Made by a program: the position numbers and the translations under genes | Part shown: positions 1 to 64,000 of the stretch, piece by piece | How positions within the stretch are numbered: the stretch's first letter is position 1 | Layout of the letters: each line of letters starts with the position of its first letter | Notes under the pieces: model-generated | Database searches by the model: none | Told to the model about the DNA's origin: nothing | What the model saw: the letters and a program-made list of their open reading frames with translations, nothing else | Origin: Paracoccaceae bacterium | Lineage (GTDB): Bacteria > Pseudomonadota > Alphaproteobacteria > Rhodobacterales > Rhodobacteraceae | Assembly: GCA_020622085.1 (NCBI GenBank) | Contig: JAHRYM010000002.1 | Location: 1,078,895-1,142,894 of the forward strand | DNA length: 64,000 nucleotides | Reading direction: 5' to 3'

Positions 1-402
1 TCCCATGTAGAACAGGATCGCCTTGGGGTTTCCGATCACCGCCGCCAACCCGGCACTGAAGCCTGCCCAGATGCCCGGCCGCGCCAGACGGGAATCGCTG
101 CCCACCACCGCGTCCGCGTGGCGAAGCAACCCGATGCCCATCACCACGAACACCCCCGCCGCCACCCAGCGCAAGATGCCCATGATCTGCGCTTCCTGCG
201 CAATCACCAGGCTCAGGCCCAGAGTTGCCGTCAAGGGCCAGAGGAAGTCGCCGATGGCCACCCCGAGCGCCAGCGGCCAGGTCGCGTGAAAGCCGCCGGA
301 AAGGCCGCGCGCCGTCAGCGCCACGAAGACTGGTCCCGGCGTCACCCACAAAAGCAGCATCGCACCGGAATACAGCGCCAGTTGCCAGAGCGTCAGGGTC
401 AT
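1..402 (-). CDS. LysE/RhtB-family exporter, 3' end cut off by window edge
   Basis: This reading frame is absent from the ORF track because it runs off the left edge. Reading back from the ATG at 402 gives 134 residues beginning MTLTLWQLALYSGAMLL, with the LysE-family signature WVTPGPVF near residue 20 and GNPKAILFYMG at the truncated end. It has hydrophobic segments near residues 5-22, 38-60 and 68-88. Proteins of this family export amino acids or similar small metabolites across the inner membrane. Its ATG overlaps the stop of the VOC gene (ATGA), so it is the last visible member of the dnaA-dnaN-recF transcription unit. The substrate cannot be told, and roughly the last 70 residues should lie outside the window. 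Confidence 0.85.
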   Translation of the reverse strand, partial: MTLTLWQLALYSGAMLLLWVTPGPVFVALTARGLSGGFHATWPLALGVAIGDFLWPLTATLGLSLVIAQEAQIMGILRWVAAGVFVVMGIGLLRHADAVVGSDSRLARPGIWAGFSAGLAAVIGNPKAILFYMG

Positions 403-833
403 TGGGCCTCCGGCAGGGTCAGGGAGCCATCTTCGGAAAGAGGCCAGAAGGGATTGACGGCGTATTCCCAGACATGGCCATCCGGGTCCGCAACATAACC
501 CGAATAGCCGCCCCAGAAGACGCGTTCGGGGTGCTTGAGTCCCCGGGCGCCCGCAGCCATCGCACGGTCATAGGCTTGGTCGACCTCGGCCTCGGTTGCG
601 AAGTTCTGCGCCAGGGTGGTTGCCCCTGTGCCCAATGCCTCATCGGGGCGCCCCTGATCGGCGGCAAGATCGGCCCGCCCGAACAGCGCCAGCACCGACC
701 CGTGCATCTGGTAGAAGGCCACGCCCGGCTGGCTTGCGCCATGTTCGACCCAGCCCAGACGGCCGTAATACCCGCGTGACCGGTCCAGATCGGACACGCC
801 CAGCGTGATCAGGGTTACCCGCTGCGGGGTCAT
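399..833 (-). CDS. VOC-superfamily (glyoxalase/bleomycin-resistance fold) protein
   Basis: 144 residues, a normal size for a two-module VOC protein. The N-terminus (RVTLITLGVSDLDRSRGYY) is the typical first beta-strand and helix of the fold, and the C-terminal half contains GYVADPDGHVWEYAVNP, the usual last strand with a candidate metal-ligand Glu. The family covers glyoxalases, dioxygenases and resistance proteins, and nothing here fixes the substrate. It overlaps recF upstream and the LysE gene downstream by 4 bases each (ATGA), so translation is probably coupled. It looks like a passenger in the replication operon. Confidence 0.85.
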   Translation of the reverse strand: MTPQRVTLITLGVSDLDRSRGYYGRLGWVEHGASQPGVAFYQMHGSVLALFGRADLAADQGRPDEALGTGATTLAQNFATEAEVDQAYDRAMAAGARGLKHPERVFWGGYSGYVADPDGHVWEYAVNPFWPLSEDGSLTLPEAQ

Positions 834-1915
834 GGAACACTCCTTTCCGACAGGGCAGAGATACCGCCCGTCTCGGTGACTTCAAACCCTTGTGCTCGTG
901 CACCAAGGCCGCTGAACAGTGCAAGTTCGGTTCCTGTCATCCAGACATGGGCCGCAATAGCACAGACCTCGTCATAAAGCGCGCAGCGGCGATCCGCGTC
1001 CAGATGCGCCGCGACCTCGTCCAGCAAAAGAACGACAGGCTCACCCCGCAGCGCGCGGGCATTGGCCAGCATCAGCGAAATCAGCAGGGCTTTCTGTTCA
1101 CCGGTCGAACATTCGGCGGCCGCCATACCCTTGGCGGCATAGGTGGCGACCAGATCATCACGGTGGGGGCCGATCAAGGTCCGGCCGGCTGCCATGTCTG
1201 CGGATCGTCCTCGCTGGAAGGCTTCCGCAAGGGCGTCGGCATCCGGATCGCTGCCCACCAACTGCAAGTCCGCAACCGGGAAGGCACCGCTGCCGCCGTC
1301 TTGAGCGCTGTTGATGCGACCCAACGCCTCGCGCCGGTTGCGGCCGATGTCGGCCCCGGCTTCGGCCATCCGCGATTCAAGTGCTGCATACCAGGCCTGA
1401 TCGCGCACCTGATCCTTCAGCAGACGGTTCCGTTCACGGATTGCCTTGTCATAGGCAAGCGCCGCTTCGGCATGGCCGGGCACGAAAGAAAGCGTGATCC
1501 GGTCCAGGAACCGCCGCCGCCCTTCGGCACCCTCGATCCACAGCCGGTCCATGCTGGGAACCAGCCAGATCATCCGCAGAATGCGCCCCAGCATTGCCTG
1601 CGGTGCCGCCTTGGCGTCAATAATTACCTGCCTGGCGCCATCGCCTTCGGCGAAGGTCTCGATCTCATGCCCCGCAGCTACTGCACGGATTTTCCATCCT
1701 ATTGCATCTGGCCGCCGGGCCATGTCCTGCGCCAGCGCCCGGCGCAGCCCACGGCCGGGCGACAGCAGCGAGGCGGCTTCAAGAATATTGGTCTTGCCCG
1801 CGCCGTTTGGCCCCCACAGGGCGACCGGCCGCCCATCAAGCGCCAGTTCGGTCCGCCGGTGCGACCGGAACTGAACCAGACCCAGCGCGGAAATCACGCC
1901 GGGCGCTGCGGTCAT
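830..1915 (-). CDS. recF: DNA replication/repair protein RecF
   Basis: 361 residues, normal for RecF, the SMC-like ATPase that loads RecA at gapped DNA through RecFOR. The Walker A motif GPNGAGKTNILEA lies at about residues 35-47. The ABC-type signature STGEQKALL (about 266-274) and Walker B VVLLLDEVAAHLD (about 293-305) follow. The start ATG overlaps the dnaN stop (ATGA), and its own stop overlaps the VOC start. The dnaA-dnaN-recF order is the common bacterial one. Confidence 0.97.
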   Translation of the reverse strand: MTAAPGVISALGLVQFRSHRRTELALDGRPVALWGPNGAGKTNILEAASLLSPGRGLRRALAQDMARRPDAIGWKIRAVAAGHEIETFAEGDGARQVIIDAKAAPQAMLGRILRMIWLVPSMDRLWIEGAEGRRRFLDRITLSFVPGHAEAALAYDKAIRERNRLLKDQVRDQAWYAALESRMAEAGADIGRNRREALGRINSAQDGGSGAFPVADLQLVGSDPDADALAEAFQRGRSADMAAGRTLIGPHRDDLVATYAAKGMAAAECSTGEQKALLISLMLANARALRGEPVVLLLDEVAAHLDADRRCALYDEVCAIAAHVWMTGTELALFSGLGARAQGFEVTETGGISALSERSVP

Positions 1916-3030
1916 ACACGCATCGGCATCACGACATAGACTGCCGAAAGATCGCCGCCTTCGCGCATCAATGTCGGTTCATTGGCGGTGTTGAACAGGA
2001 AGACCGCATTTTCACGATCCACCTGGCTAGCAATTTCCAGCAGGTATTTCGCATTGAAGCCGATTTCCAGCCGCTCGTCTCCGTAGGCCACGGCGAGCTC
2101 TTCCTCGGCCGCACCGCTGTCGGGGGCATTGACCGAAAGCACCAGCCGGTCTTCGTCCATCTGCAACTTCACCGCCCGCGACCGTTCAGAGGACACGGTG
2201 GCGACACGGTCGACCGCCTTGGCAAATTCGGCCGCATCGACCTCAAGCTTGCGGGTGTTTCCGGTAGGAATCACGCGGGTGTAATCGGGGAAGGTGCCGT
2301 CGATCACCTTCGATGTCAGCATGATGGCAGGGGTGGCGAAGCGCACCTTGGTCTCGGATACCGACACGGCAATCTTCGCCTCGTCATCGTCGAGAAGCTT
2401 GCGCAACTCGTTCACCGTCTTGCGCGGAACGATCACGCCGGGCATGCCCTGCGCCCCGTCCGGCAGGTCGGCGTCGATCCGCGCCAGTCGGTGGCCATCG
2501 GTCGCCACGCAGCGCAACACCGGGCCATCCTCGCCCTGTGCCACATGCATGTAGACGCCGTTCAGGTAATAGCGGGTTTCTTCCGTCGAGATCGCGAATT
2601 TCGATTTGTCGAACAGCCGCCGCAGCACCGATGCCGGGGCAGCGAAATTCGCCGCATATTCCGAACTCGCCATCACCGGGAAGTCTTCCTTCGGCAGCGT
2701 CGCCAGCGAGAAGGTCGAACGCCCTGCCTGCACCGTCAGCCGTCCCGAGACCGGATCGGACGTGAGTTGCACGAGTGATCCGTCCGGCAGCTTGCGGACG
2801 ATTTCGTGCAGCATCACCGCCGACACGGTCGTTGCACCCGCGCGTTCGACCTGCGCCGGAGCCTTGTCGACCACCTCGATATCCAGGTCGGTGGCCCGGA
2901 AGGACGCGATATTGCCCTCGGCCTCGATCAGGACGTTGGCCAGAATCGGGATCGTGTTGCGCCGCTCGACGACCGATTGCGCCTGTGCGACCGCCTTCAG
3001 CAGGGTCGACCGTTCGATGCTGATCTTCAT
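1912..3030 (-). CDS. dnaN: DNA polymerase III sliding clamp (beta subunit)
   Basis: 372 residues, typical of the beta clamp, which forms a dimeric ring around DNA and tethers polymerase III and repair polymerases. The N-terminus MKISIERSTLLKAVAQAQSVVERR and the C-terminal end AVYVVMPMRV are characteristic; the latter contributes to the protein-binding pocket. The gene lies 81 bases after dnaA and overlaps recF by 4 bases, so dnaN-recF are almost certainly cotranscribed. DinB (16.9 kb) and MutL (24.3 kb), both in this window, are families that use this clamp. Confidence 0.98.
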   Translation of the reverse strand: MKISIERSTLLKAVAQAQSVVERRNTIPILANVLIEAEGNIASFRATDLDIEVVDKAPAQVERAGATTVSAVMLHEIVRKLPDGSLVQLTSDPVSGRLTVQAGRSTFSLATLPKEDFPVMASSEYAANFAAPASVLRRLFDKSKFAISTEETRYYLNGVYMHVAQGEDGPVLRCVATDGHRLARIDADLPDGAQGMPGVIVPRKTVNELRKLLDDDEAKIAVSVSETKVRFATPAIMLTSKVIDGTFPDYTRVIPTGNTRKLEVDAAEFAKAVDRVATVSSERSRAVKLQMDEDRLVLSVNAPDSGAAEEELAVAYGDERLEIGFNAKYLLEIASQVDRENAVFLFNTANEPTLMREGGDLSAVYVVMPMRV

Positions 3031-3111
3031 TCCCGTATCCTCGTCATGGCCCGAACCCGCCGGGAGCGGAAAGTTAGCAACTTTCCGCGCAGGCTCAAGG
3101 TTTATCCGCCC

Positions 3112-4488
3112 TTACGCCTCCAGAAGACGGCGAAGCAGGTCCAGATCCTCACGCAACTGGCTGTCGCTACCCCTGAGCTCCTCCACCTTGCGGATACCGT
3201 GCATGATGGTCGTGTGATCGCGCCCGCCAAAGCGGCGGCCGATTTCCGGCAGGCTGCGCGTGGTCATGTGCTTGGACAGATACATCGCCACCTGCCGCGG
3301 CCGGGCAATCGTGCGCACGCGCTTGGGCCCGATCATGTCCGCCAGACGGATGTTGTAATGTTCGGCGACCTTGCGCTGGATCTCCTCGATCGTGACCTTG
3401 CGATCCGATGCACGCAGGATGTCGGCCAAGCAATCCTGCGCCAGATCCAGCGTGATTTCGCGGCCAACCAGGCTTGCGAAGGCGAAAAGCCGGGTCAGCG
3501 CGCCTTCGAGAACGCGCACGTTCGTCGTGATGCGATGCGCCAGGAATTCCAGCACGCCATTTGACAGCGTCAGGCCTGGATACTGCTGGCGATACATCTC
3601 GGCCTTTTGCTGGAGGATTCCCAGCCGCAATTCGTAATCCGTCGGGTGCAGGTCCACGACCAGACCGCATTGCAGGCGGCTCTTGATCCGTTCCTCCAGA
3701 TCCTTGATCTCGCCCGGCGCGCGGTCGGCCGAAATGATGATCTGCTTGTTCTGGTCGACCAGCGCGTTGAATGTATGGAAGAATTCTTCCTGGGTGCTGT
3801 CCTTGCCGGCGATGAACTGCACGTCATCGACCATCAGCACATCGACCGAACGGAACAATTCCTTGAAATCCATGATCTGCTTTTCACGCAGCGCCTGGAT
3901 GAAGCGATACATGAACTGCTCGGCCGACAGATAAAGCACCCGCAACTCGGGCTGTCGCGCCTGGAGTTCATGCGCGATTGCGTGCATCAGATGGGTCTTG
4001 CCCAAGCCCACGCCGCCGTAAAGAAACAGCGGATTGAAGGTGACGGGTCCGCCTTCGGCAACGCGCCGGGCCGCCGCATGGGCCAGTTCGTTCGGCTTGC
4101 CCACAACGAAACTGTCGAAGGTGAAACGGGCATCAAGCGGCGCTGCGGGCAGGTCGGCATCATCGGAGCGTGCCACCGCCTTCGCGCGGTGGCTGCGCGT
4201 CATCTTCTCGATCGGCACGGGTTTTGGTTCGGGTGCCAATTGCGCCGGGGCCGAGACCATGAATTCCACCCGATCCACCTCGACCCCGCGGCGGATCAGC
4301 TGCTGACGGATCTGTTCACCATAATTGCGCGACACCCAGTCGCGCATGAAATTCGTGGGAACATCAAAGCGGGCGATTCCGTCTGACAGATCTTTCAGGC
4401 GCAGCGGCTCGATCCAGGTAAGGTAGTTGTTCCGCCCGATTGTCTTTTGAAGTGCATTGCAGACCTGTCCCCAAGTATCTTTGGTCAT
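3112..4488 (-). CDS. dnaA: Chromosomal replication initiator protein DnaA
   Basis: The start is placed at the ATG at 4488 (MTKDTWGQVCNALQ), giving 458 residues; the ORF track extends 93 codons too far upstream. Domain I is about residues 1-70 and a short linker follows. The AAA+ domain has Walker A GGVGLGKTHL (about 160) and Walker B VDVLMVDDVQF. The C-terminal DNA-binding domain carries the DnaA signature with RPRQVAMYLSKHMT and GGRDHTTIMHG. DnaA binds DnaA boxes and opens oriC. It heads the dnaA-dnaN-recF unit. No oriC is evident immediately upstream. Confidence 0.98.
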   Translation of the reverse strand: MTKDTWGQVCNALQKTIGRNNYLTWIEPLRLKDLSDGIARFDVPTNFMRDWVSRNYGEQIRQQLIRRGVEVDRVEFMVSAPAQLAPEPKPVPIEKMTRSHRAKAVARSDDADLPAAPLDARFTFDSFVVGKPNELAHAAARRVAEGGPVTFNPLFLYGGVGLGKTHLMHAIAHELQARQPELRVLYLSAEQFMYRFIQALREKQIMDFKELFRSVDVLMVDDVQFIAGKDSTQEEFFHTFNALVDQNKQIIISADRAPGEIKDLEERIKSRLQCGLVVDLHPTDYELRLGILQQKAEMYRQQYPGLTLSNGVLEFLAHRITTNVRVLEGALTRLFAFASLVGREITLDLAQDCLADILRASDRKVTIEEIQRKVAEHYNIRLADMIGPKRVRTIARPRQVAMYLSKHMTTRSLPEIGRRFGGRDHTTIMHGIRKVEELRGSDSQLREDLDLLRRLLEA

Positions 4489-4974
4489 TACGTTGCCTAC
4501 GTCTTTCCGTACCTGCGTAGGGCGGTTGATCCGCCCACACCTTTGCGGCGACGCCATCGTTCTTGAACTTGGCCCGTGTGTGGGACCAAGCGGGGGGCAG
4601 GGCCAAGGCCAACGAAAAACACCGGCGCGAAAAACTCGCCGGTCGATTTGCGTTTCAGGCGCGCCCGAGAGACAGACGCGCCAGAACAGGCATGGATGCG
4701 CGGGTAGCAGCCCCCGCATCCCGGTCGGGGCCCGGCAAAAGCAGCTTTGCCCGGCCTTCCGTGCCACATGTCCCCCCAGGACAATGTGAATCGCACCGTG
4801 ACGCTAGCCTGTGCGTTCAAGCTGCCGCAACTGATCTTCGTGCTTGACGGGTCTTTTGCGCAACCGAATCCGGCGCCTGTGCAAAGAAACCACAATCGCC
4901 GCAAAAACGTGACAAAACGCAAAAGGCGCGGCCTTTCGGCTGCGCCCTTCAAGCTATTGGTTTCGTTCAGGAAA
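4489..4974. other. Long dnaA-rpsT intergenic region (no gene seen)
   Basis: About 490 bases without a convincing gene. It must hold the dnaA promoter (minus strand) and the rpsT terminator. I looked for TTATCCACA-like DnaA boxes and an AT-rich unwinding tract and found neither, so it does not look like oriC. ORF-track entries here have no recognisable protein features. Confidence 0.6.
4918..4949 (-). terminator. Rho-independent terminator of rpsT
   Basis: On the minus strand the sequence after the rpsT stop folds as AAGGGCGCAGCC-loop-GGCCGCGCCTT and is followed by a T-rich stretch (TTTTGCGTTTTG). It sits about 25 bases past the stop codon. Confidence 0.8.
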
Positions 4975-5247
4975 TCAGGCGACCGCGGTCAGCGATTTGA
5001 CGCGGGCCGACAGGCGCGACATCTTGCGCGCGACGGTGTTCTTGTGAAGCACACCCTTGGTCACGCCGCGGGCCAGTTCAGGCTGGGCAGCGCGAAGCGC
5101 TTCGGTCGCGGCTTCCTGATTGCCCGAGGCAAGCGCTTCCTCGACCTTGCGGAGGAAAGTGCGGATGCGCGAGCGACGCGCCTTGTTGACGGCATAACGA
5201 CGCTCGTTCTGGCGTGCGCGCTTTTCGGACTGGGGCGTATTGGCCAT
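4975..5247 (-). CDS. rpsT: 30S ribosomal protein S20
   Basis: 90 residues beginning [17 protein letters not shown], the signature start of S20, which binds 16S rRNA early in small-subunit assembly. The length and the basic, helical composition fit. It is monocistronic: mutM lies upstream on the same strand 67 bases away, and a clear terminator follows. It stands just upstream of dnaA, as in many alphaproteobacteria. Confidence 0.98.
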
Positions 5248-5314
5248 GTGTCGGGTTCCGATCAGGATACGGGTAAATCTGAAGCCGCGCTTCTAGGCCC
5301 GAGTCGGACCAAAG

Positions 5315-6220
5315 TCAACCGGCCGTTGCCAAGAAATTCGGCGAAACCATGTGCTGCTGCGGCTGGCAGAGCGGGCAGAAGAACGACGACCGGCCAGACT
5401 GGACGATGCGTTCGATGAGACCTGCGCAACCGGGCTGCAAGCAATGCCCGCCTTCGCGGTCATAGACGCGGAAGGCGTGCTGGAAATAGCCCAGATCACC
5501 ATCAGCCTTCCGATAGTCCCGCAGCGACGATCCCCCGGCGGCAATCGCTTCCATAAGCACGGTGCGGATCAGGGGAACCAGCGCCGCGACCGAGTCCGGC
5601 CCCAGCGAAGCCACCGGGGTTTCGGGATGAAGCCCGGCCCGATGCAGAACCTCGCAGACATAGATGTTACCAAGGCCCGCCACGATTCGCTGGTCCAGAA
5701 GGGCGGATTTCACCGAGACCTTACGGCCCTGTAGCCGGCCCACAAGATAGCCTTCGTTGAAATCATTTCCGAAAGGTTCCGGCCCGAGGTTGCGCAGCAG
5801 CCAATGATTCGTCTCGGCCACTGTCGAAAACAGGTCCATGCTGCCAAAACGCCGCGCGTCATTGAATGTGACGCGCGCCCCGTTATCCAGCCCGAACACC
5901 ACATGATCATGCTTCTGCGGGGCCGGGTGATCATGGTGGAACTTGCCGGGCGCGACTGGACCCGCGCCGCCGGAAACCAGCATCCGTCCTGACATGCCCA
6001 GGTGAATCAGAAGCGTTTCGTCTGACGAGAGATCCGCGAGAATGTATTTGGACCGGCGCCGCATTCGTTCAATTCGAACCCCGGTCAGCCGCGCCGCCAT
6101 GGCCTCGGGAAACGGAAATCTCAGGTCGGGCCGCCGCACGTCGGCAGCAAGGATCCGCGCACCCTCCATCACCGGGGCCAGACCGCGCCTGACAGTTTCG
6201 ACTTCGGGCAGTTCGGGCAT
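5315..6220 (-). CDS. mutM: Formamidopyrimidine-DNA glycosylase (Fpg/MutM)
   Basis: The start is set at the ATG at 6220 because the mature enzyme needs MPELPEVE at its N-terminus, with Pro2 as the Schiff-base nucleophile and Glu3 catalytic; the track ORF is 229 codons too long. This gives 301 residues. A C-terminal zinc finger is visible (CLQPGC...FFCPLC), preceded by the H2TH region with [11 protein letters not shown]. The enzyme excises 8-oxoguanine and formamidopyrimidines in base-excision repair. It is divergent from ubiE across about 108 bases, which should contain both promoters. Confidence 0.97.
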
Positions 6221-6328
6221 GGTGGTCCCTGTCACAGGCGTCTTGTTCTGGCGGGCGGGACAGGCCGCATTGTCTCTGCCCCCCACCCGCATATATGAAG
6301 GCAGCACCAACCGGATCGGCAAGGCCCC

Positions 6329-7123
6329 ATGACACAGTCCACGCCCAAGACCCCGCCGCAGATGCCGCAGCCCGACGCTTCGAGCGACCGCACGACCCAT
6401 TTCGGCTTCCAGACGGTCGCCGAGGGTGAAAAGGCCGGGCTGGTGCACGGCGTCTTCACCCGTGTGGCCAACCGCTATGACATCATGAATGACCTGATGT
6501 CGGTAGGTATCCATCGGCTCTGGAAGGATGCGATGATGGACTGGCTGGCGCCGCGCCCGGGGCAAAGGCTGCTGGATGTGGCTGGCGGCACCGGTGATAT
6601 CGCCTTCCGGTTTCTCAAGCGGGCAAGGGCGGCGACAGCAACGGTTCTCGACATGACGGAATCGATGCTGGTCGAGGGGCGCAAACGGGCCGATGCCGAA
6701 GACATGGCCGACAGGCTGGGCTGGATCGTTGGCGATGCGATGGCGCTGCCTTTCCCCGATCACAGCTTCGATGTCTATACGATCAGCTTCGGCATCCGGA
6801 ACGTGACGCGGATTCCCGACGCGCTGGCCGAAGCCTACCGGGTGCTGCGCCCCGGCGGGCGGCTGATGGTGCTGGAATTCAGCCATATCCCCAGCCCGGC
6901 GCTGCAATGGGCCTATGACCGCTATTCCTTCAACGTGATTCCGGTGATGGGTCAGATCGTCGCAAACGACCGTGACAGCTATCAGTATCTGGTTGAATCG
7001 ATCCGCAAGTTTCCCAATCAGGACGCGTTTGCCGACATGATCCGTGCAGCGGGTTTCGGTCAGGTGAAATACCGCAACCTGTCACTGGGAATTGCGGCGC
7101 TGCATTCGGGATGGAAACTCTAG
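6329..7123 (+). CDS. ubiE: Ubiquinone/menaquinone biosynthesis C-methyltransferase UbiE
   Basis: 264 residues. It contains the UbiE motifs [19 protein letters not shown] (about 50-70), the SAM-binding glycine motif [13 protein letters not shown] and the family signature [11 protein letters not shown]. UbiE C-methylates the polyprenyl benzoquinol ring using S-adenosylmethionine. The stop codon directly abuts the GTG start of ubiB, indicating a ubiE-ubiB operon. The N-terminal 25 residues are Pro/Ser/Thr-rich and look unstructured. Confidence 0.97.
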
Positions 7124-8656
7124 GTGCGCGGGCCTCACAATATCTGGCGACTGGTCCGCACCGGTGCGACCTTTGAACGCACGGGCGCCATGGGTGTCGC
7201 GCTTGCGGCCATGGAGGCGCCAAAGGCGCTTCGCGTCGTGGCGCGGATCATCGGCGTGCCGTTTGCATGGCTGGGTTATCGTGGTGATCCGGCCCTGCCA
7301 CCGGTGACGCGGGCCATCACTGCACTTGGCCCCGCCTACATCAAGTTCGGGCAGATCCTGTCGACGCGCCCGGATGTGGTTGGCGCAGAGCTGTCCGAGC
7401 AGTTGCGGATGCTGCAGGACAACCTGCCGCCGTTTTCCGGCGAGGTTGCCAAGGAGATCATCGCAGCCGAACTGGGATGCAGTGCCGATTCCCTGTTTCT
7501 GGAGTTTTCGGAACCTGTAGCGGCTGCTTCCATCGCGCAGGTTCACCGGGCGCGGGTGGCGGCAACCGGGAAGGAGGTCGCGGTCAAGGTCTTGCGCCCC
7601 GGGATCGAACGTGCCTTCCAGCGCGACATCGACGCCTTCCATTTTGCGGCGGACATGATCCAGGCCTTGTCTCCCGCCTCGCGCAGGCTGCGGCCCACGG
7701 AGGTCGTGGGCCATTTCGAATCCGTGGTTGCCGGAGAGCTTGACCTGCGGCTCGAAGCGGCCGCCGCTTCGGAATTCGCCGCGACGACCAAGGGCGATGC
7801 CGGGTTCCGCGTGCCGGAAATCGAATGGGCGCTGACCTCGCGGCGCGTGATGACGCTTGATTGGGCCGAGGGCATTCCGCTGGGCGATGTCGCCGCACTC
7901 AAGGCGGCGGGGCATGACACGACCAGGATCGGCGAACGCGTGATCCAGCTTTTCCTGAGCCATGCGTTGCGCGACGGATATTTTCACGGCGACATGCACC
8001 AGGGGAATCTGAAGGTGGCCGCGAACGGTGACCTGATCGCCTATGATTTCGGGATCATGGGTGCGATCGACGTCTATACCCGTCGCGTCTATGCCGAAAT
8101 CCTGATGGGCTTCATCCAGCGTGACTATCGCCGCGTGGCCGAGGTGCATTTCGAGGCCGGTTATGTTCCGCGCGACCGCGATATCGACGAATTCGCCCGC
8201 GCGCTGCGTGCCGTGGGCGAACCGATCTTTGGAATGGATGCCAGTCGGATCTCGATGGCGCGCCTGCTTGCCTATCTCTTCGAGGTGACCGAGCGCTTCG
8301 GGATGCAGACGCGCACCGAGCTGATCTTGCTGCAAAGGACGATGGTCGTGGTCGAAGGCGTGGCGCGTTCCCTCGATCCGCACCTCAATATCTGGCATGC
8401 CGCCCGGCCCGTGGTCGAAACCTATATCCGCCGCAACCTTGGACCGCGAGCCATGGCGCAGGATCTGGTGAAGACCCTGCGCGTGCTGGGCCATTTCGGG
8501 CCGAAACTGCCCGAGCTGGTCGAATCGGCGCTGATCCGTCAGTCCGAGCCGCTGCGGGGCCTCCCCGCACGCCGCGCCCGGCCCGAACTTGTGCTCGGTG
8601 CGGTGCTGGGGGCGGGCCTGACCATCCTTGCTGTCCTGCTGGCGAAACTGGTCTGA
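7124..8656 (+). CDS. ubiB: Ubiquinone biosynthesis ABC1/ADCK-like kinase UbiB
   Basis: 510 residues from a GTG that follows the ubiE TAG without a gap, so translation is probably coupled. UbiB-family motifs are visible: the KxGQ motif in GPAYIKFGQILSTR, the Ala-rich loop in ASIAQVHRA, and the kinase-like DMHQGNLKV and YDFGIMGAI segments. The C-terminus ends in a hydrophobic helix (VLGAVLGAGLTILAVLLAKLV), typical of membrane-anchored UbiB. It is an atypical ATPase required for coenzyme Q synthesis. It is convergent with flgD, with stop codons touching at 8656/8657. Confidence 0.96.
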   Translation: MRGPHNIWRLVRTGATFERTGAMGVALAAMEAPKALRVVARIIGVPFAWLGYRGDPALPPVTRAITALGPAYIKFGQILSTRPDVVGAELSEQLRMLQDNLPPFSGEVAKEIIAAELGCSADSLFLEFSEPVAAASIAQVHRARVAATGKEVAVKVLRPGIERAFQRDIDAFHFAADMIQALSPASRRLRPTEVVGHFESVVAGELDLRLEAAAASEFAATTKGDAGFRVPEIEWALTSRRVMTLDWAEGIPLGDVAALKAAGHDTTRIGERVIQLFLSHALRDGYFHGDMHQGNLKVAANGDLIAYDFGIMGAIDVYTRRVYAEILMGFIQRDYRRVAEVHFEAGYVPRDRDIDEFARALRAVGEPIFGMDASRISMARLLAYLFEVTERFGMQTRTELILLQRTMVVVEGVARSLDPHLNIWHAARPVVETYIRRNLGPRAMAQDLVKTLRVLGHFGPKLPELVESALIRQSEPLRGLPARRARPELVLGAVLGAGLTILAVLLAKLV

Positions 8657-9337
8657 TCACTGCGGTATCTGGCCCGCATAGGCGCGAAGCGCATTAATGT
8701 CCGCAGGCCTCACTTCCGACCCGCCCTCAAGCACCAGCCGCGCACCGGCGGCACCGCCGCGCACCTCGGTCACCCGGGCATAGGCGGCAACCATTTCCGC
8801 GCCAAGCACATCATCGCCCTTCAGGCTTTCGAGGCTGAAACTGTAAAGCCCTTGCGGCAGGAACTGTCCATTGCCGTCCGTGCCATCCCAGACCACCTGC
8901 CCCGACCCCGGTGCAACCACCAGGCGCGCGGCCTCCCGGTTATGCGCATCCCGAACCACAAGGGTGCCCCGGTCGGCGCCGGGTTTCAGGACCGGATCCA
9001 GCGTGACGGGCTGGCCATAGAAGGCAACAGGCGCGGTTACCTGAGCTTCCATTCCTACCCAGCCGGCATACTGGGCAATCCCGTTGCCACCCATCTGTGA
9101 AGCCAGCGATTCAAGCAGCTGATTGGTGCGAACCTGCTGTTCCACTCCGGAAAACGTCGCCAACTGCACCGCGTAATCCGACGATTCGATCGGATTCATC
9201 GGATCCTGATTCTGCATCTGCGTCGTCAGCATCTTGAGAAAGGTCGTGAAGTCACTCGTCAGGACACCGGGCTTTGGCGGCGAGGACGCCGAAGCAGAAG
9301 TGGCGGCCACAGCATTCTGGATCGATGAAACAGCCAT
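8657..9337 (-). CDS. flgD: Flagellar hook-capping protein FlgD
   Basis: 226 residues. The N-terminal FlgD domain is clear: FTTFLKMLTTQMQNQDPMNPIESSDYAVQLATFSGVEQQ (about residues 31-69). The C-terminal half has the FlgD Ig-like/Tudor fold pattern (VVWDGTDGNGQFLPQGLYSF). FlgD caps the growing hook and directs FlgE polymerisation. The start lies 11 bases after the fliK stop, so fliK-flgD form an operon. Confidence 0.95.
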   Translation of the reverse strand: MAVSSIQNAVAATSASASSPPKPGVLTSDFTTFLKMLTTQMQNQDPMNPIESSDYAVQLATFSGVEQQVRTNQLLESLASQMGGNGIAQYAGWVGMEAQVTAPVAFYGQPVTLDPVLKPGADRGTLVVRDAHNREAARLVVAPGSGQVVWDGTDGNGQFLPQGLYSFSLESLKGDDVLGAEMVAAYARVTEVRGGAAGARLVLEGGSEVRPADINALRAYAGQIPQ

Positions 9338-9348
9338 GAAAAAGTTCC

Positions 9349-10656
9349 TTACAGGCGAAGGTCCAGCCCGCCGCCGGGTTCCGCAGAGGTCTGGACGCGA
9401 TGATGGGCAGAGGGTTCGATACGGTGTCCGGACAGAAGTTCGGCAAGCCGGTTCTCAGTGGTCAGGGGGTCGTCCGGATCCGGCAAGAACTCGACGGTTC
9501 CTTGCCGGTTGCCCTGCTGAAAGCTGAAGCTCAACGACTGAAACCCAAGATCCTGCAGATCCTGCGCCAGTTGATCGATGTTCCGCTTCAGCAGGTCCAG
9601 CGTTTCAGGCCGATCCGCCGTCAATGTCACCGCGACACTGTCATCGCCTTGCGCGACGGTCATGCTCAAATGTCCGAGTTCCTTGCCAGAGAGGGAAATC
9701 TCGGCCGCACCATGAGACGATCGCTGCTGGATGACTGCTTCCGAAATCTGGCGAAGCAAGGATTGCTCGGCCGAAACGTCGCGCACAGGAGACGCCGACA
9801 GGACTGTGGAAATCCGATCCGCCCGGCGCTCGGACGATGGATTGAGGGCGAGGGCATCAGCCTCTTCGCCGAAATCGCCAAGCATTTCCTCATTCGCGTT
9901 CGTGCCATCCTCCGTCCGCTTCAAAGCCTGCGGCGTTGCCCCGGCGCGATAGGCATCCTGTGCTGCGCCATCCCGCTGATCGGGGGAATCAAGGGCCGGA
10001 AGAAGCACTGATTCGTCCTGTCTGGCTTCGGTCCGACGTCCCTGGCCAGCGTTGTCTTGCAGGGCGCGGACCGTGATCCGGGCTTCGTTGTCGGAATGGC
10101 CGGTTCCCGGCCGCGTATCGCTTTCTTCGACGATTGCGACATTTTGGCCAGCGCGCCGTTCCGAAAGGCTTGCGGCTTCGGCAAGCGGGTCATTCTTTGC
10201 CGCACCGCCGGTCACGCTCGAGAAAGCAGCCGCGGTTTCATGCCCGGTATCCAAGGGCCAGATCACGCAGGGCTGGCCGGCTGCGGTGACGCCGTCCCAG
10301 GGACGGGAAAGATCCGTTTCCGCAGGTTTTCCGCAGCCATCGCTGGTATCCTCGCCGGGGGATGAGGGGTCCGATTCCACCAGCTTGTCCGAAGCCGCTG
10401 GTTCTGGTCCCTGCGTGGCGCGGGCCGAAGTGTCCGCGTCTGGCGCCGGGCCGGCGGGATGATCCTGTGGCCGCGAACCGGAAGTCGCCCGGGCAGCGCT
10501 GTTTGGATTGGCAACCTTGTCCGAAGCCCGCCGCAGAGCATCCCGCAGGACGGCATCGAAATCACTGTGATCGGGCCGGTCATCCCGGGACTTCCGCAAA
10601 TCAATCCTCGATGCCGGCGTTGCCCTGGGATCAGCCGTCTGGAACATGGGAATCAT
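9349..10656 (-). CDS. fliK: Flagellar hook-length control protein FliK
   Basis: The start is taken at ATG 10656 (MIPMFQTADPRATP), giving 435 residues; the track ORF runs 177 codons upstream into the divergent genes. The first 300 residues are low-complexity, Asp/Ser/Pro/Ala-rich and probably disordered, as in FliK ruler regions. The last 130 residues contain the Flg_hook domain (ISLSGKELGHLSMTV...SLSFSFQQGN). FliK measures hook length and switches export from hook to filament substrates. It is divergent from the flgJ-like gene and cotranscribed with flgD. Confidence 0.9.
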   Translation of the reverse strand: MIPMFQTADPRATPASRIDLRKSRDDRPDHSDFDAVLRDALRRASDKVANPNSAARATSGSRPQDHPAGPAPDADTSARATQGPEPAASDKLVESDPSSPGEDTSDGCGKPAETDLSRPWDGVTAAGQPCVIWPLDTGHETAAAFSSVTGGAAKNDPLAEAASLSERRAGQNVAIVEESDTRPGTGHSDNEARITVRALQDNAGQGRRTEARQDESVLLPALDSPDQRDGAAQDAYRAGATPQALKRTEDGTNANEEMLGDFGEEADALALNPSSERRADRISTVLSASPVRDVSAEQSLLRQISEAVIQQRSSHGAAEISLSGKELGHLSMTVAQGDDSVAVTLTADRPETLDLLKRNIDQLAQDLQDLGFQSLSFSFQQGNRQGTVEFLPDPDDPLTTENRLAELLSGHRIEPSAHHRVQTSAEPGGGLDLRL

Positions 10657-10753
10657 CTGTAGCGACCTTCTGTCTTTCGCAACTGGTCGCAGAGGATCGT
10701 TACTTCTTAATTTACCACGGCGTGGGATCGGTTGGAAAAACCGGAGAAAGCCC

Positions 10754-11032
10754 ATGATCACCCCGATGTCGAACACTCGCGCGCCTGATGCAGCACCGAG
10801 AACCGGCCCCTTGTGGGAAGCGGCGAGGGCGCTCGAGGCCAGTTTTCTCTCGCAAATGCTGACCTCGGCAGGTCTTGGCACTGTCTCGGAAGGGTTCGGC
10901 GGCGGCATTGGCGAGGACCAGTTCGCATCCCTGATGCGTGACGAACAGGCCAGGGCAATGGCCAATGCCGGCGGCATCGGTCTTGCCGAATCGATCTTCA
11001 AGTCCCTGGCAACGAGGGCAGGCGATGCGTGA
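10754..11032 (+). CDS. FlgJ-like rod-binding protein (no muramidase domain)
   Basis: 92 residues from ATG 10754 with a good ribosome-binding site (GGAGAAAG). The sequence ALEASFLSQMLTSAGLG...GGIGEDQFASLMRDEQARAMANAGGIGLAESIFKSL is the rod-binding domain found at the N-terminus of FlgJ (family named from memory of Rod-binding domain proteins). The muramidase half of enterobacterial FlgJ is absent, as is usual in alphaproteobacteria where a separate lytic enzyme is used. Its stop overlaps the next start (ATGCGTGA). Confidence 0.85.
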   Translation: MITPMSNTRAPDAAPRTGPLWEAARALEASFLSQMLTSAGLGTVSEGFGGGIGEDQFASLMRDEQARAMANAGGIGLAESIFKSLATRAGDA

Positions 11033-11378
11033 GATCGATCATCTTCTGACCGATGTCGAAGGCGTGCTTGAGACTGAGCGAAACCTGTTGCGAAACGGCA
11101 CCTTCGACGGGCTGCCCCAGCTGGCCTTGCGCAAGGAGCAGCTGATCGAACGGATCGCCGATCATCCCGATGCAGCAACCGTGGCACTTCTTGAACGCGT
11201 CATGTCGAAGGCGCAGGCCAACCTGGCGTTGTTCGTGGCCGCACAAAACGGCTTGCGCACCGCGCAGGAAAGGCTGGATCAGATCCGTAATCTTGCCTCC
11301 ACGCTACAGACCTATGACAACACCGGCCGGACCAGGGCCTTCTCGACGCCGATCGTGCGGCATGAACGCAGAGCCTGA
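11025..11378 (+). CDS. FlgN-like flagellar protein (putative export chaperone)
   Basis: 117 residues from ATG 11025 (MREIDHLLTDVEGVLETERNLL), chosen because a GAGGG ribosome-binding site precedes it and it overlaps the flgJ-like stop by 8 bases. The protein is almost entirely helical and heptad-rich, in keeping with FlgN chaperones for hook-filament junction proteins. The assignment rests on size, helical character and position between rod and flagellin genes rather than on a decisive motif. Confidence 0.6.
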   Translation: MREIDHLLTDVEGVLETERNLLRNGTFDGLPQLALRKEQLIERIADHPDAATVALLERVMSKAQANLALFVAAQNGLRTAQERLDQIRNLASTLQTYDNTGRTRAFSTPIVRHERRA

Positions 11379-11590
11379 TTTGCGGCCGGCGCCGTTCGAT
11401 AAAACTGCGCGCAAATCAGCTCTGACCTTAGCGAAACCTTATGGATTGCACGGCAGGTTGGTCCTGCATCCCGAGGATGGCGCCCCAGACCGGACACACC
11501 GGCTGAAGGCATGGGTCAGAAACCTTTTGTGCCGCGTCTCGCGGCAACTGAAACCTGGCGCAAAGCGCCACCTCTCGAAAGGACGACGTC

Positions 11591-12883
11591 ATGTCGAGCA
11601 TTCTGACGAACAACAGCGCGATGGTCGCGCTGCAATCCCTCAAGGCGATCAATACCAACCTCAACCGCACCCAGGTCGAGATTTCGACCGGCAAGGCAGT
11701 TGGCTCGGCCAAGGACAATGCCGCGGTCTGGGCGATCTCGAAGGTCATGGAGTCAGATGTCCAGGGCTTCAAGGGCATCGCTGAAAGTCTGTCGCTCGGG
11801 GAAACGACCGTTGCGGTTGCCCGTCAGGCCTCCGAAACCGTTACCGGCCTGTTGAACGATATCAAGTCCAAGATCGTGGCCGCTCAGGAAGACAACAAGG
11901 ATCGCGCGAAGCTGCAGACCGATATCGTTGCGTTGCGCAAGACGATCGAATCGGTGGTCAAGACGGCGCAGTTCAATGGTCTGAACCTGGTCGATGGAAC
12001 TGTGTCGAGCACCAACGCGAACGGGGCGACCGGCGTCAATGTGCTGGCCTCGCTTGACCGGTCGTCCGACGGGTCGGTGGTTGCCGGACAGATCGGCGTG
12101 GACGTAAAGAACCTGTCGCTGTCTCAAGGCACCGCGCTGACTTCGGCGGCCGCCAGCATCGGGACGGACCCCGGTGCCGCAGGTGTGCTGGATGCCAACG
12201 ATGGCGGGACGAACGACTCGATCACTCTCGACACCTTCGCCTTCCTCGACAATGCCGGTGGCGCAACCGGCACGGCCGCCCTGAGCCGGACGGCTGCAGG
12301 TGTGGTGAATGCGGTGGACACGGGGCTTGTCGAGGGCGATCAGCTGAAACTGAGGATCGGCAGCGTCGAAGGCCGCTACACCATCAAGGTGGGCGATACC
12401 GCCGAAGCCATTGTCAGCGGCATCAAGAACGCGCTGATCGCCGGCGGACTGGATGACACTGCGTTCACGCTCGACATCGACACCACCACAAACCAGCTGA
12501 AGGTCACCAACAACACCAACCAGGCGGCTGCCTTCTCGTTTGCGGCAACCCGAGGAACGGGTGGTCTTGCCGATCTGGCAACCGTTGATGTCTCGACCGC
12601 CGCGGGAGCGCAGGCAGCACTTGGCCAGATCGAGGGCATGATCCAGACCTCGATCAACGCCGCAGCCGAGTTCGGTTCGGTTGAAAAGCGCATCAGCATC
12701 CAGAACGACTTTGTCGGCCAGCTCTCGGATGCCCTGAAGTCAGGGATCGGCGCTCTGGTCGACGCCAATATGGAAGAAGCCTCGGCGCGTCTTCAGGCCC
12801 TTCAAACCCAGCAGCAACTGGGCATCCAGGCCCTGTCGATCGCCAACCAGGCGCCGCAGACCATCCTCGCACTGTTCCGCTGA
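11591..12883 (+). CDS. fliC: Flagellin (filament subunit)
   Basis: 430 residues. The N-terminal D0/D1 domain is textbook (ILTNNSAMVALQSLKAIN through NGLNLVDGT, about 1-140), as is the C-terminal D0 helix (MEEASARLQALQTQQQLGIQALSIANQAPQTILALFR). The middle 250 residues are variable, Ala/Thr/Gly/Asp-rich surface domain. It is secreted by the flagellar export system. A 212-base leader precedes it, with the ribosome-binding site AAAGGA. In Caulobacter, FlbT acts on flagellin mRNA 5' leaders, so this long leader next to flaF-flbT is a plausible target. No convincing sigma-28 site was found. Confidence 0.97.
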   Translation: MSSILTNNSAMVALQSLKAINTNLNRTQVEISTGKAVGSAKDNAAVWAISKVMESDVQGFKGIAESLSLGETTVAVARQASETVTGLLNDIKSKIVAAQEDNKDRAKLQTDIVALRKTIESVVKTAQFNGLNLVDGTVSSTNANGATGVNVLASLDRSSDGSVVAGQIGVDVKNLSLSQGTALTSAAASIGTDPGAAGVLDANDGGTNDSITLDTFAFLDNAGGATGTAALSRTAAGVVNAVDTGLVEGDQLKLRIGSVEGRYTIKVGDTAEAIVSGIKNALIAGGLDDTAFTLDIDTTTNQLKVTNNTNQAAAFSFAATRGTGGLADLATVDVSTAAGAQAALGQIEGMIQTSINAAAEFGSVEKRISIQNDFVGQLSDALKSGIGALVDANMEEASARLQALQTQQQLGIQALSIANQAPQTILALFR

Positions 12884-12889
12884 TCTGAT

Positions 12890-12921
12890 CGGGCCCGGGC
12901 GTCAATCGCCCGGGTCTTCCC
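12890..12921 (+). terminator. Hairpin after flagellin gene
   Basis: CCCGGGCG-TCAAT-CGCCCGGG forms a perfect 8-bp stem immediately after the fliC stop, followed by a pyrimidine-rich TCTTCCCC. It probably terminates or protects the abundant flagellin transcript, leaving flaF-flbT at lower readthrough levels. Confidence 0.65.
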
Positions 12922-12945
12922 CTGGCACATATCAAGGAATTTCCC

Positions 12946-13326
12946 GTGAACGCACACTTCATGGCGCAGGCAGCCTATGCCGGCAGGGATGCGGCGACCC
13001 GGACGCCTCGGGCGATCGAATATGCGGTCTTTGCGCGTATCACTCAGCGCCTGCGCGCCGCAGCAGAGTCGGACATGCCCGGAGGTTTTGCAGAGCTTGC
13101 CCGCGCCCTGCACGACAACCGCAAGCTTTGGGCAACACTTGCCATGGACCTTTCCGACGACGGAAACGCCCTTCCCGCCACCTTGCGCGCGCGTCTTTTC
13201 TATCTCGCGGACTTTACCGCCCAGTATACGTCCAAGGTTCTGGCCGCCGAAGCCAAGGTCGACGTCCTGATCGATATCAATACCGCCGTCATGCGCGGCC
13301 TGCAGCCTCAGGAGGCCGTCAGATGA
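12946..13326 (+). CDS. flaF: Flagellar biosynthesis regulator FlaF
   Basis: 126 residues. AYAGRDAATRTPRAIEYAVFARITQRL is the conserved FlaF start, and the central LHDNRKLWATLAMDLSDDGNALP is also typical. FlaF is an alphaproteobacterial protein needed for flagellin synthesis and secretion, acting with FlbT. The stop overlaps the flbT start (ATGA). Confidence 0.93.
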   Translation: MNAHFMAQAAYAGRDAATRTPRAIEYAVFARITQRLRAAAESDMPGGFAELARALHDNRKLWATLAMDLSDDGNALPATLRARLFYLADFTAQYTSKVLAAEAKVDVLIDINTAVMRGLQPQEAVR

Positions 13327-13727
13327 ACGGGCTTGTGCTGAAGCTGGCGCCGAAGGAAAGGCTTCTGGTCAATGGTGCCGTGATCGAGAATGGTGAGCGC
13401 CGGTCCCGTCTGGCGATCCTGACCCCGAATGCACACATACTGCGTTTGCGCGACGCAATTCATCCCGAACAGGTCAACACCCCGGTCCGGCGGGTCTGCT
13501 ATATCGTGCAGCTGGTCCTCTCGGGCGACGCCGACCCAGAGGAAGCCCGACTCCAGCTACTGCGCGGAATCGAGCAGCTGAGCCAGATCCTGACCGATCC
13601 CGACAGCCGCTTGCACCTGACCAATGCGACCGCCGCGGTTCTCGAGGGGCAGTATTATCCGGCGCTGAAAGCACTCCGGCTTCTGTTGCCACGGGAGGAG
13701 CGGCTGTTCGCGGCCGCGTCGGCGTGA
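13323..13727 (+). CDS. flbT: Flagellar biosynthesis repressor FlbT
   Basis: 134 residues starting MNGLVLKLAPKERLLVNGAVIENG, the hallmark of FlbT; the start is the ATG overlapping the flaF stop, not the upstream track start. FlbT binds flagellin mRNA leaders and destabilises them until hooks are complete (known in Caulobacter). Its stop overlaps the next gene's start. Confidence 0.94.
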   Translation: MNGLVLKLAPKERLLVNGAVIENGERRSRLAILTPNAHILRLRDAIHPEQVNTPVRRVCYIVQLVLSGDADPEEARLQLLRGIEQLSQILTDPDSRLHLTNATAAVLEGQYYPALKALRLLLPREERLFAAASA

Positions 13728-14506
13728 TGTATGCGCCGATCATTCCCCTGGCGGGATATCCGGGCTGGACGTTCCTGCAGAAGACGGCAGCCCGGCAGAA
13801 GGCCGTATTGAACAAGAGCCCCGAGCTCGTCCGCGACATCGACCATTTTCGTGCCAAGATCGGCAAGGTCAGGACGGCGGATGAACTGGTTGGTGATCGT
13901 CGTCTGCTTTCGGTGGCCCTGACTGCCTTTGGTCTTGAGGGTGACATAAACAACAAGGCGTTCATCCGGAAGATCCTTGCCGAGGGAACGCAAAAGGACA
14001 CGGCCTTTGCCAATCGGCTTGCCGACAAGCGCTACCTCGAATTCTCGCGCGCCTTCGCTCTGGATACAGGCGAGCCGAACACCGGGAATACTTCCTTCGT
14101 GGAACAGATCGTCGCTGCCTATCAGGCGCGCAGCTGGGAAACCGCGGTCGGGGGCGTCAACAACGACTTGCGCCTCGGCCTGAATGCCCAACGTGAACTG
14201 GCCACCATCGCCGCAAGCGGCTCGACCAGTGATACAAAATGGCTCTCTGTTCTGGCCTCGCCCCCGCTTCGCAATGTCATTCAGGGGGCCTTTGGTCTTC
14301 CGTCTTCCTTTGCATCTGTCGATCTGGACACTCAGATGTCAGTGCTGCGCAAGCGCAGCCAGCAGATATTCGGCAGCAGCGAGATCGAACAGTTCAAGGA
14401 TCCTGCGAATATGGAAAGGCTTGTGAAGCTCTTCCTCGTCAGAAGCCAGGCATCGCTTGCGCCAACGTCTTCCGCTGCAATGGCACTTGGCCTCTTGCGG
14501 GGCTGA
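13727..14506 (+). CDS. DUF1217 family flagellar-associated protein
   Basis: 259 residues from ATG 13727 (MYAPIIPLAGYPGWTFLQKT), overlapping the flbT stop as TGATG; the GTG one codon earlier is also possible. The protein resembles DUF1217 proteins of alphaproteobacterial flagellar clusters: all-helical, with SPELVRDIDHFRAKIGKVRTADELV near the N-terminus and DKRYLEFSRAFAL in the middle. Molecular function is not established; the position as the last gene of the fliC-flaF-flbT set links it to motility. No signal peptide or membrane segment is seen. Confidence 0.8.
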   Translation: MYAPIIPLAGYPGWTFLQKTAARQKAVLNKSPELVRDIDHFRAKIGKVRTADELVGDRRLLSVALTAFGLEGDINNKAFIRKILAEGTQKDTAFANRLADKRYLEFSRAFALDTGEPNTGNTSFVEQIVAAYQARSWETAVGGVNNDLRLGLNAQRELATIAASGSTSDTKWLSVLASPPLRNVIQGAFGLPSSFASVDLDTQMSVLRKRSQQIFGSSEIEQFKDPANMERLVKLFLVRSQASLAPTSSAAMALGLLRG

Positions 14507-14540
14507 CACGGGGGACATGAATGGCGTGTCCCCCGTGTCG
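14504..14540. terminator. 13-bp perfect inverted repeat between convergent genes
   Basis: GACACGGGGGACA and TGTCCCCCGTGTC form a perfect 13-bp inverted repeat around a 9-base loop, starting inside the DUF1217 stop codon. There is no T-run on either side. It most likely ends transcription from both the flagellar unit (plus) and the small membrane-protein gene (minus). Confidence 0.7.
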
Positions 14541-14563
14541 CAGGAGGTTCATACATGGGAACG

Positions 14564-14869
14564 TCATGGTGCGGTCGTCGTCGCCGGAGGTGTTCCGGTG
14601 CTGGTGGATGGGGCGGGTTCGGGCGCCGTAGTGGTGACTGGTGGGGTTTCGGTCGGCGTGGTATCCGGTGTGGTAGTGGCTGTCCTAGTGTCCGTCGGGG
14701 TCGTGGCGGCCGTGGTAGCGGGGGCGGTGACGATACCGGTCTCGCGCGGAGTCGACACAAACCACACGACTGCCGCCAAAAGGGCGATGACTGCGGCAAC
14801 GATAAAGTAAAGGCTGTTGTTTCCGTCGCGCTGAGGCGGCTCGGGGGGAATGGGGCGTTGCGGGTCCAT
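14564..14869 (-). CDS. Small single-pass membrane protein with Thr/Pro-rich tail
   Basis: 101 residues from ATG 14869 (MDPQRPIPPEPPQRDGNN), preceded by the ribosome-binding site AGGAG. A short Pro-rich N-terminus is followed by one membrane helix (SLYFIVAAVIALLAAVVWFV, about 19-38). The last 55 residues are made almost only of Thr, Pro and Ala, probably a disordered extracytoplasmic tail. I do not recognise a family. It is isolated between the flagellar unit and the NfeD/SPFH pair. The reverse strand also has an open frame, but that is a composition shadow. Confidence 0.6.
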   Translation of the reverse strand: MDPQRPIPPEPPQRDGNNSLYFIVAAVIALLAAVVWFVSTPRETGIVTAPATTAATTPTDTRTATTTPDTTPTETPPVTTTAPEPAPSTSTGTPPATTTAP

Positions 14870-14953
14870 GGCCGACTCCTTCCTGGATGCACATTGACCC
14901 GTCAACGCTCCCGGCTGGCAACGGTTCCCGAATGTCTGACGGCCGCTCCTGCG

Positions 14954-15232
14954 TCAGCGATGGTCGTTGATGTCCTTGTGCCAGATCTTGATCTCGCTGC
15001 GCCTCACACCGAAAACCGCCCTGAGCAGCGCCCAGCAGGCAAGCGAGGCCAGCGCAAAAGCCAGAACGATCCAGGCCAGCGACTGGCCCAGAAGCCCAAG
15101 CAGGATCAGCGCGCCCGTCAGCACCGCCCCCAGCGCGAAGCCGAGCAGAACGAAGCCCGATACCAGCACTTCGAGCATGGCAAGAACAACGCCCGCCGCG
15201 ATCCAGACCCACCAAGCCTGCCAAAGCATCAT
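14954..15232 (-). CDS. NfeD-like membrane protein (short form)
   Basis: 92 residues: two or three hydrophobic segments (AGVVLAMLEVLVSGFVLLGFALGAVLTGALILLGLL and WIVLAFALASLACWALL) followed by a short basic tail. This matches the short NfeD-like proteins that pair with SPFH/stomatin proteins to organise membrane domains. It lacks the full OB-fold seen in longer NfeD proteins. Its start overlaps the stop of the SPFH gene (ATGA), the usual coupled arrangement. Confidence 0.8.
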   Translation of the reverse strand: MMLWQAWWVWIAAGVVLAMLEVLVSGFVLLGFALGAVLTGALILLGLLGQSLAWIVLAFALASLACWALLRAVFGVRRSEIKIWHKDINDHR

Positions 15233-16110
15233 CCGCGTCCCCGAAGCTGCTTGAAGGCGTCGCCAAAGGCTTCGACGATGTTTGCGGGCAGGATCACGGT
15301 CTGCTTGCCGGCGCCCTCACTGATCTTGGTCATCGCTTCGACCTGTTTCAGCGCTACCTGATACTGTGCTGCCTCTATGCCGTTTTCCTTGATCGCCTTG
15401 GCCACCACTTCGGTTGCATAGGCCTCGGCATCCGCGGTGATGCGGCGGGCCTTGGCGACCTGTTCGGCGGCATAAAGCTCGGCATCGGCGTTCAGTTCGA
15501 CCGCGCGCTTCTTGCCCTCGGCCTCGGTCACCTGCGCGCGGCGCGCCCGCTCGGCGTTCAGCTGCTGCAGCATCGCGGCCCGCGTCGCCTCGTCCAGGTT
15601 GACGTCCAGGATTTCCACCCGCGTCACCTCGATCCCCCAGTCATCGACAACCTGCGCCAGTGCATCGCGGATCTTGCCGATCAGCGCGGCGCGGTTCGAC
15701 TGCACGTGATCCAGGTCCATCGTGCCGATTTCCGCCCGCACGATCCCCGCTACCGTTGTTGCAATTGCAGCATCCACATCGCGGATCCGGTAGACGGTCT
15801 TTTCCGGTTCGGTAATCCGGTAGAAAACGCTGGTATCGACCGTGACCAGCACGTTGTCGGCGGTGATGGTATCCTGCTTGTGCGTGGGCAATTGCCGTTC
15901 CAGCACCGAAATGCGGTGCGCCACCTTGTCGAGAAACGGCACGATGAAGTTGATCCCCGGCCCCAGCACCGCGCGCAGACGTCCGAAACGTTCGACGACA
16001 TGCTTTTCGCTTTGCGGGACAATCCGGACCCCCAGAAAGATACAAAGTATGACAAAGGTGGCAAGAGACAGCAGGACAGCATTGCCGCCTATGAATTCAT
16101 TGATGTCCAT
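15229..16110 (-). CDS. SPFH/stomatin-family protein (QmcA-like)
   Basis: 293 residues. An N-terminal membrane anchor (about 12-32) is followed by the SPFH/PHB domain (VPQSEKHVVERFGRLRAVLGPGINFIVPFLD, then DTSVFYRITEPEKTVYRI). A long Ala/Glu-rich coiled coil follows (ARRAQVTEAEGKKRAVELNADAELYAAEQVAKARR). Such proteins scaffold membrane microdomains and modulate proteases such as FtsH. It is cotranscribed with the NfeD-like partner immediately downstream. Confidence 0.92.
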   Translation of the reverse strand: MDINEFIGGNAVLLSLATFVILCIFLGVRIVPQSEKHVVERFGRLRAVLGPGINFIVPFLDKVAHRISVLERQLPTHKQDTITADNVLVTVDTSVFYRITEPEKTVYRIRDVDAAIATTVAGIVRAEIGTMDLDHVQSNRAALIGKIRDALAQVVDDWGIEVTRVEILDVNLDEATRAAMLQQLNAERARRAQVTEAEGKKRAVELNADAELYAAEQVAKARRITADAEAYATEVVAKAIKENGIEAAQYQVALKQVEAMTKISEGAGKQTVILPANIVEAFGDAFKQLRGRG

Positions 16111-16194
16111 ATCGGCGCTCCAAGGCTTCGGTGGGGCCGAGTCTGGGTCAGGTTTGGTTCAAAGGCAAGGGTGGCCCCCCGCACCCCGTCCGGG

Positions 16195-16809
16195 TCAAGC
16201 AGGCGTCGGGCGGAGCGCCAGCGCGCTGCCCGCCTGATCGACCCGGGTGAACCCTTGCGCGAGAAGATCGGCCGCGCAACGCGTCGGGCCTTCCCAGTCA
16301 CCTACATCATGCAAGACCACAATCGCACCGGGATGCAGGTGCCTCCGCCATGCCGCGATATCCGCGCTGACCGCCGCATAGGAATGATCGGCATCCAGGA
16401 ACAACAGCGCCACCTTGCCTGCGACCCGACCTGCGGCCTCGGTTGAAGTCATGCGCCAGGGTTCGACCCGCGTGGAAAGCCCGGCCCGCCCGGTGTTGTG
16501 CAGGAAGGCTGCCAGCGTATCGACAGAGCCTGCGATGTCTAGCGTGGTGGGGTCGAAATGGCTTTCGCCCGGCTGGTGTTCGGGTGATCCGGCAAAAGTA
16601 TCGACGGACAGCAATCGATGCCCCTCCGGCAGGGCGCTGGCCATGGCGATGGCAGAGCGGCCCTGATAGGCTCCGACCTCGACACAGATGCCCGCGGGGT
16701 GTTGGCGTGCTGCCAGGTGATGCAGCAGTCTCGCCTCCTCAATGGTCAACCATCCCGGCACGCCCTTCAGGCTTTTCTCCCATTTCGCCGCCATCCAGTG
16801 TCCCGCCAT
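16195..16809 (-). CDS. Class I SAM-dependent methyltransferase
   Basis: 204 residues from ATG 16809, preceded by GGGAGAAG; the track ORF starts 63 codons too early. The SAM-binding motif CVEVGAYQGRSAIAMA is at about 42-57 and the acidic motif LLFLDADHSYAAVSADI is in the middle, the pattern of Methyltransf_24-like enzymes. The substrate is unknown. It is divergent from dinB, and the two starts are only about 70 bases apart. Confidence 0.8.
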   Translation of the reverse strand: MAGHWMAAKWEKSLKGVPGWLTIEEARLLHHLAARQHPAGICVEVGAYQGRSAIAMASALPEGHRLLSVDTFAGSPEHQPGESHFDPTTLDIAGSVDTLAAFLHNTGRAGLSTRVEPWRMTSTEAAGRVAGKVALLFLDADHSYAAVSADIAAWRRHLHPGAIVVLHDVGDWEGPTRCAADLLAQGFTRVDQAGSALALRPTPA

Positions 16810-16879
16810 GTGGCTTCTCCCTGCCTGCCGTTGTGCAATCCGCTCGGCATCTCCTGGCCGAAGCTGTATCCATGGTTCT

Positions 16880-18142
16880 ATGCCTGTCCTGTGCCGAGAC
16901 TGCCAGACCCCGTTCCCGGACGCGCCGGCGCCAATGCGCTGCCCCGGCTGCCGCAGCGTGCGGCTTGTTTCCCACCCCGAGCTGTTCAGCCTGTCCATCG
17001 CGCATATGGATTGCGATGCTTTCTATGCCAGCGTCGAAAAACGCGACAACCCGGGCCTGCACGACAAGCCGGTGATTGTCGGCGGAGGGCATCGCGGGGT
17101 GGTATCAACCTGCTGCTATCTGGCGCGGATCAAGGGTGTGCGTTCGGCCATGCCGATGTTCCAGGCGCTGAAGCTTTGCCCGGAAGCGGCGGTGATCGCG
17201 CCACGTGGCAGTCACTACGCCGCCGTTTCCCGGGAAATCCGTGCGCTGATGGAAGACCTGACCCCGCTGATCGAGCCCCTGTCGCTGGACGAGGCTTTCC
17301 TTGATCTGACCGGCACCGAACGCCTGCACCATGCCCCGCCTGCTGTCCTGCTCGCGCGCTTGCTGAACAGGATCGAACAGGAGATCGGGGTGACCGCCTC
17401 GATCGGGTTGTCGCACAACAAGTTCCTCGCCAAGATCGCATCCGATCTCGACAAGCCGCGCGGTTTTGCCGTGATCGGCCGGGCCGAGACCGCCGATTTC
17501 CTGCGCGACAAGCCGGTTCGGATGATCTGGGGGGTTGGCACCGCGTTCCAGGCGGCTCTGGACAAGGCCGGTATCCGCAGCTTCGATGACCTGCGCCGCT
17601 GGGATCTGCCGGATCTGGTGGCGCGTTTTGGCGCAAGCGGTGAACGACTTTACCATCTTGCGCGCGGCGAGGATCACCGCCGCGTTCAGCGCGATGCACC
17701 GATGAAGTCGATTTCGGCGGAAACCACCTTCGATCGGGACACAGCCGCCCGCGACGTGCTTGACGGTCATCTGTGGCGGCTGTCCGAGCGGGTCACCGAT
17801 CGCGCCAAGGCCAAGGGATTGGCGGGACGGACAGCGCAGCTGAAGCTCAGGCGCGCGGATTTCTCGACGATCACGCGGCGGCAATCGCTGCGCGAGCCGA
17901 CACAGATGGCTGATACCCTGTATCGTGCGGCTGCCGAAATGATGTCGGGCCTGGGCGATCCCGGGCCTTTCCGGCTGATCGGTGTCGGACTGTCCGATAT
18001 TGGACCAACCCCCGATGGCGATCCCATGGGCGATCTTCTGGATCCGGACGCCGAGACGCGGCGCAAGGCCGAACGGGCGACCGATGCGATACGCGCCCGA
18101 TTCGGCCCGCAGGCCATCGTGCGGGGGCGGTCACTGTCATAG
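16880..18142 (+). CDS. dinB: DNA polymerase IV with N-terminal Cys4 ribbon
   Basis: 420 residues from ATG 16880 (MPVLCRDCQTPFPD); the track start 46 codons upstream would overlap the divergent gene. Residues 1-30 contain two CxxC pairs (C5/C8 and C21/C24), a likely zinc ribbon absent from E. coli Pol IV. The Y-family polymerase follows: IAHMDCDAFYASVEKRDNP with the first catalytic Asp, and PLSLDEAFLDLTG with the second Asp-Glu pair. Then come SIGLSHNKFLAKIASDLDKP, the HhH region and the little finger. It performs error-prone translesion synthesis. Confidence 0.93.
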   Translation: MPVLCRDCQTPFPDAPAPMRCPGCRSVRLVSHPELFSLSIAHMDCDAFYASVEKRDNPGLHDKPVIVGGGHRGVVSTCCYLARIKGVRSAMPMFQALKLCPEAAVIAPRGSHYAAVSREIRALMEDLTPLIEPLSLDEAFLDLTGTERLHHAPPAVLLARLLNRIEQEIGVTASIGLSHNKFLAKIASDLDKPRGFAVIGRAETADFLRDKPVRMIWGVGTAFQAALDKAGIRSFDDLRRWDLPDLVARFGASGERLYHLARGEDHRRVQRDAPMKSISAETTFDRDTAARDVLDGHLWRLSERVTDRAKAKGLAGRTAQLKLRRADFSTITRRQSLREPTQMADTLYRAAAEMMSGLGDPGPFRLIGVGLSDIGPTPDGDPMGDLLDPDAETRRKAERATDAIRARFGPQAIVRGRSLS

Positions 18143-18169
18143 ATCCCGGGCCGGGGCAGGGCTTGCGGC

Positions 18170-19045
18170 CTATTCCGCCGCAAGCGCAGGCGGGACCGAT
18201 CGTCCGAGGCCAGTGATCTCCCTCAGAACCCCGGCCAGGGTCTGGCGGAACCCCTGGAAATTGCCGTTGGGGCGGATCTCGCGCTCGTTCATGTAGAGCG
18301 ACCGGTCGATCTCGACCTGCACGGCATGATGCCCGGCCTGCGGGCGGCCGTAGGTCTGGACAATATAGGCCCCCGCAAAGGGCGTGTTGCGCACCACCCG
18401 CAGCCCGACCGCCTCGAAGGCCGCCTGAATGCCCGACACGATTTCTTCCGAGGCCGAGGTGCCATAGCGGTCGCCGACCACCACTTCCGGGCGGCGCAAG
18501 CCGCTGCGCGCGCCGATCGCCGCGATCGAATCCAGCGCCTCATGCGGCATCGAATGCATGTCGATCAGGATGGCCTGCGAGAACTCGCGCCGCGCCGCCG
18601 CCATCAGCTCGGCCAGTTGCGCGTGATAGGGGTGCCACCAGGTGTCGATCCGCGCCTCGGCCTCGTGGCGGGCCAACTTGCCGCGATAGATCGCCTTGCC
18701 CCCGGCCACCACGCGCGGCACCACCCCAAGGCCCGAGTTGATCCGCGGATTATGTGCGCCTACCGTCACACCCTCGATCACCGCAGGGTCCAGTTCATCG
18801 GGCGCGCGATTGAGGTCGACGAAGGCCCGGGGCGCTATCGCCGTCAGCAGCGGGGCGCCGAAATCCGGCACAACCTCGAGCAGGCGGTCGACAAAGGCAT
18901 CCTCGGAACTGCGGATCGCGCGCTCATCCAACACCGACCTGCGCCGGAAGCTTGCCGGATACATCCGCCCGCTGTGGGGGGAGGCAAAGACAACGCCGGT
19001 CGTGCACCTTGCGGGCAACGTCAGATGATAGGGCCGCGATGACAT
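18170..19045 (-). CDS. N-formylglutamate amidohydrolase family protein
   Basis: 291 residues from ATG 19045 (MSSRPYHLTLPARC); the track begins at an upstream TTG. The family motif FASPHSGRMYP appears near residue 20, SEDAFVDRL follows, and ILIDMHSMPH and VQVEIDRSLYMNE occur in the second half, matching FGase (HutG-type) metal-binding zinc-hydrolase motifs. The classical reaction releases formate from N-formyl-L-glutamate at the end of histidine degradation. No hut genes are nearby, so the physiological substrate may be different. Confidence 0.85.
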   Translation of the reverse strand: MSSRPYHLTLPARCTTGVVFASPHSGRMYPASFRRRSVLDERAIRSSEDAFVDRLLEVVPDFGAPLLTAIAPRAFVDLNRAPDELDPAVIEGVTVGAHNPRINSGLGVVPRVVAGGKAIYRGKLARHEAEARIDTWWHPYHAQLAELMAAARREFSQAILIDMHSMPHEALDSIAAIGARSGLRRPEVVVGDRYGTSASEEIVSGIQAAFEAVGLRVVRNTPFAGAYIVQTYGRPQAGHHAVQVEIDRSLYMNEREIRPNGNFQGFRQTLAGVLREITGLGRSVPPALAAE

Positions 19046-19259
19046 CCGTGATCCGCCTTGATTCAATCCCCACTATAGCCGCAGAACGCGCGCTGCCAAA
19101 ACCCCGTTGCAGCCAGTCCCTGCGTCCGGACATGACCGTTTCGAATTGCCGCTCGAAAGCCCTTGAAACGGTTTGCGACTCCTTCTATAGACGCCCGGAC
19201 CGACGCGGTTCCAGCCGCGTTTGCCCTGTTGGCAGACGCGGGCGGAAATGCAGACGGAG

Positions 19260-19334
19260 GGGCGCGTAGCTCAGCGGTAGAGCACTACGTTGACATCGTA
19301 GTGGCCACAGGTTCGATCCCTGTCGCGCCCACCA
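19260..19334 (+). tRNA. tRNA-Val (anticodon GAC)
   Basis: A complete cloverleaf: acceptor GGGCGCG pairs with CGCGCCC; D-arm GCTC-AGCGGTA-GAGC; anticodon arm CTACG-TTGACAT-CGTAG with anticodon GAC at 19292-19294; T-arm ACAGG-TTCGATC-CCTGT. The discriminator base is A and the CCA end is encoded. It lies 65 bases before rpmJ on the same strand. Confidence 0.97.
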
Positions 19335-19398
19335 TTCACCCCCGGCTTGCCGGGAAGACAGTTTTCCAGGCGCACGCGCGCCGCGAAGGAGAAGAACG

Positions 19399-19524
19399 AT
19401 GAAGGTTGCGAACTCGCTCCGCTCGCTCAAGCAGCGCCACCGCGATTGCCAGATCGTGCGCCGCAAGGGCCGCGTCTATGTGATCAACAAGACGCAAAAG
19501 CGCTTCAAGGCCCGTCAGGGCTGA
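19399..19524 (+). CDS. rpmJ: 50S ribosomal protein L36
   Basis: 41 residues, too short for the ORF track: [41 protein letters not shown]. This is the longer alphaproteobacterial L36 form lacking the complete zinc-binding Cys set of the canonical 37-residue protein; only one Cys is present. The ribosome-binding site GAAGGAGAAG is strong. It sits alone after tRNA-Val and has its own terminator. Confidence 0.97.
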
Positions 19525-19548
19525 TCAAGGCTTGACCAGCTAGTGACA

Positions 19549-19577
19549 AGGCCGCCCGATGGGCGGTCTTTTTGCTT
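19549..19577 (+). terminator. Rho-independent terminator of rpmJ
   Basis: CCGCCC-GAT-GGGCGG followed by TCTTTTTGCTTTT, 25 bases after the rpmJ stop: a classical GC stem plus U-tract. Confidence 0.92.
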
Positions 19578-19633
19578 TTCCAGCAAGTCACGTCTTGGCA
19601 GGATGGTCTCAGGCGGCCATCAGGGGAAGGCCC

Positions 19634-20782
19634 ATGCGGATTCATTGGTGTGGCATCGGCCCGGGCTCGGGGCCAGGATTGCGGCGCCTGTCACAGGATG
19701 GCTTTCCGGTCACGATCTGGGTGCCAGCCGGGGACGGGGACCAGGCAAGGCTTCGCGATCTGCCCGGGGGTGTCCGGCGTTACGTCCTGTCGGAACTCGA
19801 TTCGGTTCTCGGCAGGGGCGATATCGTCGTCTCGATGCTGCGTGCGGAAGACCACGCCGATCTGGCGCGGCACTGCATCGGGCGCGGCGCGCATTTCCTC
19901 TGGCCCGGTCATGTCTCGCCTGAACTGGCCGGCATGGATGACGCCGCCCGGCGGGCCGGTTCGGTGCTGATGGGCGGGATCGGCCTTGATCCCGGTCTTG
20001 ATCACCTGATGGCGCAGGATCTTGTCACGGCCTACCGCATGTCCCTGGCCTGCCGGCCCGGGAATGTCCTGTCGTTTCAGTCGGTCAGCGGCAGTTTCCC
20101 GGTCGAACCCGGCCCTTTCCGGGGCAAGTTCAACCATCCGCCGACCGACATGCTGCGCACGCTTTCTGCCCCTGCGCGCTATCGCCGGGGCTTCGTCGAC
20201 CTGTTGATCGCCCATCCCTGGGATGGCCTTGGAGAACGGCTTGTCCCGCTGCCCCGGCCGCAGACCTTCGAAGTGCATCCCATCCGCGACAGCCAGCGCG
20301 ACTGGGGATCCTCGCTCCTCGATTCCGCCTGGACTGTCCGGGAATTCTTCCATGGGACGCTCAGGCCGCTTGGTTGGGCGATGGCCTGGCAATCCGTCTT
20401 CGACCAGATCGCCGCCATGCCCAAGGATCCACAGGCCCGCGAGACCGCACTGGCCGAGCTTTCCGAAAGGCTGGCAGCCGATCATCCCTATCATGGCGAC
20501 GAGCCGGATCGCGTCGTCATGGAAGTCACCCTTCTGGCCGAGGCCGGGGGTCGTCCGGTCTGGCATCAGAGCTGGGTTCTGGATGCCGAAGCCGATACCC
20601 GCGGCTCGGCGCTGGCGCGGCTGGTATCGGTTCCGGTCGCCCTTTGCGTGTTGCTTGTCATGGCGCGCGAGATACCGGTTGGCGTCCATCCGGCCCCGCA
20701 TGATCCGCGCCTGGTCAGGCGCCTGCTGGACCAATGCATCCTGCAGGCGCAGACCTGCCTGCGCATCAACCACCTTCGCTAG
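19634..20782 (+). CDS. Saccharopine dehydrogenase-like protein
   Basis: 382 residues from ATG 19634 (MRIHWCGIGPGSG) with GGGGAAGG upstream. A short dinucleotide-binding-like N-terminus is followed by DIVVSMLRAEDHADLARHCIGRGAHFL and GSVLMGGIGLDPGLDHLMAQDLV, the pattern of saccharopine dehydrogenase/lysine-ketoglutarate reductase C-terminal halves. The Rossmann glycines are atypical (GIGPGSGPG), so cofactor binding may differ. No lysine-pathway genes adjoin it. The exact reaction is not determinable from sequence. Confidence 0.7.
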   Translation: MRIHWCGIGPGSGPGLRRLSQDGFPVTIWVPAGDGDQARLRDLPGGVRRYVLSELDSVLGRGDIVVSMLRAEDHADLARHCIGRGAHFLWPGHVSPELAGMDDAARRAGSVLMGGIGLDPGLDHLMAQDLVTAYRMSLACRPGNVLSFQSVSGSFPVEPGPFRGKFNHPPTDMLRTLSAPARYRRGFVDLLIAHPWDGLGERLVPLPRPQTFEVHPIRDSQRDWGSSLLDSAWTVREFFHGTLRPLGWAMAWQSVFDQIAAMPKDPQARETALAELSERLAADHPYHGDEPDRVVMEVTLLAEAGGRPVWHQSWVLDAEADTRGSALARLVSVPVALCVLLVMAREIPVGVHPAPHDPRLVRRLLDQCILQAQTCLRINHLR

Positions 20783-20786
20783 CGGC

Positions 20787-21155
20787 TCACGTCATCGGCA
20801 GCACGTCGTCCTCGGCGTCCTCGGGCGACAGCCCCAGCGCATCCATCCCGTCTTCCAGATAGTCGGCCACCTTGGGCTCGCCCATCAGGTAATCCTCGGT
20901 CGGGGTGGTCTTTTCCGAACGCGCCGTCGCAATCGCTTCCTCAAGCTCCTCGGCCTCGAAGGATCCGCGCCCGATCCACATCACGGCCACAAGGCTCGCC
21001 TGCTCATCCTCGTTCAGGCCCGCGATGAAGGCGCGCAACTCGGCCTCGTTGCCATGCTGGCCCCGGCCCTCGGCTCCCCAAGCGCTGACCCCCGAATCGT
21101 AGTCGCGGGCGCGGATGATGACATAGGCAATCTTGTCCGAGGTAATCTGAAGCAT
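20787..21155 (-). CDS. DUF3775 family protein
   Basis: 122 residues from ATG 21155 (MLQITSDKIAYVIIRARDYDSGV). The N-terminal half matches the DUF3775 pattern (DKIAYVIIRAR...LRAFIAGLNEDEQASLVAVMWIGRG). The C-terminal third is strongly acidic (DYLEDGMDALGLSPEDAEDD). It is a short cytoplasmic protein of unknown function, common in Rhodobacteraceae as far as I recall. It is last in the mutL-rmuC direction but separated from rmuC by a hairpin repeat. Confidence 0.75.
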   Translation of the reverse strand: MLQITSDKIAYVIIRARDYDSGVSAWGAEGRGQHGNEAELRAFIAGLNEDEQASLVAVMWIGRGSFEAEELEEAIATARSEKTTPTEDYLMGEPKVADYLEDGMDALGLSPEDAEDDVLPMT

Positions 21156-21216
21156 GGTCTTTCTCCTGTCGCCGGCCATTGTCGGGGCTGGCGCGCACCC
21201 GCGCAACCCCTTCTTC

Positions 21217-21262
21217 TTTGGGAAAATACTCTCCGGGGGTCCGGGGGTGGAAAACCCCCGGC
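21217..21262. repeat. GC-rich intergenic hairpin repeat (REP-like)
   Basis: GGAAAATACTCTCCGGGGGTCC followed by the hairpin CCGGGGGT-GGAAA-ACCCCCGG. Sequences of this form (GGAGTATTT next to a run of C/G hairpins) recur between genes in many Rhodobacteraceae genomes. On the minus strand it follows the rmuC stop and ends in AGTATTTTCC, so it may also act as the rmuC terminator. Only one copy is seen in this window. Confidence 0.65.
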
Positions 21263-21271
21263 GCCGCACCC

Positions 21272-22444
21272 TCAGCCGCGTGGGGCTTCCGCCGGAACGA
21301 TACGCGGCACCGGCGATTCGGCCAGTTCCTCGAAATCGAAGTTGTCCAGCCGCCGCGCCCGCTTCCCTGCCTTCTCGGCCGAGATCTTGATCTCCTCGAT
21401 GTCCTTCGAGGCCTGGCCGAAATGCCGGTCAAGGTTCTCGACCCGGCCGGCCAGCCGGTCGACATCGCCATGCAGCGCCGCAAGCTCCTTGCGGATCGCC
21501 CCGGCCTGCGCCCGCATCCGCGCGTCCTTCAGCACTGCCCGCATCGTGTTCAGGACAGCCATGCAGGTGGTGGGCGACACGATCCAGACCTTCAGCGCGA
21601 AACCTTCCCGCACCAGTTCGGGGAAATTCGCGTGCAACTCGGCATAGACCGCTTCCGAGGGCAGGAACATCAGCGCCCCGTCGGCCGTCTCGCCTTCCAG
21701 GATGTAGCGTTCGGCAATCGCCTTCAGATGGTTGCGCACATCGATCCGCAGCCGCCGCTGCGCCTCGATCAGTTCCGAATTGTTGGTGGCGCGCCGCAGG
21801 GCCTCATAGGCATCCAGCGGGAATTTTGCGTCCACCACGATCGGCCCCGGCGGGTTCGGCAGGTGGATCAGGCAATCCGCCCGCCGTCCGTTCGACAGCG
21901 TCGCCTGCATCGTGAAACTGTCCGAGGGCAGCGCCTTCAGCACGATGTCATTCAGCTGGATTTCCCCGAAAGCGCCCCGCGTCTGCTTGTTGGCAAGGAT
22001 ATCTTGCAGGGATAGCACATTGCCCGACAGCTTTTCGATATTGGCCTGCGCCTTGTCGATGGTCTCCAGCCGCTGCTGCAAGTCTCCCAAGCTCCGCGCC
22101 GTGCGGGTCGCGGTGCCGTGCAGGCTTTCCGTCATCCCCCGCGACACTTCGGCCAGACGCTGCTCCATCAGCCCCAGCACCCGCGCCTGCGCCGCGGCCT
22201 GCGCCTCGGACACATGATGAAGCCCGCCCGCCAATTGCTGCTGCCCGTCCGAAAGGCTTTGCACCCGCCCGCCCAACGCCACCATCTGCGCCAGCATCGG
22301 CTCGGCCATCCGCGCCGCCCGGCCTGCCGCCCGCATCGTCAGGATTACCAGCAACAAAAGCAGCACGAAGGCCGCAACACCGCCAAGGACCGCCAGCACC
22401 AGCGGATCGCCAAGGGAATAAATCTGGTCGCCAAGTGTGATCAT
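21272..22444 (-). CDS. rmuC: DNA recombination protein RmuC
   Basis: 390 residues from ATG 22444, overlapping the mutL stop by 4 bases (ATGA). An N-terminal membrane helix ([22 protein letters not shown], about 17-38) precedes a coiled coil (about 60-140). The RmuC nuclease-like domain follows: [29 protein letters not shown] and [15 protein letters not shown]. RmuC limits rearrangements at inverted repeats. The coupling to mutL places two genome-stability proteins in one unit. Confidence 0.93.
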
Positions 22445-24291
22445 GTGCGCCCGAACAGCCGTTCGATATCTGAAAGCTTCAATTCGACGTAGGTGGGCCG
22501 CCCGTGGTTGCACTGGCCGGAATGCGGCGTTGCTTCCATTTCCCGCAACAGCGCGTTCATCTCTTCGGCCCGCATCTGCCGGCCCGACCGGATCGATCCG
22601 TGGCAGGCCATCCGGCTCAGGATCGCGTCGATCCGGGCGCGCAGGCGCTGACTGTCCTCGACGTCCTGAAGCTCGTCCAGCATGTCGCGCAGCAGCGCCG
22701 CACTGTCCACCCGGCCCAGGATCGCCGGCGTTTCCCGCACCGCCACCGCGCCGCCGCCGAAGGGTTCGATCACCAGCCCCAGCGCCGCCAGATCCTCGGC
22801 CAGTTCCAGTAGCCGCGCCGCGCCCGCCGCCCCCAGATCGACGATGTCCGGGATCAGCAGCGCCTGCGCCGCGATGCCATGTTCGGCCATCTGCCGTTTC
22901 AGCCGTTCATAGACCAGCCGCTCATGCGCCGCGTGCTGATCGACGATGACGATGCCGGTTTCAGTCTGGGCGATGATGTAGTTCTCATGCACCTGCGCCC
23001 GCGCCGCGCCAAGGGGATGCGCAGTGGCGGGGTCGTCCGCCGCGATCTCTGCCGGCCGCACACTGGGGGCGATCGCCAGCCCAGCCTCGGCAAAGCCCGA
23101 GGACTGGACCGGCGCCTGCGACACATAGCTGGCCCGCAGCGCAGCACCCGAAGGCCGGTCCATTTGATAAAGTCGCGGCGCCATTGCCACGGGTTCGGCC
23201 CGCATCGCGCCCAGCGTGGCCGCCCCGACCGTGGAAGAGGCGCGATGCCCCGCTTCGGCCAGTGCGTGACGCAATGCGCTCACGATCAGACCGCGCGCCA
23301 GACCCGGATCGCGGAAGCGCACCTCGGCCTTCGCCGGATGCACGTTCACATCGACCAGTTGCGGATCACAGGTCAGGAACAGCACCGCCGCCGGATGCCG
23401 ATCGCGCGACAGGAAATCCATGTAGGCCGCCCGCAGCGCCCCGATCAGCATCTTGTCTCGCACCGGGCGGCCATTGACGAACAGGAACTGCTCGACCGCC
23501 GCCCCCCGCGAATAAGTCGGCAGCGCCGCATAGCCCGAAAGGTGCAGCCCGTCGCGCATCGCGTCGATGGGCAGCGCATTGGCACTGAACTCGCGCCCGA
23601 GGATTCCCGAAAGCCGCCCCGCCAGCGCATCGAACAGATGGCCCTGTTCCGCATCGGCGCGAAACACCTCGCGCCGCTGCCCCCCCGAGGCATCCGTGAG
23701 GGTAAACGCCGCATAGGGCGAAGCCATCGCCAGACGCCGCACCACATCGCTGATCGCCTGCGCCTCGGCCCGGTCGGTGCGCAGGAATTTCAGCCGCGCG
23801 GGCGTGGCGTAGAACAGGTCGCGCAATTCGACCACCGTGCCGCGATTGAGCGCCGCAGGCCGGACCGGGGCCATCTGCCCGCCCGAAACCGCGATCTGCG
23901 CGCCCTCCTGCCCCTCCACCCGCGAGGTGATCGACAGCCGCCCGACCGCACCAAGGCTTGGCAGTGCCTCGCCTCGGAAGCCGAAGCTGCGGATGTTCAG
24001 AAGGTCGGTCCCGTCGATCTTTGACGTCGCATGGCGCGACAGGGCCAAGGGCAGATCATCGGCCGTCATCCCGCAGCCGTCATCGACCACGCGGATCAGG
24101 GTCTTGCCCCCTTCGGCATAGGTCACGTCTACGCGCACCGCGCCCGCATCAAGCGCGTTCTCCACCAGCTCCTTCACGGCCGAGGCGGGGCGTTCCACCA
24201 CCTCGCCTGCGGCGATCCGGTTGGCGGCGGCTTCATCCAGTTGCCGGATGACAGGCCGATCCGCCCGCATGTTGGGGGTTTCTGCGTTCAT
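22441..24291 (-). CDS. mutL: DNA mismatch repair protein MutL (endonuclease type)
   Basis: 616 residues from ATG 24291 ([35 protein letters not shown]); ATG 24270 is an alternative. The GHKL ATPase motifs are present: [21 protein letters not shown] and [15 protein letters not shown]. In the C-terminal domain [12 protein letters not shown] fits the DQHA(X)2E(X)4E metal-binding motif of MutL proteins that nick DNA themselves. [11 protein letters not shown] near the end is the matching zinc/metal segment. This is expected for bacteria without MutH. Confidence 0.97.
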
Positions 24292-24342
24292 GCCACAAGC
24301 CCTAGCACAAAGCACGAACGCAGGCCAATGATTCTGCCGCGC

Positions 24343-25647
24343 CTATTTCAACCCCACCGGCCGGCCCACCACCACGAAATGCAGATCCGCCGGCACCATC
24401 AGCCGTTTGGCAACCCGGGCCACGTCATCAAGCGTCACCGCCTCGACCTTGGCGTTGCGGGTATTCACATAGTCGGGCGTCATGCCCTGCAACTGCATCC
24501 CGGCAAGGATATTGGCGATCTTCTGGTTGCCCGAGAACCGCAGCGGGTAGGAGCCGGTGAGGTAAGTCTTGGCATCCCGCAACTCGGCCTCGGTTACGCC
24601 ATTGGTCGCGGCGCGTCGCCATTCGAACCGGACGACCTCGATCGCCTCGGCGACCTTTTCGTTGGCCGATGCGAAGGATCCCTGCCAAGTATCGGCCAGG
24701 TCCATGTCGATCAGATAGGAGGCAATTCCATAGGTCAGTCCGCGCTTTTCGCGCACCTCGTCCATCAGCCGGGCGGAGAATCCGCCGCCGCCGACGATCT
24801 GGTTGAGGATGAAGGCCGCGAAGTAATCGGGATCATCGCGCTGAATGCCGTTCTGGCCGAACACGACCACCGACTGTGGCGAGCCGAAATCAACGACCGT
24901 GGTTCCGCCCTTGATCGTCATTTTGGGCGGCTTCGGAAAATCGGCGCCCTTTTCGGGAAGGTCGCCCAGCAGATCATCCAGCAGCGGCCCAAGCTCTGCC
25001 GCCGTCATGTCGCCCGCCACCGCCACGTAAAGCCGATCCCGCGCCATGACTCGCGCCTTGGCGTCAAGCATGTCGGCCTGTGTCAGCCCGGCCAGGCTTT
25101 CGCCCGTGCCGTTTTGCGAACTGCCGTAGGGATGATTCCCGAAGGTGTCGCTGGCCCAGCGATTCCCGGCCATCGCCTGCGGATCCTGTGCGTCGGACTG
25201 GATGATCGACAGCACCTGCCCGCGCACCCGGTCGATGGCATCCTGATCAAACCGCGTCTCGGTCAGCCCCTTTTTCAGCAGCGCCAGAGACGGAGCGCGG
25301 TTTTTCGTCAGGAAGCGCGCGGAAATCGACAGGGTGTCATCATCGACATCAAACCCGAACTGCGCCCCCAGCGTTTCCTGGGCGGCAGCAAAGCCCTGCG
25401 CATCCAGATCGCCGGCGCCTTCCTCGATCAGGCCGGTCATCAGGTTGATCTCGCCGCGCTTGCCTGGCGCATCAAGGCTTGCCCCGCCCCGGAACCGCAA
25501 TTCAAGCGAGGCGAAGGGCAGGCTGTGATCCTCGACCAGCCAGGCCTTGATCCCGCCAGGCGAGGTCACTTGCTGGATGTCCACCGCCGCCAGCACCGGG
25601 CTGGCCAGAAAAAGGGATGCAAGCCCCGCGAATATCGCCCGGATCAT
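24343..25647 (-). CDS. M16-family peptidase, apparently inactive subunit
   Basis: 434 residues with a signal peptide (MIRAIFAGLASLFLASPVLA). The M16 fold is clear (GINLMTGLIEEGAG region, then DEVREKRGLTYGIASYL with the conserved RGLTYG of the C-terminal half). The catalytic HxxEH motif is missing at the expected position, where NLMTGLIEEG stands. It resembles the non-catalytic partner of two-subunit M16 peptidases. It overlaps the stop of the upstream catalytic gene by 4 bases, supporting a periplasmic heterodimer. Confidence 0.9.
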   Translation of the reverse strand: MIRAIFAGLASLFLASPVLAAVDIQQVTSPGGIKAWLVEDHSLPFASLELRFRGGASLDAPGKRGEINLMTGLIEEGAGDLDAQGFAAAQETLGAQFGFDVDDDTLSISARFLTKNRAPSLALLKKGLTETRFDQDAIDRVRGQVLSIIQSDAQDPQAMAGNRWASDTFGNHPYGSSQNGTGESLAGLTQADMLDAKARVMARDRLYVAVAGDMTAAELGPLLDDLLGDLPEKGADFPKPPKMTIKGGTTVVDFGSPQSVVVFGQNGIQRDDPDYFAAFILNQIVGGGGFSARLMDEVREKRGLTYGIASYLIDMDLADTWQGSFASANEKVAEAIEVVRFEWRRAATNGVTEAELRDAKTYLTGSYPLRFSGNQKIANILAGMQLQGMTPDYVNTRNAKVEAVTLDDVARVAKRLMVPADLHFVVVGRPVGLK

Positions 25648-26990
25648 TGCGCCGCCTCCTCGCCACGTTCCATCAACCCGGTGACCGAAGCACGGCGGTC
25701 CAGCACCAGATGCGCCGCCGCCATCACTTCATCCCCGGTGATTGAGGCCAAAATTCCCGGCCAATCCTCGATATCCCTGATCGTCAGCCCGATGGTCAGG
25801 CCTTCGCCATACTTCATCGCCCGGCCATGGACGGAATCGCGGGAATAGACATCTGCCGCCTCAATCTGGGTCTTGATGCGGGCAAGCTGGTCCTTGTCGA
25901 TGCCGGTCTTCAGGAAATCGGCCAGCACGCTGTCCACCTCGGCCTCGGCCGCCTCCAGCGTCACGCCTTCGGCGGGCACGACGCCCAGGTTGAAGGTAGT
26001 CTTGTCCAGCGACGTGCCGTCATAAGAGGCAAAGGTGGAAATCGCGGTCTTCGATCCGAACTGCATCGCCCGGCCCAGAACCGAGGTCTGGCCATTGCCA
26101 CCCAGCGCCTCGGCCAGGATGGTCAGCGCGGCCGCTGTCCGCTGATCACCGGGGTTGCGCTCCGGCGCGAGGTAGCTGCGGCTCAGCATCGGCTGCGACA
26201 CGCGCGGATCCTGGTAGACAAGCGTCCGTTCTGCCAGCTGCGGCGGCTCGGTCACGCGATGGCGCGGCTTGATCGCGGGGCTGGGCTCAAGCGGGCCGTA
26301 ATATTCCTCGGCCAGGGCCTTCACCTGCTCGGGGGTCACGTCGCCTGCAATGACCAGCGTTGCATCGTTGGGCGCATAGTAAAGCCGATACCAGTCCAGC
26401 GCGTCTTCGCGTGTCAGGCTTTCCATCTCGTGCCGCCAGCCGATGATCGGCGTGCCGTAGGGATGGTTGAGATACTGCGCCGCGCCGAGCTGTTCGTGGA
26501 AGATCGCGCCGGGATCGCTGTCGGTGCGCAGGTTGCGTTCCTCGATGATGACGTCGCGCTCGGTCTTCCAGTCGTTTTCGGTCAGCGAAAGGTTGCGCAT
26601 CCGGTCCGCCTCCATCCGCATGATCAGCGGCAGGCGGTCGGCGGCGATGCTCTGGAAATAGGCGGTGTAGTCATAAGAGGTGAAGGCATTGTCCGACCCG
26701 CCATTCGCCTCGACCACGCGCGACAGCTCGCCGGGGGCCATGGTTTTCGTTCCCTTGAACATCAGGTGTTCCAGGTAATGCGCCACACCCGACTTGCCCC
26801 GCGCCTCGTCGGCCGACCCGGCCCGATACCAGACCATCTGCACGACCAACGGCGCGCGGTGGTCTTCCAGCACAACGACATCAAGGCCGTTCTTCAGCGT
26901 GAAGGTCGTGACATCCTCGGCTCTGGCAGAGAAAGCGATCAATGGTGCCAGGATGGCCGCAAGGGCGGTGCCGCAAAGCCAGTTCTTCAT
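25644..26990 (-). CDS. M16-family zinc peptidase, catalytic subunit
   Basis: 448 residues from ATG 26990 (MKNWLCGTALAAILAPLIAFSARA, signal peptide); the track start is 18 codons too early. The inverted zinc motif HxxEH is present as AHYLEHLMFKGT. The downstream Glu ligand lies in the conserved stretch WKTERDVIIEERNLR. The enzyme should act on periplasmic peptides together with the next gene's inactive partner. It is in the purH-lspA-DUF3035 gene run, but the grouping says little about substrate. Confidence 0.93.
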   Translation of the reverse strand: MKNWLCGTALAAILAPLIAFSARAEDVTTFTLKNGLDVVVLEDHRAPLVVQMVWYRAGSADEARGKSGVAHYLEHLMFKGTKTMAPGELSRVVEANGGSDNAFTSYDYTAYFQSIAADRLPLIMRMEADRMRNLSLTENDWKTERDVIIEERNLRTDSDPGAIFHEQLGAAQYLNHPYGTPIIGWRHEMESLTREDALDWYRLYYAPNDATLVIAGDVTPEQVKALAEEYYGPLEPSPAIKPRHRVTEPPQLAERTLVYQDPRVSQPMLSRSYLAPERNPGDQRTAAALTILAEALGGNGQTSVLGRAMQFGSKTAISTFASYDGTSLDKTTFNLGVVPAEGVTLEAAEAEVDSVLADFLKTGIDKDQLARIKTQIEAADVYSRDSVHGRAMKYGEGLTIGLTIRDIEDWPGILASITGDEVMAAAHLVLDRRASVTGLMERGEEAAQ

Positions 26991-27112
26991 TCGCAATTTC
27001 CCCTTGTTCGGCCATAACCTGCCGGTGCAGTGCGCGCGCCGCAAGCCGCTCGCGCGGGGGATGACGGGGAAGTGACGCGCCGTAAGCGATACGGTGAAGA
27101 TCCGCGCCGGGA

Positions 27113-27661
27113 TTACTTCTTGATCTTCTTCGGCTTGATACCCTTCGGGGGGGCGCCGACGTTGCGCGCGCCCGCCGACCGCCAGCGTTCCAGTTCGGCA
27201 TGCTGGTCCAGCGATTGCGGCGCATAGGCCTTGAAATAGGTGTTGGTGCCGAAGATCCGCTCGAGCAGCTTCGAGTCGTTGCGGCGGCGATAGTCGAGAT
27301 CCTCGGAGGCGAGTTGTCCACGGATCGCTCCATCGCGGCCTTCGCGGCTGGCATAGTTCACAAGCGCGCCGTCGCCCGCCGGCACGCCACCTGCGGCAAG
27401 CCGGGCCGGATTGCCGCCCAGGGCCGCCACCGCATCCGCATCGGGCGTGGGGTCGGTGATGTTGCTGCCGCCGGGCGTCGGTTCGGGCAAAAGCGCCAGG
27501 TCTTGCGGGATCTGGAGCGGCTTGGTCGGCAGGATCCCGAATTCGTCAGGCGCCCGTGACGAGGCGCGCAGGTTCATCAGCCGCGGATCCTCGCGCCCGC
27601 CGCAGGCCGACAGCGCCAGAATCGACAGGGCCACCGCCCCGAGGAACCGCTTGCCTGCCAT
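27113..27661 (-). CDS. DUF3035 lipoprotein
   Basis: 182 residues. The signal peptide ends in a lipobox (LSILALSAC-GG), so the mature protein should be lipidated at Cys20. DEFGILPTKPLQIPQDLALLPEPTPGGSN is the conserved DUF3035 block. The C-terminus is strongly basic (PPKGIKPKKIKK). Function unknown. It lies directly after lspA, the peptidase that would process it, and before two secreted M16 proteins. Confidence 0.88.
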   Translation of the reverse strand: MAGKRFLGAVALSILALSACGGREDPRLMNLRASSRAPDEFGILPTKPLQIPQDLALLPEPTPGGSNITDPTPDADAVAALGGNPARLAAGGVPAGDGALVNYASREGRDGAIRGQLASEDLDYRRRNDSKLLERIFGTNTYFKAYAPQSLDQHAELERWRSAGARNVGAPPKGIKPKKIKK

Positions 27662-27716
27662 CAGAAACTCCCCTGCCCGTGCTTGGTGTCCGTCTTAGCG
27701 CATGTGACCGGGCGCG

Positions 27717-28196
27717 TCACGCGGCTTTCGCGGGGCGGCCCGTGTAGAACACCAGACCCAGCGCACCGGCGAATATCGCCACGTCGGCCACGTTGAAGGA
27801 ATAGGGATTGTCGATCCCCGGCATCGACATGTTCAGGAAATCGGCCACCGCGCCATAGATCAGCCGGTCGATGACATTGCCCAATGCCCCGCCGATCAGC
27901 AGGCCGGCCGAAACCAGCACCCGTGGCTGATGCCGTTCGCGCCGGACCCAGAGCCAGACCCAGGCCGCAATGACCAGAGCCACCCCGATCAGGATCCAGC
28001 GCATGACATCTGCGCCGCTTTGAAACAGGCCGAAGTTGATGCCCTGGTTCCAGGCCATGCGAAAATTGAGGAAGGGCGGGAAAACCCCGACCTCCTGCCG
28101 CTGGTCAAGCCGCATGACATGGACGACCAGATATTTGCTCAGCTGATCCAGCACGAAGATCGCCAGCGCGACCCGGTTCACAAGCGACATGGGCAC
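27717..28196 (-). CDS. lspA: Lipoprotein signal peptidase (signal peptidase II)
   Basis: 159 residues with four membrane segments. The catalytic Asp motifs are visible: LIGGALGNVIDRLIYGAVADFL and YSFNVADVAIFAG. It cleaves prolipoprotein signal peptides in the inner membrane. It begins 4 bases after the purH stop, and the DUF3035 lipoprotein follows. Confidence 0.96.
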   Translation of the reverse strand: MPMSLVNRVALAIFVLDQLSKYLVVHVMRLDQRQEVGVFPPFLNFRMAWNQGINFGLFQSGADVMRWILIGVALVIAAWVWLWVRRERHQPRVLVSAGLLIGGALGNVIDRLIYGAVADFLNMSMPGIDNPYSFNVADVAIFAGALGLVFYTGRPAKAA

Positions 28197-28200
28197 CCCT

Positions 28201-29814
28201 TCAGTGGCGAAAGTGGCGCTGGCCGGTAAAGACCATCGCCAGCCCCGCGCGGTTCGCGGCCTCGATCACCTCGTCGTCGCGCATCGACCCGCCCGGCTGG
28301 ATGATCGCCGTCGCCCCCGCTTCGACCGCGGTCAGAAGCCCATCGGCAAAGGGGAAGAACGCGTCCGACGCCACGACCGAACCGCGCGTCAGCGGCGCGT
28401 GCAGGCCCAGCGCATGCGCCATGTCCTCGGCCTTGCGGGCGGCGATCCGGGTGCTGTCGACGCGGCTCATCTGGCCCGCGCCGATGCCCACGGTCGCGCC
28501 TTCGCGGGCGTAGACGATGGCGTTCGACTTCACATGCTTGGCCACCCGCCAGGCGAACAGCATGTCGGAAAGCTCGGTCTCGGTCGGGGTGCGGTCGGTC
28601 ACGCAGCGCAGATCGCCTGCGCCGATGCGGCCCGCGTCACGGCCCTGCACCAGGAAACCGCCTGCGACCTGCCGGAAGGTCAGGCCTTTGGCGCGCGGGT
28701 CCGGCAGGCCACCCGTGGTCAGAAGGCGCAGGTTCTTCTTGGCCGCAAAGACCGCGCGGGCCTCGTCGCTGGCGTCGGGGGCGATGACGACTTCGGTGAA
28801 GATCTTGACGATTTCTTCTGCGGTCACGGCATCCAGCGTCTGGTTCAGCGCCACGATGCCGCCAAAGGCCGAGGTCCGGTCGCAGTCGAAGGCGCGCTGG
28901 TAGGCTTCGGCCAGGCTGCCGCCCCAGGCCACGCCGCAGGGATTGGCGTGCTTGATGATCGCGCAGGCCGGGCCATCGGCGGGGTCGAATTCCGCCACCA
29001 GTTCAAAAGCGGCGTCGGTGTCGTTGATGTTGTTGTAGGACAGTTCCTTGCCCTGGTGCTGCGTCGCGGTCGCCACTCCGCACCGGTTCGTGCCATCGGT
29101 GTAGAAAGCCGCCGCCTGATGCGGGTTTTCGCCGTAGCGGAGCGGCTGCGCCAGCACGCCGGCAAAGGCGCGGTGGCGCGGGGTGTCCACGCCGATTGCC
29201 GTCGCCATCCAGGTCGATACCGCCGCGTCATAGGCCGCCGTGCGGGCATAGGCCGCCTGCGCCATCTTCCGGCGGAAGGCGCGGGTGGTCTTGCCGCCGT
29301 TCGCCGCCAGCTCTTCCAGCAGCGCATCGTAGTCGGCGGGATCGACCATCACCGTCACATAGCCGTGGTTCTTGGCCGCCGCGCGGATCATCGCCGGGCC
29401 GCCGATGTCGATATTCTCGACCGAGGTCGCGTAATCGGCGCCCTTGGCCACGGTTTCCTCGAAGGGATAAAGGTTCACGATCAGCAGGTCGATCGCGCCA
29501 ATCCCGTGATCGGCCATCGACTTCACATGCGCCGGATCATCCCGCAGCGCCAGAAGCCCGCCATGCACCGCCGGGTGCAGCGTCTTGACGCGCCCATCCA
29601 TCATTTCCGGAAAGCCCGTCACATCGGCCACGTCGCGGACTTGCAACCCTGCATCCCGCAGCATCTGCGAGGTGCCGCCCGTCGACAGAAGTTCGACCCC
29701 GCGCGCGGCCAGCGCCTTGGCCAGCGGCAGCAGGCCGGACTTGTCAGAGACCGAGATCAGCGCACGGGCCAGCGGTTGCAGATCGGCGGCTTCGGTCTTG
29801 GGCGCGGTGATCAT
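28201..29814 (-). CDS. purH: Bifunctional AICAR formyltransferase / IMP cyclohydrolase
   Basis: 537 residues, the expected length. The N-terminal MGS-like cyclohydrolase domain begins [35 protein letters not shown]. The C-terminal AICAR transformylase domain includes [11 protein letters not shown] and ends in a segment containing [11 protein letters not shown] and [14 protein letters not shown]. It catalyses the last two steps of IMP synthesis. The ribosome-binding site is AGGAG, and lspA follows after 4 bases. Confidence 0.98.
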
Positions 29815-29844
29815 CGGGCATCTCCTGTGTCTGGTCCGGGCGGG

Positions 29845-31569
29845 CTACTTGCCGTCGCTCGCCGGCGCGGTATCGCGGATGGTCGTGGGGGTATCCTGTG
29901 CCTTCGCCAAGGTCCAGCCAATGTGGCAGGCATAGTCGCGGATGATGCCGGTCAGGATCACCTGCCGTGTGGGCCTGGGGCGCGGGCGGCCCGATTCCAG
30001 ATAGGCCGAGGTGCCAAGCAGCATCGATTCGGTTCCGCCCGTGGGCCGCAGGATCCAGATCTCGCCGCTTTTCAGCGCCATCGACACCGCGGTGCCGCCC
30101 AGATCCAGCGTCGCGTCGACATCGGGGTGCAGATGGAACCGGACCTCGACCGTCATTTCCTGCCGCGACTTCGCAAAGACCGCATCCAGCCGCGCCCGAT
30201 CCGCCGCCGACATGGCGCCCAGCGTATCCTCGCCGATCAGCGTCCGACCATCGAGTGTCAGGCGCAATTCGCGGCCGTGTATCAGGCCATGCGTGCGTTC
30301 ATAGCCGTCGTGCCCCGCGACCAGCCGCAGCCCTTCGACGTCGGTTTCCTGCTGCGCCCAGACCAGACCCGGAACCTCGGTCATCAGCCCAGCATGACGT
30401 CCCCGTGCCCCCAGCCGGGACGAGGAAATCCCGCGCAGCATGGCGGTGGAATGGGACGGCGTCGCGCGCCCCGCCCGCTGCCAGTCCTGCCCGAAGCCGA
30501 CGCCCGATCCGCAACTGACGATGACCGGACGCCGCCCGGATGTCAGTTCGAACGCCAGCGTCGAGGCATGGGCGTTTTCCGAAGTCCGGCCCTTGGGCGG
30601 GGCGGCGCAATCGACGATGACGGTGGTCCGCCCCGCCGCCAGCCGCGCAAAGCCCATCGCCAGCCCCGGCGCGGTGGTGGCGCGCCCCGGCGCCTGCGCC
30701 AAAGCCTGGTCCAGCCGCCCTTCGGTCCCGCGCCCGCCGCCGTGGAACCGCGCAAGACCGCCATCGGCATGGCGCAGCGCCCTGAGCACATGCGAGATGC
30801 GTTCAAGCGCCGCCAGATGGTCGGGGTGCGGGCTGCGCCCGGCCTCGGAAATCGCCGCCGTCGCCCAGGTAAGCAGGGTGAAGATTTCCAGCAACTCCTC
30901 CGGGTTGCGTGACGGGATCGCGCCTTCGGCGTCGATGATGCGCGCCGCCTCGGTTCCCAGCGCCTCGATCACCGAAGGGATCTGCGGCTCGAACCCGCGC
31001 AGCGCCAGAACCGCGTGCAAAAGCCCCGTCAGCGCCTCGATCCGCGGCCGACCCGCGGGGGCCGAGCGCCAGCGGCGCATCAGATACCGGGCCTGATGGG
31101 CCAGGGCCGCGAAATAACGATCAGACGCGGCGCGGTCCCGTCCGGTCAGCAAAAGCGTCGAATGGTTGATCCAGCGCATCAGCCGCCGCCCGGTCAGATC
31201 CGGTCGCCAGCCGGGGCCGCGGCCGGTGCCGTAAAGATCGAGCCATTCCCAGCTCCAGCCTTGCGCACGGGTCCGCGCCCGGGGATCGCCCACCGCCGCC
31301 AGATCATCGAGCCACAGAAAACCGTGCAGATCGGCATCAAGCTGCGGATCGGGAATCGGCAAGGACCAGATCGAGGTCTCCTTCGCCTCGACCGTGAAGC
31401 CCGCGAACTGGAACTGCCCGGCGATCAGCTGCCGCCCGCGCGCGAAACTGCCCATGATCCGCGGTTCCGGGGGGGCCACAAAGCCGGTCTCACTCGCGCG
31501 CCGCGCCGCAAGCCGGGCGTGCAAACGCTCGACCAACCGCCCGCCCGCCATGTTCGTGGACCGCGCCAT
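29845..31569 (-). CDS. Heparinase II/III-family protein
   Basis: 574 residues. An N-terminal alpha/alpha-toroid region (about 100-290, for example LMRWINHSTLLLTGRDRAASDRYF) is followed by a beta-sheet domain with ARATPSHSTAMLRG and the metal/active-site style segment VAGHDGYERTHGLIHGRELRLT. The family contains polysaccharide lyases. In alphaproteobacteria such a gene often sits beside purH and rsmB, and its substrate is not known. No signal peptide is evident. Confidence 0.85.
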   Translation of the reverse strand: MARSTNMAGGRLVERLHARLAARRASETGFVAPPEPRIMGSFARGRQLIAGQFQFAGFTVEAKETSIWSLPIPDPQLDADLHGFLWLDDLAAVGDPRARTRAQGWSWEWLDLYGTGRGPGWRPDLTGRRLMRWINHSTLLLTGRDRAASDRYFAALAHQARYLMRRWRSAPAGRPRIEALTGLLHAVLALRGFEPQIPSVIEALGTEAARIIDAEGAIPSRNPEELLEIFTLLTWATAAISEAGRSPHPDHLAALERISHVLRALRHADGGLARFHGGGRGTEGRLDQALAQAPGRATTAPGLAMGFARLAAGRTTVIVDCAAPPKGRTSENAHASTLAFELTSGRRPVIVSCGSGVGFGQDWQRAGRATPSHSTAMLRGISSSRLGARGRHAGLMTEVPGLVWAQQETDVEGLRLVAGHDGYERTHGLIHGRELRLTLDGRTLIGEDTLGAMSAADRARLDAVFAKSRQEMTVEVRFHLHPDVDATLDLGGTAVSMALKSGEIWILRPTGGTESMLLGTSAYLESGRPRPRPTRQVILTGIIRDYACHIGWTLAKAQDTPTTIRDTAPASDGK

Positions 31570-31691
31570 CCTGTCCCTTGCCGTTTCATCTGCCTGCCCG
31601 CCGACCGCCCGGGTGTGTCCCCGTCAATCAGGGGATCGCGGCCCGCGCGCACCATAAGGGCCTGGGCCGCGCAAGTCATTTCAAAAGGATT

Positions 31692-33002
31692 TCAGCCAAG
31701 TTTGCGCAAGGCCGCGATGAAAAACCCGTCCATTCCGCCGATATCGGACCAATAATCGGGGCGAAGGCGCAAACCGCCCTCGGGCCCGATCCAGTCGGGC
31801 GCGATGCCCGGCAGGTTCAGCGCCGCGGTATCAACCACCAGTCCCGGGTGGCGTTCCAGCACCGCGGTCAGTTGCGATTCGCCCTCGGCCGGCAGGAGCG
31901 AGCAGGTGCAGTAGACGATCCGCCCGCCGGCCCGCGTCAGCGCAACGGCCCGGTCCAGAAGCGCCGCCTGCGTGGCCGCCAGACCCGCCAGCATACCGCC
32001 ATCGCGGATCAGCGGCAGTTCCGGGTGGCGGCGGATGGTGCCGGTGGCCGAACAGGGCGCATCCAGCAGAACCGCATCGAAAGGGCCACCATCCCAGGTC
32101 AGCACATCGGCGGCGACGACCTCGGCCTGAAGCTGGCAGCGCGACAGGTTCTGGCGCAGCCGGTCAAGCCGCTGGTCCGACAGATCGACCGCCGTGACTT
32201 TCGCGCCCGAAGCCGCCAGTTGCAGCGTCTTGCCGCCCGGTGCCGCGCAAAGATCGGCAACCCTTTCACCGGGGGCAACATGCAGGGCCCGCGCGGCGAC
32301 AGCAGCCGCCGCATCCTGCACCCACCACGCGCCTTCCGCATAGCCCGGAAGTTCGGTCAATCGCCCGGCCGTGGCCAGCCGGACGCTTCCGGTCGGCAGC
32401 AATGTGCCGCCCAGCGCAACGGACAAGGCCGTGCCGTCTCCCGATTTCGGCGTAAGGTCGATGGGCGGCTGGTTTACCTGCACCGCCTCGATGGCCTGCA
32501 CGGCGGGCTTGCCCCAGGCCTCGATCAGGCGACGACGCAGCCAGGGCGCCAATGGCGGCGGCGGCAGGGCGGCAAAGACCTCGGGCGGGGTTTCCGCCAC
32601 CCGGCGCAGCACCGCGTTGACCATGCCGGTAAACGGTTCGGCCCTTGGCCCCGCCGCGCGGGTCAGCGCGACGGCCGAGTGCACGACACCATGCGCCGCC
32701 GCCCGGTCCATCAGCATCTCGACGACGGCAAGCCGCAGCAGCAGCAGGATGTCGTCCGGCGGGGCCTTGCGCAAAAGCGGCTTCAGCACCGTATCCGCGC
32801 GGCCAAGGTTGCGCAGCACCGTCAGCGCCAGCCGCTGTGCCCGCGCCCGGTCGGGGGCGGACAGGGCAGCGATTTCCGGTCCGGTCAACTGATCCGCGAT
32901 GATCTGCTTTTCCGCCAGAACCCCGGCCAGCAGGCTCAGCGCCGCGCGCCGTGCGCTGTCTTCCGGGCCGCCGGATTTTCGGGCTGTGTCGCGCGGTGCC
33001 AT
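31692..33002 (-). CDS. rsmB: 16S rRNA (cytosine-C5) methyltransferase, RsmB family
   Basis: 436 residues. The N-terminal NusB-like RNA-binding domain spans about 20-150. The methyltransferase domain has the SAM motif VADLCAAPGGKTLQLAA, catalytic Cys motifs LLDAPCSATGTIRRHPEL and VYCTCSLLPAEGE. RsmB methylates C967 of 16S rRNA in E. coli. The gene heads the minus-strand run continuing to purH. Confidence 0.94.
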   Translation of the reverse strand: MAPRDTARKSGGPEDSARRAALSLLAGVLAEKQIIADQLTGPEIAALSAPDRARAQRLALTVLRNLGRADTVLKPLLRKAPPDDILLLLRLAVVEMLMDRAAAHGVVHSAVALTRAAGPRAEPFTGMVNAVLRRVAETPPEVFAALPPPPLAPWLRRRLIEAWGKPAVQAIEAVQVNQPPIDLTPKSGDGTALSVALGGTLLPTGSVRLATAGRLTELPGYAEGAWWVQDAAAAVAARALHVAPGERVADLCAAPGGKTLQLAASGAKVTAVDLSDQRLDRLRQNLSRCQLQAEVVAADVLTWDGGPFDAVLLDAPCSATGTIRRHPELPLIRDGGMLAGLAATQAALLDRAVALTRAGGRIVYCTCSLLPAEGESQLTAVLERHPGLVVDTAALNLPGIAPDWIGPEGGLRLRPDYWSDIGGMDGFFIAALRKLG

Positions 33003-33078
33003 CGCCTATCCTTGTTGCGCCTGCCCGCCCCCCGTATATCAGGCCTGAACCCCGGACAAGCGACCAAGGAGGCCCGCA

Positions 33079-33279
33079 ATGGCCGAGACCGCCCCAGACC
33101 CCGCCGAACCCGCCCGCGACGACCTGCCCCCCGCCGCCCGCCGCGCGCTGGCCGAAGCCGCCGAGCGCCGCAAGGCCGCGAAGGCGCAGGCCCTGCCGCC
33201 GGAACTGGGCGGGCGCGACGGGCCAGAACCAGTGCGTTACGGCGACTGGGAAAAGAAGGGCCTTGCCGTTGATTTCTGA
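33079..33279 (+). CDS. SDHAF4-like (DUF1674) succinate dehydrogenase assembly factor
   Basis: 66 residues. The first half is Ala/Pro/Glu-rich and probably disordered. The conserved C-terminal block GRDGPEPVRYGDWEKKGLAVDF is the hallmark of DUF1674/SDHAF4. The mitochondrial member protects flavinylated SdhA during complex II assembly, and the bacterial protein is presumed to do likewise. It is an isolated plus-strand gene between rsmB (divergent) and dapB (convergent), with no sdh genes nearby. Confidence 0.88.
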   Translation: MAETAPDPAEPARDDLPPAARRALAEAAERRKAAKAQALPPELGGRDGPEPVRYGDWEKKGLAVDF

Positions 33280-33289
33280 ACGCCCGGGC

Positions 33290-34111
33290 CTAAAGGCCCA
33301 GCACATCCATCATGTCATATTCGCCGGGCTTCCTGTCCTGGCCCCAAAGCGCGGCCTTCAGCGCGCCGCGCGCGAAAATCGCCCGGTCCGTTGCCAGATG
33401 GCGCAGCACGATGCGTTCGCCCGCTGTGGCAAAGATCACGTCGTGTTCGCCCACCACATCGCCTCCCCGGATCGAGGCAAATCCGATATCGCCCCGCTTG
33501 CGTGCCCCGGTGATGCCATCACGCCCAGCGTCGCGGTGATCGGCCAGCACGATGCCCCGGCCTGCCGCCGCCGCATCGCCCAACATCAGCGCGGTGCCCG
33601 AGGGCGCGTCGACCTTCATGCGGTGATGCGCCTCGACGATCTCGATGTCCCAGTCCTCGTCAAGCGCCCTCGCCACCTGCTGCGTGAGGCGCGCCAGCAG
33701 GTTGACGCCAAGGCTCATGTTGCCGGCGCGAACGATCACCGCGTGGCGGCTGGCCGCGTGGATCGCTGTCAGGTGACGGTCTTCAAGCCCGGTGGTGCCG
33801 ATGACATGGACGGCCCGCGCCTGCGCGGCCAGCGCCGCGAATTCCACCGTGGCATCCGGTGCGGTGAAGTCGATCACCGCCTGCGCCTGCGCGAAAGCCT
33901 CCAGCGGGTCGTCGGTGACAGTGACGCCCATCTTCGCTGCGCCTTGTGCCACACCCAGATCCTGCCCGACCCAGTCGTGCCCCTTGCGCTCGACCGCGCC
34001 CACCAGCCGGGCCTTGTCCGAGCCTGCGACGATCTGTGCCAGCATCCTTCCCATGCGGCCCGAGGCGCCGGTGATCACGATTCCGGGAAGTTGGTCCTTC
34101 GCTTGGGTCAT
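33290..34111 (-). CDS. dapB: 4-hydroxy-tetrahydrodipicolinate reductase
   Basis: 273 residues. The Rossmann motif [19 protein letters not shown] is at the N-terminus, and the active-site stretch [17 protein letters not shown] carries the catalytic His/Lys. DapB reduces the dihydrodipicolinate precursor with NAD(P)H in lysine and diaminopimelate synthesis. It is divergent from rbfA and convergent with the SDHAF4-like gene. Confidence 0.97.
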
Positions 34112-34209
34112 GGCTCTTGGTCCTTCATCTGGTCATTTCCGTTTAGCCGCTTGGCCCGCCGTGGCAAAGCCCCGTTGCGGGCGGGGCGCGACTGGCCTAA
34201 ATCGGTGCC

Positions 34210-34665
34210 ATGGCATCCTACCGATCTTCTCAGGGCTCCGGCCCGTCGCAGCGGCAGCTTCGCGTTGGCGAACTGATCCGGCGCACGCTTTCGGATGTGC
34301 TGTCGCGCGGCGACGTGCACGACCCGGACTTGAACCGAATCTCGATTACCGTGGGCGAGGTGCGGCTTTCGAACGACCTCAAGGTGGCAACGGCCTATGT
34401 CCTGCCCCTTGGCGGGTTGCACGCCCAGGAGGCACTGGCGGCGCTGCGCCGCAACAAGGGCGAGCTGAGGCATCTGGTCTCACGGGATCTCACGCTCAAA
34501 TTCGCCCCCGAGCTTCGGTTCGTGCTGGATGAGACCTTCGACCGGCTGGATGACACGCGGCGGCTGTTCGCGGATGAACGGGTGCAGCGCGACATCCGCA
34601 AGGGCGCGGAGCCAGAGGGCGACGGCGATGAGGACGCGGCGGGCGATGACTCCGATCAGGGCTAG
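34210..34665 (+). CDS. rbfA: 30S ribosome-binding factor RbfA
   Basis: 151 residues. [19 protein letters not shown] and [24 protein letters not shown] are the typical KH-fold segments. The acidic C-terminal extension ([18 protein letters not shown]) is common in alphaproteobacteria. RbfA assists 16S rRNA maturation in the late 30S particle. Its end overlaps the next gene by 20 bases. Confidence 0.95.
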
Positions 34666-35395
34666 CCTCGTCGGGCTGATGCTGCTGGCGACGCCGGCAA
34701 CCGGGGCATCGAAGGACACCGTCAGTTGCCGGCCGATGATGTTCGAAGGCATAGGCTATGTGCTTTGCGACGTTGATGCCGGCCAGGATCTGCGGCTCTG
34801 GTTGCGGGATGGCGAAGGATCCCCCATCGGCACCTTCAGCCGGCTGAAAGCGACCGTTGAAACCGAAGGGCGGCATCTGGTCTTTGCGATGAATGCGGGC
34901 ATGTATCACCCGGATCGCCGTCCGGTTGGTCTTTATGTCGAGAACGGGGCCGAGCTGTCGCCGCTGGTCCATTCGCGGGGCGGCGGCAACTTCGGTCTGG
35001 CGCCGAACGGGGTGTTCTGCATGACCAGGGACCGTTTTGCCGTGATCGAGACCGGACGGTTCGAGCGCAACCGGCCAGATTGCCTTTTTGCCACGCAGTC
35101 GGGGCCGATGCTGGTCATCGACGGCGAACTGCACCCGCGGTTCCTGGAAAAATCCGACAGCACCTATATCCGCAACGGCGTCGGCGTCAGTGCCGATGGC
35201 AAGCACGCGGTCTTTGCGATTTCCGATGGCGCGGTGAACTTCCACACCTTCGCGCGGCTGTTCCGCGATGCCTTGGACATGCCGCAGGCGCTGTATTTCG
35301 ATGGCAGCATCTCGCGGCTTTACGCGCCCGAACTGGGCCGCGACGATCTGGGCTTTCCGCTGGGGCCGATGATCGGCCTTGTTGCGCCCAACTAG
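34646..35395 (+). CDS. Secreted phosphodiester glycosidase-like (NAGPA/DUF2233) protein
   Basis: 249 residues from ATG 34646 ([21 protein letters not shown]), giving a clear signal peptide; the track ORF extends 39 codons too far. The domain resembles NAGPA/DUF2233 proteins: [52 protein letters not shown] and the end [13 protein letters not shown]. The bacterial members are exported and of uncertain substrate. It is sandwiched between rbfA and truB, 15 bases before truB, so it is cotranscribed with ribosome-maturation genes. Confidence 0.85.
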
Positions 35396-35410
35396 ACGAA
35401 CGGACACGAC

Positions 35411-36313
35411 ATGGCACGAAAGAAGGGCCGCGAGATTTCGGGCTGGGTGATCGTGGACAAGCCCGCGGGCATGACCTCGACCGCGGTGGTGGGCAAGGTC
35501 CGCTGGGCCTTTGACGCAAAGAAGGCAGGCCACGCCGGCACGCTTGACCCGGCGGCGACGGGGGTTCTGGCCGTGGCGCTGGGCGAGGCGACGAAGACCG
35601 TGCCCTACATCATGGATGCGCTGAAATGCTACCGTTTCGCGGTGCGCTTCGGGGCCGCCACCAACACCGACGATGCCGAGGGCGAGGTGATCGCCACATC
35701 GGACCTGCGCCCCTCGGACGATACAGTGAGGGCGGCGCTGGCGGCGTTTCGCGGCCAGATCGAGCAGGTGCCGCCGCAATATTCCGCCGTGAAGGTCGAT
35801 GGCGAACGCGCCTATGCGCTGGCCCGCGCCGGTGAAGAGATGGACCTTGCCGCCCGCCCGCTCTGGGTCGACAGCCTTGAACTGACGGGCCGTATCGACG
35901 CCGACACCGTCGAGCTGGAATTGGTCTGCGGCAAGGGCGGCTATGTCCGGTCGATCGCCCGCGACCTGGGGCAGGCGCTGGGGTGCCTTGGCCATGTCCT
36001 CTGGCTGCGCCGGGAATGGTCGGGGCCGTTCGATGTGGCCGATGGCGTGACGCTCGATGACATCGAGGGTCTCGCCCGGACGCCGGCGCTGGATGATCTG
36101 GTGCTGCCCTTGCAGGTGGGGCTTGAAGACCTGCCCGAGCTTCACGCCACGCCGGAAGGCGCGGTCCGGCTCCGGCACGGCAACCCCGGCATGGTGATCG
36201 CTTCGGGGGTGGAGTATGGCGCGCCAGCCTGGGCCAGCTATCAGGGCCAGCCGGTCGCCGTGGGCATCTACCGGTCCGGAGAATTGCACCCAGACCGGGT
36301 TTTCAACCTGTAA
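35411..36313 (+). CDS. truB: tRNA pseudouridine(55) synthase
   Basis: 300 residues. The catalytic motif [25 protein letters not shown] carries the active-site Asp. [14 protein letters not shown] at the start and [17 protein letters not shown]-like ([20 protein letters not shown]) in the middle are standard. TruB modifies U55 of tRNAs and acts as a tRNA chaperone. The usual downstream rpsO is not adjacent here; the convergent flavoenzyme gene follows after 2 bases. Confidence 0.97.
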
Positions 36314-36315
36314 CC

Positions 36316-38322
36316 TTACAGACTGAGAGCCACCTTCCGGCCTTCGTGAAAGGCATAGGCTGCAAGCCGCGGTGCGGCGCAGTCGCCGACCCGGTGCGTT
36401 ACCTTGGCCGGGAAGATCTCGGGGAAGGGATCGAAGGCGACATTGGTTGTCGCCACCACCAGACCTGATGCGGGGATGGTCTCTTCCTTTCCGGTCAGCA
36501 GGCTGCGCACTGTCGCACCATTACCATGCCAGCCTGCGATGACGCTTTCGGTGACGAACCGCGCCCCCGCCTGCGCCAGACGCCCGCGCAGGGGGCCGTC
36601 GGCCGAAGTGCGGGTGATTTCCTTCCCCACATAAGCGTCGGGCGTGACGATGATCACCTTCTTGCCCTGTTCGGCCAGCGCCCAGGCCGTGCCCGTGCCG
36701 CGCCAGTTGCCGCCTTCGTCCAGAACGATCACGGTATCGCCCAGCCGCGCCTCGCGGCGCAGCACCTCTTCAGGCGACCAGACATGCCCGGCCTCGATCC
36801 CCGGCAGTTGCGGAGCCGAGGGTAGCCAGCGCTGCCGCGCATCGGGGTCGGGCAGCGACCCGGTGGCCAGGATCACGACATCGGCGCGATGGGCAGCGAT
36901 TTCATCCTCGTCCAGATAGGTGTTCAGCCGCAGCGTCACGCCCAGTTTGGCGAACTGGCGCTCGTACCATTCCAGCAGTTCAAGGATCTGCGCCCGGCGC
37001 GGTTGCAGACCCGCCAGCCGGAACTGCCCGCCGATCTGCGGCCCGGCCTCGACGATCTCGACCCGATGGCCGCGTTCCGCCGCCGCGCGGGCGGCCTCCA
37101 GCCCCGCAGGTCCGGCGCCGACGACAAGCACATCGCGGGGCGTGTCGGCAGCGGTGAAGCGGTCGCCCCCCCATTCGAATTCCCGGCCCGCCGAAGGGTT
37201 GATGAGGCAGGAAATCCAGTAGTCCCGCGACCGGCGGCCCCAGCACATCTGATTACACGAAATGCAGCCCCGCACATCCTCGGCCCGGCCCTCGGCGGTC
37301 TTGCGCGCCAGATGCGGGTCGGCGATCTGGCCGCGCACGATCGACACCAGATCGGCTTGCCCCGAAGCGATGACGGCTTCGGCATTCTCCGGCGTGCGGA
37401 TATGCGCTTCCGAGGTGATCCTGGCGTGTTTAACCACGCCTTTCAGCATTTCGGTAAAGGGCGCGGTCAGCTTTTCGGCGAACAGGAACGTCGGCATCAG
37501 CCGTTCGAAATCCAGATAGCCGCCATGCCCGCAGGTGACGTAATCGACATGGCCGGTCGCGTCATGCAGCGCCACCACTTCGGCCAGCGCCTCGCCCTGC
37601 AGGATCACGTCCTGCGTGTCGCTGGTGGAAATCGCCAGACCGATCACGAAATCCTCGCCACAGGCGCGACGGATGCCTTCGATGATGGTGCGTGAAAAGC
37701 GGGTGCGGTTTTCCAGGCTGCCGCCCCATTCGTCATCGCGGGTGTTCGACCACGGCGTCCAGAACTGATCCAGCAGCGAATGATAGGCCGCCCAGACCTC
37801 GACCCCCTGAAACCCGGCCTTCTGGCAGCGGACTGCGGCGGCGATATGCGCCTCGATCAGCTCGTGGATTTCAGACACGGTCATGCGGTGGCTGCCGTCG
37901 CTGTCGTGATAGCTCGGCGCACCTGACGGCGACCAATGCGGCGCGAAACTCAGGTCCGAATCGCCATGCGCGCCGATGTGGTAAAGCTGTTGCAGGATAA
38001 CGCTGCCGGCGGCCTTGACGTCTTCGGTGATCTTGCGGAACGGCTCGATCACCGCGTCGGTCGAATGCAGGTAGTTGCCGCGCGTCAGCACCCCCGTCCG
38101 GTGCACGGGGATCGGTTCACAGACGATCATCCCCGCCCCGCCCAATGCGCGCTCCAGCAGATAGCCATGGGTGCGTGTGCCCGGCAGCCCGTCTTCGGCC
38201 ATGTTGTTCGTGTGCGCGCCAAAGACGACGCGGTTGCGAAGCGTGTGGCCGCGCAGTTGCAGGGGTGACATCAGGTGGGGGTGGGTGGTCATCTTCAGAA
38301 GGCTTTCAGGTTCGTTCAGCAT
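36316..38322 (-). CDS. OYE-type NADH:flavin oxidoreductase with FeS and FAD domains
   Basis: 668 residues (start 38322, or MTTHPHLMSPLQLRGH at 38292). Residues 1-370 form an FMN-binding TIM barrel of the old-yellow-enzyme type (NRVVFGAHTNNMAEDGLPGTR). The cysteine cluster CISCNQMCWGRRSRDYWISC fits a 4Fe-4S site (Cx2Cx3Cx11C), as in trimethylamine dehydrogenase and 2,4-dienoyl-CoA reductase. A C-terminal FAD/NAD(P) domain follows (DVLVVGAGPAGLEAARAAAERGHRVEIVEA). Related proteins demethylate methylated amines or reduce enones; the substrate is undetermined. It follows the aldehyde dehydrogenase gene on the same strand. Confidence 0.88.
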   Translation of the reverse strand: MLNEPESLLKMTTHPHLMSPLQLRGHTLRNRVVFGAHTNNMAEDGLPGTRTHGYLLERALGGAGMIVCEPIPVHRTGVLTRGNYLHSTDAVIEPFRKITEDVKAAGSVILQQLYHIGAHGDSDLSFAPHWSPSGAPSYHDSDGSHRMTVSEIHELIEAHIAAAVRCQKAGFQGVEVWAAYHSLLDQFWTPWSNTRDDEWGGSLENRTRFSRTIIEGIRRACGEDFVIGLAISTSDTQDVILQGEALAEVVALHDATGHVDYVTCGHGGYLDFERLMPTFLFAEKLTAPFTEMLKGVVKHARITSEAHIRTPENAEAVIASGQADLVSIVRGQIADPHLARKTAEGRAEDVRGCISCNQMCWGRRSRDYWISCLINPSAGREFEWGGDRFTAADTPRDVLVVGAGPAGLEAARAAAERGHRVEIVEAGPQIGGQFRLAGLQPRRAQILELLEWYERQFAKLGVTLRLNTYLDEDEIAAHRADVVILATGSLPDPDARQRWLPSAPQLPGIEAGHVWSPEEVLRREARLGDTVIVLDEGGNWRGTGTAWALAEQGKKVIIVTPDAYVGKEITRTSADGPLRGRLAQAGARFVTESVIAGWHGNGATVRSLLTGKEETIPASGLVVATTNVAFDPFPEIFPAKVTHRVGDCAAPRLAAYAFHEGRKVALSL

Positions 38323-38414
38323 GGCAGGATGTTAGGGTGGGAGGCCATGATCGACAGGCCCCCGGACGACAGCCGGAGGGCATTCATGTCGGATTCGCCG
38401 GGTCAGGGTGCCGC

Positions 38415-39854
38415 CTATTCCGCAGCCCAGCCCGAGATGGCCTTTACGTCCAGGAACTCCTCGATGCCCCAGTGGCCGCCTTCGCGCGCCCGCCCCGAGG
38501 CCTTGACGCCGCCGAAGGGTGCTCCGGCGCCCCGCGGCTGGCCGTTCATCTCGACCATTCCGGATTTGAGATGTCGTGCCAGACGGTTGCGGCGCGCACC
38601 ATCCTGGCTCTGGACATAGTTGGTCAGGCCATAGATCGTATCATTGGCGATGCGCACCGCCTCTTCCTCGGTATCGAAGGGCATCATCGACAGAACCGGG
38701 CCGAAGATTTCCTCGCGCTCGATGGTCATGCCGGGGATCACGTCGGCAAAGACGGTCGGGCGGACGTAATAGCCGCGGTTCAGCCCTTCGGGGCGCCCAA
38801 GGCCCCCCGTTACAAGTCGCGCACCTTCGGCGATGCCCTTCTCGATCAGGCCCTGGATCTTGCTGTATTGCGCTTCCGAGACGACCGGACCCATGTGCTT
38901 GCCCGGTTCATGCGCAGAGGCCACTTTCACGCCTTCGGCCACATCTCGCGCGATTTCAACTGCGCGGTCATAGATCGGCCGTTCAACCAGCATCCGCGTT
39001 GGCGCGTTGCAGCTTTGGCCGGAGTTGTTCATCACATGCAGCACACCGCGGCGGATGGCGTTCTCGTCCGCGTCAGCAAAGACCAGATTGGCGCCCTTGC
39101 CGCCCAGTTCGAGGCAGACGCGCTTGAAGGTATCGGCCGCCGCGCGCGAAATCGCCGCACCGGCCCGCGCCGATCCGGTAAAGGAAATCATCTCGACATC
39201 CGGGTGCGTGGAAAGCTGCGTGCCCACGCCGGCGCCATCGCCATTGACCAGGTTGAAAACGCCCGCGGGCACCCCCGCCTGATCGACGAATTCGGCGAAC
39301 AAGAGCGACGACAGCGGCGCCACCTCGGAGGGTTTCAGCACCATCGTGCAGCCCGCCAGCATTGCCGGGATCGCCTTCAGCGTCACCTGGTTCATCGGCC
39401 AGTTCCACGGCGTGATCAACCCGACCACCCCCACGGGTTCCAGCGCGATCCGGTCGTTCGGCGCATGGGGGCCAAGCGGGCGGATGAATTCGAAATCCTT
39501 GAAGGCGGTGATGAAGTTCCGGATATGCCAGGCGCCGGCGCCCACCTGCTGTTCGCGGGCCATGTCGATGGGGGCACCCATTTCAAGGCTCATCGCCCGG
39601 GCCATGTCATCGGCGCGCGCCAGATAGATGTCCAGGATCTTCTGCACATAGGCCAGCCGCTCCGAAGGCGGGGTGGCCGACCAGCCGGGCAGGGCGGCCT
39701 TGGCGGCGGCGACGGCGGCATCGGTATCGGCCCGGTCACCCAGAGAGATCACGGCACAGGGTTCTTCGGTCGAAGGGTCGATCACATCGAAGTCCTGCGG
39801 GCGGACCGGATCAACCCATTTCCCATTGATGTAGAACTGGCGCTTCACAAGCAT
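38415..39854 (-). CDS. NAD(P)-dependent aldehyde dehydrogenase
   Basis: 479 residues from ATG 39854 (MLVKRQFYINGKWVDP) with AGGAGAG upstream; the track start is 41 codons early. The catalytic Glu lies in CLELGGKGANLVFADAD and the nucleophilic Cys in NNSGQSCNAPTRM. PWNWPMNQVTLK and the end FGGVKASGRAREGG are standard for the superfamily. It is 92 bases upstream of the OYE-type gene, suggesting a shared oxidation pathway. The aldehyde substrate is not evident. Confidence 0.93.
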   Translation of the reverse strand: MLVKRQFYINGKWVDPVRPQDFDVIDPSTEEPCAVISLGDRADTDAAVAAAKAALPGWSATPPSERLAYVQKILDIYLARADDMARAMSLEMGAPIDMAREQQVGAGAWHIRNFITAFKDFEFIRPLGPHAPNDRIALEPVGVVGLITPWNWPMNQVTLKAIPAMLAGCTMVLKPSEVAPLSSLLFAEFVDQAGVPAGVFNLVNGDGAGVGTQLSTHPDVEMISFTGSARAGAAISRAAADTFKRVCLELGGKGANLVFADADENAIRRGVLHVMNNSGQSCNAPTRMLVERPIYDRAVEIARDVAEGVKVASAHEPGKHMGPVVSEAQYSKIQGLIEKGIAEGARLVTGGLGRPEGLNRGYYVRPTVFADVIPGMTIEREEIFGPVLSMMPFDTEEEAVRIANDTIYGLTNYVQSQDGARRNRLARHLKSGMVEMNGQPRGAGAPFGGVKASGRAREGGHWGIEEFLDVKAISGWAAE

Positions 39855-39943
39855 CTTGTGCCTCTCCTTGGGCGTGGCAAACTGGCCCTGACGGGTGGCG
39901 CTACGGGCCTTCCCCGACAGAGATCGACACAAGGATGCGGTGA

Positions 39944-40732
39944 ATGGACGGCCAAGGCAAGTCAGCGCCCGACCCAAGGTTGGAGTCGTTCCTGATCAGC
40001 CTGCCCGGGAGCGCAAGGCAGGGCGGGGCTATCACCGCCCTTGCCCGCGCAGGCATCGCTGCCCGCGTGATACCGGCCGATGATGGCAGATCACCCGCCG
40101 CACGCCGGGTTTATCGGGCCTGGACGGCGCGGCTTTACTGCGGCCGGGCGCTGGCTCCGGCCGAGGTGGGGTGCTTCCTGAGCCACCGGATTGCAGCGGA
40201 AAGATTCCTTGCCGGCGGCGCCGCCTTCGGGCTTGTGCTGGAAGATGATGCGGCGCCCGTCGCGGACATGCGCCCGGTTCTGGAACGGCTTGTCCGCGCC
40301 CTGCCGCAATCGGGCTGGGATGTCGTAAACCTTGGTGCCGCGCCGGCCTTCCTGCACCGGCCGATCGCGTCCCTGGATACCGGGCGCCAACTTGTCCGGG
40401 CGCATTACTTTCCGCTGACCAGCCACGCGGTCCTGTGGTCGCGTGGTGGTGCCCGGCGGTTTCTGGCAGCGACCAGCCATGTCTTTTATCCGCTTGACCA
40501 TTTCCTGCGCCGCTGGGCCTGCCAAAGCGGGCGTGGGCTGGCATTGAGCGAGCCGCTGTTTCGCAGCCGCGACCTGCCCAGTCAGATCGATTCCGATGGG
40601 GCCCGCGCCAAGCTGGTTAATGTGCGCGGTTACCGGGTCAGGCGCGCGCTGCGGCGCTGGCGCAACAAGGCCTGGGCGGCGCGGCGTGCCTGGCAGGCCG
40701 GCACCGACAAACGAGGGTCGAGCTGGCGCTGA
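39944..40732 (+). CDS. Glycosyltransferase family 25 (LPS/LOS type)
   Basis: 262 residues. The GT25 signatures are visible: GCFLSHRIAAERFL followed by FGLVLEDDAAPVADM, with the DxD-like acidic motif. The C-terminus is very basic (YRVRRALRRWRNKAWAARRAW), probably for membrane-surface contact. Such enzymes add a sugar, often beta-galactose, to lipooligosaccharide. It is divergent from the aldehyde dehydrogenase gene and stands without other LPS genes. Confidence 0.85.
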   Translation: MDGQGKSAPDPRLESFLISLPGSARQGGAITALARAGIAARVIPADDGRSPAARRVYRAWTARLYCGRALAPAEVGCFLSHRIAAERFLAGGAAFGLVLEDDAAPVADMRPVLERLVRALPQSGWDVVNLGAAPAFLHRPIASLDTGRQLVRAHYFPLTSHAVLWSRGGARRFLAATSHVFYPLDHFLRRWACQSGRGLALSEPLFRSRDLPSQIDSDGARAKLVNVRGYRVRRALRRWRNKAWAARRAWQAGTDKRGSSWR

Positions 40733-40788
40733 CAAGGCACTGGAATCGCGCTATGCAGGCGCAGAAAACCCATCTGAAAGGACAGGCC

Positions 40789-41445
40789 ATGGGACTGCGC
40801 ATCAACGATACCGCCCCCGATTTCACTGCTGATTCGACGGAGGGAACCATCCGTTTCCATGACTGGATCGGCGATGGCTATGCGATCATCTTCTCGCATC
40901 CGCGCGATTTCACGCCGGTCTGCACCACCGAATTCGGCGCCGTCGCGCAGTTGGCACCCGAGTTCGAGAAGCGCAACACCAAGGTCATCGGCGTGTCCGT
41001 CGATTCGGTCGAGGATCACGCCAAGTGGAAGCGCGATATCGAAGCGGTGGCCGGATCGCCGGCGAATTTCCCGATCATCGATGACACCTCGCTGACGGTG
41101 GCCAAGGCCTATGACATGCTGCCGGCAGAACACTACCTGCCGGCCGACGGCCGCACCCCTGCCAATACCGCGACCGTCCGCACCGTTTATATCATCGGGC
41201 CGGACCGTAAGGTGCGCCTGACGATGACCTATCCGATGTCCGTGGGCCGCAACTTCGCGGAAATCATCCGCGCACTTGATGCGGTGCAGGCGACCGACGG
41301 CGTGCCCTTCGCCACTCCGGCCAACTGGGTGCCGGGGCAGGACGTGATTGTGGCAATGTCGGTCCCGACAGATGAAGCCACCGCCCGCTTCGGCGCGCTG
41401 GATATCAAGCTGCCCTACCTGCGTTTCGCCAAGCGCCCGGTCTGA
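40789..41445 (+). CDS. 1-Cys peroxiredoxin (Prx6 type)
   Basis: 218 residues from ATG 40789 (MGLRINDTAPDFTADSTEG) with AAAGGA upstream. The peroxidatic Cys45 lies in HPRDFTPVCTTEFG. There is no other Cys in the protein, so it is a true one-Cys enzyme needing an external reductant. The C-terminal Prx6-type extension (PANWVPGQDVIV) is present. It reduces hydrogen peroxide and organic peroxides. A bidirectional terminator separates it from dadA. Confidence 0.94.
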   Translation: MGLRINDTAPDFTADSTEGTIRFHDWIGDGYAIIFSHPRDFTPVCTTEFGAVAQLAPEFEKRNTKVIGVSVDSVEDHAKWKRDIEAVAGSPANFPIIDDTSLTVAKAYDMLPAEHYLPADGRTPANTATVRTVYIIGPDRKVRLTMTYPMSVGRNFAEIIRALDAVQATDGVPFATPANWVPGQDVIVAMSVPTDEATARFGALDIKLPYLRFAKRPV

Positions 41446-41464
41446 AGCTTCGCAAGGAATGACG

Positions 41465-41500
41465 AAGGGCGCGGGAAGCAGTTCCCGCGCCCTTTGTCAT
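41465..41500. terminator. Bidirectional terminator between peroxiredoxin gene and dadA
   Basis: AAGGGCGCGGGAA-loop-TTCCCGCGCCCTT is a perfect 13-bp inverted repeat. On the plus strand it is followed by TGTCATTCTC; the A/T ends of the stem give short T-runs in both directions. The genes on both sides converge on it. Confidence 0.85.
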
Positions 41501-41510
41501 TCTCGCCTGT

Positions 41511-42815
41511 TCAGGCGATGGCCGCCGATGTGGCGCCACGACTGGCGCCCGAAGCCTTGCCGCGCAGATAACGGGAATAGCCCAGATCCGAGGTGTCGAT
41601 TTCCGGCGTGCGGCCGGAAACGATGTCGGCAAGCGCCTTCCCTGATCCGGCGGCCATTGTCCAGCCCAGCGTGCCATGGCCGGTGTTCAGGAACAGGTTC
41701 CCCACCGGCGTCGCACCGACGATCGGTGTTCCGTCCGGCGTCATCGGACGCAGGCCGCACCAGAATGTCGCCTGGGACTGGTCACCCGCACCGCCGAACA
41801 GGTCTTCGACCGAATGCTCCAGCGTCGCCTGGCGCTTCGGGTTCAGCGACATGTCGAAGCCCGCGATTTCGGCCATGCCGCCGACGCGGATCCGGTCGCC
41901 CAGCCGGGTGATGGCAATCTTGTGGGTTTCGTCCATCACGGTCGATTCCGGTGCGCGGCCCGCGTCGCGGATCGGCACGGTGATCGAATAGCCCTTCACC
42001 GGATAGACCGGCAGGCGGATCCCGAGGGGCGCGACCAGCTGCGGCGAATAGCTGCCCAGCGCCACGACGAAGGCATCTGCCACCACGCGGCCCGTGTCGG
42101 TGACGACCGCAGTGATCTTGTCGCCCGAACGTTCCAGCCCGCGGATGTCGGTGCCATACTGGAAGACGACCCCCGCCGCCTTCGCCATGTCGGCGAGCGA
42201 AATGGTGAACTTGAAGCAGTCTCCGGTTTCATCGCCCGGCAGGCGCAGCCCCCCGACGATCTTGTGTTGCGAGCCCGCAAGCCCCGGTTCGGCCGCGACG
42301 CAGCCGGCGCGGTCCAGCACCTCGAACGGGACGCCATCGGCGCGCAGAACTTCGATGTCCTTCGCCGCCGCATCCACCTGTTTCTGGGTGCGGAAGACCT
42401 GCAGCGTGCCTTTGGTGCGTTCGTCATAGCTGATGCCGGTGGTTGACCGCAGGTCCATCAGGCAGTCGCGCGAATATTCGGCCAGCCGCACCATCCGCCT
42501 TTTGTTGACGGCATAGGCGGCCGAGGTGCAGTTGGCCAGCATCTGGCCCATCCAGCGCAGCTTGGCCAAATCCGGGCGCGGCTGGATGATCAGCGGCGCG
42601 TGCTTCATGAACAGCCACTTCACGGCCTTTTGCGGGATGCCCGGAGCCGCCCAGGGCGAAGAATAGCCGGGGCTGATCTCTCCGGCGTTCGCAAAGCTGG
42701 TTTCCAGCGCCGGGCCGTCCTGACGGTCAAGCACCGTGACTTCATGTCCCGCCTTGGCCAGATACCAGGCCGAGGTGACACCGATAACACCAGCCCCAAG
42801 AATGACGATCCGCAT
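41511..42815 (-). CDS. dadA: D-amino acid dehydrogenase small subunit-type (DadA)
   Basis: 434 residues from ATG 42815, preceded by GGGAGG; the track begins 8 codons earlier. The FAD-binding motif [30 protein letters not shown] starts the protein, and [26 protein letters not shown] and the end [24 protein letters not shown] are typical DadA segments. It oxidises D-amino acids (D-alanine in E. coli) at the membrane and feeds the quinone pool. The 175-base AT-richer region upstream should hold its promoter; no regulator lies next to it. Confidence 0.95.
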
Positions 42816-42989
42816 GGCCTGACCTCCCGTTGCGCACATGCCGGGCAGGATAGCTTTTTCGCGTGAAACCTTTTCGCGTATTCATTTGCCGGGGATGCGC
42901 TTATTGGTCATTTGTTCGAGTTGAATCGAAAATTGCGCAAGATTATTCGACAACTCAGAAATGACACCGAAGAAACGAGTGTGAAAACA

Positions 42990-43021
42990 GCAAAAGGCCC
43001 CAGCTTTCGCCGGGGCCTTGA
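42990..43021 (-). terminator. Rho-independent terminator of pnp
   Basis: On the minus strand AAGGCCCCGGC-GAAA-GCTGGGGCCTT is followed by TTGCTGTTTTC. It lies about 28 bases past the pnp stop. Confidence 0.88.
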
Positions 43022-43048
43022 TTCGGGTCATCGAACGCGATCAGGCGA

Positions 43049-45193
43049 TCAAGCCTCTTCGGTGTCTTTCTTCTCGGGCGCGATTTCCTGGCCGGTTTCC
43101 TGGTCGACCATCTTCATGCCCAGACGAACCTTGCCGCGATCGTCGAAGCCCAGAAGCTTGACCTTCACTTCCTGGCCTTCCTTCAGGATCTCGTTCGGGT
43201 GGTTCAGGCGCTTCGATGCAATCTGGCTGACGTGCACCAGGCCGTCGCGCTTGCCGAAGAAGTTCACGAAAGCGCCGAAGTCGACCAGTTTCACCACCTT
43301 GCCGGTATAAACATGGCCTTCTTCCGGTTCGGCCACGATCGACCAGATCATCTCATGCGCCTTCTTGATCGAATCGGCATTGGCCGAGGCGATCTTGATG
43401 GTGCCGTCGTCGTTGATATCGACCTTGGCGCCCGACACTTCGACGATTTCGCGGATGACCTTGCCGCCCGATCCGATGACTTCACGGATCTTGTCGGTCG
43501 GGATCTGCATGGTTTCGATCCGCGGCGCATGGGCCGAAAACTCGCTGCGGCCTTCGGTCAGCGCCTTGGACATTTCACCCAGGATGTGCATCCGACCGTC
43601 CTTGGCCTGCGCCAAAGCCTGTTCCATGATCGCCGGCGTGATGCCTGCCACCTTGATGTCCATCTGCAGGCTGGTGATGCCGTTCGCGGTGCCGGCCACC
43701 TTGAAGTCCATGTCGCCGAGGTGGTCTTCGTCACCCAGGATGTCGGTCAGGACCGCCCATTTGCCATCGTCTTCCAGGATCAGGCCCATCGCCACGCCAG
43801 CGACCGGCGCCTTCAGCGGCACGCCTGCGTCCATCATCGACAAGGACGAACCGCAGACCGTCGCCATCGAGGACGAGCCATTCGATTCGGTGATCTCGGA
43901 CACGATGCGGATCGTGTAGGGGAAATCGGTCGGCGCCGGCAGCACGGCTTGCAGCGCGCGCCATGCCAGTTTGCCGTGGCCGATTTCACGACGGCCCGGA
44001 GGGCCGAAGCGCCCGACTTCTCCCACCGAATAGGGCGGGAAGTTGTAGTGCAGCAGGAAGTTCGACCGGAAATTGCCGTGCAGCGCGTCGATGATCTGTT
44101 CGTCGTCACCGGTGCCCAGCGTGGTGATGACCAGGCCCTGGGTTTCGCCGCGGGTGAACAGGGCCGAACCGTGCGTGCGCGGCAGGATGCCGACTTCCGA
44201 CACGATCGGGCGGACGGTGCGGGTGTCGCGGCCGTCGATGCGCTTGCCGTTTGCCACCACGTCGCCGCGCAGGATCGCGCTTTCCAGCTTCTTCAGCGCC
44301 GGGCCAAGATTGGCGTCGGCCAGTTCTTCTTCGCTGAGGCTCGCCTTGATCGCGGCTTTCGCGGCTTCGATGGTGTTCTGACGTTCGGACTTGTTGAGGA
44401 TGGCATAGGCCGCCCGCATCTTGTCTTCGCCCGCAGCCTTCACCTTGGCATACAGCGCCGAATAATCCGGAGCCTGGAAATCGAACGGCTCTTTCGCGGC
44501 TTCTTCGGCGAAGTCGATGATCAGGTCGATCACCGGCTGCATCGCGTCATGGCCGAACTTCACCGCGCCCAGCATTTCGGCTTCGGTCAGCTCATAGGCT
44601 TCGGATTCGACCATCATCACGGCGTCCTTGGTGCCGGCGATGACCAGATCCAGGCGCTGTTCGGGGTTCGAACGCAGGTTGTCCATATCCGCCACGTCGG
44701 GGTTCAGGACATATTCGCCGTTCGCGAATCCGACGCGCGCCGCGCCGATCGGACCCATGAAGGGCACGCCCGAAATCGTCAGCGCCGCCGAGGTGGCGAT
44801 CATCGCGACGATGTCGGGGTCATTGACCAGGTCGTGCGACAGCACGGTGGCGATGACCAGGACTTCGTTCTTGAAGCCATCGACGAACAGCGGGCGGATC
44901 GGACGGTCGATCAGGCGCGAGGTCAGCGTTTCCTTTTCGGAAGGACGGCCTTCGCGCTTGAAGAAGCCGCCCGGGATCTTGCCGGCGGCATAGGTCTTTT
45001 CCTGGTAATGGACGGTCAGGGGGAAGAAGTCCTGGCCCGGCTTCGGCGCGCGGGCATAGGTCACGTTGGCCATGACCGAGGTTTCACCCAGCGTGGCGAC
45101 GACAGAGCCATCGGCCTGACGGGCGATCTTCCCCGTTTCCAGCGTGAGCGTTTCCTGGCCCCACTGGATGGATTTCTTTGTAACGTTAAACAT
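43049..45193 (-). CDS. pnp: Polyribonucleotide nucleotidyltransferase (PNPase)
   Basis: 714 residues from ATG 45193 ([22 protein letters not shown]); the track begins 42 codons too early. Two RNase PH domains flank an all-helical linker. The KH domain has [17 protein letters not shown] and the S1 domain [31 protein letters not shown]. PNPase degrades RNA 3' to 5' by phosphorolysis and is part of RNA degradosomes. It lies downstream of rpsO with a strong hairpin between, as in E. coli where PNPase controls its own message. Confidence 0.98.
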
Positions 45194-45380
45194 GCGTTTT
45201 CCTATCTCGCGCAGGGACCCTCCCCGCGCATGTTGCCTTTCGGCGTTTCGTACGGGCCCCATGCCCGTGGCCCCTTGCTTGTCTTGCCGCCCGTCCTCCG
45301 AGGCCCGGGAGGGAGGCACCTGGCCTTGACAGGCCCGTTTGGTAAAACAGCCCCCGAATGCCCGGGGGATGGAAGTGAAA

Positions 45381-45406
45381 CGCCCCGGCGGTTGGACCGT
45401 CGGGGC
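45381..45406 (-). promoter_or_regulatory. rpsO-pnp intergenic hairpin
   Basis: CGCCCCGGCGGT-TGG-ACCGTCGGGGCG gives an 11-12 bp stem 10 bases after the rpsO stop, with only a weak T-tract (GTTTCACTT). It is probably a leaky rpsO terminator or an RNase III processing site upstream of pnp. The remaining 187-base leader may take part in pnp autoregulation, by analogy with E. coli. Confidence 0.7.
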
Positions 45407-45416
45407 GAATCTTACA

Positions 45417-45686
45417 TCAGCGGCGCAGGCCCAGACGCGCGATCAGCGACGCGTAGCGCCCCTGATCCTTCGCCTTGAGGTAGTCCAGCAGCTTGCGGCG
45501 CTGGGCGACCATCATCAACAGGCCCCGGCGCGAATGGTTGTCCTTCGCATGGGACTTGAAGTGTTCGGTCAGCGTGGCGATGCGCGACGACAGGATCGCA
45601 ACCTGGACTTCCGGCGAACCGGTATCGCCCGGCTTGGTGCCGAATTCCTTGATGACGCGAGCTTTTTCCTCGACGGTGATCGACAT
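45417..45686 (-). CDS. rpsO: 30S ribosomal protein S15
   Basis: 89 residues, [36 protein letters not shown] and the end [13 protein letters not shown] are diagnostic for S15, which binds the central domain of 16S rRNA. It precedes pnp on the minus strand, the conserved rpsO-pnp order. The ribosome-binding site AAAGGAG is strong. Confidence 0.98.
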
Positions 45687-45857
45687 CGGGATCTCCTTTC
45701 AAAAGAGAGGGGTTATGGCGCAGGCCGGGATGTCGTCCAGCAAGGCCCGTGGAGAGGTCCGCCCGAAAGCCTTGCGGCCAAACGGAACGGATGCGCGCCT
45801 ATACGGGAAAACCGCCAAAAAGGAAAGCGGCAATCCGGCAATGGCCCGAGCGCGGCC

Positions 45858-46511
45858 CTAGAACGGGCAGGGCGCGGTAAAGGTCATGCCCTTGCCGTGT
45901 TCAGGATGACGGAAGCGCAGCGATTCCGCGTGCAGCATCAGGCGCGGGAAATCGCGCGCCGGGCCTTCCGCATACAAGGGATCGCCCAGGATCGGATGGC
46001 CCAGCGCCTGGCAATGCACCCGCAGCTGGTGGCTGCGCCCCGTCACCGGCATCAGCCGCACGCGGGTCGTGCCATCGGGATCGTGGCGCAGCACCCGCCA
46101 GTCCGTCACCGAAGGCTTGCCGGTCTCATGGTTCACATGCTGGCGCGGGCGGTTCGGCCAATCGACGATCAGCGGCAGATCGACCCGGCCCTCGCGCGGC
46201 TCCAGATGGCCCCAAAGCCGCGCCAGATAGACCTTCTTCGTGCGGCGATTTTCAAATTCCTGCCCCAGATGGCGCTGGGCATGGCGGGTCAGGGCAAAGA
46301 CCATGATGCCCGAGGTGTCCAGATCAAGCCGGTGCACCAGAAGTGCCTCGGGGTGGATCTTCAGGACGCGGGACATCATGCAATCGGCCAGATGTTCGCC
46401 CTTGCCCGGCACCGAAAGAAGCCCCGCCGGCTTGTCGACGACCAGCACCTCGTGATCGGCATGGATCACGCGGACCGGTTCATCGGGGGGCGCATAGGTG
46501 AAATCGCTCAT
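45858..46511 (-). CDS. rluA: RluA-family pseudouridine synthase
   Basis: 217 residues from ATG 46511 (MSDFTYAPPDEPVRVIHADHEVLVVDKPAGLLSVPG); the track ORF is 53 codons longer. The catalytic Asp lies in LLVHRLDLDTSGIMVFALTR. The size, close to that of E. coli RluA (23S U746 and tRNA U32), and the absence of an S4 domain favour RluA over RluC/D. MPVTGRSHQLRVH and GHPILGDPLY are the usual later motifs. Confidence 0.88.
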   Translation of the reverse strand: MSDFTYAPPDEPVRVIHADHEVLVVDKPAGLLSVPGKGEHLADCMMSRVLKIHPEALLVHRLDLDTSGIMVFALTRHAQRHLGQEFENRRTKKVYLARLWGHLEPREGRVDLPLIVDWPNRPRQHVNHETGKPSVTDWRVLRHDPDGTTRVRLMPVTGRSHQLRVHCQALGHPILGDPLYAEGPARDFPRLMLHAESLRFRHPEHGKGMTFTAPCPF

Positions 46512-46551
46512 GGGGCGCGCGCATAGCACGACGGGCAGGCAGCGGCGAGGG

Positions 46552-47448
46552 TCAGACGACAACGTGGCCGTCATCCCGCAGGCGGTCGGCGATGGCGGCA
46601 ATATGGGCGGGCGTGGTTTCACAGCATCCGCCGATGATCGTGGCGCCCAGAGCCACCCAGCGCAGGGCAAAATCGGCGTAAAGGGCGGGCGTCATCTCGG
46701 GCCGGGGCGAGAGGGAGTCGACGGTCGGATCGTCCTTCAGGAAGTCGGTGGTGATCTGCCGGAAGCCGTTCGCATAGGCGCCGAAGGGCAGGCCGAAGCC
46801 CGAAAATACCTGCAATGCTGCCTCCATCGCCTCGGGAGTCGAGCAGTTCGCCAGAACCGCCAGCGCCCCGTTGGCCCGCAATATCGGCGCCAGATCCGCG
46901 ACAGGCTCACCCGAGCGCAGTCGGCTGCCTTCGGTGTCATCGACCGTGACGGAAAGCCAGACAGGCCGGTAAGCCGCCCGTGCGCCTTCCAGCACCGCCT
47001 GCGCATGGGCAATCGAGGCGACGGTTTCCGCGATCAGAAGGTCGACATGCGGAGCCAGAAGCTGCGCCACCTCGGCATAGCGGGCAACGGCAGCCGCATG
47101 GGCTGGAAAGACCTCGGGCCGATAGGAGGCAACGAGCGGCCCCAGCGATCCGGCAACGCGACCCGATCCATGCTTGTCCCGGGCCATATTCGCCTCGGAC
47201 AGGGCCTGAAGGTGCAGATCCTTGAACCGGTGATCAATGCCGAACTTCTCGAGCCGGTCGTGGTGGATCGCATAGGTGTTGGCGGTGGCAACGGTTGCGC
47301 CTGCCGCGAAATAGTCGGCGTGGATGCGGCAAACGAGGCCGGGGTGGTCGATCATCACGCGGGTCGCCCAAAGTGGCGTCGGCGCATCGCCTGACCGATT
47401 GATCAGTTCCTGCCCCATGCCGCCGTCCAGAAGTGTGATCTCGGTCAT
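46552..47448 (-). CDS. Homocysteine S-methyltransferase family protein
   Basis: 298 residues. The zinc-ligand cysteines appear as AVLANCSTPEAM and GGCCETTPAHI, and the N-terminus LLDGGMGQELINRSGD is typical of the MetH-N/MmuM fold. Such enzymes move a methyl group from S-methylmethionine, betaine or another donor to homocysteine. It is divergent from the hao gene. Together with rluA it marks the left flank of the hao-ccm cluster. Confidence 0.88.
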   Translation of the reverse strand: MTEITLLDGGMGQELINRSGDAPTPLWATRVMIDHPGLVCRIHADYFAAGATVATANTYAIHHDRLEKFGIDHRFKDLHLQALSEANMARDKHGSGRVAGSLGPLVASYRPEVFPAHAAAVARYAEVAQLLAPHVDLLIAETVASIAHAQAVLEGARAAYRPVWLSVTVDDTEGSRLRSGEPVADLAPILRANGALAVLANCSTPEAMEAALQVFSGFGLPFGAYANGFRQITTDFLKDDPTVDSLSPRPEMTPALYADFALRWVALGATIIGGCCETTPAHIAAIADRLRDDGHVVV

Positions 47449-47777
47449 CGGTGTTCTGCCTTCGCCCTTTGGCCAGACCGGGGCCGGGTCAAAGTCCTGA
47501 CGGCACCGGATTCATCAAGGCCCGCAGACTGCACCATGTGGCAAGGCCGGGCAAGTTCTCCGGCGCCATCAGCCGGGTGCGTATTCTTCGCGCTCAGGGG
47601 GCAGGTCGGGCGTTGAACGGGCTTGCTGCCTTCTGCGGGGCTGTCCCTGGCCGTCCCCGGAACCACGTCAATCGACCGAACCGGACCTACACCGCCGGGC
47701 CGGCCTTCCGCAGTCTGAAACGGACGGGACTCTCTTCCTTTTTGGAGGGGCCTGCGGATGCGTGGGAGGAACGGGAG
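47449..47777 (+). promoter_or_regulatory. Leader region upstream of hao
   Basis: 329 bases between divergent genes. It must hold the hao promoter and contains the 14-bp motif listed next, roughly 90 bases before the hao ATG. The last part, TCTTCCTTTTTGGAGGGG...GGGAGGAACGGGAG, supplies the ribosome-binding site. I saw no FNR/NNR-type (TTGAT-N4-ATCAA) palindrome. The open frame running through it in frame with hao carries no signal-like or conserved sequence. Confidence 0.55.
47676..47689 (+). promoter_or_regulatory. Candidate operator, copy 1 (CCGAACCGGACCTA)
   Basis: Exactly the same 14 bases occur at 50443-50456 upstream of the mocR-type regulator gene. An imperfect further half-site (AACGGAC) is at 47719-47725. 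The likely ligand protein is the regulator encoded in the cluster; this is inference from position and identity. Confidence 0.6.
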
Positions 47778-49382
47778 ATGATTTGGACCTCAAGATGGCC
47801 GGGCTGGAGGGGCATTGTCGTCGTGACGGCCGCGGTTTTCGTCCTGGACAGCGAACCCGTCCGGGCAGAAGGCTGGCCCACGGTGCCGGACGAACTGTTC
47901 ACCGCGCTGGGGCTGACGCGCGATGTGTCGGCCAGCGACCTTTATGCGGCGGTCGCGGCGCGCTACTACGACCAGGCCAAGGGTTATGGCGAGGGCAAGT
48001 TCTCCGAGATGTGGGAACCGACCGCTCTGGCACGCTACCTGGACCCCGGCCTCTATCAGGGCCGCGAGGCTCTGGATTTCGAGGTCACAAGCGCGGATTG
48101 CGCCACCTGCCATGAAACCGTGACCCCCGGCTGGGTCCATGCCGCGAACCGCAGCGTGCACGCCGACCTTCAGGCCCTGCGCGCCCTGCCGGCGGATGAT
48201 CCCCGGGCCTACAAAGTCGAGCATCTGGACGAGGTCGAGGCCAACCTGCGCACCATGGGCAAGCTGGCCGAGGGCGAGGTTCTGGCCGAGGTCGCCTGCG
48301 CCGATTGCCACATGGGCGTCGGCGTGAAGGCCGGAAACCACAAGACCGACCTGCGCCTGCCCGACGGCGCGGCCTGTGGCCAGTGCCACGTCCGCCAGTT
48401 CTCGGAGCGCGAGTCCGAGCGCGACACCCTGACCTGGCCGCAGGACCAATGGCCCGCCGGACGGCCGAGCCACGCCCTGTCGATGATCGCCAACTACGAG
48501 ACCGCGATCTGGGCCGGGATGGCCGAACGCGAGGTGGCCGAGGGCTGCACCATGTGCCACACCACCCAGACCAGCTGCAACCAGTGCCACACCCGGCACG
48601 AATTCTCGGCCGCGCAGGCGCGCAAGCCCGAGATGTGCGCCAACTGCCACAACGGCGTCGATCACAACGAGTTCGAGAACTACATGATGTCGCGCCACGG
48701 CCTGATCTACCAGACCAACGGCGACAACTGGAACTGGGAGGCGCCGCTGTCCGAAGCCTTCGCCTCGGCCGGCTACAACGCGCCGACCTGCCAGACCTGC
48801 CACATGAGCGTGAATGGCGAATACAGCCACAACCTTGTGCAGAAGGTGCGCTGGGGCTTCAACCCGATGCCCTCGATCGCCGAGAACCTGGATCATCCCT
48901 GGTTCCAGGCCCGCAAGGAGCTTTGGGTCGCCACCTGCACCCAGTGCCACGCGCCCAGCTTCGCCACCAGCTATCTCGACATGATGGACCAGGGCACGAT
49001 CCAGGGCATCGGGCTGGTGCAAGAGGCCGATGCGGTGGTCAAGAAGCTCTACGAGGACGGGCTGCTGGTCGGTCAGGCCGACAACCGCCCGGCCCCGCCG
49101 GCCCCGGATGCCGACACGCATGGCGGCTTCTTCGGGCTGTTCTGGACCAAGGGCAACAACCCCAGCGCGGTCGAGCATGAGTATGCCCAGATGTGGGAGC
49201 AGGAGATCATGCGCCACTTCAAGGGCCTGGCGCATGTCAACCCCGGCGGCTTCACCTACAGCTACGGTTGGTCGGAGCTGATCGGCTCGCTGGCACGGAT
49301 CCGCGACGAGGATACCCGCCTGCGCGAAGGCGCGGCCCTGGAGAAGCGCATCGAGGCGCTGGAGGCGGCGGGCGGCGACTGA
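47778..49382 (+). CDS. hao: Octaheme hydroxylamine oxidoreductase-family cytochrome c
   Basis: 534 residues from ATG 47778 with a signal peptide (MIWTSRWPGWRGIVVVTAAVFVLDSEPVRA); the track start is 109 codons too early. Eight CxxCH heme motifs begin at Cys108, 174, 200, 257, 267, 287, 338 and 387. None is CxxCK, which separates it from octaheme nitrite and tetrathionate reductases. The C-terminal part GLAHVNPGGFTYSYGWSELI keeps Tyr494/Tyr496, candidates for the Tyr that cross-links to the P460 heme in hydroxylamine-oxidising HAO. Expected reaction: hydroxylamine oxidation to NO or nitrite in the periplasm, probably as a trimer. It is followed by haoB-like and a ccm/ALAS operon. Confidence 0.93.
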   Translation: MIWTSRWPGWRGIVVVTAAVFVLDSEPVRAEGWPTVPDELFTALGLTRDVSASDLYAAVAARYYDQAKGYGEGKFSEMWEPTALARYLDPGLYQGREALDFEVTSADCATCHETVTPGWVHAANRSVHADLQALRALPADDPRAYKVEHLDEVEANLRTMGKLAEGEVLAEVACADCHMGVGVKAGNHKTDLRLPDGAACGQCHVRQFSERESERDTLTWPQDQWPAGRPSHALSMIANYETAIWAGMAEREVAEGCTMCHTTQTSCNQCHTRHEFSAAQARKPEMCANCHNGVDHNEFENYMMSRHGLIYQTNGDNWNWEAPLSEAFASAGYNAPTCQTCHMSVNGEYSHNLVQKVRWGFNPMPSIAENLDHPWFQARKELWVATCTQCHAPSFATSYLDMMDQGTIQGIGLVQEADAVVKKLYEDGLLVGQADNRPAPPAPDADTHGGFFGLFWTKGNNPSAVEHEYAQMWEQEIMRHFKGLAHVNPGGFTYSYGWSELIGSLARIRDEDTRLREGAALEKRIEALEAAGGD

Positions 49383-49406
49383 GACCGCCCGGCGCAAGCG
49401 AAAGAC

Positions 49407-49436
49407 CAGGCCCGCCGCCCTGTGGTGGCGGGCCTG
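49407..49436 (+). promoter_or_regulatory. Hairpin between hao and haoB-like gene
   Basis: CAGGCCCGCC-loop-GGCGGGCCTG is a perfect 10-bp stem 24 bases after the hao stop, without a T-run. It may stabilise the hao message or lower readthrough into haoB, giving more cytochrome than partner protein. Confidence 0.7.
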
Positions 49437-49458
49437 CCACAACAGGGGGGCAGGTGCG

Positions 49459-50433
49459 ATGATCGGGATGACGGTGGGAAGACTGGGCCTCGGGCTGGTT
49501 CTGGCATTAGGTCTTGCAGGGGCGGGACTGGCGCAGACCCATGACTACCTTGCCAGCGATGCCGCGCCCTCCGAAGCGGCGGCCGGGCTGGCCGGGCGGC
49601 TGGGGGGCACGGCGACGGTGCTGGACCTGGTGGCCGAGGGCGAGGCGCGGCCGCTGGCGGAGGTCGAGGTCGCGACCCTGCCCGATGGCACGACACGGCT
49701 TCTGGGCTGGGCCGCGCTGACCCCGGCCCCGATCCTGCGCCGCGACATCCGCGCCGACGAGGATCTGGCGCTGGTCGAGGCGCTGCAGAAATACCTGCCG
49801 CCCGACAGCACGATCCTGGCCTTCCCCGGCCTGTCGCGGCGGCTGGCCCCGCTGGTCGCGGCGCGCTTCCCGCTGGCCAAGGAGGCCGAGCCGCTGGTCA
49901 TGCCGCAGCCCTGGGCGGGGCAGGGGGACGCCGTGGCCACCATCGAGACGGCGCAATGGGGCGGGCCTGCCGCCGAAAGCCTGCCGCAGGGTCCGGCACC
50001 CGACCTGACCGCTGGGCTGGTCGATGCGCTGCTCAGCGAGGACCGGACCGGCGCGGCGCGGCTGAAGATCATGGCGGGCGAGGGTTCGGCCTATGTGCTG
50101 GTCCATATCGACGACGCCTACCAGTTGGGCCTGCTGCGCCCCGGCCGCATGGCGATGACGCAACGGCTGTTCACGGCCAAGGGCTTCTCGCATGATCTCG
50201 CGCGCGAGGCCCGGCGCTGGGGGCAGGAGAACGACAAGGTCGCCTGGGCCGTCTCGCGCGATGCCGAGGGTCGGCTGCGCGGGCATTATCTGGCCGAGGC
50301 CACCGAGACGACGACGCTGGTCGCCCGGCTCCTGCCCTTCAACACCAGCGAGATCGACGCGGTGCCGGGCCTTCGCCTTGTCTGGCAGCACGAGGGTTAC
50401 TGGCTTTACCGGATCGACGGCATCCGAAGCTGA
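49459..50433 (+). CDS. haoB: HaoB-like exported protein
   Basis: 324 residues starting MIGMTVGRLGLGLVLALGLAGAGLAQ, a signal peptide or membrane anchor. The rest is extracytoplasmic, rich in Ala/Leu/Arg, with no Cys and therefore no heme motif. It shows a pattern LLGWAALTPAPILRRDIRADEDLALVEALQKYLPPDSTILAFPG that suggests an alpha/beta fold. In ammonia oxidisers and methanotrophs haoB directly follows haoA, and position is the main basis for this name. The family's function is unknown; a role in HAO maturation or membrane docking is plausible. Confidence 0.6.
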   Translation: MIGMTVGRLGLGLVLALGLAGAGLAQTHDYLASDAAPSEAAAGLAGRLGGTATVLDLVAEGEARPLAEVEVATLPDGTTRLLGWAALTPAPILRRDIRADEDLALVEALQKYLPPDSTILAFPGLSRRLAPLVAARFPLAKEAEPLVMPQPWAGQGDAVATIETAQWGGPAAESLPQGPAPDLTAGLVDALLSEDRTGAARLKIMAGEGSAYVLVHIDDAYQLGLLRPGRMAMTQRLFTAKGFSHDLAREARRWGQENDKVAWAVSRDAEGRLRGHYLAEATETTTLVARLLPFNTSEIDAVPGLRLVWQHEGYWLYRIDGIRS

Positions 50434-50477
50434 CCCACTTCCCCGAACCGGACCTATAATAATTCCACATACCGGAC
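50431..50477 (+). promoter_or_regulatory. Regulator-gene promoter with operator copy 2 and direct repeat
   Basis: CCGAACCGGACCTA (50443-50456) repeats the hao-upstream motif exactly and runs into a consensus -10, TATAAT at 50455-50460. CTGACC at about 50430-50435 is a weak -35. A second ACCGGAC lies at 50471-50477, 24 bases after the first, so two direct half-sites flank the -10. MocR-type regulators are known to bind direct repeats, so autoregulation is likely. Confidence 0.65.
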
Positions 50478-50526
50478 TCATCATTTGCCGGATCCGGGTT
50501 AGGATCATGGGGCCGGGGGGAAGCCC

Positions 50527-52011
50527 ATGCCGCTTGCACTTGTCATCGACGGGAATGACGGGCGAACGCTTCAGGATCAGGTCTTCGACCAGGTCCGCGC
50601 CCTGATCCTGTCGTCACGGCTGAAGTCGGGGTATCCGATGCCCGGCTCGCGCCTCTTGGCCGAGCATCTGGGCGTGTCGCGCAACACGGTGACGATCGCC
50701 TATGAAAAGCTGCTCAGCGAGGGCTATCTGGAGATCCGGCCCAATGTCGGCACTTTCGTGGCCCGCAACCTGCCCGACCCGGTGCCGGGGCAGCAGGCGG
50801 CGGCCCCGCTTGCACTGGTGCATGACACCGTGCCAAGGGCGGACACCCTGCTGGAGCGGATCGCGGCATCGGTCTTTCCGACCCAGGCCGTCGAACATCC
50901 GGCCGAAGGCAAGCTCAGGGTCGATTTCTGGCCCGGCCGGGTGAACCAGCGCAGCTTTCCCCTGACCGAATGGCGCCGCATCGTCGACGGCAAGCTGCGC
51001 CACGGGCTGCACAACCAGATCCGCTACGGCAATCCGCAGGGCGACGAGAAACTGCGCCGCGCCATCGCCGACCATCTGGGACCGGCGCGGGGCGTGGCCT
51101 GCGCGCCGGATGATGTCGTGATCGTCGGCGGCTCGCAGGACGGGCTGTCGCTGATCGCCCGGGCCATCGGCAATGAGGGCCGCGCCTTCCTGCACGAGAA
51201 CCCCTGCTATCAGGGCGCGCGCTTCCTGTTCGGCCATCTGGGCTTCCCCTGCCACCCGGTCCCGGTGGACCGCGACGGGCTGGTGGTCGAGGCCCTGCCC
51301 GAAATCCGCAACGCGGTGCTGTATGTCACGCCCTCGCATCAGTTTCCGACCGGCGTCACGCTCAGCCTGCCGCGTCGGCTGCGGCTTCTGGAATGGGCAT
51401 CGCGGACCGACAGCCTGATCATCGAGGACGATTACGACGGCGATTTCCGCTATGAGGGCGGGCCGCTGACCGCCTTGCGCGGGCTGGATCGGGCCGGGCG
51501 GGTGCTTTACCTTGGCACCTTTTCCAAGTCGATGGGCCCGGGGTTGCGGCTGGGCTTCATCGTCGGCTCGGACCGCAGCGCGCCGGCGCTGGCGCGCTGG
51601 AAGAAGCTGATGTCGAACGGCACGCCCTGGATCATCCAGGCGGCGATGGCCGAGTTTCTGGATTCGGGCGCCTTCCAGCGCCACTTGCGCCGCATCCGCG
51701 CCATGTATCGCCAGCGCCGTGACGTGCTCATCGACGCCATCGGCCAGCATTTCCCCGGCTCTGAAATCCTCGGGCGGCGCGGCGGGATGCATCTGGCCTG
51801 GCGGCTGCCCGAGACCGGCTGTGCGCGGCGGTTGCAGCAACTGGCCCTGACGCAGGGCATCGGGATCTACACGGTCGAGGATGGCGGTGCCTGCCTCAGT
51901 GCGCATGGCGACCGCCACGGCGATCTTCTGATGATGGGCTATGCGGCGACCGAGGAAGACGTGATCGCGCGGGCGATCGGGATCATGGCCCGGCTGGATG
52001 GGAGGGGATGA
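50527..52011 (+). CDS. MocR-type PLP-dependent transcriptional regulator
   Basis: 494 residues. The N-terminal GntR winged helix spans about 10-80 (LQDQVFDQVRALILSSRLKSGYPMPGSRLLAEHLGVSRNTV). The C-terminal fold-type I aminotransferase domain has EDDYDGDFRYE and the PLP lysine Lys334 in YLGTFSKSMGPGLRLGF. Such proteins use PLP to sense an amine-containing ligand rather than to catalyse. The gene is followed after one base by ccmF, so it is probably the first gene of the maturation operon and the regulator of the cluster. The ligand is unknown. Confidence 0.93.
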   Translation: MPLALVIDGNDGRTLQDQVFDQVRALILSSRLKSGYPMPGSRLLAEHLGVSRNTVTIAYEKLLSEGYLEIRPNVGTFVARNLPDPVPGQQAAAPLALVHDTVPRADTLLERIAASVFPTQAVEHPAEGKLRVDFWPGRVNQRSFPLTEWRRIVDGKLRHGLHNQIRYGNPQGDEKLRRAIADHLGPARGVACAPDDVVIVGGSQDGLSLIARAIGNEGRAFLHENPCYQGARFLFGHLGFPCHPVPVDRDGLVVEALPEIRNAVLYVTPSHQFPTGVTLSLPRRLRLLEWASRTDSLIIEDDYDGDFRYEGGPLTALRGLDRAGRVLYLGTFSKSMGPGLRLGFIVGSDRSAPALARWKKLMSNGTPWIIQAAMAEFLDSGAFQRHLRRIRAMYRQRRDVLIDAIGQHFPGSEILGRRGGMHLAWRLPETGCARRLQQLALTQGIGIYTVEDGGACLSAHGDRHGDLLMMGYAATEEDVIARAIGIMARLDGRG

Positions 52012-52012
52012 G

Positions 52013-54007
52013 GTGGACTTTCCGCTGATACGACTGGGCGGCCTTGCCATCGCCACGGCGCTGGCACTCAGCCTTGCGGCCGCAGGGCTGGCGCTGGCCT
52101 CGCGGCAAGGCCGCGACGCGGCGCGACTGGTCGCCGCGCGCAATGCGGTGCTGGCCGTCGCGGCGCTTCTCAGCTTCGGGATGGCGATCCTGATCCATGC
52201 CTTCGTCATCTCGGACTTCTCGGTGGCCTATGTCGCCCAGAACTCGAACCTTTCGCTGCCGGTGCTTTACAAGATCACCGCGACCTGGGGCGCGCATGAG
52301 GGCTCGCTTCTGCTCTGGGCCTGGTATCTGGGGGTGCTGTCGGCGGCGGCGGTGCTGATCCACTGGCGCGACCATCCGCTGTCGATGCCCTGGATCATCG
52401 CCACGCTGGCGCTGGTGCAGGCCGGGTTTCTGGCGCTGATCGTGTTCCTGTCCAACCCCTTCGCCACCCTGGCCCCGCTGCCGCCCGACGGCCGCGACCT
52501 GAACCCGCTGTTGCAGGATCCCGGCCTCGCCTTCCATCCGCCGGTGCTTTACCTCGGCTATGTCGGCTTTGCCGTGCCCTTCGCCTTTGCCGTGGCGGCG
52601 ATGATGCGGGCGCATGTCGGCACCGAATGGGTCAGCGCCGTGCGCCGCTGGGTGCTGTTCGCCTGGACGGCCCTGACCTCGGGCATCATCTTCGGCGGCT
52701 ACTGGGCCTATTACGAACTGGGCTGGGGCGGCTACTGGGCCTGGGATCCGGTCGAGAATGCCTCGCTGATGCCCTGGCTTGCCGGCACGGCGCTGATGCA
52801 TTCGATGATGGCGCAGGACCGGCGGCACATGTTCCGGCTGTGGAATGCCTTTCTGGTGGTGGCGACCTTCCTGCTGACGCTCTTGGGCACTTTCCTCGTG
52901 CGCTCGGGGGTGCTGACCTCGGTCCATGCCTTTGCCACCGATCCCGCACGGGGCGGCTATATCCTGGCCTTCATGGTGGTGGCGATGGGGGCGGGCTTCG
53001 GCCTCTTGATCTGGCGGGCGGAAAGCCTGGAATCCGACGCCGGGGTGGAAAGCCCGCTCTCGCGCGAGGCGGGGCTTCTGGCCAACAACGTGCTTCTGAT
53101 GATCGCGGCACTGATCGTGGTGATCGGCACCCTGTTCCCGCTGGCGGTCGAGCTTGCGACCGGGGACAAGATCTCGGTCGGGGCGCCCTATTTCAACCAT
53201 GTGATGGTGCCCTTGATGCTGGGGGTGATGGTGCTGATGGCGCTGGGGCCCTCGGTGCCGTGGCGGGCGATGCCGGGCGACAGGTTCACCCGGATCATGC
53301 GGCTGCCGGGCGCGGCGGCGCTGGTCGCGCTGGCGGCCGGGCTGGCGATGGGCGCGCGGGATGCGACGACCCTGGCGGCCATGACCATCATCGCCTTCGC
53401 AGCGACGGCAACCCTTGCCGACATCGGCCGCGCCATTGCCGCCCGCGCGCGGGTCGGCGGCACCGGCTGGGGCCGGGCGGCGCTGGCCGCGACCTTGCAG
53501 GGCCGCCGCCGGATGGGCGGGCTGATCGTTCATTTCGGCATGGTGCTGATCGGCGCGGGGATGATCGGCTCGGGCCTGTTTCAGCAGGCGCAGACCGTCC
53601 ACCTGCGCCCCGGCGAGGCGGCGGCGATCCACGGCTACGAGGTCCGGCTTGACGGGGTCGAGGACACGACCGGCCCGAACTGGCAAGGCAAGCTCGCGCG
53701 GTTCTCGATCCTGCGCGACGGGGCGGTGGTGGATACGATGCTGCCGGAACAAAGGTTCTACGAATTGCGCGGCATGGCCACGACCGAGACCGCGATCCGC
53801 TCGGAACTGGCGGGCGATCTCTACATCTTCTTCGGCGATGAGGACGCGGGCGCGGTGGTGGCGCAGATCTACTGGAACCCGCTGATCGGGCTGGTCTGGC
53901 TGGGCTGGATGGTGGTGCTGGCCGGTTCCTTCCTGTCGCTGACCGAAGCGGGGGCGCTGCGTCGCCGCGTGCCCCGCGCACAACCCAGCGAGGTGGCCGC
54001 CGAATGA
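52013..54007 (+). CDS. ccmF: Cytochrome c heme lyase subunit CcmF
   Basis: 664 residues from GTG 52013 with GGAGGGG upstream (ATG 51998 is the track alternative and would overlap the regulator by 14 bases). It is a polytopic membrane protein. The tryptophan-rich WWD heme-handling motif is visible as WGGYWAWDPVENASLMPW at about 238-255, and conserved His positions occur near TWGAHEGS. CcmF with CcmH and CcmI attaches heme to apocytochrome c. The stop overlaps the ccmG start (ATGA). Confidence 0.96.
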   Translation: MDFPLIRLGGLAIATALALSLAAAGLALASRQGRDAARLVAARNAVLAVAALLSFGMAILIHAFVISDFSVAYVAQNSNLSLPVLYKITATWGAHEGSLLLWAWYLGVLSAAAVLIHWRDHPLSMPWIIATLALVQAGFLALIVFLSNPFATLAPLPPDGRDLNPLLQDPGLAFHPPVLYLGYVGFAVPFAFAVAAMMRAHVGTEWVSAVRRWVLFAWTALTSGIIFGGYWAYYELGWGGYWAWDPVENASLMPWLAGTALMHSMMAQDRRHMFRLWNAFLVVATFLLTLLGTFLVRSGVLTSVHAFATDPARGGYILAFMVVAMGAGFGLLIWRAESLESDAGVESPLSREAGLLANNVLLMIAALIVVIGTLFPLAVELATGDKISVGAPYFNHVMVPLMLGVMVLMALGPSVPWRAMPGDRFTRIMRLPGAAALVALAAGLAMGARDATTLAAMTIIAFAATATLADIGRAIAARARVGGTGWGRAALAATLQGRRRMGGLIVHFGMVLIGAGMIGSGLFQQAQTVHLRPGEAAAIHGYEVRLDGVEDTTGPNWQGKLARFSILRDGAVVDTMLPEQRFYELRGMATTETAIRSELAGDLYIFFGDEDAGAVVAQIYWNPLIGLVWLGWMVVLAGSFLSLTEAGALRRRVPRAQPSEVAAE

Positions 54008-54567
54008 TGCAGGATCATGTGACACGCTCGCGGCGCATCCGGCCGTGGAAACTGGCGCTGGTGGGGGCGATGGGGCTGACGATGGCGATGCTGGCGCTGG
54101 GGCTGACGCGGGATGCCTCGGTCGTCCCCTCGGCGCTGGTCGGCCGGGCGATGCCCGCCTTCGACCTGCCGCTGCTCGAAGGCGAGGGGTGGCTTGCCTC
54201 GGCCCAGGTCGAGGGGCGGCCGGTGGTGCTGAACTTCTGGGCGTCATGGTGCGGGACGTGCCGCGAGGAGCATCCCGAACTGGTCCGCCTCGGCCTGCGG
54301 GCACAGGCGAAGGGCGAATTTGCCATCGCCGGAATCAACTATCGCGACGATCCCGAACGGGCGCTGCACTTTTTGCGGCGCGAGGGGCAGTTTCCCTATG
54401 CCTCGGCGATGGATCCGCGCGGGCGGATGGGTATCGACTATGGCGTCTACGGCATGCCCGAGACCTTCTTCATCGACGCCTCGGGCGTGGTGCGCGGCCG
54501 TCATCCCGGCCCGCTGACCCCCGCCGTGCTGGCCCGGATGCTGCCCCTGATCGGAGTCGAGCCATGA
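54004..54567 (+). CDS. ccmG: Thiol:disulfide interchange protein CcmG (DsbE)
   Basis: 187 residues. One membrane anchor (WKLALVGAMGLTMAMLALGL, about 15-34) precedes a periplasmic thioredoxin fold with NFWASWCGTCREEHPEL (Cys83 and Cys86). The cis-Pro region GMPETFFIDASG follows. CcmG keeps the CxxCH cysteines of the apocytochrome reduced before heme ligation. The four-base overlaps on both sides indicate translational coupling. Confidence 0.95.
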   Translation: MMQDHVTRSRRIRPWKLALVGAMGLTMAMLALGLTRDASVVPSALVGRAMPAFDLPLLEGEGWLASAQVEGRPVVLNFWASWCGTCREEHPELVRLGLRAQAKGEFAIAGINYRDDPERALHFLRREGQFPYASAMDPRGRMGIDYGVYGMPETFFIDASGVVRGRHPGPLTPAVLARMLPLIGVEP

Positions 54568-55016
54568 TCCGCGCGCTGATCCTGGGCCTTGCCCTTGCCC
54601 TTGCCCTGCCGCTTGCCGCCCCCGCCCAGACCGCGACCGTGGCCGAGGCCCCCGACGAGCCGCGCATCCGCGCGCTGGCGCAGACGCTGCGCTGCCCGGT
54701 CTGCCAAAGCGAGTCGATCCTGGAAAGCCGCTCCTCGACCGCCTACGAGATGATGGTGATCCTGCGCGAGATGGTGGCCGAAGGCCGCGGCGATGCCGAG
54801 ATCGTCGAATTCTTCCGCAGCCGCTATGGCAATTACGTCATGCTGGCCCCGCCGCGAAACGGGCCGGGCGGGGTGATCTGGCTGCTGGCACCGACCCTGC
54901 TGGCCGGCGGGGGCGGGTTCTTCCTCTGGCGTCTGCGCCAGCGCGGGGCCGTGGTGGAGGTCCCGGCGCAGGCTCCGACCCTCGATGCCGAGCAGCTGCG
55001 GGGGACCGGGCTATGA
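54564..55016 (+). CDS. ccmH: Cytochrome c-type biogenesis protein CcmH
   Basis: 150 residues from ATG 54564 (MIRALILGLALALALPLAAPAQT, signal peptide). The redox motif LRCPVCQSESILES gives Cys44 and Cys47. A C-terminal membrane helix (VIWLLAPTLLAGGGGFFLWRL) follows the three-helix domain. CcmH resolves the mixed disulfide on the apocytochrome with CcmG. This is the short form equal to the N-terminal part of E. coli CcmH, and CcmI is encoded separately next. Confidence 0.95.
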   Translation: MIRALILGLALALALPLAAPAQTATVAEAPDEPRIRALAQTLRCPVCQSESILESRSSTAYEMMVILREMVAEGRGDAEIVEFFRSRYGNYVMLAPPRNGPGGVIWLLAPTLLAGGGGFFLWRLRQRGAVVEVPAQAPTLDAEQLRGTGL

Positions 55017-55957
55017 CCGTGCTTGTCATTGCGCTGGCGATGCTGGCCGCCGCCCTTGCCGCGCTGGCCATTCCGCTGTTCGGCCCGGCCCCCGCGCCGC
55101 TGGGTCACGGGCTGGAGGATGCAGCCCCGGTTGCCCGCTGGGAGGGCGAGCGCGCCCGGCTGGTCGCCGCGATGCGCGACAACGATCTGGCGCTGGCCGA
55201 GGGGCGGCTGGACGGCACGGTGCATCAATCGACGGCCAGCCGGCTGGCGGCCGAGGCCGAGCGCGTGCTGTCACGCCTGCGCGCCGCGCGCGACCAGTTC
55301 CAGGCCCCGGCACCGCTGGCCGAGATCGCGCCCCGCGCGGCCCTGTCGCATCTGGCGGTGATGGGCCTTGTGCTGGTGGTCGCTGTGCTTTCGGCGCAGG
55401 CTGCGGGGTGGCAGGACATCAACCTTGTCGGCAGCCCGCATGCCGACGGCTCGATCCCGCTGGACGGCACCGCCCCGCCGATGGCCACGGGCGAAGACAT
55501 GCCCGACATTGGCGCCATGGTCGCCGGGCTGGAGGCGCGGGTGGCCGAAGGCGATGCCACGGCGGAGGAGATCAAGATGCTCCTGCGCAGCTATGACACG
55601 CTGGGGCGGCTGGCCGATGCCCGCCCGGTGCTGCAAGGCGCGCTGGCCCGCTTCCCCGCGGATCCCGAGTTCCGGCTGGGCTGGCTGCGGCTGGTGGTCA
55701 GCCTGCCAGAGCCGGGCGATGCCGCCCGGGCGCTGCCGTTGGCCGAGGGGCTGATCGCCGAGATCCCCGACCTGCTGGAGGCGCGCTGGTATCGCAGCCT
55801 CCTGCTGGTCGGCGCGGCCCGGCGCGACGAAGCTTTGGCCGAGCTGCGCGGCATGGCCCCGCTTCTTCCTGCCGACAGCCCCGCCGGCCGCGCCGTGGCC
55901 GGGCTGATCGCCGATCTGGAAACCCTGCCCGCCCCGCCCGAAGGAGCATCGCCATGA
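55013..55957 (+). CDS. ccmI: Cytochrome c-type biogenesis protein CcmI (CycH)
   Basis: 314 residues. An N-terminal membrane helix ([21 protein letters not shown]) is followed by a cytoplasmic coiled coil ([31 protein letters not shown]), a second helix ([23 protein letters not shown]) and periplasmic TPR-like helices (about 185-300). CcmI chaperones apocytochromes to CcmFH. The coupled stops and starts tie it to ccmH and the downstream hemA. Confidence 0.93.
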
Positions 55958-57210
55958 GGGATGACACCGCCCCGTTTTCCGCCGGTCCCGAGGCCCCCGA
56001 CTATCTGGGCCTGATCGAGGATTACCTCTCCGGGCTGAAGGCCGAGGGGCGCTATCGCACCTTCCAGCTGCACGACCGCCGCAGCGGGGGCTTTCCCCAT
56101 TCGGTGATCCAGACGGCGGACGGTCCGCGAGAAGTGGTGGTCTGGTGCTCGAACGACTATCTCGGCATGGGCCAGCACCCCGCCGTCTGCGCCGCGATGA
56201 AGGCGGCGATCGACAGCCACGGCGCGGGGGCGGGGGGCACGCGCAACATCTCGGGCAATCACGGGCCGGTGGTGGCGCTGGAACGGGAACTGGCGCTGCT
56301 GCATGGCAAGGAGGCGGCGCTGGTCCTGGGCTGCGGCTGGCTGGCCAATCAGGCGGTGCTTTCGGCGCTGGGGCGGCTTTTGCCCGACTGCATCATCCTG
56401 TCCGACGAGATGAACCACGCCAGCATGATCGAGGGCATCCGCGCCGGGCGCTGCGAGAAACAGGTGTTCCGCCACAACGATCTGGCGCATCTGGAGGCGC
56501 TGCTGGCCGCCCAGCCGCCGGGCCGCTGCAAGCTGATCGCAGTCGAAAGCGTCTATTCCATGGACGGCGACCTCGCCCCCCTGGCCGGGATCGTGGCGCT
56601 GGCCGAACGCTATGGCGCGCTCACCTATCTGGACGAGGTCCACGCCGTCGGCATGTATGGCCCGACCGGCGCCGGCATCGCCGAGGCGCAGGGGCTGGCG
56701 CACCGGATCGACATCATCCAGGGCACGCTGGCCAAGGCCTATGGCGTGATCGGCGGCTATGTCGCGGGCAAGGCGGCGGTGGTCGATGCCATCCGTTCCA
56801 GCGGGACCGGCTTCATCTTCACCACGGCGATTCCCCCGGCGGTCGCGGCGGGGGCGCTGGCCTCGGTCCGGCATCTGCGCGGCGACGGGACGCTACGCGC
56901 GGCGCTGGCGGGGCGCGCGGCCCGGCTGCGCGGCCTGCTGGATGCGGCCCGCCTGCCGCATCTGCCGAACCCAAGCCATATCGTGCCGCTGATCGTCGGC
57001 GACGCGGCGCGCTGCCGGGAATTGTCGGACATGCTGCTGGCCGACCATGCGATCTATGTCCAGCCGATCAACTATCCCACCGTCCCGCGCGGGACCGAAC
57101 GGCTGCGCATCACCGCCACACCGCTGCATGACGATGCGATGATGGACACTCTGGTTCAGGCGCTGGTCGGCTGCTGGGAGGCGATGCAACTGCCAAGGTC
57201 GCGGCCATGA
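55954..57210 (+). CDS. hemA: 5-aminolevulinate synthase, divergent form
   Basis: 418 residues. It is a fold-type I PLP enzyme with the ALAS residues intact: Arg35 in EGRYRTF, Asn67 in WCSNDYLGM, Thr96/Asn98 in [29 protein letters not shown] and the PLP lysine Lys261 in [13 protein letters not shown]. It condenses glycine and succinyl-CoA to the first heme precursor. The normally conserved stretch after NISG (GTTLYH in Rhodobacter, from memory) reads GNHGPV here. It overlaps ccmI and ccmE by 4 bases each. A second housekeeping ALAS is expected elsewhere. Confidence 0.88.
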
Positions 57211-57632
57211 GGCGGCTGGCCAAACGCCGCCGGGTGCAGCTTCTGGCGGGCGCTGCCCTGTTCCTTGCCGCCTCGGTCGCGCTGTTCGGCTATGCCTTCC
57301 GCGACGGCATCCAGTATCTCCGCACCCCGACCGAGGTGGCCGCCAATGCCCCCGGCCCGGCCGAGACCTTCCGCATCGGCGGCATGGTCAAGCCCGGCAG
57401 CCTGGCCCGCGCCGGGACCGACATCCGGTTCACCGTCAGCGATGGCACCGCCGAACTGGAGGTCGTCTATTCCGGCATCACCCCCGACCTCTTTGCCGAG
57501 GGCGCGGGCGTGGTCGCCACCGGGCGGCTGGTCGATGGCCGCTTTCAGGCCGAGACCATCCTTGCCAAGCATGACGAGGACTACATTCCGCGCGAGCTGG
57601 CCGACATGGGGCTGGCCGACGGCGAGGGCTGA
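57207..57632 (+). CDS. ccmE: Heme chaperone CcmE
   Basis: 141 residues. One membrane helix ([20 protein letters not shown], about 12-31) anchors a periplasmic beta-barrel. The heme-binding His122 lies in [10 protein letters not shown], the conserved HxxxY motif. CcmE carries heme from CcmC to CcmF. It is the last gene of the run and is convergent with pyrF 25 bases away. Placing ccmE after hemA, rather than beside ccmF, is unusual. Confidence 0.96.
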
Positions 57633-57657
57633 ACCCCGTTCCGGATCATGCCGGGTG

Positions 57658-58386
57658 TCAGCCGTGCGGCATTCCCGGGATCGCGCTCAGTTCTGCCAAC
57701 ACCGCCCCTGCGGCGGCGCGCGGGTCTGCCGCCATCCAGATCGGACGACCGACCACGATGTGGTCGGCACCGTCGGCGATGGCCTGTGCAGGCGTGGCCA
57801 CGCGCTTCTGGTCGCCGTGCGCTGCACCTGCCGGGCGCACGCCCGGCGTGACGATCAGGCGGCCTGCGGCTTCGGGCAGGGCACGGATCATCGCGGCTTC
57901 CTGCGGGCTGGCGATCACGCCATCTGCGCCAGCCTCGAAGGCGCGCGCGGCCCGCGTGGCGACCAGATCGGGGATGCTGCCATCGCGGATCAGCGCCGCG
58001 TCGAGATCGGCGCGGTCGAGCGAGGTCAGGATCGTGACCGCCAGTATTTTCATGCTGCTGCCGCTCGCACCTTCGCGCGCGGCCCGCACCACATGCGGGT
58101 CGCCATGGACCGTGAGGAAATCCAGATCGAATCGGGCAAGCCCGCGCACCGCCGCCTCGATCGTGGCGCCGATGTCGAAAAGCTTCATGTCCAGAAAGAT
58201 GCGTTTGCCGTGTTCCTGCTTGAGTTCATTGGCCAGCGCGAGCCCGCCCCCCGTCAGCATCCCCAGCCCGATCTTGTAGAAACCGACCGAGTCACCCAGC
58301 TTTTGTGCCAGATCCAGCCCTGAAACCGCATCTGGCACGTCCAGCGCGACGATCAGGCGGTTGTCGGATTTTTTCCGTGAGGTCAT
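57658..58386 (-). CDS. pyrF: Orotidine 5'-phosphate decarboxylase
   Basis: 242 residues from ATG 58386 (MTSRKKSDNRLIVALDV). The active-site Lys/Asp motif is RIFLDMKLFDIGAT, and TPGVRPAGAAHGDQKRVATP and HIVVGRPIWMAADP are the phosphate-binding segments. It makes UMP from OMP. The track start is 29 codons early. It is divergent from cutC. Confidence 0.97.
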   Translation of the reverse strand: MTSRKKSDNRLIVALDVPDAVSGLDLAQKLGDSVGFYKIGLGMLTGGGLALANELKQEHGKRIFLDMKLFDIGATIEAAVRGLARFDLDFLTVHGDPHVVRAAREGASGSSMKILAVTILTSLDRADLDAALIRDGSIPDLVATRAARAFEAGADGVIASPQEAAMIRALPEAAGRLIVTPGVRPAGAAHGDQKRVATPAQAIADGADHIVVGRPIWMAADPRAAAGAVLAELSAIPGMPHG

Positions 58387-58553
58387 TCGGTTCTCCTGCG
58401 GGGTCTTGATCGGTTTTTTCCTGATTGGGCTGCCACCCGCGGGACTGTCAAGCGGCAGAAGGGCTCTCGACACTGCCGCGCGTGGGACTATCGTGCCGGA
58501 GAGGGCGGCGCGTTTCCACCGGGCTGCCGTCGAAGCCTATGGGGATACGGGTG

Positions 58554-59300
58554 ATGGCGCGAGTGATACTGGAAATCTGTGTGGACAGCCCGGAAGGGCT
58601 TGCCGCGGCAATCGAGGGCGGGGCTGACCGGATCGAGTTATGCGCGGCGCTGAACCTGGGCGGGCTGACCCCTTCGCCGGGAATGATCGAGAAGGCCCGC
58701 AAGGCGCGGATCCCGGTGGTGGCGATGGTTCGTCCCCGCGCCGGGGATTTCGTCTATGGCCCGGACGACCTTGAGGTGATGGAGGCCGATATCGGCGCCA
58801 TCCGCGCGGCGGGGCTTTCGGGGGTGGTCTTCGGCGCAAGCCGGCCGGATGGCCGGCTGGACGAATCCAGCCTTGCGCGACTGGTTGCCGTGGCAGGAGA
58901 TCTGGAACTGACCCTGCACCGCTGCTTCGATCTGGTTCCCGATCGGGCCGAGGCGATGGAGGTTGCCGTGCGGCTGGGATTTGCCCGTATCCTGACGTCG
59001 GGCGGTGCCACGACGGCCACGGCCGGATACCATGACATTGCCGACATGATTGCGCTGGCACGCGGCCGGATCGCAATCATGCCCGGGTCGGGGATCACGC
59101 CTTCCAACGCGGGCTCCCTGCTGGAGCGGTTGCCGGTGACGGATATCCACGCCTCTTGCGGGGCACGGCTTGGTGTCGCGCCTCGGACGGTGACGCTTGG
59201 CTTCGCCACCGGCACCGAAAAGCAGACCGAAGCCAGCCGCGTGCGGGCGCTCAAGCAGGCCGTGACACGCAACGGTGCGCCAAAACTTCGGACCTCGTGA
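58554..59300 (+). CDS. cutC: CutC family protein
   Basis: 248 residues from ATG 58554 (MARVILEICVDSPEGLAAAIEGGADRIELCAAL); earlier ATGs are possible. It is a TIM barrel with the family segments GLTPSPGMI, VMVRPR-like (VAMVRPRAGDFVY), TLHRCFDLV and RILTSGG. CutC was linked to copper tolerance in E. coli, but a direct copper role is debated. No other metal genes lie nearby. Confidence 0.9.
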   Translation: MARVILEICVDSPEGLAAAIEGGADRIELCAALNLGGLTPSPGMIEKARKARIPVVAMVRPRAGDFVYGPDDLEVMEADIGAIRAAGLSGVVFGASRPDGRLDESSLARLVAVAGDLELTLHRCFDLVPDRAEAMEVAVRLGFARILTSGGATTATAGYHDIADMIALARGRIAIMPGSGITPSNAGSLLERLPVTDIHASCGARLGVAPRTVTLGFATGTEKQTEASRVRALKQAVTRNGAPKLRTS

Positions 59301-59314
59301 CGCAGGCGCTCATC

Positions 59315-59343
59315 TTGAAATGCCCGCATGGTCTTCACATGTG
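59315..59343 (+). promoter_or_regulatory. RpoH (heat-shock) promoter of clpB
   Basis: CTTG at 59315-59318, an 18-base spacer and CACATGT at 59337-59343 resemble the alphaproteobacterial sigma-32 consensus (CTTG-N17/18-CYTATnT). It lies about 80 bases before the clpB start. Confidence 0.6.
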
Positions 59344-59421
59344 GGCCATGAGACCCGGGAAGGACGTGCCGCAATGGCGGGCGTTCCATGTGCCGGGGGC
59401 TTTTGAAAAGGAGATGAGCCG

Positions 59422-62037
59422 ATGAACATGGAAAAGTTCACGGAACGGTCGCGCGGCTTTCTGCAGGCGGCGCAGACCATCGCGATGCGCGAGGGACATC
59501 AGCGCCTGACGCCCGAACACCTTCTGAAAGCATTGATGGATGACGATCAGGGCCTTTCGGCCAACCTGATCCGCCGCGCCGGGGGCGAGCCTGCGCGCGT
59601 CGTCGAATCCGTCGATCTGGCGGTGTCGAAGCTGCCGAAGGTCTCGGGTGGGTCGGGCGAGGTCTACACCGACCCGTCGCTGGTGCGGGTTCTGGACGAG
59701 GCCGAGAAGGTCGCCCAGAAGGCGGGCGACAGCTTTGTGCCGGTCGAACGCATTCTGATGGCGCTGGCGATGGTCAATACCCGCGCCAAGGATGCTCTGG
59801 ATGCCGGCGCCGTGTCGGCGCAGAAGCTGAACACCGCGATCAACGACATCCGCAAGGGCCGCACGGCGGATTCGGCTTCGTCCGAAGACACGATGGAGGC
59901 CCTGAAGAAATACGCCCGCGACCTGACCGAGGCCGCCGAACTGGGCAAGATCGACCCGATCATCGGCCGGGACGAGGAAATCCGCCGTGCCATGCAGGTG
60001 CTGAGCCGCCGCACCAAGAACAACCCGGTGCTGATCGGTGAACCCGGCGTCGGCAAGACGGCGATCGCCGAGGGCCTGGCGCTGCGCATCATCGACGGCG
60101 ACGTGCCCGAAAGCCTGAAGAACAAGAAGCTGATGGCGCTGGACATGGGCGCGCTGATCGCCGGTGCGAAATACCGCGGCGAATTCGAGGAACGCCTGAA
60201 GGCGATCCTGAAGGAGATCGAGGCGGCGTCGGGCGAAATCATCCTGTTCATCGACGAACTGCACACGCTGGTTGGCGCGGGCAAGGCAGATGGGGCGATG
60301 GATGCCGCGAACCTGATCAAACCCGCGCTGGCGCGGGGCGAACTGCACTGCATCGGCGCCACGACGCTGGACGAATACCGCAAGTATATCGAAAAGGACG
60401 CGGCGCTGGCCCGGCGCTTCCAGCCGGTTCTGGTTGAGGAACCGACGGTCGAGGACACCATCTCGATCCTGCGCGGGATCAAGGAGAAATACGAGCTTCA
60501 CCACGGTGTGCGAATCTCCGATTCGGCGCTGGTGGCGGCGGCGACCCTTTCGCACCGCTACATCACCGACCGCTTCCTGCCAGACAAGGCCATCGACCTG
60601 ATGGACGAGGCGGCGTCGCGCCTGCGGATGGAAGTGGACAGCAAGCCCGAGGAACTGGACCAGCTGGACCGGCAGATCCTGCAGATGCAGATCGAGGCCG
60701 AGGCGCTGAAGAAGGAAGACGACGCCGCCAGCAAGGACCGTCTGGAAAAGATCGAGAAGGAATTGGGCGACCTGCAGCAACGCTCGGCCGAGATGACGGC
60801 GCGCTGGCAGGCCGAACGCGACAAGCTCGAATCGTCGCGGGGGCTCAAGGAACAACTGGACCACGCGCGGGCGCAGCTTGAACAGGCGAAGCGCGAAGGC
60901 AACCTCGCCAAGGCCGGTGAGTTGTCCTACGGAGTCATTCCGGGGCTGGAACGGCAACTGACGGAAAGCGAGACCAAGGAAGACGGGCTGATGGTGGAAG
61001 AAGCCGTGCGCCCCGAACAGATCGCCGAGGTGGTGGAACGCTGGACCGGCATTCCCACGTCGAAGATGCTGGAAGGCGAACGCGAAAAGCTTCTGCGTAT
61101 GGAAGAGGAACTGGGCAAGCGGGTCATCGGTCAGCGGCAAGCCGTGGTTGCGGTTTCGAACGCGGTGCGCCGTGCGCGGGCGGGGCTCAACGACGAAAAC
61201 CGGCCGCTGGGGTCGTTCCTGTTCCTTGGGCCGACCGGCGTCGGCAAGACCGAACTGACGAAGGCGGTGGCCGAGTATCTTTTTGACGACGACAGCGCGA
61301 TGGTCCGCATCGACATGTCCGAATTCATGGAGAAACACGCCGTCGCCCGCCTGATCGGCGCGCCTCCGGGCTATGTCGGCTATGACGAAGGCGGTGTGCT
61401 GACCGAAGCCGTGCGGCGCCGGCCCTATCAGGTCGTGCTGTTCGACGAGGTGGAAAAGGCGCACCCGGACGTGTTCAACGTGCTCTTGCAGGTGCTGGAC
61501 GATGGCGTGCTGACCGATGGCCAGGGCCGCACGGTCGACTTCAAGCAGACGCTGATCGTGCTGACCTCGAACCTGGGCAGCCAGGCGCTGAGCCTTCTGC
61601 CGGAAGGCACCGACAGCTCGGCGGCCCGCGCCGATGTGATGGAAGCGGTGCGGGCGCATTTCCGGCCTGAATTCCTGAACCGTCTGGATGAGACGATCAT
61701 CTTCGACCGGCTGACGCGTGACGACATGGACGGTATCGTGTTGATCCAGCTTCGCCGGCTGGAAAAGCGCCTGGCGCAGCGCAAGATCACGCTTGATCTG
61801 GACGATGCGGCGCGCAAGTGGCTGGCGGACGAAGGCTATGACCCGGTCTTCGGCGCGCGGCCCCTGAAGCGGGTGATCCAGCGCAGTCTGCAGGACCGTC
61901 TGGCCGAGATGATCCTGTCGGGCGAGGTGCTTGACGGATCGACCGTCACGGTGACGGCCGGTGTGGATGGTCTGGTGGTTGGCGGACACATCAGCCAATC
62001 GGGCCGCGAACGCCCCCATGCGGCGGCGCTGCACTGA
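59422..62037 (+). CDS. clpB: ATP-dependent disaggregase ClpB
   Basis: 871 residues. The Clp-N repeats (about 1-145) precede NBD1 with [15 protein letters not shown] and the ClpB-specific coiled-coil middle domain (about 400-520, [21 protein letters not shown]). NBD2 has [19 protein letters not shown]. ClpB dissolves protein aggregates with DnaK. It has its own RpoH-like promoter and a terminator. Confidence 0.98.
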
Positions 62038-62050
62038 CATTGCGAAGCGA

Positions 62051-62079
62051 TTGGGCCGCCCCCCGGGGTGGCCCTTTTC
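62051..62079 (+). terminator. Rho-independent terminator of clpB
   Basis: GGGCCGCCCC and GGGGTGGCCC pair (about 9 bp) and are followed by TTTTCT, 15 bases after the clpB stop. Confidence 0.85.
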
Positions 62080-62181
62080 TGGCCCGCGTCACGATTTACC
62101 ACGGCATCGTTACACCCGCGTCATAGGATCTCTGCCATAGATTAGGGGTTCAGCCGGATACCTCATCCGCAGGAGGCCCCG

Positions 62182-63105
62182 ATGAAGCGACCCTTTCGCA
62201 GCGACCTGAAATGGTCGGACGTGACGCCGCAGGCCGCCTACCTGAACCGCCGTTCGCTGATGGCCGGGGCAGGGGGAGGATTGGTCGCGGCGCTGATCGG
62301 CGGCGGGGCGGCATCGGCCAAGCCCTCGGCCTTTTCCACTTCCGATCCGCAGACGAAATTTGAAGACATCACCACCTACAACAACTTCTATGAATTCGGC
62401 ACGGGGAAGTCCGACCCCGCGCAGTATGCAGGCGGGCTGACGATCGCCCCCTGGTCGGTGCAGATCGACGGGCTGGTGGATCGGCCCGGCAGCTACGCTC
62501 TGGAAGACATCCTTGCCAAGGTCACGCTGGAAGAACGGATCTATCGTCTGCGCTGCGTCGAGGCCTGGTCGATGGTCATTCCCTGGATCGGCTTTCCGCT
62601 GGCCGACCTGCTGACCCGTGTCGGCGTGCAGCCGGGGGCGAAATACGTGGCCTTCCAGACGCTGTTGCGCCCCGAAGAGATGCCGGGGCAGCAGATGGCG
62701 CTTCTGGATTGGCCCTATGTCGAAGGTCTGCGGCTGGATGAGGCGATGCATCCGCTGGCGATCCTCGCGACCGGCCTTTATGGCGATGCGCTACCCCGCC
62801 AGAACGGCGCTCCGATCCGGCTGGTCGTGCCGTGGAAATATGGCTTCAAGTCGATCAAGTCGATCGTCAGGATTACCCTCACCGATGGCGAGCCGCCGAC
62901 CACCTGGAAAACGATGCAGTCGAACGAATACGGCTTTTTCGCCAACGTGAACCCGAGCGTGGACCATCCCCGTTGGAGCCAGGCCAGTGAAAGGGTCATC
63001 GGTGCGGGGTTGTTCGCGGGGAGGAGGCCCACGCTGATGTTCAACGGATACGGCGATCAGGTCGCCTCGCTTTATGCGGGCCAGGATCTGGCGAAAGACT
63101 ACTGA
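62182..63105 (+). CDS. msrP: Protein-methionine-sulfoxide reductase catalytic subunit MsrP
   Basis: 307 residues. A twin-arginine signal ([12 protein letters not shown], about 23-34) exports the folded molybdopterin protein. The Mo ligand Cys lies in [15 protein letters not shown], and the sulfite-oxidase fold motif [19 protein letters not shown] follows. MsrP repairs oxidised Met in periplasmic proteins using electrons from MsrQ and the quinone pool. Its stop overlaps the msrQ start. Confidence 0.96.
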
Positions 63106-63710
63106 TGACCGCGACCGAGGTCTTCAACGCCCGTCTGCGCAGCGTGCCGCCGGGTAGCCTCTACCTTGTCGCGGCCCTGCCGGCGCTTTGGCTGATCTTT
63201 GCGGTCGCCACGGGCCAGGGCGGCGCCGACCCGGTCAAGACGCTGGAGCTGGGCTTCGGTCGCTGGGCGCTGAAGCTGATCATCGCGGTTCTGGCGATCA
63301 CTCCGCTGCGGCGGTTCGCCGGGGTCAATCTGATCCGCTGGCGTCGACCGCTGGGGGTCATGGCATCGGTCTATGTCCTGCTGCATCTGGCCAGCTGGCT
63401 GGTGCTGGACATGGGGCTTTTGTGGCAGCAGGCGCTGGGCGACATCGTCAAGCGGCCCTACATCACGCTCGGCATGATCGCGGCTGCGCTGATGCTGCCC
63501 TTGGCACTCACCTCGAACGACGCCTCGCTCAGGCGGCTCGGCGGGCAACGCTGGCGGCGGCTGCATCGGCTGACCTATCCGGTGGCCTTGTTGGCGGCGA
63601 TCCACTTCGTCTTGCAGGGCAAGGTCTGGATGGCCGACGCGGTGATTTATCTGGTGATCGTCGGGGCGCTGCTGGCATTTCGGGCGGGAATCGTGGCGAA
63701 GCGAATCTGA
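63105..63710 (+). CDS. msrQ: Heme-binding membrane subunit MsrQ
   Basis: 201 residues with about six membrane helices. Histidines that could hold heme b are in VLLHLASWLVLD and RLHRLTYPVALLAAIHFV. MsrQ carries electrons from quinol to MsrP. It overlaps msrP by one base (TGATG). Two short hairpins follow at 63727-63761. Confidence 0.94.
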   Translation: MTATEVFNARLRSVPPGSLYLVAALPALWLIFAVATGQGGADPVKTLELGFGRWALKLIIAVLAITPLRRFAGVNLIRWRRPLGVMASVYVLLHLASWLVLDMGLLWQQALGDIVKRPYITLGMIAAALMLPLALTSNDASLRRLGGQRWRRLHRLTYPVALLAAIHFVLQGKVWMADAVIYLVIVGALLAFRAGIVAKRI

Positions 63711-63807
63711 AGCGGCCCCCGGAGGCGATTCCGGATGCGGAATCGGCCTGGGACGCAGGCCCCGGGACGAAAAAGGACCGAAGACCCTCGGAAAACCAGG
63801 GCGAGTC

Positions 63808-63816
63808 TGTGGATAA
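63808..63816 (-). other. Perfect DnaA-box sequence
   Basis: TGTGGATAA is the exact complement of the E. coli consensus TTATCCACA. It is a single copy between msrQ and the rRNA-type promoter, next to an AT-rich tract (63880-63965). One box alone is not an origin; a regulatory role is equally possible. Confidence 0.6.
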
Positions 63817-63887
63817 CCCAGCCGCAAGCAGCGATCACGGCGCCAGTCGACAAGCCGGCTGCGAGACAACCCCGGGAAATGCCAGTT

Positions 63888-64000
63888 TTTATGTTTCACA
63901 AGTCATTGATTTTGAATGATAAAGCAAAGAGTTCCTGGAAAATTTCATCTTTCTTCAAAAAAGCCCTTGCGGATGTTTGGGTTGGTCCGTAGATACCGGC
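63888..64000 (+). promoter_or_regulatory. rRNA-type promoter with AT-rich upstream element
   Basis: TTGCGG at 63967-63972, a 17-base spacer and TAGATA at 63990-63995 form a strong sigma-70 promoter with the GC-rich spacer and TAGATACC box seen at alphaproteobacterial rrn operons. The preceding 75 bases are markedly AT-rich (AAAATTTCATCTTTCTTCAAAAAA), like an UP element. No gene is visible in the remaining bases; the rest of 63711-64000 holds the msrQ hairpins and the DnaA-box sequence. Confidence 0.7.

Follow-up and report, generated by a model that had tools for sequence, protein, structure and literature searches.

The stretch of DNA analysed here, called the window, is 64,000 nucleotides long, and its last position, 64000, is the end of contig C2 (1,142,894 bases). 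All coordinates are window positions unless another contig or locus is named. The window carries a cluster of nine genes centred on a hydroxylamine oxidoreductase (HAO), which is a central enzyme of hydroxylamine oxidation:

47778..49382, + strand: haoA, octahaem hydroxylamine oxidoreductase (matches Nitrosomonas HAO structures, E ~1e-181; Pfam PF13447)
49459..50433, + strand: haoB (NCBIfam TIGR04392, E 7e-58, 196.7 bits against a cut-off of 200)
50527..52011, + strand: mocR, regulator with GntR and aminotransferase-like PLP domains (PF00392, PF00155), the proposed binder of the boxes described below
51998..57632, + strand: ccmF, dsbE/ccmG, ccmH, ccmI, hemA (5-aminolevulinate synthase) and ccmE, which follow mocR and serve haem and cytochrome c assembly

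Family matches identify ccmF, dsbE, hemA and ccmE, and ccmH and ccmI were named from the order and annotation in Ruegeria pomeroyi DSS-3. The megaplasmid of that strain, whose mocR is SPO_RS20830, and a genome of the same family as the window (G782) carry all nine genes in identical order. In a sample of 395 genomes from the order, the window's own was the only one in which HAO was found. A sister species (G395) retains the pyrF flank at 84% identity and is missing the hao cluster (window 47451-57650); the cluster therefore resembles a cassette of about 10 kb that was either gained or lost. A search for AMO gave no match in the genome, but the search control likewise matched nowhere.

The first-pass annotation had pointed to a 14-mer, CCGAACCGGACCTA, as an identical motif upstream of hao and of the regulator gene. 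It is present as two exact copies, at 47676-47689 and 50443-50456. Pattern searches of the 3.62-Mb genome returned no third exact copy, one copy with one mismatch and 36 with two. The repetition had been considered unlikely by chance, which does not hold for repetition alone: maximal direct pairs 14 bases or longer number 114 in the window, compared with 28 in first-order Markov sequences. As repeated 14-mers are so plentiful, exact repetition is weak evidence by itself. The argument does hold between the two promoters, where the chance of a shared 14-mer (regions of 200 and 93 nt) is about 1e-4. The weight of the 14-mers is that both copies lie in the two promoters of one cluster.

For comparison, 85,462 species genomes were scanned, which yielded 45 hao loci. 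About half of these, some 25 proteobacterial loci, have a linked MocR gene (42-74% identity). They belong to alpha-, beta- and gammaproteobacteria, and the gene is placed downstream, upstream or divergently relative to hao. The hao-linked MocRs form one clade (support 93/86) beside their closest relatives from outside hao clusters, and this clade holds together despite the several gene arrangements.

De novo EM was run on 22 hao promoters of MocR-linked loci, with the window excluded from training. It yielded a pattern 36 bp long in which the direct boxes YGGNNCCAY and YGGNNCTWY follow each other at 24 bp; its log-likelihood was 283.5 against 94-104 for shuffled promoters, the shuffles being run with fewer restarts. 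Two direct YGGNNCYAY boxes at exactly this spacing are found in 22 of the 23 MocR-linked hao promoters, and no spacing occurred more than twice in shuffles. When the resulting matrix was applied to both strands of the 64 kb, the best match (18.9 bits) was at 47658, in the hao promoter, where two operator boxes are predicted:

47657..47666, + strand: predicted hao operator box 1, CCGGAACCAC, matching the first box of the 36-bp matrix described above
47681..47690, + strand: predicted hao operator box 2, CCGGACCTAC, 24 bp past box 1, core of the first 14-mer

The box CCGGAACCAC, which lies 24 bp from the other hao box, had been overlooked in the first pass. The perfect pattern YGGNNCYAY-N15-YGGNNCYAY occurs once in the 3.62-Mb genome, at hao. 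Scanning with the hao-trained box revealed the direct pair in hao promoters and no preferred inverted box.

A first EM run on 200-bp regions upstream of mocR was discarded, as it captured the conserved coding end of haoB. The mocR promoters were analysed instead by scanning with the hao-trained box, which disclosed direct pairs at 24 bp with an inverted box 25 bp beyond. The corresponding elements in the window are:

50448..50457, + strand: predicted mocR operator direct box 1, CCGGACCTAT, core of the second 14-mer (matrix site at 50449)
50472..50481, + strand: predicted mocR operator direct box 2, CCGGACTCAT, 24 bp past box 1 (9-bp frame at 50473)
50500..50505, + strand: TAGGAT, probable -10 of the mocR promoter from alignment with relatives
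50507..50515, - strand: predicted mocR operator inverted box, CGGCCCCAT on the minus strand, 25 bp past direct box 2

The window array thus reads CGGACCTAT-15-CGGACTCAT-25-ATGGGGCCG. Direct box 2 overlaps the second ACCGGAC that had been noticed earlier, at 50471, 24 bp past that at 50447; the inverted box, which is kept in position in most mocR promoters, had been missed. The site at 50449 ranks fifth among matrix matches in the 64 kb, both strands considered. The three-box array of the window was beaten by none of 200 shuffles, and its geometry is shared with relatives: 17 of 24 mocR promoters (the window and 16 other loci) have an array at this level of 0/200. In the spectrum of (+,-) spacings over the mocR promoters, one spacing stands out with 15 occurrences (33, in the 10-mer frame), and none exceeded two in 200 shuffles. 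The same scan found no clear array at mocR in L031, L033 and L042-L044. The direct-direct-inverted organization at fixed spacing is that of MocR operators, of which the core is TGG or TGT; it is TGG in most relatives and CGG in the window.

The hexamer TATAAT (50455-50460) had been described as abutting the motif; it actually overlaps the final two bases of the second 14-mer. As a candidate -10 of mocR it was rejected on comparative grounds. In relatives, a TAGTCT, TAATCT or TAGT-like element recurs directly before the inverted box, where the window has TAGGAT. Because this conserved -10-like element adjoins the inverted box, TATAAT is probably not the -10, and TAGGAT would be the likelier candidate.

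The core of the first 14-mer is hao box 2, and that of the second is mocR direct box 1. The predicted functional unit is a 9-bp box in a direct/direct(/inverted) array with a 24-bp period, rather than the 14-mer. The motif is found at orthologous hao and mocR promoters of the three proteobacterial classes in a degenerate form, and the exact 14-mer is not conserved. The 114 repeated pairs would be compatible with repetition by chance, devoid of function, in a GC-rich window. Against this, a matrix built from other species ranks the hao and mocR promoters first and fifth in 64 kb, the strict two-box pattern is unique in 3.62 Mb and sits at hao, and box spacing and geometry are conserved across relatives. 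Chance is thus an extremely improbable explanation.

The related loci (680 kb) contain 30 matches of at least 17 bits, 29 of them at hao or mocR promoters. The remaining one is intergenic, beside the ccm-mocR operon of L042; this two-box site (L042:4088-4123), with a lipoprotein-like gene on one side and the ccmI-ccmF-ccmH-mocR operon on the other, is possibly a further operator. In G782, which was outside the training set, both operators are present as in the window. Conversely, no box was found at the hao promoter of complete hao loci with long flanks that have no linked MocR (methanotrophs, Methylacidiphilum, Halochromatium, MarineAlpha9). This co-occurrence of MocR and boxes is partly phylogenetic, because loci with and without MocR differ in ancestry. 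In the truncated loci L025, L027, L038 and L039, the site is present at hao and the MocR gene may lie off the contig. Leave-one-out scores were weak for the hao promoters of L043 and L070.

The proposal that the copies mark MocR sites at the two promoters of the cluster holds in essence, on strong comparative evidence. It withstands the refuting condition set for it, a lack of the motif at orthologous promoters: these share the degenerate boxes, and complete loci without MocR have none. The linked MocR very likely binds the boxes, and these are predicted with good confidence to be the operators of the protein encoded at 50527-52011. The boxes could in principle be genuine sites of another regulator, whether a different MocR (TauR, for example) or a protein unrelated to MocR. 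The TauR box of Rhodobacter capsulatus, CTGGACYTAA, is similar to CCGGACCTAT (PMC5320631), and a second MocR with 35% identity is encoded in the same genome (C1:920461). Yet the boxes stay with the linked MocR gene although its arrangement varies, even to divergent orientation, and loci without the gene lack them. They also lie at the promoter of the linked MocR itself, which is usual for MocR autoregulation. A different binder is thus very unlikely.

The regulator combines a GntR winged helix with a class I aminotransferase-like domain (PF00392 and PF00155, both above cut-off), which places it in the MocR subfamily. The PLP-binding lysine is found in a TFSKS motif in the window protein and in all linked orthologues except that of L049 (L049:9019-10470), which has an Asn at this position (TFSNS). 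The nearest solved structure is 7pq9, a PLP-dependent MocR-type protein, which we take to be PdxR from Bacillus clausii. The protein scores 416 bits with the PdxR model of NCBIfam (NF052282; cut-off 320). Because this score exceeds the cut-off, automatic annotation may call hao-linked MocRs vitamin B6 regulators. The arginine that binds substrate carboxylates is absent from the window MocR. The idea that its loss points specifically to a hydroxylamine effector was abandoned, as PdxR-like outgroups also lack the arginine; being common to these outgroups, the loss counts against an amino-acid effector only in general.

These features could mean that the regulator is a true PdxR answering vitamin B6 status, with hao responding to PLP supply only. 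The PdxR score, the missing arginine, as in PdxR of Bacillus clausii, and the presence of the PLP-dependent 5-aminolevulinate synthase within the operon would all fit. However, no pdx gene is found in the window's cluster or in the annotated Ruegeria cluster, and what the MocR is linked to, across three proteobacterial classes, is hao. This explanation is considered rather unlikely.

The preferred reading is that the linked MocR serves the hao cluster itself. By analogy with characterized members of the family, it rather likely activates hao-haoB and autoregulates mocR-ccm-hemA. MocR dimers arranged head to tail occupy direct repeats that are separated by two or three turns, frequently as activators, and mixed direct and inverted arrays belong to MocR regulators that additionally repress their own gene. 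The commonest operator form is direct-direct-inverted, and apo-PdxR of B. clausii favours direct repeats, PLP shifting the preference to inverted ones (PMC5320631). A MocR dimer on the direct pair would activate hao-haoB. At its own promoter, MocR bound also to the extra inverted box would cover the -10/start region and limit its own synthesis, like other MocRs. A single signal, probably acting at the PLP site, would thereby raise the enzyme, the haem supply and cytochrome maturation together. Alternatively, MocR could be purely a repressor, an effector lifting repression at both promoters. In its favour, the inverted box of mocR promoters overlaps the probable -10, and certain MocRs, such as EnuR, do repress (PMC8739950). 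But hao promoters have no inverted box, and activators such as TauR use direct pairs (PMC5320631). Pure repression thus appears improbable, and activation of hao-haoB is retained.

Hydroxylamine reacts with PLP to form an oxime. This chemistry and the gene linkage make hydroxylamine the leading candidate effector, although tentatively. It is conceivable that the conserved MocR clade senses hydroxylamine through an oxime on its bound PLP and co-induces HAO, the haem synthase and cytochrome maturation. In Methylocystis SC2, HaoA, HaoB and a 5-aminolevulinate synthase increase with ammonium load (PMC9600857).

The class of operator is already known for MocR proteins. The direct-direct-inverted operators of Suvorova and Rodionov (2016, PMC5320631) have the same two direct boxes and one inverted box with a TGG core, are likewise spaced near whole helical turns and have a linked regulator gene; the target here differs, being hao/haoB with haem and cytochrome c assembly. 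Neither hydroxylamine nor hao was found in the main text of that article. TauR of R. capsulatus, an activator with similar direct repeats, has another regulon, the taurine genes. Mixed direct and inverted repeats are also a feature of PdxR from Bacillus clausii and related PdxRs; these regulate pdxST, whereas pdx genes are absent from the cluster here. In Alcaligenes faecalis (dirammox), DnfR is likewise the MocR of a hydroxylamine-oxidizing cluster (dnfABC) and is reported to have multiple binding sites; DnfA, however, is a diiron oxygenase and not an octahaem HAO. MpaR of Pseudomonas aeruginosa is a MocR proposed to sense another small nucleophile, cyanide, via a PLP adduct, but it acts on cyanide-inducible genes through a palindromic site (PMC10790758).

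In the open-licence literature searched, no description of a hao regulon with conserved operators was found, and no dedicated transcription factor for HAO was named. Across three proteobacterial classes, a candidate factor can now be named together with its predicted operators and the haem and cytochrome c assembly genes that it would co-regulate, so that the control of HAO, a nitrogen-cycle enzyme, becomes directly testable. With the same cluster in the cultured R. pomeroyi DSS-3, the switching of HAO outside classical nitrifiers becomes a bench question. The MocR/operator system is also a candidate hydroxylamine biosensor.

Two minor observations concern the relatives. In L063 (9937-11296), the mocR match is divided between two frames and most of the ccm genes are absent, so that the cluster may be decaying or the assembly may contain an error. 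L116 and L117 hold the nearest MocRs from outside hao clusters, in open frames of about 900 codons with TGGCACCAT-like boxes upstream, the spacing of which apparently differs.
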